A stretch of 35,370 bases of DNA from the IMG/VR virus record IMGVR_UViG_3300033153_003685, positions 1 through 35,370 of that record, one strand, 5' to 3'. This stretch comes from a virus. A program made the translations under genes and the position numbers. Shown piece after piece: positions 1-35,370 of the stretch (positions are counted from its first letter, which is position 1; every line of letters begins with the position of its first letter). The notes below the pieces were generated by a model. It was not told the DNA's origin, ran no database searches, and saw nothing but the letters and a program-made list of their open reading frames with translations.

Positions 1-1806
1 TGTTAAGTCGGTGAAGGCGCGGAAGCTCGCTTCGTCAATCGGACTCTTCGCATCTTGGAAGGTCCAATTATGGTCGCTCGAAAGCCACGTTGTTGGAATA
101 CTGAGCTTCTGCTCCTGAAGCTCGCAAGCCGTCAGGTTGACTGTCCCGCCTACGCCGGTCAGGCCGGCGTCAACCAAAATGTCGAAGCCGGATGTCGAGT
201 CAAAGCGGACGCTCGTCCATTGTACGTTGGCAGTGTCGTCTGTGACGTGAAGACCGTTAACGCAATTAAACAGCGCGGATGAGCGCATGATGACCGTGGC
301 ATCGGCACATAGTACCGCGTCGCCTACTGTCGGGCTTCCTACATTAACGTCGTTGAGCTGAAGGCGAGCGCCCACGCTTGCGTTGATGGCCTGATTGATG
401 AGGCCGCCCCCTGGGACGTGTAGCCCGGTTAGCGCGAGGATGCCGGTGTTGGTACACTTAACAAGGGCGTCGAAGTCTCCACCAACATAGCGAAACTCGG
501 TGATGATAATCTTGCCCGTTCCGTTGTGATGAAAGCCAACGCTGGTCAAGTCGGTCCCGGTTGCCATCGCGTTATATAGATAACATAACCCCGCGCCACC
601 GTATGCGAATCCGGCAAACCCGATAGGTACTGTCACTCCGATGCTGTGAACATAGCAACCGTCATTAAGGGTCACGACGTCAGAGCCAATCCCGGAGCCG
701 GTAATGATGACGCGCTGCGGTCCGCCGATTCCAATCAGAGAGATTCCGGTTGTGACGGTAACATCTTCTGGGTAGCTGCCGGGATAGACGTGGACCGCAT
801 CGCCAGGGACGGCGGCGCCAAGCGCTGCGACGATGGTAAGATAGGGCAAGTCGAGTTGCCCGCTGACCGCTGTTCCATCGTTGCCGTTAATGGCGTCTAC
901 ATATAAAAGGTTGCCAGTTGGCAGAGCTGCCGCGGGCGCAGCCGTCCCGACAAGCGTGGCGCCGACTCGCTTAAGGAACTCGCCATCAGCCACCGCGCCA
1001 AGCGTCATCGACGTTGGTCCGCTCGTCTCGGTGACCGCTTGCACAACTGCGGAGCCTGGTCCCCAGCTCCCGCCAAGGTCGCCGCTAGGGCTCATTCCTT
1101 GAACTAGCCCGCCGACTCGCTGAAGGACTTCGGTGTTTGCTACCGCGCCCATCGCCATCGGGCTAGGCCCGCTAGATTCGGTCAAGCCAACGACGGACGG
1201 ATTCGGATAGACTCCCGAAAGCTGGCCACCGGCAGGCCCGGCTGGCACTGCGCCCGCGAGCGGGTCAACGGTGAAGACCAGCGGCGTGACGTTGAGCGTC
1301 ACCGGGTCAAGCGTGGTGAGGATGAAGTAGCTTTCAAAGTTGCTGACGCCTTCGCCAACATAGAGCGTCATCCCGTTGGACACTTCGCCCTGCTCGTTGG
1401 CGCTCGGCCCGCGTTGCATAATCCAAGGCGAGCCAGCGTCGCCAATCTGAGTCAGGACATAGATGCCGTTGTCCTGGCCAGTCGGCTGGTCCTTAATCAA
1501 GACTCGCTCGCCCAGCGCAAGATTGACGACGCCGTCAATCCCAGCGGCATTGATTGAGCCATTAGCGTTAGCCGTCAGCGTGTCGTCCGTGCGAGTTGCC
1601 GCAAACGCCGCCGTGGTAGCAACGCGCGCCGACTTCTTCCAGTCGGACGTGACGCCATCGCCCACGGAGATGTCTACCTGTTTTGTGAGCGGGTTATAGG
1701 CTACATCGGCGCCCTTTAAATTCCACTCTTTAACAGTCGGCTGGACCTCAATCCCGCTGTCATAAATGCGTTGACCCGTCAGGTCGTCAATCCAGTTGCT
1801 TGCCAT
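1..1806 (-). CDS. Tail fibre / tailspike protein, 3' end missing
   Basis: The frame starts at ATG 1806 and stays open to the left edge (602 codons), so the C-terminus is outside the window. An AAGG lies 8 bases before the start. Residues of about 70-160 resemble a repeat common in phage fibres (RVLIKDQ, NGIYVLTQ, then a PW and a G-rich stretch). From about residue 300 the sequence reads LLYVDAINGNDGT, PYLTIVAAL and VYPGSYPEDV, typical of the entry into a pectate-lyase-like right-handed beta-helix. It is last in the tail operon, 9 bases after the previous gene. Role inferred: host surface binding or polysaccharide degradation. Fibre identity is fairly sure; enzymatic activity is not. Confidence 0.8.
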   Translation of the reverse strand, partial: MASNWIDDLTGQRIYDSGIEVQPTVKEWNLKGADVAYNPLTKQVDISVGDGVTSDWKKSARVATTAAFAATRTDDTLTANANGSINAAGIDGVVNLALGERVLIKDQPTGQDNGIYVLTQIGDAGSPWIMQRGPSANEQGEVSNGMTLYVGEGVSNFESYFILTTLDPVTLNVTPLVFTVDPLAGAVPAGPAGGQLSGVYPNPSVVGLTESSGPSPMAMGAVANTEVLQRVGGLVQGMSPSGDLGGSWGPGSAVVQAVTETSGPTSMTLGAVADGEFLKRVGATLVGTAAPAAALPTGNLLYVDAINGNDGTAVSGQLDLPYLTIVAALGAAVPGDAVHVYPGSYPEDVTVTTGISLIGIGGPQRVIITGSGIGSDVVTLNDGCYVHSIGVTVPIGFAGFAYGGAGLCYLYNAMATGTDLTSVGFHHNGTGKIIITEFRYVGGDFDALVKCTNTGILALTGLHVPGGGLINQAINASVGARLQLNDVNVGSPTVGDAVLCADATVIMRSSALFNCVNGLHVTDDTANVQWTSVRFDSTSGFDILVDAGLTGVGGTVNLTACELQEQKLSIPTTWLSSDHNWTFQDAKSPIDEASFRAFTDLT

Positions 1807-1815
1807 GATTCGGCC

Positions 1816-2415
1816 TTACTTGCGGAAGCGCTCGATGAGCAAGTTGTAGGGGCTCATCAGGTCAAGTTGGTGAGGAAAGGCGCCGAGCATTCCAACGGCA
1901 AGCTGGAGCCTGAAGGCCGGCGCCATCGCTGCAGTTACAACGGTTGTCGAGCAGATGGTGGCCTGAACTTGCGTGGCCGGCTCGGTCGGGTCAAGCGTAT
2001 GGCTCCAGCCATCCAAGGGAGCTCCTGTGGCCTGAATGCCGAAGAAGACGCTGAACGGGTTTCCCACAATCGTCGTTTTATCAAACCGGATGGCGCCGGT
2101 AATCTTGATGATGTCGCCAATCTCCAGGTCTTCGATGATGAAATCAATGACCGTCGAATACTCAATGCTAGTGCCTGGCGCAGCGAGAGACTCAACGATG
2201 AGAATGTTTGGCGGGCTTCCAACTGCCGCATAAAGCGGCGCAGCCGTAGCGACGTTTTCCGGGTAGCTTAGAATCTGCCGGTTGAACAGGTAGCGGCTTC
2301 GGTCGGTGACTTCGCCAAAGGCCCCATTCACGGATGAAGCATTAGCCACGTCGCCATCATCTGGGACCGTGACCGTTGGGCTAAAGGTATCGGTTTCGGG
2401 AATTATATGCGCCAT
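1816..2415 (-). CDS. Baseplate- or fibre-associated tail protein of unknown function
   Basis: A 199-residue protein with no family I recognise. It is rich in beta-forming and small residues (TVTVPDDGD, NILIVESLAAPGTSIEY) and has no signal peptide, membrane segment or catalytic motif. It lies between the gp48-like baseplate protein (3-base gap) and the fibre gene (9-base gap). In Mu-type tails this slot holds the fibre or fibre-attachment proteins. I infer a structural role linking fibre to baseplate, or a short second fibre. An assembly chaperone is less likely because chaperones normally follow the fibre gene. Confidence 0.55.
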   Translation of the reverse strand: MAHIIPETDTFSPTVTVPDDGDVANASSVNGAFGEVTDRSRYLFNRQILSYPENVATAAPLYAAVGSPPNILIVESLAAPGTSIEYSTVIDFIIEDLEIGDIIKITGAIRFDKTTIVGNPFSVFFGIQATGAPLDGWSHTLDPTEPATQVQATICSTTVVTAAMAPAFRLQLAVGMLGAFPHQLDLMSPYNLLIERFRK

Positions 2416-2418
2416 GAA

Positions 2419-3180
2419 TCAGACCTTGATAATGCCGCCCCAATAATCGAGGCTGGCGATGTTATACGGAGCTGGAGAGCCCCATGATTTGAATGCGTAC
2501 TTTGGGCCCCAGAAGTGACCGATGGGCCACTTTACCACGCCATTAGCCCACGTGCCGGTGCCCCAATTAAACAGGCCCCAGATGTTAGTGTCCCAAGCTA
2601 GGATGATGTCTACGCCAATCTCGTGGGCGCTTTTCCACTTGCGGAGAATCTTGAGAATAGCGAATATATCCTCTTGAGTTGCTGAGCTTCCCCAAGTGTA
2701 ACCGCCCGTTCCCCAACTGCCATAGACCGGGCCGCCCCAGGTTGCCACGTCCCAATTGGGCGGGTCAGTTATCACGAGCCACCAGCGGGACCAATGCGTG
2801 GAATTGGGGTCAGCGTTCCAGAAGTAGTTTGGCACCAGCGTGATGTTTGCCGCAGGGATTCCAAACGGGGCCAGCGCATTCTGGGCAAAGAGAACGGTCG
2901 CCGCTTCGCCCCACAAATCCCAAGCGTCAAATAGGCGCTCGCGATATTCCGCGTCCGTCTCTGGCGGCGTGCGAGCTATGCCGCGCTCGTCACCAATGGA
3001 CGGCAGCGCATCATCGGGCGAAGTGCTCTCCTTTAGCCAGGGCGCCCGCAGCGCTTCTGACGCGCCTTCCATAACGAGGTCGGCGGCCAGCCCTTCGGTG
3101 ACGCCAACAAAGCGCTCTCCGAAGAAGCGCCGAAGCCACGACGGAGAAAGCTCCGCGGCAAATTCTCGAAAGTTGGTCAT
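2419..3180 (-). CDS. Mu gp48-like baseplate protein (tail protein I family)
   Basis: This 253-residue protein follows the baseplate J protein with a 4-base overlap, the position of Mu gp48 / P2 gpI, which join baseplate wedge to fibres. The N-terminal half (LSPSWLRRFFG, AEYRERLFDAWDLWGEA) looks like the helical part of this family. The C-terminal half is strikingly rich in Trp and Gly, with repeated short WG motifs (ATWGGPVYGSWG, FNWGTGTWANG, HFWGPKYAFKSWG) that could form beta repeats contacting the fibre. Assignment rests on gene order and composition more than on motifs. Confidence 0.65.
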   Translation of the reverse strand: MTNFREFAAELSPSWLRRFFGERFVGVTEGLAADLVMEGASEALRAPWLKESTSPDDALPSIGDERGIARTPPETDAEYRERLFDAWDLWGEAATVLFAQNALAPFGIPAANITLVPNYFWNADPNSTHWSRWWLVITDPPNWDVATWGGPVYGSWGTGGYTWGSSATQEDIFAILKILRKWKSAHEIGVDIILAWDTNIWGLFNWGTGTWANGVVKWPIGHFWGPKYAFKSWGSPAPYNIASLDYWGGIIKV

Positions 3181-4322
3181 ACGCTGATATAGCTCGGCGT
3201 GATTGCCGATACGGTCATGATGTCAAATGCACCGATGTTGACGTTTCCGGGCGGCAGGCTCAGCACAATTTGCTGGACGCCAACGATGGCGGTCATCGCG
3301 CCAATGGCCTCCGAATAGACGAACTCGCCAAGCAAAGCCACGGCAAACGACGTGCCGCCAATCGGCAGTCCGTTGACGTAATTGGTAAGCGCTTGCTCCA
3401 CGGCTGATTGGGTCACCGCGTTATTAAGCGCCGCTGTTATATAGCAAGTATACTGGAACAATTGCGGCTGAGCCGCTGCGGCAAAGACGGTTACCTGAGC
3501 TGTCGGGTTTCTGATTCTGTCCGCTTCGGTCTGAGCGTTGACAACGTCCGTCGCGCCGCTGACTCCGCTAGGCCCAGCGATATAGATGTGAAGCGTTCCG
3601 GGTCCAGCCGGATTGCTGTCGTCTACTTTAATCCGCGCCGCTCCAGGGACGGCAGTGCGGATGAAATTGATGTATCGGTCTGCCGGGTCCGATGGGCTGA
3701 GCGTTGCCCACTTCGTTGTATTGCGGGAGCGGAGCGCGGCGTCCGTTTCCTCGTTGACCCCTTGCTGAGTTATCCACGTGGAGCTTGGCGCGATGGCATC
3801 GTTTGAGCAAGTGACGCCAGCGAGCGGAGTGGTCAGAATGAATATGGTTCCGTTTGCTACGTTAGCGTCAGCGCCGGGGGTCTCCGCTTGAATCGTGACA
3901 ACGAGCGAGCCGCTGGCCGGTATGGTGCCGGCTGTCGTGTTGCGGTAGGTCCTGCCGTCCGCATCGCTAGCCACAATCTGGCCGGCCAAGATGGCGTGTG
4001 GCGGGCCAACTGCGGCGCCCGTCAGAGTCAGGTTTCCAAGCGTGGAGACTGCGGCAATTCTGGTGTTATCATAATGCGAGTAACTGAAGGCGGTCAGCGC
4101 GTCGCCCTCGCTTGTGTCGTTGAATCCGAGCCGGCTGATAGCGTCAACGCCAAGCGTCAGATTGCTGTAAACGCTTGCGAACATCTCGATGAGCGTTAGC
4201 TGGACGCTGCCGCTCTGCCAGCTCGTTGCGCCAAAGCCAAGCGACGCCAGCTCGGTGATGAGAAACGTCAGCGCCTCGGCTTGTGTAACCGGCGTCCGCA
4301 GCTGTGAGAGATTCAAAGGCAT
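3177..4322 (-). CDS. Baseplate wedge J-like protein (Mu gp47 family)
   Basis: 381 residues, the usual size for baseplate J / Mu gp47. Recognisable features are the N-terminal helical region, a beta-rich core with the family-typical TPGADANVANGTI and GVTCSNDA segments near residues 145-175, and NEETDAALRSR followed by a PGAARIKV stretch. The wedge protein trimerises or dimerises around the tail hub and drives baseplate opening at sheath contraction. It abuts the gp46-like gene upstream by 1 base and overlaps the gp48-like gene by 4 bases, as in Mu and P2. Confidence 0.88.
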   Translation of the reverse strand: MPLNLSQLRTPVTQAEALTFLITELASLGFGATSWQSGSVQLTLIEMFASVYSNLTLGVDAISRLGFNDTSEGDALTAFSYSHYDNTRIAAVSTLGNLTLTGAAVGPPHAILAGQIVASDADGRTYRNTTAGTIPASGSLVVTIQAETPGADANVANGTIFILTTPLAGVTCSNDAIAPSSTWITQQGVNEETDAALRSRNTTKWATLSPSDPADRYINFIRTAVPGAARIKVDDSNPAGPGTLHIYIAGPSGVSGATDVVNAQTEADRIRNPTAQVTVFAAAAQPQLFQYTCYITAALNNAVTQSAVEQALTNYVNGLPIGGTSFAVALLGEFVYSEAIGAMTAIVGVQQIVLSLPPGNVNIGAFDIMTVSAITPSYISV

Positions 4323-4714
4323 CAGGGTTGCTCCAGTATTTCCACGGTCAGGTCGTTGACTGATAGCACTAGCACAAATGGCCCGTCGCTCGCTGTTAGC
4401 TCTAGGCTAATCAGCAAGGTGCCTTGCTGCGCCGTCCCAAGCTCGCCAAAGTCAAGCGCTACCTTCACGTCGTTGACTCGCTCATCCTTCAGCGCTTCGT
4501 TTTCAATAGCTAGCGCGGTGATTTCTCGCGCCTCGATTCCATTAAGCCGGCTTCGGATGTCGGTCCCGTAGTCCGTATCATAGAACAGCGTGCCGCGAGC
4601 CGTCGAGATTCGGCGCGCGATGTTCTCCGCTAGGCATCGGTTGCCGCTAGTCGCCTGCGATAAGTTGGCGTTAATATCATCAACGCAGGCAAAGTCTGTT
4701 CCGAGATTGCTCAT
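4322..4714 (-). CDS. Baseplate wedge protein, gp25/gpW-like (Mu gp46 position)
   Basis: A 130-residue protein with the gp25-like features: RRISTARGTLFYDTDYGTDIR near residues 35-55, followed by helix and a beta-rich C-terminus ending VNDLTVEILEQP. Proteins of this family link the wedge to the tail hub and nucleate sheath assembly. It sits between the spike gene (4-base overlap) and baseplate J (1-base overlap), which is the conserved Mu/P2 order and supports the call more than sequence alone. Confidence 0.75.
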   Translation of the reverse strand: MSNLGTDFACVDDINANLSQATSGNRCLAENIARRISTARGTLFYDTDYGTDIRSRLNGIEAREITALAIENEALKDERVNDVKVALDFGELGTAQQGTLLISLELTASDGPFVLVLSVNDLTVEILEQP

Positions 4715-5256
4715 GCTTTTAGCTTATCGTTTCCAGTTGTGATGACGCCGGCGATTGGCAGTCCAGCGAACCCGGGCGGCGGAGGGTTTGGTGGGACGGG
4801 TGGAGCTGGAAGGGGCGAATATACGCCCGGCACTCCAAAGACGTCCGGCGCATAGTAAACCACGAACGTCCCGGGGTCTTGGACCAGATAGCCGCCTATC
4901 GTCGAATCATCCACCCGCGCGATGCTCTGGCTTCCATTGTCGAAGGTGAGAAGGTCCGCGCCGCCTTCAGGCTCCCAGCTCGCGAGATAGGGGCGGGACG
5001 GGTCGCCAGCCTCAAAGCCAACAAGACATCGCGCGCCAACTGGGATTTCGTATCTGTAGCCCGGCGCTCCGTTGCGCAATTCAACGAGCCCGATGCCCGT
5101 GCCCCTCACCGCCTCATCGTCGGGCAAGACTTCAACGCGTCCGTCCGCCCCTTGGTCAACAACGGTCGAGGGGTACAGACCGAAATAGGTCAGCCGCCTG
5201 CCAAGATAAGCGTCTATGAATGCGGCCAAGCCGGCCTTTATGCGGTCAAGGTTCAT
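4711..5256 (-). CDS. Baseplate spike protein (Mu gp45 / P2 gpV position)
   Basis: 181 residues. The N-terminus is helical, followed by an OB-fold-like segment (TVVDQGADGRVEVLPDD, then IPVGARCLVGFEAGDPSRPYLASWEP near residues 75-95), the usual signature of phage spike proteins. The C-terminal part contains a proline-rich run (LPAPPVPPNPPPPGF, residues about 148-162) instead of a long beta-helix, so the needle is short. It would form the trimeric membrane-piercing tip beneath the hub. Overlaps of 4 bases on both sides tie it to the gp44- and gp46-like genes. No iron-binding HxH tip motif is visible. Confidence 0.75.
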   Translation of the reverse strand: MNLDRIKAGLAAFIDAYLGRRLTYFGLYPSTVVDQGADGRVEVLPDDEAVRGTGIGLVELRNGAPGYRYEIPVGARCLVGFEAGDPSRPYLASWEPEGGADLLTFDNGSQSIARVDDSTIGGYLVQDPGTFVVYYAPDVFGVPGVYSPLPAPPVPPNPPPPGFAGLPIAGVITTGNDKLKA

Positions 5257-5894
5257 AGATAATAGATATGTTGGCGCACGGAGCCAGAGGAGATGGACGT
5301 GGTGACGTAGCTCACGGAGAAGCCATCGAGCGCGGTGGCCGGCGCGACTAGCGCCGAGGTATCTGGCGCAATCGTCAGCGCCCCATTTGCCGCGTCATTT
5401 TCGACGAGCGTATAAGTCACTTCCACGGCTGGAAATTCCTGAGCACCAAAGAAGACTTCACCCGCCCTCGTCACTCGCCAGATGTCTCCGGTGTAGTCTG
5501 CAATCTGGCTGAGCGCGTGGCTAGCTGCGCCGCGGGAGCGTACCCACGCGGGCACCACGGCCCCTGTGAGGTCGCGCGAGCCTGAATCCGCACTAGCGCC
5601 CGCTCCGCTCAAAACGTCGCTTAGCGGCAAAGCTAGCGGACAAGAGATGTAGCTTTTCGCGGCTAGCACTGTGGCCAACTTTCCCGCTCCTCCCGTAATG
5701 CGGCCCAACCATCTGCCGCCATCGAGCCCGCCGCGCTGGACGACGCCAGAGAAGGTGACGCCATCGAGCGAAAGCGTCACCGGGCCGGCTATGTCCTCCG
5801 CTGAGTCAGCCTCCAGCTCGGCGTGCCAGACGCCCACGGAGGGCTCGTATAGCGTGCCGCTGATAACCGCGAAGCCTTCAAGCTCATAGGTCAT
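5253..5894 (-). CDS. Small baseplate hub protein (Mu gp44 position)
   Basis: 213 residues, beta-rich, in the slot of Mu gp44 / P2 gpD, between the adaptor-like gene and the spike gene. Segments such as VTFSGVVQRGGLDGG and WRVTRAGEVFFGAQ suit a hub domain that sits on the spike and joins tube to baseplate. It is markedly shorter than Mu gp44 (about 380 residues by my recollection), so domains may be missing or moved to the neighbouring protein. Called on position and composition; no catalytic motif seen. Confidence 0.6.
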   Translation of the reverse strand: MTYELEGFAVISGTLYEPSVGVWHAELEADSAEDIAGPVTLSLDGVTFSGVVQRGGLDGGRWLGRITGGAGKLATVLAAKSYISCPLALPLSDVLSGAGASADSGSRDLTGAVVPAWVRSRGAASHALSQIADYTGDIWRVTRAGEVFFGAQEFPAVEVTYTLVENDAANGALTIAPDTSALVAPATALDGFSVSYVTTSISSGSVRQHIYYL

Positions 5895-5897
5895 CAG

Positions 5898-6524
5898 CTA
5901 GCCCCATAAGATGTTGGCGATTAAGTTGGCCGCCTTGCCGGGGTCCGTCAGAGCTTCCTTGCCGATGTCGAGCGCCGAATCTAGGAAATCCTTGGGAGCC
6001 TCATCCTCGAAGCCGCCGCCCTGCTCTTGCTCTGGGCCAAGAGCTTCGCCACCAAACGTGCCGGCCCCGCGCTTGATTGGCGCCGGCTTTGGTATCCACT
6101 CAATTGCGCTCATGCTAATGGTCATGACTCCGCTGGAGCGGTCAAGCTCTGGAAAGCCAATCTGGCTTATATAGATGGCGCTGATTCCCAGCGCGTTACA
6201 CTGTGGGTGAACAATCTCGGTCGGTGTCCTCACTCCACCTTTTCGCTTCGGATGAATCAGCGGGAGCAGTTCGTTGAATTTCTTCCAGTGCTCGGCGGTC
6301 CAAAGACGAAGGCTTATGCTAATCTTCGCCGGGTCCATGCCGTTGTCTTTCAACGTGCCGCCGTCCTTGCCTTTCGTCTTCTTAACGTCAATCCGACGCT
6401 TGACGCCAGACCCTGAAATCTCCGCAAGCCCTGGCCAGATATTGCCCGCCATCAGTAGGCGGTCCCATTGGTCCTGACCTTGCCCGCTGTCATTCCAAAA
6501 CGGAGTGTAGACGGGCTCGGTCAT
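5898..6524 (-). CDS. Tail protein between tape measure and hub, possible LysM-like adaptor
   Basis: 208 residues. The central part (IWPGLAEISGSGVKRRIDVKK, then a GTLKDNGMDPAKISISLRLW segment and WTAEHWKKF) resembles small tail proteins that follow the tape measure in compact myoviruses. The C-terminal 50 residues are acidic and low in complexity. Mu has the much larger gpN here. It overlaps the tape-measure gene by 4 bases and lies 3 bases before the hub gene. Inferred role: connecting the tape-measure end or tube to the baseplate hub. The exact family is not recognised. Confidence 0.5.
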   Translation of the reverse strand: MTEPVYTPFWNDSGQGQDQWDRLLMAGNIWPGLAEISGSGVKRRIDVKKTKGKDGGTLKDNGMDPAKISISLRLWTAEHWKKFNELLPLIHPKRKGGVRTPTEIVHPQCNALGISAIYISQIGFPELDRSSGVMTISMSAIEWIPKPAPIKRGAGTFGGEALGPEQEQGGGFEDEAPKDFLDSALDIGKEALTDPGKAANLIANILWG

Positions 6525-8443
6525 CCACCAATCTCCACGGCCATTTGCTCGAAGGCTGACGCCATCTCCATTAGCTGCATTCGCTTGACCATTCGCGCCG
6601 TGTCCTCCGCGCTCTGGGCTTCGGTGACGTTGAAAGTGTTCGAGTTGTTTTGTGTGACGTTGGCGCCGCCGCCTCCGAGTGATGGCGTCACCGCGCTGGC
6701 GCTCATCGCTGGAATGCTTGCACCAACATCGGCAAAGCCCTCCTCATAGCCGAGCGCTGACATGGCTCCCATATTCTCGAACACCTTGGACGGTGACGAG
6801 ATGCCGAGCGCGCCTTTTGCGGCGTCGATTCCGCTGCTCACTACGCCAGTGATTGCGCTCACCACTGCGCCGGCGGCGGCTTTGATGCCCTCTACGAGCC
6901 CTGCCATCATGTCGCCGCCGAGACCCATGAAGCCCGCCGCAAATTCTTTGATGGCATTCCAGGCAGCCGAAAAGGCGCTGCCAATAATTGAGCCGAGCGC
7001 CATCAGTGGGCCAACTGTGCTCTCTATTCCGAAGACAATCGCATCCCATAACATACCGAAGGCATTCCACAAGATGATCACCGGCGCTGCGGCTATGGCT
7101 AGCGCCACGGCTATGGCTGCACCTGCCGCCAAAACCACCACGCCCAAAACCTTAAACATCGTTATCATCGCGCTAACTGGTCCCGCCGTTATTCCCATGT
7201 CGGCAAGCTTGTCGGTTGTTGCTTCGGTCGCTTGCGCCGCGCTTGCCATTAAGCCAACGAGGCCGGCCGTGGCCTTGGCTATCAGCTTGATGGCGGGCCA
7301 GGCTTGCGCCGCAGACCGGGCGAGCATTCCGAAGCCTTCAACCATATCGGCCATCAGATTCTTGGCGCCTTCGCTCTTGCTCCACGCCATAATCTCCTCA
7401 ACGATTGGGCCGAATGCCTTGCGGATTGACGGGAGCACCTTTTGAGCGAACTCGATGAAGGCGCCTTGTCCAGCGGCCTTCATCTTGCCCCACATGCCGG
7501 ACAGTGTTTTGGTCGCCTTGATTCCAGCGTCGCCAAGATTGTCGATGTGGAGCTTCTGCATGACTGCGGCCTTGATGGCCTTTAACCCCATGGCGGAGGT
7601 AATCTTGCCGGCCTGCATCATCTTCATAATTTGCTTCGGCGTCTTATTGAGTTGCTTGCCGAGAGCATCATAGACCAGCTTCATGCTTATCCCGCGTTCG
7701 GCTAGCTGCATCATCTCCTCGCCCGCAAGCTTGCCCTTGCTCTTAATTTGAGTCATCGCCGTGATGATGCCCTGGGTGGCCTCCGCTCCCATTCCGAGCG
7801 CCTTCATGTCGGCGGCCATCTTCACGACATCGGTCGCTTCGCTCAGGCTAAACTGCATCGCGAGAAGCTTCTTGAACTGGTCCGTTGTTTCCATAACGTC
7901 CAGCCCATAGGTCTTCGAGAGCTTGATAGCCCTCGCCATCGCCGCATTTCCTTTCTTGACTCCACCGGCAACGAAACTGAATCCCATGCGGGTCTTCTCA
8001 ACCCATGCCGCCATCTTAATCGTTGCCCCAACAAACTTGACCATGGCCGCAGCCGCAGCCTTTATAGCGGACACGATTAGGGCAATCGCTGCCGCTGCGG
8101 CCCCAGCCTTCAGCGCCATGCTACCCAATGCCGAGCCCATGCCACCAGTCGCGCCCGCCGAGGCGCGTTGATAGCCAATGTTCTTCATCATCTCCTTGGC
8201 GCGGCTGTTGGCGTGTTTTGTTCTCGACTTGTTGAACCTAGCCGCAGAGGACTCGCTAGCCTTGGTCGCCTGCTTTGCCTTGTCGGCGGCCTTGCTAATC
8301 TTCCGCATGGCGCGAGCCAAGGCATCAAAGTCCTTCTTCGATGTTTGGGCGGCGCGGCCAATCTTCTCGACGGCCGCGGAAGCTTTCTTGGCTGGACCAC
8401 TGACCTTCTCGGTCAATTTAACGGTTAGTTCGACGCCGGCCAT
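6521..8443 (-). CDS. Tape measure protein
   Basis: 640 residues, the longest tail gene. The N-terminal 110 residues are charged and coiled-coil-like (KKASAAVEKIGRAAQTSKKD). Ala-rich hydrophobic segments lie near residues 110-145 and 400-465, followed by a Gly/Ala-rich region and ALGISSPSKVFENMG near residue 550, a C-terminal motif typical of tape measure proteins. It sets tail length and probably helps DNA cross the inner membrane. At 640 residues the tail should be short for a myovirus. It follows the chaperone gene and overlaps the end of its frameshifted extension by 26 bases. Confidence 0.9.
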   Translation of the reverse strand: MAGVELTVKLTEKVSGPAKKASAAVEKIGRAAQTSKKDFDALARAMRKISKAADKAKQATKASESSAARFNKSRTKHANSRAKEMMKNIGYQRASAGATGGMGSALGSMALKAGAAAAAIALIVSAIKAAAAAMVKFVGATIKMAAWVEKTRMGFSFVAGGVKKGNAAMARAIKLSKTYGLDVMETTDQFKKLLAMQFSLSEATDVVKMAADMKALGMGAEATQGIITAMTQIKSKGKLAGEEMMQLAERGISMKLVYDALGKQLNKTPKQIMKMMQAGKITSAMGLKAIKAAVMQKLHIDNLGDAGIKATKTLSGMWGKMKAAGQGAFIEFAQKVLPSIRKAFGPIVEEIMAWSKSEGAKNLMADMVEGFGMLARSAAQAWPAIKLIAKATAGLVGLMASAAQATEATTDKLADMGITAGPVSAMITMFKVLGVVVLAAGAAIAVALAIAAAPVIILWNAFGMLWDAIVFGIESTVGPLMALGSIIGSAFSAAWNAIKEFAAGFMGLGGDMMAGLVEGIKAAAGAVVSAITGVVSSGIDAAKGALGISSPSKVFENMGAMSALGYEEGFADVGASIPAMSASAVTPSLGGGGANVTQNNSNTFNVTEAQSAEDTARMVKRMQLMEMASAFEQMAVEIGG

Positions 8444-8633
8444 GGTTCTTCGTTTTCAAATATGCTCTTGAGAATGCTCGTGCGATGTCGTGAAATTCAG
8501 CGTGGAGAAGCGCGCCTTCGACGGCCAAGCTGGTCGGCTCGTCCGAATCGTTTCGGTCGCAGTATTGGAAAGCCAGCAACGCGCGGGCGGCGTAATAAAG
8601 GTTCTTCTTAGCCCGCTCGAAGCCGGCTACCCT
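8418..8633 (-). CDS. Frameshift extension of the tail assembly chaperone (-1 frame)
   Basis: The chaperone's zero frame ends GTG AAA AAA GGG TAG (8641-8627). In the -1 frame an open stretch of 71 codons starts AGG GTA GCC within the A6G3 run and ends at TAA 8420-8418, inside the tape-measure start. The translation is protein-like (FERAKKNLYYAARALLAFQY, LLHAEFHDIARAF). There is no good start codon or ribosome site of its own. Tail chaperone genes ahead of the tape measure commonly make a longer form by programmed frameshifting. The site is not a textbook X-XXY-YYZ heptamer; the peptidyl Lys-tRNA could slip AAA to AAA. The fusion would be about 182 residues. Confidence 0.72.
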   Translation of the reverse strand, partial: RVAGFERAKKNLYYAARALLAFQYCDRNDSDEPTSLAVEGALLHAEFHDIARAFSRAYLKTKNHGRRRTNR

Positions 8634-8965
8634 TTTTTCACCTCGACCTCCACCTCGGTCCCTGCCAGCTCTTGGATAGCTGTGGCCGCTTGCAACACCA
8701 TGCCGGGCATCTTTTCAAAGACGACAAGCAAGTCCTCGCGCGATGGGTAGACGCGGCAAGCGATAGCAAGCTCCCGCATTGAAGCGAACTTGCTACCCTT
8801 ACCATCCGTTATCTTATCGGTGAAGCGCTGATAGTCAGCGAAGCTAGGAGACTTGAAGGCCACTTTGCCGTGCCGGGTGGCGAACACATGAATTTCTCCG
8901 TGCTCCTTCGCCAGCTCGTCAAGCTCAGCCTCTTCTGTTTTAACTTCCTTCAATGCTGATCCCAT
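8627..8965 (-). CDS. Tail assembly chaperone, short form (Mu gp41 position)
   Basis: 112 residues, acidic N-terminus (EVKTEEAELDELAKEHGE), then KVAFKSPSFADYQRF and an alpha-helical C-terminus ending EVEVEVKKG. Size, position between tail tube and tape measure, and the slippery run at its end fit the family of small chaperones that bind the tape measure before the tube polymerises around it. It begins 10 bases after the tube gene. The longer frameshifted product is described separately at 8418-8633. Confidence 0.78.
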   Translation of the reverse strand: MGSALKEVKTEEAELDELAKEHGEIHVFATRHGKVAFKSPSFADYQRFTDKITDGKGSKFASMRELAIACRVYPSREDLLVVFEKMPGMVLQAATAIQELAGTEVEVEVKKG

Positions 8966-8975
8966 AGTCTACCCC

Positions 8976-9425
8976 TTATGTGAGAATGCCGCTGACGGCG
9001 TTTAGGCCGTCAGTCTCTACCCTGAAGATGCTCAGGTCAAGGCTCACCTCAAGCGGGTCCGTTCCTTGGCTGCCGCCGCCCTCCATGTTGGTTATACGGC
9101 AGCCGATGAGCCGGTTAACTTGGACGGGAGCGTTTGTGTCAGAGTAGGTGATGGTCACGCTGAAGCTCTGCTCCATGAAGCCGTCACCGAGCGCCTTGAT
9201 GATTTCCGCATACTCCTCGGAATAGACCACCATGGAGCCCTCGGCGGTATACTCGCCGCGGGTGCGGCCAAGAAGCTCGGCGCGAGTACCGCGCACCTCG
9301 CCAGGTTCAAGGCTATGGGTGAAGCTGATTTCCTTCACGCCGGTGAAAATGCCGATGTCACCAACATCGATCTCGATGGAGCTGTAATCGTATTTGTTGC
9401 CGTTTATGAGTGGGTAGGTAGCCAT
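8976..9425 (-). CDS. Tail tube protein
   Basis: 149 residues directly after the sheath gene, the conserved sheath-tube pair. It is beta-rich: SSIEIDVGDIGIFTGVKEISFTHS at the start, then RGEYTAEGSMVVYSEEYAEI and the C-terminal RITNMEGGGSQGTDPLEVSL, where a loop before the last beta hairpin ends in a PLEVSLDLS strand as in many tube proteins. It forms the hexameric rings of the inner tube. Size is close to other myovirus tube proteins (about 120-175 residues). Confidence 0.85.
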   Translation of the reverse strand: MATYPLINGNKYDYSSIEIDVGDIGIFTGVKEISFTHSLEPGEVRGTRAELLGRTRGEYTAEGSMVVYSEEYAEIIKALGDGFMEQSFSVTITYSDTNAPVQVNRLIGCRITNMEGGGSQGTDPLEVSLDLSIFRVETDGLNAVSGILT

Positions 9426-9434
9426 TATGAATCC

Positions 9435-10874
9435 TTAGACGGTCACAGAGAAGCCGATTTGCGTGGTGATATATTTGCTGTAGCCAAGCGGGCGGACAGC
9501 AACGTCGCTGTTGACCGTTTGCGAGACTTGGATGTTATTGGTGCGGTCTATTTGGTAACTGAAGTCAGAGACATGGCCGCGCGTCCCTTCCGCGTTGCTC
9601 GGTGCGGTGAGCTGGGCCGCCAAGGCATCGCGCCCTCTTGTCTCCAGCCTTGCCGCGTCCAGCTCGTTGATGGTGCCGGTCGGCGTCGTCCGCAGGCCCA
9701 TCGAGATGAAGTTTTGCTGAACGAGGTAGGTCGTCTTGCAAGCCACGTCCATGACGCGCCCATACTGCCAATAAATGAAGTCCGAGCCGGGGTCACTCTT
9801 CAGCCTGGCGTTGGTAATGTAGAAGCCGGGACGCCCCAGCCAACTACGGGTGGTCGTGATTCGGTGGACGTCTAGCACCTCATTCAGAAATTCATCGTGC
9901 GAGATTGAGAGCACTCCAGCGAGCGCTCCCGATGCCACGCGGGCGAGGTCGGTGCTGATAAGAGATGCAGCGGCGCGCGAGCCAACCACGTCCACAATTG
10001 AGCGGCTAGGTGCTCCCCAGCCGGAGAAGGCCTTGCTAGATGCGACATCACAAGAACCGTAGCAGACGCAAATCCGGTTATCGCTCACGGCTCCGAAGGC
10101 GGTGATAACGTTGGCCGTCGTGTCGTCGCCAGCGTCCATGATGGCGCGGGTGAAGCGAAACTGGCTTTCAAAGGCCGCCATGTGAGTCTGAAGCGCGCCA
10201 AACAACGTCACGCCATCTGCCGCAGTCGCCGGCGTGCCGGTGAGAATCAGGAAAGCCCATTCCGTGGAATCGGCCAGCAACGCGGTGACCGCAGTCGCCA
10301 AGCCAGCGGCGTTATAATAGGGCGCAGTGCAGTCGAAGCTGTGAACGTCGCCAAGCTCGAAAGCAATCGGCCCGCCGCCAACGACAAAGGTCAGCGTCAG
10401 CCCGGTGCTCGGCACGGTGTAGGTCATGCCGGCAGGGACGTTGATGGGCTCGCTGAAGGTGCGGCCGTCGTCAAGACTATAGCGAAAGACGCCGGTCCCC
10501 ATCGTGATGCCGTCAGACGTTTCCACGACGAGGACTTGCACCTCATAGGAATCGTTGGAAGCGCCCGCGACCGTGATGGTGCCAGTTGATGCGCCAACGC
10601 GGACGGGCGTTACCGCTCCAGCGGCGCCAGCGGCGTTAACCGTCAGAGCCATCGCAAGGACCGGGCTGCCAGCGATGTCGAGCGAGCGGCATACCGCTTC
10701 AGTTAACGGACCCTGGCCAAGCGCCGTCACTGCTGCGCTCTTGGTCGAGAAACTTTGAAGGGTATCGACTGCGCCAAGCTCGCAACAGCCGAGCAGAAGC
10801 GGAGTCGTGGACGAAGGCTCAACGAGCCCTAGACCGGGGTCTAGGATGGTGATGGTCTGATTCGGAATGGGCAT
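9435..10874 (-). CDS. Contractile tail sheath protein (DUF2586-like, Mu gpL position)
   Basis: 479 residues, the expected size for a Mu-type sheath. Segments typical of the family are the N-terminal strand, ESQFRFTRAIMDAGDD and FGAVSDNRICVCYG in the middle, RIVDVV-like SRSIVDVVGSRAAASLI, then GFYITNARLKSDPGSDF and the conserved C-terminal core with KYITTQIGFSV. Its presence shows the phage is a myovirus. The tube gene follows after 9 bases. A Gly/Ala-rich insertion around residues 80-140 may be a surface-exposed domain. Confidence 0.9.
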   Translation of the reverse strand: MPIPNQTITILDPGLGLVEPSSTTPLLLGCCELGAVDTLQSFSTKSAAVTALGQGPLTEAVCRSLDIAGSPVLAMALTVNAAGAAGAVTPVRVGASTGTITVAGASNDSYEVQVLVVETSDGITMGTGVFRYSLDDGRTFSEPINVPAGMTYTVPSTGLTLTFVVGGGPIAFELGDVHSFDCTAPYYNAAGLATAVTALLADSTEWAFLILTGTPATAADGVTLFGALQTHMAAFESQFRFTRAIMDAGDDTTANVITAFGAVSDNRICVCYGSCDVASSKAFSGWGAPSRSIVDVVGSRAAASLISTDLARVASGALAGVLSISHDEFLNEVLDVHRITTTRSWLGRPGFYITNARLKSDPGSDFIYWQYGRVMDVACKTTYLVQQNFISMGLRTTPTGTINELDAARLETRGRDALAAQLTAPSNAEGTRGHVSDFSYQIDRTNNIQVSQTVNSDVAVRPLGYSKYITTQIGFSVTV

Positions 10875-10877
10875 TGG

Positions 10878-11207
10878 TTAACCTTTGGATTTCAAATAGG
10901 GGCTGACTGCATCAGCATGAGGGTTAAGGGGTGAGCGCTCCACCGCTTCGAGCGCGGCGACATATGCGGACTTTGTGATTTGGATTGGCTCGTTTGCCTC
11001 GTGGGCATGTCGAGCCCAGCCGTGGAGCGCCGCGGCTGCGTTGTGCTGCCAGCATGGAAGCATCTTGCGCTCTGGCCTTCGGCCAAAGCTGAAGCGTTGC
11101 AGCTCATAGCACCAAAGCTCTGGAGCCTTGGCTTCTGTGGATTGCACCTTGGCCGGCTTCTTCGGCTTCTTCTTCGTTGTCGTCGTTGTCTCTTCTTCGT
11201 CAGTCAT
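10878..11207 (-). CDS. Small protein of unknown function before the sheath gene
   Basis: 109 residues if started at ATG 11207, which overlaps the preceding stop by one base (TGATG); a GTG two codons upstream at 11213 is an alternative. The N-terminus is an unusual acidic, Thr-rich and Lys-rich tract (TDEEETTTTTKKKPKKPAK) that looks disordered. The rest contains two Trp/Cys segments (ELWCYELQRF, MLPCWQHNAAAALHGWARH). Mu has small gp38 at this position. I cannot assign a function. Confidence 0.6.
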   Translation of the reverse strand: MTDEEETTTTTKKKPKKPAKVQSTEAKAPELWCYELQRFSFGRRPERKMLPCWQHNAAAALHGWARHAHEANEPIQITKSAYVAALEAVERSPLNPHADAVSPYLKSKG

Positions 11208-11725
11208 CAGCACACCGTTTCTTCGGAGCCCGTTGGCGGGTAGATGAATTTGCCAGCGTGAGTTTCCGCCGTGACTATCGCCAGCGGCTTCGCCACGTCA
11301 ATAACGGGAATCCGCAGCAGGGCATCGAGCACAATCTTTTGCCCGCGTGCCGAGTAGTCTGCGCCGGTTTGGGTTTGAGTGTCCCACGTATGATTGCTGA
11401 ACTCGATGGAGCCGAGCATCAGGCGAAGGCTAGCGGCTATCACGAGATGCATCATCTCCTCGGCCTGCTCAACGTCTTGGCCCCAGATGTGGATTTCACA
11501 ATTCAGCTCGACGGTGCGAAACTGCCGCGCTCTATCGGTGCCCGCTCCCATCAGCCTGCCGCCGACGTTCTGCGTTGCCGTGATAGGTCCGCCCGTTGGA
11601 ATCCAAACGATCCGCGGCCAGTCGGCGTTCTCTTTCTCCGCTAGCCTACCGGTCGAATAGTTGAACCCGGCAAGCGTAGCGTCCGCCTGAATCTCATCGA
11701 CTATCTGATTGAATCGTGAAGCCAT
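11207..11725 (-). CDS. Tail terminator / neck protein (Mu gp37-like)
   Basis: 172 residues. It sits after the gpG-like gene and before the sheath, the slot of Mu gp37 (DUF1834), which caps the sheath and tube at the neck. A central ELNCEIHIWGQDVEQAEEMMHLV segment has the strand-helix pattern seen in tail terminator proteins, and TRQ-like boundaries around it are consistent. It is joined to the upstream gene by a one-base TGATG overlap. Called from order and general pattern; no diagnostic residues. Confidence 0.6.
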   Translation of the reverse strand: MASRFNQIVDEIQADATLAGFNYSTGRLAEKENADWPRIVWIPTGGPITATQNVGGRLMGAGTDRARQFRTVELNCEIHIWGQDVEQAEEMMHLVIAASLRLMLGSIEFSNHTWDTQTQTGADYSARGQKIVLDALLRIPVIDVAKPLAIVTAETHAGKFIYPPTGSEETVC

Positions 11726-12207
11726 CAGCTGAGACGCTCCTCGAGAAGCTCATCGGCGACCATGACGTACTCCTTGAGCCACGACACTGGCAATTTTCTG
11801 TTAGGAAAAAACGGACGCGCTGGAATCTTCACCTTGCTAGCGAAAACCCACTGCTTGCCAATCTTGAACCGAAGAACCGATTTGCTCTTAGGCTTAATCG
11901 TTGCTCCGCTTTGGTGAGTGCTGGCGTATTTTACCGAAGCGTCTACTACGAACCTTGACGGCGAAAAGCTCTTAACCTTGACCGAGGTTTTTAGCGCGCC
12001 GGTATCGGATAGAATCTCGCCGCCCCTTGCCGTGGCCAGCCACTTCTTGCCATAGGGGTCTGACTCACTGTCGAATCCATCAGCGACAAGATCAACGGAA
12101 GCGCTGGCAAGGTCCTCGGAAAGCTCGGCGCCCATATCTGACCAAAGGCTTTCCAGCTTCTTGGATAGCCTTTCGACTTGCTTTGTGTCAACTATAAGTG
12201 CGGTCAT
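11725..12207 (-). CDS. Tail completion / virion morphogenesis protein (Mu gpG-like)
   Basis: 160 residues with the family's recognisable core: DPYGKKWLATARGGEILSDTG near residues 50-70, followed by LKTSV, KYASTHQSGATI and IPARPFFP. This pattern marks the Phage_tail_S / gpG family, which acts at the head-tail joint. It is encoded between gp36- and gp37-like genes; in Mu itself gpG lies earlier, near gpF, so the gene has moved relative to Mu. TAATG and TGATG junctions on both sides show tight translational coupling. Confidence 0.8.
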   Translation of the reverse strand: MTALIVDTKQVERLSKKLESLWSDMGAELSEDLASASVDLVADGFDSESDPYGKKWLATARGGEILSDTGALKTSVKVKSFSPSRFVVDASVKYASTHQSGATIKPKSKSVLRFKIGKQWVFASKVKIPARPFFPNRKLPVSWLKEYVMVADELLEERLS

Positions 12208-12641
12208 TACCAGCCCCGCAAGGTGTCCGGCGTGCCGGTGCCGTTGAGAACATTAGCGCCAGCCGTGGCGACTCGCGGACGCCCCTCGTTGACGGTGCCG
12301 GTGGCGTCTGCCGTTTGAGATAGCGCAACGGTGCCAGATGCTAGCTGCTCGCACCAGCGGATTGTGTCCTCATAGCGAAGCCGAAAGTTGGCGTCGTATT
12401 CGTCCGGGTTATACCCGCGAAACTGGATGAGGTCGTAAGCGGTAATAACAACGCAAGCCCTGACCACTTCATCGGGATAGGGTTGCGCTAGCGGGAGCGT
12501 ATGTTGCGCCCGCAGATAGGAGTCGATAAGCCCCGAAGCCTTTTCAAGATGGTCGTCTTGAGTAGCTACGGGAATGTTGACGAGGGCAGCCGCAGGCAAG
12601 CCTAAGACTGCGAGGTCTGCTGCTGTTGCATATTGAGCCAT
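12207..12641 (-). CDS. Mu gp36-like head-tail connector (DUF1320)
   Basis: 144 residues. The start AQYATAADLAVLG, the helix HLEKASGLIDSYLRAQHTLPL and ACVVITAYDLIQFRGYNP-type sequence are characteristic of the DUF1320 / gp36 family, helical adaptor-like proteins at the portal-neck interface. It begins 20 bases after the capsid gene and overlaps the next start by one base. A Thr/Gly-rich C-terminal tail (residues 110-140) is probably flexible. Confidence 0.82.
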   Translation of the reverse strand: MAQYATAADLAVLGLPAAALVNIPVATQDDHLEKASGLIDSYLRAQHTLPLAQPYPDEVVRACVVITAYDLIQFRGYNPDEYDANFRLRYEDTIRWCEQLASGTVALSQTADATGTVNEGRPRVATAGANVLNGTGTPDTLRGW

Positions 12642-12661
12642 TGACTGCCCTCGTCCCCAGT

Positions 12662-13567
12662 TTAGTTACAGCGAGCCATTAGGAAGAACAGCCCGTATCC
12701 AACGGCCCCACGAGCGTCTACGCCCCAGAGGATTTGCTTGTCAAAGAAGATGTTATCCTCCGTTGGTCCCGTCTTCGCGACAAGCTCTGGAGCTTTGCGA
12801 AGCTGGAAGACAAGCGGCTTGATGGCCTTGCTCGTGTCGGCGAGATACCAGCGGGCCGGCTCGTTGGCCAATTCAGGGACAACCAAGAGTTTGGCCGAGC
12901 CCTGAAAGACGTTCGAGACCCCAGCGTTGACTCCGCCGGGGTCGGCGATGATGGTGCTATTGAGAATCTCGCGCGCCTGGCGTTCGAGTTGTGGCGGGAC
13001 GATTAAGCAATCCGGCATGACGCCGAGCGGCAAGCCGTCCTCCCCGTTGTAACTCATCATCGCTTCTCTGACGTCGCCATAGTTGACGGGCGTCAGAGGA
13101 GTTGCGGCGAAGAGATTCGACTGGACGCCAGCGGGGTCGATGGGGTGAGCTACGTTGAAGAAGCTCAAGCCGTCGAAGCCGATGCCAGTCGTTGCGCCGA
13201 GCTGCAAAGCATCACGACACAATTCGTCTGGCCACTTGCGAGCCTGCCGCCCCATCTCAGACATGAGAGGAGCGTAGGTGCCCAAGTTGGCATCCTCGAA
13301 GTCATCACGGTCCACGGCGACCGTAAGCTCAAAGGGCAAGTTGGTCAGCGTATAACTTGACGCGCTGACGTTCTGAAGGATGCGCGGCCCAAGCCATTGT
13401 CGCATTCTCGGCAAGCGCTGCATCCAGCCATAGGTGTTCGTCCGGTTGGACGAAGGGACCACGGTGGCCAGTTGGTCGTGCCAAATAGGCGAGTCGCTGT
13501 AGGCGTCGCGGAAGCGGGTGCTGAAGCTCGTTTGAAGAGCTGCAATTGCTGCTGGTGTGATTAGCAT
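12662..13567 (-). CDS. Major head (capsid) protein, Mu gpT-like
   Basis: 301 residues, the normal length of gpT. Family features seen: an N-terminal helical start (LQTSFSTRFRDAY), RLPRMRQWLGPRILQNVSAS, LPFELTVAVDRDDFED, then LPLGVMPDCLIVPPQLE, and the C-terminal LFFLMARCN. It assembles the HK97-fold shell around the scaffold cleaved by the upstream protease. Genes in order are protease/scaffold, decoration protein and capsid, as in Mu. The N-terminal region is not extended, so scaffold function must come from the protease gene. Confidence 0.92.
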   Translation of the reverse strand: MLITPAAIAALQTSFSTRFRDAYSDSPIWHDQLATVVPSSNRTNTYGWMQRLPRMRQWLGPRILQNVSASSYTLTNLPFELTVAVDRDDFEDANLGTYAPLMSEMGRQARKWPDELCRDALQLGATTGIGFDGLSFFNVAHPIDPAGVQSNLFAATPLTPVNYGDVREAMMSYNGEDGLPLGVMPDCLIVPPQLERQAREILNSTIIADPGGVNAGVSNVFQGSAKLLVVPELANEPARWYLADTSKAIKPLVFQLRKAPELVAKTGPTEDNIFFDKQILWGVDARGAVGYGLFFLMARCN

Positions 13568-13585
13568 TTTCTTATTCCTTATTCT

Positions 13586-14008
13586 TTACGGGTAGCTGAT
13601 TGCAACCCAAACGCCATCAGCGTCTACTTCGTAAACTCGGCCCGCAGTGCTTTGCGTAGCGCCGCCATTCGTTGCGGATACCGTCGCATCGTCGAGGATG
13701 AAACAATCCTCGCCAACCTGAGTCGCCGGGATAGGGTCCGCGCCATCGTTAGCAAAGCGGAAGATTCCGCTTTTCACTCGGACGTTGAGGTCGCCCGCAG
13801 CGCCGCCCGTGTTATCCACGAACTCACCGCAGCGGCCAGCCGCAACGAGCCCCGTGACAGCCGTGCCGGGGGCAAAGTTGCCATTGGCATCGACAACCAT
13901 CAAGGCGCCTTGGTAGCAGACGGCTGCAGCCGCCGCGCCATATTCTGAAATCATGGAAAAGCTGGACGCCTTTTCAGGGACGTCCGTGTCAATTGCTAGT
14001 GCGGTCAT
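13586..14008 (-). CDS. Head decoration protein (capsid cement), Mu gp35-type position
   Basis: 140 residues, rich in Ala, Gly and beta-formers: YQGALMVVDANGNFAPGTAV, LVAAGRCGEFVDNT, RFANDGADPI and VYEVDADGVWVAISYP. These resemble small beta-tulip cement proteins that trimerise on the capsid surface and are often annotated as head decoration proteins beside the capsid gene. It is joined to the protease gene by a 4-base ATGA overlap and lies 18 bases before the capsid gene. Confidence 0.7.
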   Translation of the reverse strand: MTALAIDTDVPEKASSFSMISEYGAAAAAVCYQGALMVVDANGNFAPGTAVTGLVAAGRCGEFVDNTGGAAGDLNVRVKSGIFRFANDGADPIPATQVGEDCFILDDATVSATNGGATQSTAGRVYEVDADGVWVAISYP

Positions 14009-15129
14009 TTCGCCACCTCGATGCTCTCTCGTTTGCGCTCTGCCATGAATGACTCACGAGTAGCCAGGCCGAGCTTGATGGCTTCTTCATCCTCATCGCT
14101 GAGAATGATTGCGCCGTCGCTTTGGGGTTGAATGGCGGAGACTGGAGCCACGGTGGGCGCGGCGTCTCCGAATGTTGAAAGGGATTCCATCGACTGGCCA
14201 CGAGCCCAATCATGGAGGCTCGGCGGCAGCTTGCCCGCTTCGCTCAGTTTGCCAATGAGCTGGTCGCGGTCTTGCGCTTGCTTCTCATCGGTCAGCGATT
14301 TGATTTGCTGGCTAAGCTCTGCGACCTTGGCCGGTAGCTCAGCGTTGAGCTTGATGGCTGCGGCTGCAGCGTCAAGGGTTTCGGTTCCAGTCACGGCGAG
14401 AACTTCGCGCGACCAACTGTTAAATTCCTTGGCAATATTAACCGCTTCGTTTTCAGTGGCGGCGCCAAGGACTGCTAGAATCTTCTCAGACACTTTTCGG
14501 ACCTCGTTTGTAGTGGCCGCCGCGCGGGATTGCGTTGACGGAACATTCTCTAATTGATTGGCGACAAGCGGCTCAGCGTCCCTTGTTGCTGGCAAGTTGG
14601 TCAACGCCACGTTTAGCAGTTGCGTTATTTGCCCTGTCTTGCGGTCATAGTTAAAGGCTGGCGATAGAAAGCGAAACTCGCGCCCGCGAAGCATCGCCGC
14701 GGCTCGCTCTGTCCACTCGACGTTAAGCGCCATCAGTTTGTTGTCCACGATGGCCGGCGTGAACCATCCCGCGGCCACGCTCGTCTCTGGCGTCTTGACC
14801 GCTGCTAGCATCCCGTGGTCGAAGTCAATCGGCAGCCGGTCAGCGCCATGCTCTTGGAAGGCGAGCATCACGCGGGCCGCGGCATCGTCGTCAAAGACAA
14901 ACTCGCCTTTGCTCGTTGAGAGATTGCCAAGCGTGAAGATAACAAACTCGCTCGGCGGCTCGGTGCCGATGACGACGGACAAGGACGCTCGCATCATGTC
15001 GGCCTCTTGCTCGATGGCGCGGCCTTGCTGCTCGGCTTTGCGCTCAGCATCTGGGCCGGTATAGCACTTGCCATCCTCGCCCCACTTGTAACCGCTCACT
15101 CCGTCAATTTGGCAAGTCTGAACTGGCAT
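14005..15129 (-). CDS. Prohead protease with C-terminal scaffold, Mu gpI-like
   Basis: 374 residues. The first 40 residues (CQIDGVSGYKWGEDGKCYTG) form a small domain found at the start of many phage head proteins. The Mu-like protease core follows with LPIDFDHGML, AAGWFTP and REFRFLSPAF. From about residue 210 the protein is a helical, Lys/Glu/Gln-rich scaffold (AELSQQIKSLTDEKQAQDRD) removed during maturation. Start ATG 15129 overlaps the previous gene by 26 bases. The PF10123-type assignment is from motifs and position. Confidence 0.85.
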   Translation of the reverse strand: MPVQTCQIDGVSGYKWGEDGKCYTGPDAERKAEQQGRAIEQEADMMRASLSVVIGTEPPSEFVIFTLGNLSTSKGEFVFDDDAAARVMLAFQEHGADRLPIDFDHGMLAAVKTPETSVAAGWFTPAIVDNKLMALNVEWTERAAAMLRGREFRFLSPAFNYDRKTGQITQLLNVALTNLPATRDAEPLVANQLENVPSTQSRAAATTNEVRKVSEKILAVLGAATENEAVNIAKEFNSWSREVLAVTGTETLDAAAAAIKLNAELPAKVAELSQQIKSLTDEKQAQDRDQLIGKLSEAGKLPPSLHDWARGQSMESLSTFGDAAPTVAPVSAIQPQSDGAIILSDEDEEAIKLGLATRESFMAERKRESIEVAK

Positions 15130-15301
15130 CGCTCACAATCTCCATAATCATCGGCGCGGGGTCCGCGTCCCTATCGGCTATGGGCTCACCGTCGGAGCCG
15201 CAAACCTCACAAGCCATCTCACCAAGCCAGATGGCCGGACAACGGACGCAAGCTCGCCACGTCGCAGAGTCTGACAATAGTTTACCCATGAAGCTCATCA
15301 T
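15104..15301 (-). CDS. Small zinc-ribbon protein
   Basis: 65 residues from ATG 15301, chosen because it makes a 4-base ATGA overlap with the previous gene; a longer upstream frame would overlap that gene by 130 bases. Two CxxC pairs (CVRCPAIWL and CEVCGSDGEP) separated by about 11 residues form a likely zinc ribbon. The C-terminus is acidic. It lies between two head genes, so an assembly or DNA-contact role is possible, but the function is unknown. Confidence 0.6.
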   Translation of the reverse strand: MMSFMGKLLSDSATWRACVRCPAIWLGEMACEVCGSDGEPIADRDADPAPMIMEIVSDASSDLPN

Positions 15302-15525
15302 GGGGCCCCTGGCGGCGTGTCGTCTTGCCATGCTGCCGTCTGCATTAGCGCAAGCGCCGCGGCGTGGTTGAGTGTTAACAGGCCAGCGAAAGCGGGCGGC
15401 GTCGCGCCTATCCACTTCAGAATGCACTGGCCTTCATCGAGGCTGATTCTCACCGTCGCCTCCTCTTCGATAGCTTGCTCGTACTGCTCCGCTGTGGCGG
15501 GATAGCTAACAACGCAATAAGTCAT
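15298..15525 (-). CDS. Small hypothetical protein in head module
   Basis: 75 residues: TYCVVSYPATAEQYEQAIEE at the start, then a Leu/Ala-rich helix (LLTLNHAAALALMQTAAW). ATGA overlaps join it to the LamG-domain gene upstream and to the zinc-ribbon gene downstream, which supports it being real. No family recognised and no membrane segment strong enough to call. Confidence 0.55.
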   Translation of the reverse strand: MTYCVVSYPATAEQYEQAIEEEATVRISLDEGQCILKWIGATPPAFAGLLTLNHAAALALMQTAAWQDDTPPGAP

Positions 15526-17039
15526 GTCGGAACATCTCCAGTTAAGTCCGCCGCGTCCATGTTGGATTGGAAGCCGTCGCTGCTACCAACGACATCGAAC
15601 ACGGACGCTTGGCCAAGCGCAATACCATCGAACGTGGCGTCACCGCAACGCCACCAATGGAGTAAGTCGGCGTTTGCGCTATGCGTCGAGAGGTCAACCG
15701 GCAGGCCGCCGTGGTACATTTCAACGCACTCCGCTGTCGTTAGCGCGCGACTGTAAAAACTAGCCTCGTCGAATCTTCCTGAGTAGAAGCTGATAGCAGT
15801 CGGGCCCCCGGTATCACGAGCACCAAGCAAAACCTCGCTCCCGACTGGGCCAAGCCGGTCGCCCACAATGAGCTGCCAGCGCTCCGTGCCGCCGTCCATG
15901 TCAATCGTCAGGTTCGACCCGTCCCAGCTCATGACGGCCAGATGCCAAGCGTTATCGTTAAAGCTCGCCACGGTCGCCACGGTCTTCGGTCCCGTTGCCG
16001 TGTTCATGTAGGCGAAGATTCTGCCGCCATCGAGAAAGATAACCCAATCACGAGCGGCAAGGCCGGCCCACTTGCCGAAGATGTCCGCCGTCCCTACCTG
16101 CGAAGTCTTGAACCAAACCGCGGCGGTGAAATGCTGGTCTAGCCCGCTGAAGTCCGCAGCGCTCCCAAGGTTGACCCGCTCATCAATTCCGTCTGTACCA
16201 AGACTGAGGTCGTTCCAGAACAGCGCTCCAGGCGAGTCGGGCACGATGTCCGTGGAGATTGTGTTGATAGCGGCTAGGTCGTTTCCGTTTGCGCTTTGGT
16301 CGAATATCTCGCCGCCAGGCGCCGCGCTATCTCCAGTGCCGTCGCCCATTCGCCACCAGCCATCGAGGTTAGCGAATCCCGTGATGTCTAGCGGGCGGCC
16401 AGCGATGCCGGTTGTCTTATTGTAAAGCGTATTAACCTCAGCGGGACTGAGCGCGGCGCTCCAGATTGACAAGTCAGCCACGGAGCCGGGGAAATAGTTG
16501 CCGCCGGGATAACGCCCAATGTCGAGGTCGCCGCCGCCGAGAGTTGTATTTCCTCCCAGTGTATCTCTGTATGTAGCGCCGCTAGGGACCGGCATGGTGC
16601 TCGTTCCGTTGATGAAGGTCGTGCAGCCCGATGCCAAGCCGCTCCCGTTGTAAACCCAGGTCAACATTTTCCAACAACCGCTCAGCGTCGTTTGCGTCAC
16701 CGCTTCTTGGATGTAGAGGTTCCCGCCGAGCGAATTACACAGGAAAAAGAGCGGCTGGCCGAGATAGAAGCCAACGGCCCAGCCCATGATACTTCCAGCC
16801 GCTTGTTTGCTCGCGAGATAGATGCCGGCAGTCGATGTCCCTTTCACCCAAGCATTGATGGTAAAAGCCGCGTTCCAGTCAAACTCGCATCCGGTCACGC
16901 TGCCGCCAGCTCTCGTTAGCCGCTCGCTCACGCCATCGAGCACAATGGACTTTGTGTCGAAGGCTGGCACGGGCGGAGGTCCAAGCGGGCCACCTCCGCG
17001 CCTCATGGCGTAGCTGTTGGCGTTAGCGTAACCGGGCAT
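15522..17039 (-). CDS. Protein with two LamG / concanavalin-like domains, probable capsid surface protein
   Basis: 505 residues with two similar jelly-roll halves. Half one runs from about residue 28 (FDTKSIVLDGVSERL) to LDIGRYPGGNYFPGSVADLSIW near 200; half two from about 280 (LSLGTDGIDERVNLGS) to FYSGRFDEASFYSRALT near 460. Each has the LamG pattern of an ALxF-like start, a WHLAVMSWDG / WKMLTWVYNG central strand and a final GxxDEASFYSRALT or GSVADLSIWSAAL strand with a following TxxEV helix. Such domains bind carbohydrates. Its place inside the head operon rather than with the fibres suggests a capsid-displayed lectin-like protein (inference). Confidence 0.75.
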   Translation of the reverse strand: MPGYANANSYAMRRGGGPLGPPPVPAFDTKSIVLDGVSERLTRAGGSVTGCEFDWNAAFTINAWVKGTSTAGIYLASKQAAGSIMGWAVGFYLGQPLFFLCNSLGGNLYIQEAVTQTTLSGCWKMLTWVYNGSGLASGCTTFINGTSTMPVPSGATYRDTLGGNTTLGGGDLDIGRYPGGNYFPGSVADLSIWSAALSPAEVNTLYNKTTGIAGRPLDITGFANLDGWWRMGDGTGDSAAPGGEIFDQSANGNDLAAINTISTDIVPDSPGALFWNDLSLGTDGIDERVNLGSAADFSGLDQHFTAAVWFKTSQVGTADIFGKWAGLAARDWVIFLDGGRIFAYMNTATGPKTVATVASFNDNAWHLAVMSWDGSNLTIDMDGGTERWQLIVGDRLGPVGSEVLLGARDTGGPTAISFYSGRFDEASFYSRALTTAECVEMYHGGLPVDLSTHSANADLLHWWRCGDATFDGIALGQASVFDVVGSSDGFQSNMDAADLTGDVPT

Positions 17040-17042
17040 CTC

Positions 17043-17318
17043 TTACCAGCCCACCCGAATCCGGGTAACGGTTGACGTGCCGCGGACGGACGCGAACAGT
17101 CCGATGATTTCTTCGTTGTCCGCGACGGTAAGCGTCCGCGTTACTCCGCTGGAGCTTGCCATGATGACATCGAGCGCGCCGGCTCCCGCAGTGATAACGC
17201 GGATAACCTTGCCGAGTCCGTTGGTGCCGCCAGTCGTCTCCAGGTCAATGCTGGCGCCGATGGCTGCAGCGTCGAACTCTTGCCAATCGCTTGGCGGGTC
17301 AATTCCGAAGGTGCTCAT
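17043..17318 (-). CDS. Small beta-rich head-module protein of unknown function
   Basis: 91 residues: the segments GLGKVIRVITAGAGALDVIM, SGVTRTLTVADNEE and TSTVTRIRVGW look like a small beta-barrel. The pattern recalls short spike-base or fibre-attachment proteins, but similarity is only general. ATG 17318 overlaps the gpF stop by 4 bases and the LamG gene starts 3 bases after its stop. An anchor for the LamG protein on the capsid would fit the context (inference). Confidence 0.5.
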   Translation of the reverse strand: MSTFGIDPPSDWQEFDAAAIGASIDLETTGGTNGLGKVIRVITAGAGALDVIMASSSGVTRTLTVADNEEIIGLFASVRGTSTVTRIRVGW

Positions 17319-18106
17319 TTGTCGAGGGTCCTTGCTTCTTTCTCGTTGTATATATTCACTAGGGTTTCGTTTACTTTGCTTATATCCGCTTGCGCGACAA
17401 CCTTGGCTCCGATGTCTGGAGCGTTGCCGAATCCGGCGAGCGGGTCACCAGCCGGGACGATGTTGCCGTCCTTGTCTTTCGACCAAAGGTCAGCCTGGCT
17501 CGATACGCCTTCCTTGTTCGCTCGGCGCGCCGTTATCGCTCGCACTCCAGAGCGGCAATTGTAATGCAGAGGCGGATAGTTGGTATCCCACCAAGGGTCA
17601 TCAGCGGCAAAGACCTTCTTGTCTCTTCCACTACAGATGGCCGTGGTGCGGCTGTCCATGATTGCGTCATACATCCAATAAGGCCGCATCTTCTTAACGA
17701 CCGGCCTATTCATCTGCTCGTATCGGCCTTCGTTATACGCTCCAAGGACGTTGGTCCGGTAGATAGTATCAAGCCGAGCGCCAACATTAATGCGACGGCC
17801 CGCAGCATCCATGGCCAGCCCTCTTCCCCAATCGTTCTGTAGCATGGGAATCATTCGCTTCTTGAAAGCCTTGCGGCCCTCGGCCTTGTCCAGTGACCTT
17901 GCGATTTCTCTGAAAACTTGGTCCACCATCCTGAGGGAAGATAGATTCGAAACGGTAAACGCTTGCCGCTTCGCGTTGTCCTTGAGGCGGTCAAACTCGC
18001 CACGATCCAAAACAATGCGAGCGAGGAACCAAGCGATCGCCTCGTCGAATTTGCTGAAGGTGCTCGGTGCCTTGATCGCCACATTAAAGGTCCTTAAGGA
18101 CGGCAT
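17315..18106 (-). CDS. Minor head protein, Mu gpF-like (head morphogenesis)
   Basis: 263 residues. The C-terminal half carries the diagnostic Phage_Mu_F motif: DTIYRTNVLGAYNEGRYEQ, then WMYDAIMDSRTTAICSGRD and YPPLHYNCRSGVRAI, including the conserved Cys and His residues. It is short compared with longer gpF proteins, and the start overlaps the portal gene by 23 bases. gpF-type proteins are packaged in small numbers near the portal and act in early head assembly. Confidence 0.9.
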   Translation of the reverse strand: MPSLRTFNVAIKAPSTFSKFDEAIAWFLARIVLDRGEFDRLKDNAKRQAFTVSNLSSLRMVDQVFREIARSLDKAEGRKAFKKRMIPMLQNDWGRGLAMDAAGRRINVGARLDTIYRTNVLGAYNEGRYEQMNRPVVKKMRPYWMYDAIMDSRTTAICSGRDKKVFAADDPWWDTNYPPLHYNCRSGVRAITARRANKEGVSSQADLWSKDKDGNIVPAGDPLAGFGNAPDIGAKVVAQADISKVNETLVNIYNEKEARTLDK

Positions 18107-19799
18107 AACGGCCCGCTAGCTCGCTCAGGATTAGCGCCTTCTCAACAATCATCGCAAAGGCCTCTGGCTTCATGCCGGCATAAGCTTCCGCCAGTCGTGT
18201 CCTCATCTGCGGGTAGTCTTCTGCCGTCTCAATAATTGATATGATTTCCTTGAGGTCTGGAGCGAATGCTTCGGTCGCGGCCATGGCGGCCTGTTCTGAT
18301 ACCGAATCAGAATAAAGAATCCCCTCGACAAATCCGGGCGCCGAGCTTGCGGCGTCACCGCTTGCCAACTTCGTTTCCGCTGGCGGCAGCTTTGCCTGCG
18401 CTTGCGCTTGTGCCTCGGCTTTGGACTTGTCCTGATATTTGCCAACGGTTAGATCGCCATCGGACTTTAACGGCGGCAGGCCTTGGCTTGCGCGAGCTTC
18501 GTTGACGGTCACGATTGTTGCCAAGTCCGTAGGAGCCAGCACAAGAGATGCCCCGGGGTCCGTCTGGATAGCGTCGCCGCCCTCCTCCGCAATACCGCCA
18601 ACTTGGGACAATGTTAGACCAAGCGACAAGCCAAACTCTGCGATATTGCCAACGGTGAAACCGGCCTCCTTCAGTCTAACCAAAGCATCGCCCGCAATCC
18701 GGTAGACTTCCGCCTTTACCTTCAAGTCCTCCTCTGGCGAGGTCTGCCAGCGCGGCCATGGGGTCAGCTCGTCAACGTCTTCGACATACTGAAACGCAAC
18801 CATTGGCTTGAGCATCTGAGCGCGGAGCGTCGTCGATAGCTCCTCGGCATCGCCCTCCAGATAGTCAGCACGAACTCGGTCATGAACCTTGGCCGCCGCG
18901 TAGCTGCCGCCCTGAACCTCTGTCGTGAGATTCTGACCTAGCAGGTTGACGCTCATCGAGACGTTACAGCTCGTGATTAGCCGCTCGAAGCCTTGCCATG
19001 ATTTATCCGTAGCCTCTAGCAATTCAAGGTCGAAGCCGGCGCCGTCACTGGTGACGTTAGTCGGCAGCATGACCGTCGTCTCGGTTGATAGTGCTCGCAC
19101 GTCCTCGAAGAACTCTTCCTTTTCTGGCGCGTCGACTGCGGCTGGAACCATAGCCTTTATCAAAGGCATCCCGTGACGCTCGGAATAGCGCGCCCAGTCT
19201 CGGATGGCGAATTGGCGAATCAGCCAGGGGATAGCCAGAGCGCGGACCGCGCCGTCCATATAGGGTCGGCGTCCTCGGCCAATCAGCATCCACTTGCCAT
19301 CGCCTGGCGTTATCTGGACTTCGCCCGCCTCCTTGGTCAGCATCCACCAAGTGTCGTTGTCCTGCTGGTGGTAGCAATATTGCGGATTCCAGACCTTGAC
19401 CTTGGGCCGCCAATAGGCCGCCGTCGTTTCCCATTCGAGCGAGCAGATGGCGAAGCCCAGCATCACTCGCCACTTCAGCATCTCGGCAAGCTCGTCCTCC
19501 GAAAGCATATCAAACCACCGCTTGCCAATCTCCTCGGCTATCTCGACGGCTTGCTCTGACTCGAGGTCAGCGGCCAGCATCTCAAACGGTGAGCCGAGGA
19601 CCGCCTTGATTCGAGTCTCCAGGCAAGCGGTCAATCGGTCATCGCGGCCCATCGCATCGACCAGCCGAGCGGACGACTCGAAGACGCCAAGCTCGTGAGA
19701 TAGCAACGCGCCGCGAACTTGGCCAACGGTCCACGTCGGCTGAATGCCGGCGGAATAGGGCGTGTAGATGCGCCGAAGGTGGGAGCCAGGGGCGGGCAT
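18084..19799 (-). CDS. Portal protein, Mu gp29-like (DUF935)
   Basis: 571 residues, somewhat longer than typical gp29 proteins (about 500). Family features: YTPYSAGIQPTWTVGQVRGAL, DDRLTACLETRIKAVLGSPF, LKWRVMLGFAICSLEWE, PWLIRQFAIRDWARYSERHG and the helix NVSMSVNLLGQNLTTE. It forms the dodecameric DNA gate at one capsid vertex. The C-terminal 100 residues after an Ala/Gln-rich linker (KAEAQAQAQAKLPP) are extra and helical. Its start overlaps the preceding stop by one base (TAATG). Confidence 0.92.
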   Translation of the reverse strand: MPAPGSHLRRIYTPYSAGIQPTWTVGQVRGALLSHELGVFESSARLVDAMGRDDRLTACLETRIKAVLGSPFEMLAADLESEQAVEIAEEIGKRWFDMLSEDELAEMLKWRVMLGFAICSLEWETTAAYWRPKVKVWNPQYCYHQQDNDTWWMLTKEAGEVQITPGDGKWMLIGRGRRPYMDGAVRALAIPWLIRQFAIRDWARYSERHGMPLIKAMVPAAVDAPEKEEFFEDVRALSTETTVMLPTNVTSDGAGFDLELLEATDKSWQGFERLITSCNVSMSVNLLGQNLTTEVQGGSYAAAKVHDRVRADYLEGDAEELSTTLRAQMLKPMVAFQYVEDVDELTPWPRWQTSPEEDLKVKAEVYRIAGDALVRLKEAGFTVGNIAEFGLSLGLTLSQVGGIAEEGGDAIQTDPGASLVLAPTDLATIVTVNEARASQGLPPLKSDGDLTVGKYQDKSKAEAQAQAQAKLPPAETKLASGDAASSAPGFVEGILYSDSVSEQAAMAATEAFAPDLKEIISIIETAEDYPQMRTRLAEAYAGMKPEAFAMIVEKALILSELAGRYAVLKDL

Positions 19800-20113
19800 T
19801 ATTTGCTGGTCTTCTTTGAGGTCTTGCGGCGTCGCCTTGGCTTGGACGGCTCAGGCTCAGGGATAGGCTCTGGCGCGGGCTCAGGGGTAGGCTCAGGGGC
19901 CGGCACGGGCTCGCTGACTATAACGGGCTCTGCCGTTAGCTCTGGCTCTGGCGTAGGCTGAAGGGCGGGCGCATCGTTGAGTCGGTCGGTGTAGCAATTC
20001 ATGCAAACCACGGAGCCGTCTGGATTCTGAAAGACTCGCTCCACGGTGCGGAGGTCTGACCGGCAGTCGCGGTTAGCGCATCGCGCGGGCTCGGCTAGGT
20101 AAACAAGCGGCAT
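19799..20113 (-). CDS. Zinc-ribbon protein with Pro/Glu repeat tail
   Basis: 104 residues. The N-terminal 45 residues hold a CxxxxC (CANRDC) and a CxxC (CMNC) pair, a likely zinc ribbon. Residues about 53-90 are a degenerate PEP/EPxP repeat (SEPVPAPEPTPEPAPEPIP), encoded by a GGCTCAGG-type DNA repeat. The last 15 residues are strongly basic (RRRRKTSKKTSK). The ATG follows the terminase stop without a gap. It lies between TerL and portal, so a role at the packaging machine is possible; no family is recognised. Confidence 0.65.
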   Translation of the reverse strand: MPLVYLAEPARCANRDCRSDLRTVERVFQNPDGSVVCMNCYTDRLNDAPALQPTPEPELTAEPVIVSEPVPAPEPTPEPAPEPIPEPEPSKPRRRRKTSKKTSK

Positions 20114-21475
20114 CTACATTCTCCTCTGGGGCATTGACTTCCGGGCTCTTCTCGTGTCGCGATATGCGGTGGAGCTTACAGCAAGAGCGGTAAACCCGCT
20201 AGCTAGTGCGTCCACTTGGTCATCATGTGAGTCATCTAGCCCGGTGAAGTCGGCCATCTCGCCCAAGAAAACATCGAGCCAAGGCGCATCATCGGGCACC
20301 AAAACCCGCCCATCGTTCCAGGCTGCCGCTACGCCTTGAGAGCGGACGAACTTGTCAGTCGTTGCGTTAGCCACCTCCAGCCGCTTGATGCGTTGCTGTA
20401 GGAACTGGGCCGCGCCCTTCTCCGTGCCGCTAGCGTGCCAGAGCATCCGGCCCGGCGTGCCCGAAGCCATCGCCTTGAGCGTTAGCGCGAAGCTCGGCGC
20501 GTCCACTTGCTTGCGGACCACGTCGGCCACATAATAGCAATCGCCAGACTTGAGCAGTTTCACGCATACTGAATAGTCCGCATTGGTCTTCTTAGTGTAG
20601 GCGAGGTCGATGCCGTAGGCGCACTGATAGCGCTCCGGCAGTCGGTCATAAAAGCTCGGCTCTCCGAAGACCTGGCCACCTCTCGGCCTTGGCTCGCCTT
20701 GGTACAAGCTCGCCCAGTTGTACTCGCCAACGTGGCGCCGGCGCTCGGCTAGCACGTCAGCGGACCAGCCGCCTTCGGGCCACAATGCCGCGCCCTGCTC
20801 ATCGATAGCCTTGAGATTGACGAAGCCCCAACCGTCGCTGACCAACCGGCCCACGAGGTCATCAGGATGCCAGCGAGTATGAACGACGATGATGCTGCCG
20901 TCTGGCGTTAATCGTGTGAAGGCGTCAGACGTGAACCAGTCATAGACGCTCTCGCGTTGCGATGCGCTCTCGGCCACCGCTCGACTCTTGATTGGGTCAT
21001 CGACTATCAGAATGTCGAAGCCTCGGCCCGTCAGCTCACCGCCAACACCGCGAGCCACTAGCCCGCCTCCGGCCTTCGTCTGCCAATCGTCAGCCCTGCC
21101 GATGAATTGCGGAATGTCCACGCCAGCTTGCCGCGCTAGCTGCCGCGCTCGCTTGCTTTGCTTCACTGCGAAGCTGTGAGTATGCGAGCAGTAGCCAATG
21201 CGGGTGGCCGGATTGTTGGCTAACAGCATGGCCACATAGTGGAGCAGAGTCTCGCTCTTGCCGTGACGTGGCGGCACGCTGAAACAGAATCGAACCTTTT
21301 CCCGCTCTGCCCTGCCAAGCTCCTCGAGCAACGGCCTCAGATGCTCGGGCTCGTGATAGTCACGCGAAAGCCCGGTGATGAAGCCTCCGAGGTCAGTGCA
21401 GCGGGACCGACTCAGCCGCAGCCGCGTCGCTTCCTTCTTCGCTATTTCCCGCAAGAGCAAAGACGAGCTTGGCAT
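20114..21475 (-). CDS. terL: Terminase large subunit
   Basis: 453 residues with complete motor and nuclease signatures. Walker A is PPRHGKSE (68-75) and Walker B is DILIVDDP (154-161). The RNase H-like nuclease part has GIDLAYT (Asp about 290) and a C-terminal DDSHDDQVDAL (about 413-424). The start at 21475 lies 83 bases inside the preceding gene; I keep it because residues 14-60 align with the usual N-terminal lead-in to the ATPase and there is no good later start. It packages DNA and cuts concatemers; the cutting mode cannot be told from sequence alone. Confidence 0.95.
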   Translation of the reverse strand: MPSSSLLLREIAKKEATRLRLSRSRCTDLGGFITGLSRDYHEPEHLRPLLEELGRAEREKVRFCFSVPPRHGKSETLLHYVAMLLANNPATRIGYCSHTHSFAVKQSKRARQLARQAGVDIPQFIGRADDWQTKAGGGLVARGVGGELTGRGFDILIVDDPIKSRAVAESASQRESVYDWFTSDAFTRLTPDGSIIVVHTRWHPDDLVGRLVSDGWGFVNLKAIDEQGAALWPEGGWSADVLAERRRHVGEYNWASLYQGEPRPRGGQVFGEPSFYDRLPERYQCAYGIDLAYTKKTNADYSVCVKLLKSGDCYYVADVVRKQVDAPSFALTLKAMASGTPGRMLWHASGTEKGAAQFLQQRIKRLEVANATTDKFVRSQGVAAAWNDGRVLVPDDAPWLDVFLGEMADFTGLDDSHDDQVDALASGFTALAVSSTAYRDTRRARKSMPQRRM

Positions 21476-21815
21476 ATTGGTCCCTTTCTAAGACTCGCTC
21501 CGCTGTCCTCAGCATCTCTTGCAGCGCGTCGTCCATCTTGAATCGCTGAACCACCGAGCCGTCTATGCGGTCAAAGATTTCCTTGACGTGGTTGAACTTG
21601 CCCTTGCCAGCTTCGACAATGAGCCGCCGGACAACGAGGTCAGCTAGCTTGCCGTCGTTAGCGTTGAGCGATTTTCTCAGCCTAGCCGTCAAGCTCGCGC
21701 CCTTCGGTCTGCCGTTAGGGTTTCCGCTCTTGCCCGGCTTGAATTGGTGAGCCTTCAGCGCTTCGCTGTTGTTGTGCTGCTTCTGAGCGGGCTTGTCTTT
21801 AGGCTGCTTTGCCAT
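21393..21815 (-). CDS. DUF5681-domain protein, probable small terminase subunit
   Basis: 140 residues. The segment FKPGKSGNPNGRPKGASLTAR (residues 26-46) is the hallmark of DUF5681. It is followed by a helical region (FNHVKEIFDRIDGSVVQRF). Proteins of this family are regularly found just upstream of TerL and are taken to be small terminase subunits that recognise the packaging site. It overlaps the methyltransferase gene by 17 bases and TerL by 83 bases. Confidence 0.7.
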   Translation of the reverse strand: MAKQPKDKPAQKQHNNSEALKAHQFKPGKSGNPNGRPKGASLTARLRKSLNANDGKLADLVVRRLIVEAGKGKFNHVKEIFDRIDGSVVQRFKMDDALQEMLRTAERVLERDQYAKLVFALAGNSEEGSDAAAAESVPLH

Positions 21816-23001
21816 CAGCTACCCTCTTGGCCTTCTTGCCGGTTAGATTCTGCCAGCGCTCCACAATCACGTCGCAATATGCCGGGCTAATTTCAATGCC
21901 GTAGCACTTTCGGCCTAGCTGCTCGGCGGCGATGAGCGTTGTCCCTGAGCCTAGGAAGGGGTCCAGAACTAGATGCTTCTGGTTTGTGATAAGGGCCAAA
22001 AGCTCGGACCATAGCGCCATGGGCTTTTGGGTTTCGTGGGATGTTCTCTCTCTGCCCATTGCCCGGTTAGACTCAAAACAATTAGCCGTTGCCCCGCCGC
22101 CGTTCCAGCACAACACCTTGCCCGGTTTTCTTGCAAAGACTCCAGCCTCAACCGTCGAGCAGAAATTCTTCCTCGGCTGAGGAACAATCGATTTCTTCCA
22201 GTAGACACAATGAAGGGGACGGAGGCCCGCGCTCTTAACCGCTTCCCAAAGCCTTGTTATACCCGCACATTCCCAAAAGCAAATCGTCGCTCCCCCGTCT
22301 TTTGTTGCGCCAAATGCGAGCGGTATCCAATCCACCGGTGCGAACTTGTCCCATTCAATATCAAAGGATTTTAGCTCGCCTCCTCGCAATTGAACCTTCG
22401 ATTTGCTAGCCGTTCCATACGGCGGATCAGTCAGCACAGCGTCCGCCTTCTCGCCGCCCATCAGCGTCGCCACGTCTTCGCCCCTCGTCGAGTCACCGCA
22501 TAACACCCGGTGGTCGCCAAGCTGCCAAAGGTCGCCCGCCTTCGTCACCGGGTCCGCTGGCGGCTCTGGAGCTTCATCCTCAACGATGTCCCCCGTGCCA
22601 ATCGTCTCACTAATCAGCCTCTCAAGCTCAGCCTCGTCGAAGCCCGCAGCCGCTAACAGCTCCTCATCATCTATGGCCAACGCGCTGAGCTGCTCGGCTA
22701 GCGCTGCGTCGTCCCACTCGGCAAGCTCGCTGCTCCGGTTATCCGCGATGGCGAAAGCCGTCCTATCGCTACCCTTGAGCCCGGTCTTCACCGCGTCAAT
22801 CTTCTTCCAGCCTAGCGCCTTGGCCGCTTCAAGCGTTCCGTTGCCAGCGACTACCACGCCATCTGGACCAACCACAATCGGCTTCTGTTGGCCAAACCTG
22901 GCCAGGCTGCCCTTGATAGCGTCAAGGTTCTTGCCGCTGTGCTTTCGCACGTTGGAGGGGTCGTTGACCAACTCCGCGACCGCTATTGATTGCACCTTCA
23001 T
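21799..23001 (-). CDS. ParB-like N-terminal domain fused to DNA methyltransferase
   Basis: 400 residues. Residues 1-110 are a ParB/Srx-type domain (SNVRKHSGKNLDAIKGSLARF, VVAGNGTLEAAKALGW, then ADNRSSELAEWDD). The GERR box of true ParB is replaced by GNGT, and no ParB HTH follows. The C-terminal half is an amino-methyltransferase of the beta order: TDPPYG (191-196), HETQKP (322-327) and DPFLGSGTT (347-355), the last two forming the SAM pocket. It would methylate adenine or cytosine N4 in phage DNA; the target is unknown. The gene overlaps its neighbours by 4 and 17 bases. Confidence 0.9.
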   Translation of the reverse strand: MKVQSIAVAELVNDPSNVRKHSGKNLDAIKGSLARFGQQKPIVVGPDGVVVAGNGTLEAAKALGWKKIDAVKTGLKGSDRTAFAIADNRSSELAEWDDAALAEQLSALAIDDEELLAAAGFDEAELERLISETIGTGDIVEDEAPEPPADPVTKAGDLWQLGDHRVLCGDSTRGEDVATLMGGEKADAVLTDPPYGTASKSKVQLRGGELKSFDIEWDKFAPVDWIPLAFGATKDGGATICFWECAGITRLWEAVKSAGLRPLHCVYWKKSIVPQPRKNFCSTVEAGVFARKPGKVLCWNGGGATANCFESNRAMGRERTSHETQKPMALWSELLALITNQKHLVLDPFLGSGTTLIAAEQLGRKCYGIEISPAYCDVIVERWQNLTGKKAKRVADGKAA

Positions 23002-23582
23002 CCGTCGATTCCAAGACCTAGCTGGCGACTTTCTTCGCTGTGCATTTTCTTATACTTGTCATGATAGGCGATGAATCGGGGCCGCCTATTGTGCCGCTCT
23101 GTTGGGTCGTTCATCGCCCTGTTACAAGCTGTGCATGTTGGCCAAGTGCCCTCAAAGCTCGCGTCACTCGTCTGGTCCATATGGTCTATCTCAATTTCAG
23201 ACGGTCCAACCGGCCCATAGCAACAAGGAAACTCGTGGAGTTCGTTTGTGAGATAAGCGCAATGGCGCTTTCTCGTTTTTTTCGTTGGTCGCTTCTTCTT
23301 GTTTCGATACGTGAAGGCGCAAAGCTTGGCCAACCTCTCGCCCTGCTCATCAGCCTTGCTAAGAAGGGCACCGAGATAACCGTTGACCTCAGATTCTTGG
23401 TCCCTATTGGCGTGGGCTGAGATAGCCTCCTCCGCAATATCGGACAAGCTACGATCCTCGGTGGCCGCGGCTATTCGCAATCGCTTCGCGGTGGTCTTGT
23501 CGAGATAGACCGTGATTCTTTGCTTGCCTGGAGCAATCGTATCGCCACAAAAGTCCACATCATGAATAACTGACTCGCTCAT
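22998..23582 (-). CDS. Ribbon-helix-helix / HNH endonuclease fusion
   Basis: 194 residues from ATG 23582, chosen because AGGGG lies 6 bases upstream; a longer frame to 23672 lacks such a site. Residues 21-60 are an RHH-type DNA-binding segment (QRITVYLDKTTAKRLRIAA, SLSDIAEEAIS). A basic linker (NKKKRPTKKTRKR) leads to an HNH domain: IEIDHMDQ (His134), CTACNRAMND (Asn154, with CxxC 150-153) and ERHNRR (His164). HNH nucleases beside terminases assist DNA cutting in some phages. The RHH part may direct it to a site or repress its own promoter (inference). Confidence 0.75.
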   Translation of the reverse strand: MSESVIHDVDFCGDTIAPGKQRITVYLDKTTAKRLRIAAATEDRSLSDIAEEAISAHANRDQESEVNGYLGALLSKADEQGERLAKLCAFTYRNKKKRPTKKTRKRHCAYLTNELHEFPCCYGPVGPSEIEIDHMDQTSDASFEGTWPTCTACNRAMNDPTERHNRRPRFIAYHDKYKKMHSEESRQLGLGIDG

Positions 23583-23769
23583 CCGGTCCCCTTCACTCTC
23601 ACTATTGACATAACCAAAGAGCCCGCGGACGCCGAGAAAAACATGAACGAAAGAAAGCGTCACGCGGGCCATCTTAGCCTACAGCATGATCGTGATTTCT
23701 CCAATAGTCCCTATATGTATCGTGCGCTCGTGCAACACGGTGCAACCATCATGAGTACATCATGTACCC
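23583..23769 (-). promoter_or_regulatory. Intergenic control region with inverted repeats before the packaging operon
   Basis: This is the longest non-coding gap within the operon array. It holds a perfect 13-base palindrome GTACATCATGTAC (23755-23767), overlapping the end of the HTH gene, and two GTGCAAC copies near 23730-23746. A long inverted repeat pairs 23621-23632 (GCCCGCGGACGC) with 23657-23669 (GCGTCACGCGGGC), 11 pairs and one bulge, with a 24-base loop. A weak promoter-like TTGGAG-17-TAGGCT reads on the minus strand. I infer an operator/promoter or leader hairpin for the RHH-HNH-methyltransferase-terminase genes. Confidence 0.45.
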
Positions 23770-23966
23770 TCCATGTCCCTAATCGACTCGAAGGTGGCCG
23801 GAAGCATTCGCCTTATTTTGGAGCTTGGAATCCGAATGCGGCCATTGATTTTCTCATAACCTATTATACCCTTGCGGCACCACCGCCAGACCGTTGAGCG
23901 GTCAACGTTGCATAATGTCGCTAGCTCCTGGCAAGTGTAGACGGTTTTCAGCTTGTCTTCCGCCAT
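23760..23966 (-). CDS. Small HTH DNA-binding protein (excisionase/MerR-like fold)
   Basis: 68 residues. TCQELATLCNVDRSTVWRWC (11-30) is a helix-turn-helix, followed by a wing with GRIRIPSSKIRRML, the pattern of the HTH_17 / excisionase family. It overlaps the preceding gene by 19 bases and is the last gene before the control gap. It could be a transcription regulator of the packaging operon or, less likely, an excisionase; no integrase is in the window to pair with. Confidence 0.7.
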   Translation of the reverse strand: MAEDKLKTVYTCQELATLCNVDRSTVWRWCRKGIIGYEKINGRIRIPSSKIRRMLPATFESIRDMEGT

Positions 23967-24439
23967 GCCGCCGCCGCCTCACTCAGCAGAGCGTCAGCCT
24001 CGTCCCCGAAGCGAGCCGCCGCGTCCTTGTCCACCTTGGCCGTTGCCGTCACCCATCTCGCATAGGATAGCCCGCTCGCCCGCTTCTTGTCTTGTGCTTT
24101 TCGGTATGCTGCTCGGACACTTGGCAGAATAAGCACAACGCAAGCAAGCCGATCAAAGACCTCTTCAAGCTCACGGGGCCGCTCTTGGATATAGCCAGCC
24201 ATCAGCGCCCGGCTGAGCCGCTGCGGGAGCTTAGCGAGCCTCTGGCGCACCCTATTGGCCACTCTGACGCGGGCCAGTGACTCATCGGAATAAGTGTCGC
24301 CGGAAGACGACCGGATAGAAGGGGGGATTTCACCGGTCGCCCTGCCGACGACGATGGAGAACGAGCTACGAAGTAGCTCGCCGCTCCACTCTAGGCAATA
24401 CCACCTTAGGAGCTGCTCGTCAGCCGGGTTAAGCCTCAC
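23948..24439 (-). CDS. Helical protein of unknown function after the resolvase
   Basis: 163 residues from GTG 24439, chosen because the GTGA junction overlaps the resolvase stop by 4 bases; a longer ATG frame at 24532 would overlap it by 97. The sequence is helical and Arg-rich: NPADEQLLRWYCLEWSGELL, VRQRLAKLPQRLSRALMAGY, then a C-terminal Ala-rich helix. It lies at the end of the replication operon, where many phages keep a late regulator (Q- or RinA-like), but I see no defining motif for such a protein. Confidence 0.55.
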   Translation of the reverse strand: MRLNPADEQLLRWYCLEWSGELLRSSFSIVVGRATGEIPPSIRSSSGDTYSDESLARVRVANRVRQRLAKLPQRLSRALMAGYIQERPRELEEVFDRLACVVLILPSVRAAYRKAQDKKRASGLSYARWVTATAKVDKDAAARFGDEADALLSEAAAAWRKTS

Positions 24440-24777
24440 CGCCGCATCAGCTCCCAAAGCTGACCCACCAGCTCGGCCAAGTCCGATAGCCTGAGCGTTA
24501 CCATCCACTCGCCGCGGTCCTCTTTTGTGCAAGCGATGGGCATCAGCTTCCGCTCTCCGCAGGCATCGTCTGATTGACGAAAGGCGGCCATGATTCGCGG
24601 CGCCTTGCCCCGCTTAACTTCGCACCAAAACCACGGCATGATGACATCCGGCTCGTCATCTCCAGCCCTGGCCTGCCATCCTCGCCGGATGCTCTCGCCC
24701 TTGAAGGCTTGCGCCATGATGGCCGCAACTTCCCGCTCTCCACGCTTGCCCTTGTTTCGCGAATGCGTCCCGCTCAT
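24436..24777 (-). CDS. Holliday-junction resolvase-like PD-(D/E)XK nuclease
   Basis: 113 residues from ATG 24777 (ATGA overlap with the preceding small gene; an upstream start would engulf it). NKGKRGEREVAAIMAQAF carries the catalytic Glu (15), DDEPDV the Asp (44), and WCEVKRGK the ExK pair (53-55). This is the layout of small archaeal-Hjc-like and phage resolvases. It would resolve branched DNA made by the annealing/nuclease pair before packaging. Residues 84-113 form a helical tail. Confidence 0.75.
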   Translation of the reverse strand: MSGTHSRNKGKRGEREVAAIMAQAFKGESIRRGWQARAGDDEPDVIMPWFWCEVKRGKAPRIMAAFRQSDDACGERKLMPIACTKEDRGEWMVTLRLSDLAELVGQLWELMRR

Positions 24778-24926
24778 AACGTCCACGGCAGATGAAGAAG
24801 GGCCAGCGCAACATAGACTCCGATGCCGGCCACGATGCCGTCCACCGTGCAGCACCTATCATGGACGGTCAGGTCAGAATCTGGCGCGAAGCCGAAGCGC
24901 CCACTCATGCCAAAGTCATCGCTCAT
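24774..24926 (-). CDS. Small membrane-like protein, 50 residues
   Basis: Too short for ordinary gene calls, but coupled by ATGA overlaps on both sides: its ATG (24926) overlaps the helicase-loader stop and its TGA (24776) overlaps the resolvase start. It begins MSDDFGMSGRFGFAPDSDL and contains a hydrophobic helix near residues 30-47 (IVAGIGVYVALALLHLPW) preceded by a CC pair. Possibly membrane-associated. Function unknown. Confidence 0.55.
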   Translation of the reverse strand: MSDDFGMSGRFGFAPDSDLTVHDRCCTVDGIVAGIGVYVALALLHLPWTL

Positions 24927-25591
24927 GATGAACCTCCCAGCTCGATGACCTCGGCTTCCAACATCCGGCGCGCGATGCCTTCGCCATAGCGGTTATTAAT
25001 TTGCGGCCAAGTCATCGCCGTGGTGATAACTGTCGGCTGGCTGTCGTTATAGCGGGCCGAGATGATGCGCGATATTTCTGAGATGCCGCGCTCTCCGCGC
25101 TCCGTACCCAGGTCATCTATGCAAAGCCAAGACGCTGAGAGCGCAAGCTCTGCCGAGCGGCACTCCTCCCACGGAGCGCATCTGGCAATCTCGCTGCTGA
25201 GGTCAGACGCCACGAAGAACCACGCCGACTTGCCAACGGACCATGACAGCTCGTCGCCATGCCAGGCCCGCATAAGAATCTCTCGCATCGTCACGGCTGC
25301 CAGCGTCGTCTTGCCGGCGCCGGTCGCTCCACAAGCGATAAAGGAGCCGAGCAGTCTGTAGGCGTCCGGGTCCAGAAAGTCTCGCACCTTCTCGATGGCT
25401 GGCGCTCGCTCGATGGCGCTCGCGATGTCCAGACCCCTATAGCGGCTTGGCACTCTCGCTCCCGTGACCGTTAACTGTTCGCGCCGGTGCTTCATCTTGC
25501 TTTTTTCAAGGTCCGTTTCTTGGCGCACTGCTTCGGCCTTACCGTCAACCACCAAATTCATATGTCGTATTAAACCGTCTGCCTTATTCAT
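24923..25591 (-). CDS. DnaC/IstB-like AAA+ helicase loader
   Basis: 222 residues. Walker A GATGAGKTT (88-96), Walker B LCIDDLG (156-162), sensor-1-like TVITTAM (187-193) and a conserved RYGEGIARRM (201-210) match DnaC-type helicase loaders. The N-terminal 60 residues are charged and probably bind the host helicase. It follows the initiator gene with an 8-base overlap, the lambda O-P / initiator-loader arrangement. No phage helicase is present, so host DnaB is the expected client. Confidence 0.85.
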   Translation of the reverse strand: MNKADGLIRHMNLVVDGKAEAVRQETDLEKSKMKHRREQLTVTGARVPSRYRGLDIASAIERAPAIEKVRDFLDPDAYRLLGSFIACGATGAGKTTLAAVTMREILMRAWHGDELSWSVGKSAWFFVASDLSSEIARCAPWEECRSAELALSASWLCIDDLGTERGERGISEISRIISARYNDSQPTVITTAMTWPQINNRYGEGIARRMLEAEVIELGGSS

Positions 25592-26498
25592 TCGCTGTCC
25601 CCTTCATTCCTAATTGTCTTCTCATAATGTCGGCATCACCAGAACGGGCGCCGCCAATTTGTACCACTCTCGCATTTGGTTTCGCGTCCGTCTTCGCTTC
25701 GGACTTGTTGATCCATTCTTCCGCTGCCGTGTCGCTCTTGACTACGAACTTAAGCTCGAACAAGCCCTTTTCACGATACCAAGGATCGACAAATAGCCGG
25801 TCAATCCCGCTCATCAGCTCCTCGGCAGTGAACTCCTTTAGCCTTGTCTCAATCTTCTTCTTCATACCGCTAGTCAGCCGGCGCTTCTTGTTAACCTCCT
25901 TGTCATACTTGTCCGCGTAGTGGTCCCATACTCGGCCAACGGACTCGGCCGTGAGCTTGGCCCTCTTTAAGTTGGACTCTTTCGTTTCACGTGAAACAGT
26001 TTCGCGATCCTTCTTATGATCATGATCATGGTAATGGTTATGATCATGATCATATTCGGGTAACAACCCGTCCAATGGTTTGGCGAAGTGTTCGCCCAAC
26101 TGTTGACAGAACTGTTTAATGTTGCGTATTGCTTCGCTTTTAAGCTCGCACTCTGGCAACTCGTTGAGCCCAATCACCCAGCTTTTAACGGTGTTTGGGT
26201 TCCTTGGCGGGTCGTGTTTAACGGCTTTGGCCAGGTAAATTAAGCCCCATTCAGCGTCGTATTCGATGCCCATAAGGTCTATTAACTCTCCCCAAGCCTT
26301 GTCGAATTGCTTATCCTGTAGCCCGGTGCTCTTCTTTAGCGCCTCTGGCCAAGCTTGAAACAGGCCGGGTATCCGTCCCCGCTCCAGTGGAGCGAGAAGA
26401 CGGAACCACAAAAGCTTGCCCGCAATCGATAGTCGCCGCACCTTGCTGTCGTTCCAGACTCGGCAATTGACGCGGCTATATCTTGAGCTATTTTTCAT
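25584..26498 (-). CDS. Replication initiator (replisome organiser) with His/Asp-rich linker
   Basis: 304 residues. The N-terminal 110 residues look like a winged-helix initiator domain (NDSKVRRLSIAGKLLWFRLL, AWGELIDLMG, WGLIYLAKAV). A low-complexity linker (residues 149-162, HDHNHYHDHDH) follows. The C-terminal 190-270 region (VWDHYADKYDKEVNKK, WYREKGLFELKFVVKSD) is the domain found in many phage replication proteins. Its linker codons contain the parS-like site and GATC palindromes annotated separately, as lambda O contains its origin. It lies directly before the helicase loader. Confidence 0.8.
   Translation of the reverse strand: MKNSSRYSRVNCRVWNDSKVRRLSIAGKLLWFRLLAPLERGRIPGLFQAWPEALKKSTGLQDKQFDKAWGELIDLMGIEYDAEWGLIYLAKAVKHDPPRNPNTVKSWVIGLNELPECELKSEAIRNIKQFCQQLGEHFAKPLDGLLPEYDHDHNHYHDHDHKKDRETVSRETKESNLKRAKLTAESVGRVWDHYADKYDKEVNKKRRLTSGMKKKIETRLKEFTAEELMSGIDRLFVDPWYREKGLFELKFVVKSDTAAEEWINKSEAKTDAKPNARVVQIGGARSGDADIMRRQLGMKGTANE
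25983..25998. promoter_or_regulatory. parS-like centromere site inside the initiator gene
   Basis: The 16 bases read CGTTTCACGTGAAACA. The inner 14 form a perfect palindrome, and the whole differs from the widely conserved bacterial parS consensus (TGTTTCACGTGAAACA) only at the first base. Host ParB binds this site and spreads from it. It encodes the residues TVSRET just after the His-rich linker. A further GTTTC follows, giving a third half-site-like element. Match to consensus is seen directly; use by host ParB is inference. Confidence 0.75.
26014..26070. repeat. Candidate replication origin: twin GATC palindromes and hairpin
   Basis: Two identical 16-base copies of TTATGATCATGATCAT occur at 26014-26029 and 26038-26053, 24 bases apart. 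In each, ATGATCATGATCAT is a perfect 14-base palindrome with two GATC sites, giving four GATC in 35 bases. A short perfect hairpin CGGGT-AACA-ACCCG lies at 26057-26070. The block sits in the linker part of the initiator gene, the place where lambdoid origins lie. I infer iterons of the initiator. The encoded His/Asp tract may be a by-product of the repeat. Confidence 0.6.
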
Positions 26499-26540
26499 CC
26501 TGTATCGCTCTCCAGCTTTCGCCAGGCGGAGCGCCCGCGG

Positions 26541-26903
26541 CTAGAACATGGGGACATCGTCCATCCCTCCATCGCCTTGCGCCTCGTCAACGTTTCGCTC
26601 CTCAGCGAGCACGGCAAAGGAATTGAAGTCGAGGCATACTGCCCACTCGCCGGTCTTCTTGTCCTTGTTCGACCCTTGCTTGCCGCTAAACAGGACGCGA
26701 TCGCCTTTCTTGATTTGTCTCGACGCTCCGTCAGCCGCTGCGCGGTAGCCGCGGACGAACAGATATTTCGACCGGCCTGCTATATGGCTTTCGATGTTGG
26801 CCCAGAAGTACGAGCCCATCTCCTCCTTTTCTGGGAAGTAGCCGCAGTTCTGCACCTCGCCAGATTGGTTCCAGCTTGAAATGTCATTATTTGAATCGTT
26901 CAT
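26541..26903 (-). CDS. ssb: Single-stranded DNA-binding protein
   Basis: 120 residues. The middle contains an OB-fold pattern (SKYLFVRGYRAAADG, KKGDRVLFSGKQG, EWAVCLDFNSFAVLA), and the C-terminus is acidic and ends DDVPMF, like the DDDIPF-type tip of bacterial SSB that recruits partner proteins. GGAG lies 9 bases before the ATG, within the preceding small gene. It lies between the nuclease/ERF pair and the initiator, where a phage SSB serves both recombination and replication. Confidence 0.75.
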   Translation of the reverse strand: MNDSNNDISSWNQSGEVQNCGYFPEKEEMGSYFWANIESHIAGRSKYLFVRGYRAAADGASRQIKKGDRVLFSGKQGSNKDKKTGEWAVCLDFNSFAVLAEERNVDEAQGDGGMDDVPMF

Positions 26904-27054
26904 GTTTTCTCTCCAGTTTGCTTTTGATGTTTTCTAATTCTTCGGTGCTAAGGAAGGTCAGCCAAAAGATTATCGAATTGATGAGCCGGCTTTTCGATGG
27001 CGCCGAGACTGCGGGAGCCGTCAACGTCTTGGCCCGGTGGACCTCGCCGCTCAC
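26887..27054 (-). CDS. Small protein with hydrophobic and basic helix, 55 residues
   Basis: It starts at GTG 27054, giving a GTGA 4-base overlap with the nuclease stop, and ends at TAA 26889, overlapping the SSB gene by 17 bases. The sequence has SRLINSIIFWLTFLS (residues 22-36) followed by an amphipathic helix (EELENIKSKLERKHERF). The junctions and full filling of the gap support it. Function unknown. Confidence 0.5.
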   Translation of the reverse strand: MSGEVHRAKTLTAPAVSAPSKSRLINSIIFWLTFLSTEELENIKSKLERKHERFK

Positions 27055-28373
27055 TTGCGCCACCCATAACGGGTCGTTGTCGTTTCGACAATGCCTCCAG
27101 CGTCAGCGATGGCTTTCATTATCTCCGCTTCCCTTTCTTTGCCAAGCCCCTTTAGTGCCGACCGGTTTAGTTTTCGCGGAGCCAGCTCATCAAGCTCGCC
27201 GTCGTCCGCCGTCAATTCGGCCAGCATCACCATACCGCTTTCAGTGAGCCCAGAGAAGCGCGGACTTTCTTTCGCTTCCCACTTCTTGTCGTCTTCTTCT
27301 CGTGTGATTTCATTGTCCGCGGAGTAGTCTTTCAAGCTTGACTCCAGCTCCTTGACTAGCTTCTTGACGCTCGGCAGGAAGGCGATCGCCTTGAGCGCTT
27401 GCGAGTTGTTCGTCACCTTGCACAGCTCGGCCCCTGGCTCGATGATGACCGGCTTCTTGCTAATCGTGGCGAGCGCTTGCCCTTGAGCCGGACAGACTCG
27501 GCGGTAGCTACACCAATTTTTCGTGCAATGCTCGCCAACGACGGGCGGCCAGATGCCCGAAGAGATTCGGCTTGCCGTGTCGCAGAGCTTGACCGCTGCC
27601 GCTTCAATCTCTTCGTCGCTGTAGGTCCAGCCGTCGACTTCGATGCTGCCGTCCTCGCCAACAAACCAAAGCTCGAATCGAATCGGGTCTGGAGCTTCTC
27701 CGCGGCGCACTTGGGCCGTTTGGTGCGTCCCGTATCGAATCGCGCAAGCTGCCACCAGACCCTGCATGTTGTATCTTGCCGGCGTGACGTTATCGCGGCG
27801 CCCGGTTTTGTAGTCCACGACAACGATGGGCCCTCCGTCAAACTCTGGCCACGCCTCCAAGTCGGTCGTCATCGCGATGTCGCCGTCCTCGACCTCTTTA
27901 TAGTTGCGGTGTCCGGGGGCGTCCGCTTCGTAGCCAGTGAAGCCAACTGTTGGATTCCCGTATGGGCTGAAGGCCAACTTCTGCTCTAGATGCACACCGT
28001 AGTCGTCATCTGGGAAACGCTCCACGGCATATTGGGCAAGCGCTCGCCCGCGATTCTCGACGCTCTGAAGGTCAAACTCTACGCCGGGTGGGATAGAACC
28101 AGAGCGCTCCAGGTCGCCAATAAGCTCGGCCATGTTAGCCGATTCTGACAAGATGCTGTTGGGGCTTTCTAGTGGCGGGTTTTCGAGTCGGCTATATGCC
28201 AGGATGGTCATATAGTCCTCGGCTACGGCGTGAATCAGCGTCCCTTGATGGGCCGCAAAGCCAACGGTGCGATCGGGCTCTTGCCAAGGCTCGCCCGCTT
28301 CCGCTGCCGCCTCTGGTGCGCCGCAAGTCGTCGTGCGCTGGGTTTCGCTGCCGGTGAATATCGGGCCGCTCAT
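27051..28373 (-). CDS. Cas4/RecB-like PD-(D/E)XK exonuclease, probable Fe-S protein
   Basis: 440 residues. GTLIHAVAEDY (44-54), GDIAMTTDLEA (164-174) and IVVVDYKTG (183-191; Asp187, Lys189) form the nuclease core, with Gln204 in NMQGLVAACAIRY as motif IV. Cys17 near the start and Cys283, Cys288 and Cys294 after the core match the four-cysteine cluster of Cas4/AddB-type nucleases. The C-terminal 140 residues are helical. Coupled to ERF by ATGA overlap, it would chew double-strand ends to load the annealing protein. Confidence 0.85.
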   Translation of the reverse strand: MSGPIFTGSETQRTTTCGAPEAAAEAGEPWQEPDRTVGFAAHQGTLIHAVAEDYMTILAYSRLENPPLESPNSILSESANMAELIGDLERSGSIPPGVEFDLQSVENRGRALAQYAVERFPDDDYGVHLEQKLAFSPYGNPTVGFTGYEADAPGHRNYKEVEDGDIAMTTDLEAWPEFDGGPIVVVDYKTGRRDNVTPARYNMQGLVAACAIRYGTHQTAQVRRGEAPDPIRFELWFVGEDGSIEVDGWTYSDEEIEAAAVKLCDTASRISSGIWPPVVGEHCTKNWCSYRRVCPAQGQALATISKKPVIIEPGAELCKVTNNSQALKAIAFLPSVKKLVKELESSLKDYSADNEITREEDDKKWEAKESPRFSGLTESGMVMLAELTADDGELDELAPRKLNRSALKGLGKEREAEIMKAIADAGGIVETTTTRYGWRK

Positions 28374-29077
28374 GATTTGCTCTCCTTCGCTTTTCGTGCG
28401 CCCTCTTTCGCGCTAGCGATTGCGCTTTCGAGCGGGTCATCGGCCAAGTAGATTCGCTCGTCGGCTCGCTCGTGAGCCGCTTGCAACTTTTGGCGGCTTT
28501 TGATTGTCGTCGTCTTCTTCCAGATTGCCGTGACGCACTCCTTGGCGCCCTTTATGTCATCTTCGGTCTTGGCGTCCTCGTATAGCTTCAGAATTCGGTC
28601 AATCTCTGCGGATAGCTCGTTTGTCATGAGCTGGTGTTTTTTCTTTGTGTTCTTTGGTGCCCGAGCTTGCGACTCGCCGTCGTCGTCTTCTTCTCCAGCG
28701 ATGGCGAGGAGCGAGCAAAGTCCCTGCCGCTTCGCGTAGGTCAACCCGCTGCCAAAGTCCTGCGAGCCTGGCCGAGCAGTTATGATCGGCACGCTAGACT
28801 GGACCCACTGTCCGCTGGTGTGAGTGATTCGCGTCACGACCTCATAAGAGCGGACCGGCTGAGATAGCAATAGCGCGTGAGCATTGAGCGCTGGCTTTGC
28901 TGCTCGATACATCTCACCGAGTGAAGCGTATTTGGTCTTGAAGTGTGGGTTTGTCTTGTCGAACTTAGGGCTTCCCATTACCGATTGCGCCTTGACGAGC
29001 TGCGGCATAATCTTGTCAACCTTGGTCGACGTTAGCGGGAGAAATCCCCCTTCTTCGTTTTCTTCGATGTCGTTCAT
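28370..29077 (-). CDS. erf: ERF-family single-strand annealing protein
   Basis: 235 residues. The N-terminal core has the ERF signature: PQLVKAQSVMG, NPHFKTKYASLGEMYRAAKPALNAH and SQDFGSGLTYAKRQGLCSLLAIAGEEDDDG. The C-terminal 80 residues are helical and charged. ERF proteins form rings that anneal complementary single strands for recombination and genome circularisation. The gene precedes the Cas4-like nuclease and SSB. Confidence 0.92.
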   Translation of the reverse strand: MNDIEENEEGGFLPLTSTKVDKIMPQLVKAQSVMGSPKFDKTNPHFKTKYASLGEMYRAAKPALNAHALLLSQPVRSYEVVTRITHTSGQWVQSSVPIITARPGSQDFGSGLTYAKRQGLCSLLAIAGEEDDDGESQARAPKNTKKKHQLMTNELSAEIDRILKLYEDAKTEDDIKGAKECVTAIWKKTTTIKSRQKLQAAHERADERIYLADDPLESAIASAKEGARKAKESKS

Positions 29078-29096
29078 GTTTTTCTCTTTCTGTTTT

Positions 29097-29288
29097 CTAT
29101 TGGATGAGGTCAGCGGGCGAGCAGTTTAGCGCGACGATGAGCCGCCGGAAAAGTTTTAGGCTAGGCTCGCTCGCTCCAGTCTCCCACTTGCTGACGTGTT
29201 GTCGTGAGATGTCTAGCCGCTCGGCCAACTGCTCTTGCGTCAGCTCGGCCTTGGCTCGCTCGGTTTTTAATTTCTCTTTCAGTCCCAT
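29097..29288 (-). CDS. Cro/CI-type HTH regulator
   Basis: 63 residues, a complete XRE helix-turn-helix: LTQEQLAERLDISRQHVSKWETG (residues 16-38). GAGGA stands 7 bases before the ATG. It is short, like Cro or small antirepressors, without a C-terminal dimerisation domain. Its place as last small gene before ERF suggests it regulates the early promoters. No divergent repressor gene is in the window. Confidence 0.85.
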   Translation of the reverse strand: MGLKEKLKTERAKAELTQEQLAERLDISRQHVSKWETGASEPSLKLFRRLIVALNCSPADLIQ

Positions 29289-29309
29289 TTGTTGTCCTCT
29301 TGTTTTCTG

Positions 29310-29381
29310 TTACAGGCAGACGGCCACCAAAGCCGCTGCTAAAATTGCGCCCGCTAGGGCGTCGAAGAGATAGCGCTTCAT
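29310..29381 (-). CDS. 23-residue membrane peptide
   Basis: ATG 29381 overlaps the preceding TGA by 4 bases (ATGA), and the reading frame (MKRYLFDALAGAILAAALVA, then VCL) ends at TAA 29312. It is a single hydrophobic helix with a basic N-terminus. The overlap is the main evidence for expression. It may only serve translational coupling. Function unknown. Confidence 0.4.
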   Translation of the reverse strand: MKRYLFDALAGAILAAALVAVCL

Positions 29382-29842
29382 GACCACTCCATCCTATCGG
29401 CCATCTCGCGGTCCTCGTGCATCGCCTCGGCTCGCTGTTGCAGAATCTCCGCAGCGTGATGCTCGCGCGTCACTATCGCAAGGTCACCCGCGTGAGTGCC
29501 AACGAGCAGATGAGTCTCGTCCCAGCTCCAGACTCCAGACGTGCAACCTGGCGCTTCGCCGCCAAAGTCGTCCATCTCGTCCGTCAGCTCGACGCGCCCG
29601 TCTACAACGGCGTCCATCAGCTCGGTCAGCGTTGCCGGTGCCTCCTCTTCGCACTTCTCAAGCGCTCGCACGCTGACGCTAAACTCTCGCCCGCTCTCGT
29701 CTTCGATGTAAAACGTGACAAGGTTTTCACACCCGCCGATTATGCGCCCGCCGGTCCCGGTGCAGACCGCGTATACGTCGCTTGTCCACTTCACGCAATC
29801 AGCGACGTGGTGAGTTAGTAATTCCAGTTTCGTCATGCTCAT
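29378..29842 (-). CDS. Hypothetical early protein, 154 residues
   Basis: An acidic protein (TLTELMDAVVDGRVELTDEM) with a cysteine-containing N-terminal half (VADCVKW, DVYAVCTGTGGRIIGGCEN). No motif I can assign. ATGA overlaps couple it to the genes before and after. Acidic small proteins in early phage regions often act on host proteins or mimic DNA, but nothing in the sequence shows that here. Confidence 0.6.
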   Translation of the reverse strand: MSMTKLELLTHHVADCVKWTSDVYAVCTGTGGRIIGGCENLVTFYIEDESGREFSVSVRALEKCEEEAPATLTELMDAVVDGRVELTDEMDDFGGEAPGCTSGVWSWDETHLLVGTHAGDLAIVTREHHAAEILQQRAEAMHEDREMADRMEWS

Positions 29843-30069
29843 GCTGTCCGCCTTGTCTTGCTGTGCTCAAGCGTTGCGACTCGCGCCCTGTAGTAGCTCG
29901 TGGCGAGCGGGTGGCGTTCCCAATCGGGCTCAAAGCCGCCGCCGGCGATCCATTCGCGCAAGTCGTCAACCGTGTCGTCGATTTCTTTGCTCACAAATAC
30001 TCGGCGCCCAGATGGCGAGCTAACCGATAGTTCGTAAGCGATGTTCATTAGTGCTGCATTCGGGTCCAT
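29839..30069 (-). CDS. Hypothetical small early protein, 76 residues
   Basis: The start ATG 30069 has GAGGAG 8 bases upstream in a leader repeated before the 30851-31093 gene. Sequence includes SSPSGRRVFVSKEIDD and LREWIAGGGFEPDWERHPLA. It overlaps the next gene by 4 bases. No known family. Confidence 0.6.
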   Translation of the reverse strand: MDPNAALMNIAYELSVSSPSGRRVFVSKEIDDTVDDLREWIAGGGFEPDWERHPLATSYYRARVATLEHSKTRRTA

Positions 30070-30090
30070 GTTTTTTTCTCCTCGTGAGTG

Positions 30091-30249
30091 TTAGTCGATC
30101 GTCACAATCTGGGCCAAGCTCCGCACCCAATAGCGGGAGCCGTCTGTCATCGGGATATAAAATCCACCGAAGGTGCGGCGCACTATGTCAAAAACTTCGA
30201 CCGTTCCGATCTTGTCTCCGGGCTTTATTGCGTGGGCTGGGATTTTCAT
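30091..30249 (-). CDS. 52-residue small protein behind promoter-like element A
   Basis: ATG 30249, stop TAA 30093. The translation starts MKIPAHAIKPGDKIGTVEVF and ends RYWVRSLAQIVTID; the pattern HAIKPGDKIGTVEV looks like a small beta-barrel. It is placed 17 bases after the 38-bp element A. Its stop codon lies in the 19-base leader of the next gene. Too short for ordinary calls but clearly coding-like. Function unknown. Confidence 0.6.
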   Translation of the reverse strand: MKIPAHAIKPGDKIGTVEVFDIVRRTFGGFYIPMTDGSRYWVRSLAQIVTID

Positions 30250-30266
30250 TCTCTTCTTCTCTCTTT

Positions 30267-30304
30267 CTACTTATTAGACGTTGCCGCGTATAGTTTTATT
30301 CTAT
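30267..30304 (-). promoter_or_regulatory. 38-bp repeated element, copy A
   Basis: Most divergent copy (begins ATAGAATAAAAC, central part changed) of an element with two conserved blocks, TTAGAATAAAA and ACGTCTAATAAGTAG, on the minus strand. It stands between ArdA and a 52-residue gene, 17 bases before the start. It probably drives the early genes down to ERF and replication. Described fully under copy E. Confidence 0.6.
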
Positions 30305-30309
30305 GAATC

Positions 30310-30834
30310 TCAGCTGCCGGCGAATACGTGAAACTCTCCAGATGCGCCGCGGCATCCCCAGAATCCGTCACTGAGCAATTCGCGAGCGTAGGATTTCCAG
30401 TCGATGTGACGCTCCAGCTCGTTGGCTTTTTCGCGAATCAGGCCGAGTTGTTCGGCGTGGTCTTCTGCGAAGCTTACGCCATCTTCCCAGCTCCCTTTGT
30501 AGCGGTCTGAAAATTCGGTTGAAAGGTCCTCGGCGGTGGTGCCGCAGTCGAGTAGCATCTCAAGCGCTTCCCTGTTCTGCTGGCCGTGCTCGGCTACTGC
30601 GAGCGCAAAGCTGACCATCCCCTCGAGTCCAAGTCCGCTCGGCAAATATTCGGTGTCGTCAATGCGCCACTCTTCCGCGCCGGGCTGCGGGCTCTGGCTC
30701 AGCATCTCGCTGATTTCCTCGTGCACCTCGTCAACGCTTTCCGCGTCCGTGATGTCGATCCATTTTCCGAAAAGTTTGCCGGCGTTGTAGCTCGCTAGGC
30801 AAGCGACGTAGATTTGTAGGCTCTTGTCTTTCAT
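30310..30834 (-). CDS. ardA: ArdA-like antirestriction protein
   Basis: 174 residues from ATG 30834; an in-frame upstream ATG lies within the promoter element and is not used (see rejected items). The N-terminus QIYVACLASYNAGKLFGKWIDI is the ArdA hallmark, followed by a very acidic body (DAESVDEVHEEISEML, GAEEWRIDDTEYLP) as expected for a DNA mimic that occupies type I restriction enzymes. Copy B of the repeated element stands directly upstream, which fits early expression. The C-terminal half (DGVSFAEDHAEQLG, HIDWKSYARELLSDGFW) also matches the family. Confidence 0.92.
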   Translation of the reverse strand: MKDKSLQIYVACLASYNAGKLFGKWIDITDAESVDEVHEEISEMLSQSPQPGAEEWRIDDTEYLPSGLGLEGMVSFALAVAEHGQQNREALEMLLDCGTTAEDLSTEFSDRYKGSWEDGVSFAEDHAEQLGLIREKANELERHIDWKSYARELLSDGFWGCRGASGEFHVFAGS

Positions 30835-30850
30835 GTTGTTCTTTTTCCTT

Positions 30851-30888
30851 CTACTTATTAGACGTAATAGCATACTGTTTTATTCTAA
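30851..30888 (-). promoter_or_regulatory. 38-bp repeated element, copy B
   Basis: It reads TTAGAATAAAACAG, then TATGCTATT, then ACGTCTAATAAGTAG on the minus strand and lies 17 bases before the ardA start, followed by an AAGGA ribosome site. The element also forms the last codons of the Cys-rich gene (its stop TAG is the final TAG of the element). Presumed to express ardA. Confidence 0.65.
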
Positions 30889-31093
30889 ATGTTTTCTCTT
30901 CTCTCTCGCGCCAGCAATCTTCTTCGTGGCTTTCCTGGCCTCGTGCCCCGCAATTGGGGCAACAATCGCAATATCGCGTCCCGTGTTGGTGGCACATGCG
31001 GTCCGTCAGCCGGCGCCCAGTCTCCGCATAGCGCTCAACTTGACCGTGTGCCCGAATCGCAATGACCCTCAGCTCCTCTTTCGTTTTGCTCAT
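30851..31093 (-). CDS. Small Cys/His-rich protein, probable zinc binder
   Basis: 80 residues. The central CHQHGTRYCDCCPNCGARG and the following ESHEEDC form a CxHx5CxCCxxC cluster likely to hold zinc. Its last 13 codons and stop TAG are the bases of element B, so the C-terminus (FRIKQYAITSNK) is constrained by the element and the gene may have been extended into it. The start has GAGGAG in a 19-base leader also found before the 29839-30069 gene. Confidence 0.6.
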   Translation of the reverse strand: MSKTKEELRVIAIRAHGQVERYAETGRRLTDRMCHQHGTRYCDCCPNCGARGQESHEEDCWREREEKTFRIKQYAITSNK

Positions 31094-31117
31094 ATTGTTC
31101 CTTTCTCCTCGTAAGTG

Positions 31118-31204
31118 TTAGCGATTGAGCCACGTATCGAAATCGACATAAGGCAAGTCCAGCTCCGTCATTGACTTCACGTAAATGTTGTATCGTTCTT
31201 CCAT
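31118..31204 (-). CDS. 28-residue peptide behind element C
   Basis: ATG 31204 to TAA 31120; the translation runs MEERYNIYVKSMTELDLPYV and ends DFDTWLNR. AAGGA lies 14 bases upstream, with element C before it. The same spacing from element to ATG as for the other copies and the shared downstream leader support translation. It may be a leader for the Cys-rich gene or a tiny effector. Function unknown. Confidence 0.5.
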   Translation of the reverse strand: MEERYNIYVKSMTELDLPYVDFDTWLNR

Positions 31205-31221
31205 GTTGTTCTTTTTTCCTT

Positions 31222-31259
31222 CTACTTATTAGACGTAATAGCATACAACTTTATTCTAA
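31222..31259 (-). promoter_or_regulatory. 38-bp repeated element, copy C
   Basis: Begins TTAGAATAAAGTTG and shares TATGCTATT and ACGTCTAATAAGTAG with copy B. It follows the terminator at 31266-31292 by six bases, the best evidence that the element restarts transcription. It stands 17 bases before the 28-residue gene. One extra A in its leader removes the frame seen in copies B and E. Confidence 0.7.
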
Positions 31260-31265
31260 GAATCA

Positions 31266-31292
31266 CAAAGAAAAGCCCGACTTTCGCCGGGC
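31266..31292 (-). terminator. Rho-independent terminator
   Basis: On the minus strand GCCCGGC-GAAA-GTCGGGC forms a seven-pair stem (one G-U) with a GAAA tetraloop (31292-31275), followed by TTTTCTTT. It lies 10 bases after the stop of the 112-residue gene and directly before element C, so it separates two transcription units. Confidence 0.88.
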
Positions 31293-31301
31293 GGGTTTGG
31301 G

Positions 31302-31640
31302 TTAGGCTACCAAGCTCCAGGCCGTCCATGATTTCTCGTCAATCGTTCCTTTGTTGGTGGTGACCTTAACTCGGATTCCGTAGACGCTCGATCCAGGCAC
31401 CCGCGTCAGCTTGCGGCCCGTGACTTTGACCTCCGCGTAGCTGTATCCACCGTGGCGAGATCCTAGCGAGTCGGTTGCCCATTCGGCGCCGTCCCATTTC
31501 TTCGCATTTTCGCTTGGCGTGTAAACCTTCGTCCAGTGAGTGCAGCTTTCGCCGGCAATTTTCCAGGCCAGGCGCCCTCCCGTGGCAACAAATTCCGGGT
31601 TTTTGGGGTCATCGATTCTTGTGTCTAGTGTTCTGTTCAT
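31302..31640 (-). CDS. Hypothetical accessory protein, 112 residues
   Basis: Beta-rich and basic-to-neutral: PEFVATGGRLAWKIAGESC, HGGYSYAEVKVTGRKL, VYGIRVKVTTNKG. It stands alone between element D (17 bases upstream) and a strong terminator, a single-gene unit typical of phage accessory or host-takeover genes. No family recognised. Confidence 0.6.
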   Translation of the reverse strand: MNRTLDTRIDDPKNPEFVATGGRLAWKIAGESCTHWTKVYTPSENAKKWDGAEWATDSLGSRHGGYSYAEVKVTGRKLTRVPGSSVYGIRVKVTTNKGTIDEKSWTAWSLVA

Positions 31641-31657
31641 GTTCTTCTTTTCTCCTT

Positions 31658-31695
31658 CTACTTATTAGACGTAGTGGCATACTGTTTTATTCTAA
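31658..31695 (-). promoter_or_regulatory. 38-bp repeated element, copy D
   Basis: TTAGAATAAAACAG, TATGCCACT and ACGTCTAATAAGTAG, followed by AAGGAG. The stop codon TAG of the upstream 98-residue gene is the TAG of its first block, so element and gene end overlap by four bases. It lies 17 bases before the 112-residue gene. Confidence 0.65.
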
Positions 31696-31988
31696 GAATT
31701 CATCGCGTCATCTTTGGATATCTCTGCCGTACAGAATTCGTAGCAAAGTCTGGTCAGCATTTTCGGGGCACAGTCGCCATCATCGAACATCTGTTCTGCC
31801 GTGAAGCCTAATTTGCGGCGAAGGGCGAGGCCCGCGGAGTAAGCGCCGACCGTGTCCCGGTTTTCATCGACACAGCGAACGAATCGCCTCATGTCGTGGA
31901 GCTTCTTTTCGGCGGCAATCTTGGTCTTGGGTTTGGGTTTGGCGAGCATGAAGCTCTTCAGTCCACTCTCTGTTTCGGTGTTTTTCAT
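31692..31988 (-). CDS. Hypothetical accessory protein, 98 residues
   Basis: From ATG 31988 (AAGGA 13 bases upstream). A Lys/Pro-rich N-terminus (AKPKPKTKIAAEKKLHDMRR) precedes a helical part (VGAYSAGLALRRKLGFTAEQ) and a C-terminal Cys-containing segment. It is the first gene after the lysis block, driven by element E. No known family. Confidence 0.6.
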   Translation of the reverse strand: MKNTETESGLKSFMLAKPKPKTKIAAEKKLHDMRRFVRCVDENRDTVGAYSAGLALRRKLGFTAEQMFDDGDCAPKMLTRLCYEFCTAEISKDDAMNS

Positions 31989-32004
31989 ATTGTTCTTTTT
32001 CCTT

Positions 32005-32042
32005 CTACTTATTAGACGTGATAGCATATAGTTTTATTCTAA
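32005..32042 (-). promoter_or_regulatory. 38-bp repeated element, copy E (full description)
   Basis: Minus strand: TTAGAATAAAAC, TATATGCTATC, ACGTCTAATAAGTAG, then AAGGA and the ATG at 31988. All five copies are exactly 38 bases, end 16-17 bases before a start codon, and differ mainly in a central 10-base stretch. TTAGA and TCTAA at fixed spacing (21 bases between) form inverted arms. TAGAAT resembles a -10 box, but no conserved -35 lies upstream, so an activator, dedicated sigma factor or phage RNA polymerase may be involved. Confidence 0.65.
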
Positions 32043-32049
32043 CCACGGC

Positions 32050-32079
32050 AAATAAAAGGGACCGGCCCGCAATCGGCCA
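32050..32079 (-). terminator. Possible terminator after the endolysin gene
   Basis: A GC-rich stretch (GGCCG, loop, CGGTC with one G-U pair) is followed by CCTTTTATTT on the minus strand, 23 bases after the endolysin stop and just before element E. The stem is short, so this is a weak call supported mainly by position. Confidence 0.35.
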
Positions 32080-32101
32080 CAATCGCCCCCTGCGGCGTCT
32101 T

Positions 32102-33553
32102 TCAAGTCTTAGCGCGCACTAGCGCCAAAAACTCGGCCATCGGCCACCTAGACCCGTCTGGGCCGCCGGGGTCCACGTGATTCGTCTTGCCCCTGCCCAC
32201 GCCCCGCGTGACCTCGGCGTGGGTGCAGATGCCCCGCTCTCCGGCCATCATCTCAGCCGCCTTGACTTCGCGCACTGGCACGTCCCATCGGCGGCAGGCT
32301 CGCGCCACAATCTCAGCCGCCCGCTCTAGCGTCGTCGCGCAATCGTGAAGCCAGTTGGTGCTCATCGCTCGCCCGCATAGCTCGACGTTGATTCCAGAAG
32401 CGTTCGCGCCCGGAGCACAGTAGGCAATATCGACCTCGTCAACGCAGCTATAGGCGGACGACGTATCAACCACATAGTGAGCGCTCGCCATCGGCGCCCC
32501 AGCTCCAGAGCCAAACCATGACGCTACAGCCTTGCCGGCATCCGTCGCTGACTCGGTGCTATGAAGTACAACCCACTTGACCGAATCGCGGCCCGTCTTG
32601 CGATAGTTGGTCGATTGAATCATCGTGTCACGGCTGCCGCTGTTGGACTCAAGCCATCGCTCTGTCGCTCGCTCTGTCGCTGGCCCGTGGATTCCGTCCG
32701 CCTTATTCTTCGGGTTTAGAATCTCGCCAAAGCCGTCTTTGATAAGCTGCTCTTGCCAGAGCACGACGTCATCGCCGCGCTCACCGGGAAAGGTTATCCG
32801 CGGCGCCACGTCGTCCGCTTCGTCAAAGACATCTTCGCTCACTTGCGGGTGGCGGAATCCGAGGAGCGGTCCCTCGTGGCTTATCAGGTCGGCTTGCGGC
32901 CCGGTGATTAGCTCGGCAAGGTCCACCCGCTTGCCGTCCAGCATCGCCGCTCGCTTCATGATTCGGTGCTGCGAATAGTCGGCGTGGAGAGCGGAATGAG
33001 CGCTGGCGAATCCCTGGATGACTCGCGCGCCCGAATCGCTCACCGTTGGATAGAGCTTGATGCCTTTGTATGTCGCCGCGTCGCCTTCGACGTGCCAGCC
33101 GTAGTTTGTGGCGCGGCCCGTTGCGAATGCAGCTTTGGAGATTGTCCAATTCTTCCAAGCCGTGACGATGCCGCGGCGCCCGTCGAGCTTCTTTTCAATG
33201 GCGTCGTGCTGCTCGATGAGCGCGCCGGTCTTGCTGCTAATCGGCATCGGCATCGGGTCAATCTGCACGTCACTGTCGCTCCACGAGGCATCGGCTACGA
33301 TGCCGGTCAAGAGCATCCCGCCAACGTGGTCGGCCATTCTTTGGCACAAGCTGAGCGAGCCGGCCAAGCGGATAGATTCTTCCGAGTCTCCCCATCGGAT
33401 TGCGTCCGTTGTGACGTTGACCGTCAGCCGCTCGCTGACTCTGACGGGCGACCAAGAATAAAAGACTTCGCCGCGCTTGAAGGCCGCGAGCATCTTGGCT
33501 TCTCGCTGCTCGATGTCGTCCGGCAGCGCTTGCGCCCATCCTCTAGCGTTCAT
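32102..33553 (-). CDS. Modular endolysin: unknown N-domain, peptidoglycan-binding domain, amidase
   Basis: 483 residues from ATG 33553, chosen for the ATGA overlap and GAGG 8 bases upstream; an ATG at 33592 would overlap the previous gene by 43. Residues 1-250 match no domain I can name (notable: GFASAHSALHADYSQ, ITGPQADLISHEGPLLGFRHP). Residues 261-302 look like a peptidoglycan-binding domain (VVLWQEQLIKDGFG, ADGIHGPATERA). Residues 325-480 are an Amidase_2/PGRP fold with likely zinc ligands His331 (VVLHSTES), His445 (THAEV) and Asp461 (VDPGG), and Lys456. It cleaves the MurNAc-alanine bond. Confidence 0.82.
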   Translation of the reverse strand: MNARGWAQALPDDIEQREAKMLAAFKRGEVFYSWSPVRVSERLTVNVTTDAIRWGDSEESIRLAGSLSLCQRMADHVGGMLLTGIVADASWSDSDVQIDPMPMPISSKTGALIEQHDAIEKKLDGRRGIVTAWKNWTISKAAFATGRATNYGWHVEGDAATYKGIKLYPTVSDSGARVIQGFASAHSALHADYSQHRIMKRAAMLDGKRVDLAELITGPQADLISHEGPLLGFRHPQVSEDVFDEADDVAPRITFPGERGDDVVLWQEQLIKDGFGEILNPKNKADGIHGPATERATERWLESNSGSRDTMIQSTNYRKTGRDSVKWVVLHSTESATDAGKAVASWFGSGAGAPMASAHYVVDTSSAYSCVDEVDIAYCAPGANASGINVELCGRAMSTNWLHDCATTLERAAEIVARACRRWDVPVREVKAAEMMAGERGICTHAEVTRGVGRGKTNHVDPGGPDGSRWPMAEFLALVRAKT

Positions 33554-34065
33554 TTTGTAAACCTCGCGCGCCAACGGTCGAAGGTCGTCCATCGGAGCGC
33601 TACGAGTTTTCCCCCGCGGTTACACGAGCCAGAGCCGTAGCCATTGAGCCACCTTCGCCCCTTGCAAGAGCGGGCGCACTTGGCCGCGAGGTTAAGCGCC
33701 GAGCGAAAGCATTTGTGGTCGTCGGTGACGAGCTGCCGCCCGGTCCAGCCTTCCGGCGTTTTGCCTTGTCCGATGTTGCGCTGAGTCAGGCACCAGCTAG
33801 CCCCAGCATCGCCGCGAGCCTTGCCAACATGGACGCTCTCTTGCCAGCCGCCCGATTCGTGGTAGCTAATGACTGCGAGAATCAGCGCCGTGTTTTGCCT
33901 GGCGTGGAAGCCAGCGAACAAATATGGCCCGTCGTCCGTCGCCTTGGCGATGGCTTCAGCGATTGAATCGTAGCGCTCAAGCGCATCATAGGGGTCCTCT
34001 TTGGCGTGCCGGTCCAGCGGCATCACCGATAGCATCACAGCAAGAATATAAGCGGATAGGGGCAA
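33550..34065 (-). CDS. Lytic transglycosylase-like protein
   Basis: 171 residues. The TTG start at 34065 is supported by AAGGAG 6 bases upstream. A hydrophobic N-terminus (LSAYILAVMLSV) suggests export or anchoring. LILAVISYHESGGW (near residues 60-73) carries a candidate catalytic Glu in the SLT-like ESG motif, followed by ASWCLTQRNIG, and a Cys-rich C-terminal part (KCARSC, NGYGSGSC). With the amidase gene it gives two wall-degrading activities in tandem. It could also be virion-associated. Confidence 0.65.
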   Translation of the reverse strand: MPLSAYILAVMLSVMPLDRHAKEDPYDALERYDSIAEAIAKATDDGPYLFAGFHARQNTALILAVISYHESGGWQESVHVGKARGDAGASWCLTQRNIGQGKTPEGWTGRQLVTDDHKCFRSALNLAAKCARSCKGRRWLNGYGSGSCNRGGKLVALRWTTFDRWRARFTK

Positions 34066-34068
34066 GGC

Positions 34069-34245
34069 TCACTCCTTCGGAAACTTGGCATCGATTAGCG
34101 CGTCCACTTCGGCGTCGATTGCCTTCTTCGTTGGCTCCTTCGGCGGGTCACGCAATTCGGCGTGGTTGTCGAAGAAGCTTTCAACGATGGACGGGACGAC
34201 GCCAGCGGCTGCGGCGAATAGACGGATAGCACTTTCGGGCGTCAC
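34069..34245 (-). CDS. 58-residue small protein in lysis region
   Basis: GTG start at 34245 overlaps the lipoprotein stop by 4 bases (GTGA) and the TGA at 34071 lies three bases before the TTG start of the next gene. Sequence: TPESAIRLFAAAAGVVPSIV at the start, ending in a charged helix (KKAIDAEVDALIDAKFPKE). It fills the gap exactly and carries the AAGGAG site of the next gene in its last codons. Function unknown. Confidence 0.6.
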   Translation of the reverse strand: MTPESAIRLFAAAAGVVPSIVESFFDNHAELRDPPKEPTKKAIDAEVDALIDAKFPKE

Positions 34246-34667
34246 TTGGCAATCTCCAAGGCATTGGCCATCGAGCTGAAGCCCTTCTGAGCTTCGGCCA
34301 GCTCAGCGATTGCTGGCAGTAGCCGCGGGTCGTTGTGGTCGTTTATCAGCTTGGCCGATTGGATAGCGCTCGCGAGCATCAGCCAGGCTCGGCGCAGTCC
34401 GTTGTAATACTTCCACGCTGGAGCGTAGCGCTTGCGCACGTCGTCCACGCAAAACTCCGCATCACCTCGAGATGGCGCAGTCTCAACGCAATCCACTTGC
34501 TCCGCTTTGTAGCGCGCCGCCAAGACGCTCTCGGCAGCATCGGCAAAGTCCGCAATCGTGTTCGCGGTCTTCGTCGCAACTTGCACTTGAGACGGCAGGC
34601 ATCCGGCCACGATTAAGGCGAGCCCAATCAAGAGCATCAGTTTCCCCATGAAGCTGAAGCCGGACAT
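34242..34667 (-). CDS. Putative lipoprotein in lysis region
   Basis: 141 residues; AAGGAG 4 bases before ATG 34667. The signal sequence MGKLMLLIGLALIVAGC ends in a lipobox (VAGC, Cys22-23). The mature part is helical with two more Cys (VDCVETAPSRGDAEFCVDD). An outer-membrane lipoprotein here could act as an o-spanin or as a lysis accessory, though it is longer than usual o-spanins and not proline-rich. Positive only for lipoprotein nature. Confidence 0.7.
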   Translation of the reverse strand: MSGFSFMGKLMLLIGLALIVAGCLPSQVQVATKTANTIADFADAAESVLAARYKAEQVDCVETAPSRGDAEFCVDDVRKRYAPAWKYYNGLRRAWLMLASAIQSAKLINDHNDPRLLPAIAELAEAQKGFSSMANALEIAK

Positions 34668-34668
34668 C

Positions 34669-34851
34669 TTACTCCTTCAGCGCTCTGGCTTTGCCAAAGT
34701 CCTCGGCACCAAGGCCGCCGATGAGCGTCATCCCAATAGCGGAAATCATGGCGGCCAATTCTGGCCCGGCTTTGCTGTAGCTGATAGCTGTGCAAACTGC
34801 GGTGAGGATTGCGGTCCAGAACTTGCGTGATTTATAAATTGGCTTGTTCAT
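34669..34851 (-). CDS. Small membrane protein, holin candidate
   Basis: 60 residues with two hydrophobic helices (FWTAILTAVCTAISY and LAAMISAIGMTLIGGLG) between a basic start (KPIYKSRK) and a short charged end. Size and location before wall-lysis genes fit a small class II-type holin. Other small membrane proteins in this block are rival candidates. Confidence 0.6.
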   Translation of the reverse strand: MNKPIYKSRKFWTAILTAVCTAISYSKAGPELAAMISAIGMTLIGGLGAEDFGKARALKE

Positions 34852-34852
34852 C

Positions 34853-35161
34853 TTATTGTCTCCGAATCATACTGATTATGGTGTCTAGTTTGCCGCCTTG
34901 ACGCTCAAGCGTTGAGCGCACTTCGGCTTGCTCGCGCGCCATGCAATCGAGCTGAGTTGTTTGGCTGGCTATTTTAGTGTCGAGCCTTTCAATCTTGGCC
35001 TCGGTCTTGTCTTCAAGCGCTTGCACTCTGCCATTTGCTGACGGTGGCCGCACGGTATCGCGGCGCACTTTGGGCGTGGACTTTCTAATCTCACGGAGCA
35101 GGATAATCGTAGCCGCTATGATGGCGCCCGCCGTCCCTAGCTCTGTAAGCATCTCGTGCAT
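34853..35161 (-). CDS. Membrane-anchored coiled-coil protein (spanin- or holin-accessory-like)
   Basis: 102 residues from ATG 35161, one base after the previous stop and with GGA about 10 bases upstream; an ATG at 35209 would overlap the previous gene. One N-terminal membrane helix (ELGTAGAIIAATIILLREI), a basic segment, then a coiled coil (LEDKTEAKIERLDTKIASQT, QAEVRSTLERQGGKLDTI). The layout recalls inner-membrane spanins (Rz) or holin partners. Confidence 0.55.
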   Translation of the reverse strand: MHEMLTELGTAGAIIAATIILLREIRKSTPKVRRDTVRPPSANGRVQALEDKTEAKIERLDTKIASQTTQLDCMAREQAEVRSTLERQGGKLDTIISMIRRQ

Positions 35162-35162
35162 T

Positions 35163-35366
35163 TCAAATTCCAAATATCTCGTGGACGGTGTAGGCGGACA
35201 GAACAGCATCGCGTTTCATCAGTATAACCCGCCCAGATTCCGCCAGCCGCGCGATTGCGTCAGCGCCAGCCGCTCGCTTTGCGGCTCCGTCGCTCGCCTC
35301 GTAAGCCATAGCCGTGGGCTCGCTGCTACCAAAGACGGTCGGGCGTCTAGGCGCTGCAAATATCAT
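35163..35366 (-). CDS. Small hypothetical protein at window edge
   Basis: 67 residues from ATG 35366; the frame remains open to the right edge, so the true start may be outside. Ala-rich middle (SDGAAKRAAGADAIARLAES) and ends SAYTVHEIFGI. One-base gap to the next gene. No family recognised. Confidence 0.5.
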   Translation of the reverse strand: MIFAAPRRPTVFGSSEPTAMAYEASDGAAKRAAGADAIARLAESGRVILMKRDAVLSAYTVHEIFGI

Positions 35367-35370
35367 CCCG

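Follow-up and report, generated by a model that had tools for sequence, protein, structure and literature searches.

The slip site of the tail assembly chaperone gene of phage lambda is G_GGA_AAG, and the founding comparison for genes of this kind is said to be that of Xu et al. in 2004. In the closest described system, lambda gpG/gpGT, a short chaperone gene lies before the tape-measure gene, and a low-level -1 slip near its 3' end adds a C-terminal extension; the same account gives likely +1 frameshifting for the haloarchaeal myovirus HSTV-2 (PMC5009743). A -2 shift in phage Mu is cited in a report on phage KS10, in which that report found no site (PMC2628397).

Slip sites built on runs of A have been described both for phages and for insertion sequences. 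Among predicted frameshift clusters, G_AAA_AAA is one of seven A-rich framed consensus heptamers, in a listing that carries no statement that G_AAA_AAA itself was assayed, and shifting of 6% and 7% is given there for two genes of a phage tail-chaperone cluster and of 10% for an A_AAA_AAA cassette from another cluster (PMC3711429). Bacterial -1 sites also include a recognised, weak class, the Z_ZZN tetramers, to which A_AA.A belongs; six tetramers reached four times the background level in E. coli, A_AA.A being the weakest of them, and without a stimulator tetramers show hardly any activity (PMC4066793). In IS1 and IS3 elements A_AA.A is well represented, and A_AA.A_AA.A is among the commonest heptamers (PMC4066793). 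Most annotated frameshift overlaps lack the three-three motif in one survey that used a broader motif set (PMC10885494).

We describe a tail chaperone gene in the virus genome IMGVR_UViG_3300033153_003685 (IMG/VR), analysed as the complete record of 35,370 bases (hereafter, the window), which with a probability of roughly 0.92 is made in two forms via -1 ribosomal slippage on a run of A's. The locus is very probably a known G/GT-type tail chaperone frameshift, a device widespread among phages, with a one-base variant of the slip site and a second product previously unannotated, and it is an ordinary, well-supported addition to the tail-chaperone frameshift class.

Genome context

Gene matches place the window with phages that have a contractile tail and a Mu-type portal. 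The features of the locus, all on the minus strand, are:

9435..10874, minus strand: tail sheath gene (contractile tail); phrog_907 tail sheath, E 1.3e-19, and DUF2586, E 2.1e-24
8976..9425, minus strand: probable tail tube gene; phrog_9206 'major head protein', E 4.9e-12, and phrog_4579 tail protein, E 1.6e-10
8627..8965, minus strand: zero-frame tail assembly chaperone (112 aa; XkdN / DUF6848-like), from ORF calls, family and predicted fold
8646..8651, minus strand: Shine-Dalgarno (SD)-like GGAGGT, candidate stimulator, 7 nt upstream of the A-run
8633..8639, minus strand: predicted slip site G_AAA_AAA, zero frame GTG AAA AAA GGG TAG
8567..8632, minus strand: candidate stimulatory stem-loop directly downstream of the slip site, from folding energy
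8418..8633, minus strand: -1 frame extension of 71 codons, from the open frame, pS/pN, profile match and helical model
6521..8443, minus strand: tape-measure protein gene (640 aa); PHROG 58, E 7.3e-21, and Pfam TMP_3, E 4.1e-18

In minus-strand order these genes run sheath, probable tube, chaperone, tape measure. The probable tube gene lies between sheath and chaperone and has a counterpart in the relative MMP7 that is annotated XkdM, and the chaperone is a small gene between the tail tube and tape-measure genes, as in the G/GT type. The locus differs from that of lambda in its contractile tail, its Mu-type portal, its XkdN/DUF6848-like chaperone and its G_AAA_AAA site.

Chaperone family and relatives

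The zero-frame product matches DUF6848 (PF20941) at E 0.0024 with 18.9 bits, below the Pfam cut-off of 27, and 10 of 13 family members match the same domain at E up to 0.01 (best 1.9e-10); the MMP7 relative carries an XkdN-like annotation. A model built from the 13-sequence alignment (mean pLDDT 82) predicts a fold like that of the HK97 tail assembly chaperone (PDB 2ob9). Foldseek placed 3fgx first (E 5.1e-4) and HK97 2ob9_A second (E 6.6e-3, probability 1.00). VIA-align 2 gave Z scores of 11.2 for 3fgx, 5.7 for YqbN (3klu), 4.7 for 5ir0 (uncharacterised, from a phage-inducible-island-like element) and 3.3 for the next structure, and its Z of 5.6 for 2ob9, at 11-16% identity, ranks third, is below 8 and only within 1 of 3klu and 5ir0, a range about which the tool warns. 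The closest solved structures are YqbN (3klu), RBSTP2171 (3fgx, deposited as an uncharacterised protein) and XkdN-like proteins, and the chaperone profile finds 3fgx by sequence too (E 1.6e-10). A preliminary description of this DNA, made from the letters and their open frames, had placed a tail chaperone ahead of the tape-measure gene, with which gene order and predicted fold agree, and the locus lends comparative support to the DUF6848/XkdN-like family as tail assembly chaperones.

Scans and tblastn yielded 28 chaperone records, window included (window, L002-L005, L010-L013, L018-L036), a set that leaves out H3, a second record of Myxococcus phage Mx4 among the phage matches. A genome-collection search found at least one relative, and a narrower tape-measure alignment used as the scan query returned only contigs already in the relative set. 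The downstream frame is read as -1 in 17 of the 28 (window, L002-L005, L012, L018-L021, L027, L031-L036) and as +1 in the other 11 (L010, L011, L013, L022-L026, L028-L030), which are not independent counts because many of the 28 are near copies of one another; L032 and L033, for instance, show no difference across 518 bases. Across 596 bases L002 and L003 match the window exactly, and L004 and L005 share one list of 61 differences from it over the same length. In Mx4 (p57/p58), a homologous chaperone and -1 extension with A_AAA_AAA are annotated as two hypothetical proteins, in a feature table without a frameshift note.

The -1 frame extension

The -1 frame is open from 8714 to a TAA at 8420-8418 (minus strand). 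The extension starts with the AGG at 8633 (AGG GTA GCC), its translation beginning RVAGFERAKKNLYYAARALLAF..., and shares 26 nt with the start of the tape-measure gene (ATG at 8443); the -1 translation as displayed is 73 residues long and begins with two (GAA AAA) that still fall in the overlap with the zero frame. The predicted fusion comprises 111 + 71 = 182 aa. The preliminary description had reported this 71-codon -1 open frame, running from GTG AAA AAA GGG into the tape-measure gene, as protein-like and without a start of its own; its coordinates and description are correct, and both properties are borne out below.

The extension frame evolves as protein-coding sequence. L004 and L005 share 96% identity with the window in the chaperone and 90% in the extension, and of the 22 differences between window and L004 from the zero-frame stop to the tape-measure start, 17 fall at third positions of the -1 frame. 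For this pair, pS is 0.343 and pN 0.057 in the -1 frame, against the reverse pattern in the zero frame beyond its stop (pS 0.051, pN 0.150) and values of 0.073 and 0.117, respectively, in the +1 frame. The -1 frame of the pair L018/L021 has the same pattern (pS 0.648, pN 0.073), and in the pair L020/L034 it is weak (pS 0.288, pN 0.146).

The extension is also homologous to those of distant relatives, the -1 frame conservation that the preliminary description had proposed to look at. A profile of six distant -1 extensions (L012, L019, L035, L031, L033, L027), from which the window was excluded, was searched against 1,940 six-frame ORFs and matched the -1 frame of the window at E 2.7e-6, and that of L004 at 1.8e-7. 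The six +1 loci that the database contained gave 3e-7 to 1.5e-4; next came L020 (0.037), L034 (0.55) and L036 (0.8), and up to E 10 there was no match to L018 or L021. A profile of +1 extensions only matched L033, L020, L027, L034, L004 and the window at 1.6e-5 to 0.012 (L020 at 3.2e-5, L034 at 0.002), then L035 at 0.067 and L019 at 0.24, and did not find L012, L018, L021, L031 or L036. Homology of the L018 and L021 extensions is not demonstrated, since neither profile finds them, and the case for that of L036 is weak. Modelled by itself, the extension is predicted to form three helices (mean pLDDT 88). The model had no match below E 4 in a viral structure library, the extension had none by tblastn against phage records at E up to 10 or in PHROGs at E up to 0.01 with any of 12 members, and the -1 ORF matched nothing in Pfam or PHROGs.

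In Thermus phage Riverbug, MMP7 and Mx4 the downstream frame is annotated as a small gene of its own, and a separate small protein could arise in the window by reinitiation after the TAG, or at a TTG or a rarer start in the -1 frame. TTG occurs at extension codons 19, 36 and 59 and CTG at codon 20, and in L020 and L034 a -1 frame ATG overlaps the zero-frame stop. Such a start is very unlikely at this locus and was rejected: the 71 post-shift codons include no ATG or GTG, and the ORF list has no -1 frame ORF of at least 60 aa led by ATG, GTG or TTG. AARALLAF, a conserved stretch, contains the first TTG, and L004 has the same 18 residues ahead of that codon, counted from the R of RVAGFER. As in genes of the G/GT type, the overlapping frame lacks a usual start and is conserved as protein.

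Homopolymer runs are a common place for sequencing errors, and an error, or decay into a dead remnant, might have split a once-fused gene at the A-run. We consider this close to impossible, and it was rejected on the relatives that keep the split: L002 and L003 are identical to the window here, L004 and L005 have the same arrangement with a run of seven A's, and distant lineages retain it as well.

Slip site

The zero-frame ORF (8965-8627, minus strand) terminates GAG GTG AAA AAA GGG TAG, with the six A's at 8638-8633 and the TAG at 8629-8627. About the last 60 nt of this frame contain no in-frame X_XXY_YYZ heptamer, so the site is, as first described, no two-tRNA heptamer in the zero frame; the overlap does contain an A_AAA tetramer, within G_AAA_AAA, that is predicted to be slippery. 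AAA AAA occurs 3 times in 9,777 codons (39 ORFs taken as genes), once exactly at the slip site, and given this rarity and the protein-level selection on the -1 frame, the pairing of site and frame is more than chance. Across 30 other ORFs of the window (8,573 codons) there are 18 such heptamers, and no A7 or T6 type is among them.

Slip sites were tabulated for 13 of the 17 -1 records (L002, L003, L005 and L032 were omitted as copies), with the frame-overlap box cut at 60 nt and widened by one codon. In-frame heptamers are present within the box at 11 of the 13 loci, and the rest of those genes, 1,120 codon positions in all, contains none. The box heptamers are A_AAA_AAA in L004, L012, L019, L020, L027, L031, L034 and L035, T_TTT_TTC in L018 and L021, and A_AAT_TTG in L036. 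The two heptamer-less loci, the window and L033 (TCA AAA GCC, a tetramer only), both have A_AAA. This confinement to the overlap box is a further argument against a separate start, as reinitiation would not need the heptamers.

The preliminary description had proposed a programmed -1 frameshift, a reading that the present analysis supports, at what it named a non-standard A6G3 site. 'Non-standard' is literally right in that no heptamer is present, but overstates the case, as the motif is one transition (G for A at 8639) from the A_AAA_AAA found at the same place in L004 and L005 and is already in print as a framed consensus heptamer (PMC3711429). Six A's followed by GGG are indeed present, but GGG after the A-run is common only to L002-L005 among the -1 records displayed and is no conserved part of the slip site.

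The second frame might instead be made by RNA polymerase slipping on the A-run, for which a length of n > 7 is given (PMC3711429); the eight A's of L012, L019, L020, L034 and L035 fall within it. For the window this is highly improbable, with only six A's present, and high efficiency is quoted for runs of nine (PMC5009743). Runs are too short or absent in the window, L033 (four A's), L018 and L021 (T_TTT_TTC) and L036 (A_AAT_TTG), and transcriptional slippage was rejected on these grounds.

Ribosomal slippage at G_AAA_AAA could itself take two forms. By one route only the lysyl-tRNA on the second AAA would slip (A_AAA), the first motif base being G, and the site would belong to the weak A_AAA class; by the other, slippage would be in tandem, and the P-site tRNA would re-pair with GAA through a G-U pair in the first position. 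The single-tRNA version is a variant of the frameshift explanation and no rival to it, and we entertain it tentatively, as a serious possibility that falls somewhat short of an even chance. The window lacks an X_XXY_YYZ heptamer, and L033 has the tetramer only, followed by a very strong hairpin (n66 z -3.65); tetramer sites are, moreover, recognised in IS elements (PMC4066793). Against it, the framing of G_AAA_AAA as a consensus heptamer hints that the P-site base matters (PMC3711429). Both routes give an identical protein, so that the sequence cannot decide between one tRNA and two. The predicted slip resembles that at the A_AAA_AAA and A_AAA sites of IS1 and IS3 elements, where lysyl-tRNA slips on an A-run (PMC4066793), and the window differs from these in its first base, G, and in its product, a phage chaperone. 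The weakness of A_AA.A and the dependence of tetramers on a stimulator count against the predicted slip at the window site (PMC4066793).

Flanking elements and proposed mechanism

GGAGGT (8651-8646) lies 7 nt before the A-run, and the 22 nt preceding the run are predicted to form an anti-SD duplex of -10.0 kcal/mol, which 83 of 7,183 in-phase coding 22-mers from 25 ORFs equal or better. Anti-SD strength is variable across the 13 -1 loci (-3.9 to -11.7 kcal/mol).

Downstream, the predicted stem (8632-8567) has an MFE of -31.9 kcal/mol and a z of -3.09, with 0 of 200 shuffles as good, at a length (66 nt) chosen to fit the stem; a 50-nt stretch has a z of +0.51, with no signal. The 80-nt stretch 8641-8562 has a z of -3.32 (2 of 200 shuffles as good), and among 568 control coding windows of 66 nt, 1 reaches the stem's energy and 11 the z of -2.78 that the stem has in this control. 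Close relatives of the stem region amount to two distinct sequences only. Because of the fitted length, the lack of signal at 50 nt and the weaker stem of L004 (z -1.6 to -2.1), the stem is suggestive rather than shown.

In L033 a predicted hairpin follows the tetramer directly (n50 z -4.58). An n66 z below -2.5 is found at 4 of the 13 -1 loci, namely the two tetramer loci (-2.85 in the window and that of L033 given above) and the heptamer loci L012 (-2.84) and L036 (-3.38). These values give no more than a hint that weak slip motifs go with strong stems, as the heptamer loci L012 and L036 have stems of equal strength. GGAGGT and the stem are probably stimulators of the predicted frameshift, and we list both as candidates.

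In the mechanism we propose, most ribosomes would read GTG AAA AAA GGG TAG and release the 112-aa short form, and a minority, with lysyl-tRNA on AAA AAA, would move back by one base and continue translation in the -1 frame. The slip would probably be aided by the SD-like GGAGGT behind and the stem-loop ahead, and its product would be 182 aa long, ending in a helical C-terminal domain of 71 aa. If the analogy with lambda gpG/gpGT holds, both forms would bind the tape-measure protein and the long form would recruit tail tube subunits. With the fusion, the tail module of this phage would gain a second product that is not annotated, and the window and L004 offer a natural one-base comparison of G_AAA_AAA with A_AAA_AAA in related flanks, suited to the question of how much weight the first base of a slippery heptamer carries.

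Relatives with a +1 frame

Thermus/Meiothermus-type relatives carry a homologous extension in the +1 frame, after TTT_C behind a GAGGAGG-like SD. TTT C is present in the zero-frame overlap of all 11 +1 records, and in 10 of them the context is GCC ACC GAG GAG GCY GAN TTT CGN NCG CTC stop, with GAA GAG in L029; L010 differs, with GAG GAG ACG CGA TTT CTG and a stop 45 nt further on. Between L011 and L024, pS is 0.476 and pN 0.028 in the +1 frame, and 0.012 and 0.186, respectively, in the zero frame. These features fit a +1 slip from TTT to TTC. A limited literature collection, whose Thermus passages concern other matters, yielded no account of a frameshifted tail chaperone in a Thermus phage.

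The family offers an example of one homologous extension to which some phages gain access by a -1 shift and others, it seems, by +1. This mix runs against a working rule by which orthologues keep one direction of ribosomal frameshifting and mixed directions are taken as a sign of transcriptional slippage (PMC3711429); a change of direction alone has precedent, as HSTV-2, with its likely +1 shift, is among the tail chaperones in print (PMC5009743). We lean slightly towards a reading in which the extension is selected while its route changes, across full -1 heptamers (A_AAA_AAA, perhaps T_TTT_TTC and A_AAT_TTG), weakened one-tRNA sites with strong stems (window and L033) and the +1 TTT_C. If so, the window would show a heptamer in transition to a tetramer, as one stage in the turnover of recoding signals.

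Flanking elements of the +1 sites were compared at seven loci. Downstream, L010 and L011 give no folding signal (n50 z +0.07 and +0.25), L028 reaches -1.74, and the remaining four (L024, L026, L029, L030) fall below -2. Upstream, predicted anti-SD energies range from -8.6 to -11.8 kcal/mol.

Among relatives carrying the tail assembly chaperone gene, the Thermus/Meiothermus-type sequences point to a probable +1 programmed frameshift at the chaperone 3' end. In phages of these hosts and related contigs (records L010, L011, L013, L022-L026 and L028-L030), the homologous extension past this end of the gene is held in the +1 frame, after TTT_C. This motif was found in 11/11 +1 records, with a GAGGAGG-like SD sequence immediately 5' of it, and signs of a hairpin downstream were seen at five of the seven +1 loci measured.

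Two loci in other relatives are as follows:

L033:3277-3288, tetramer (A_AAA-type) candidate slip site, TCA AAA GCC TAA; copy in L032
L012:2947-3494, p57 and p58 of Myxococcus phage Mx4, each entered in the deposited record as a separate hypothetical protein

The slip regions of L033 and its copy hold the tetramer only, without a full heptamer, and a very strong hairpin lies directly 3' of the L033 site (folding z-score of -4.58 for the 50 nt downstream). Mx4 p57 and p58 look like the chaperone and its -1 extension, joined at A_AAA_AAA. In two further records, L020 and L034, a -1-frame ATG overlaps the zero-frame stop of the chaperone (TGATG), and reinitiation could therefore also take place there.

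Within the window, in-frame AAA AAA pairs besides that of the chaperone were present only in 22998-23672 and 28370-29077 (39 ORFs counted). The tube-like gene at 8976-9425 matches PHROG family phrog_9206, 'major head protein', slightly above the tail family phrog_4579; because of the gene's position, the head label looks wrong. Gene context and predicted fold point to PDB 3fgx (RBSTP2171) and Pfam DUF6848, both labeled as uncharacterised or of unknown function, being tail assembly chaperones.
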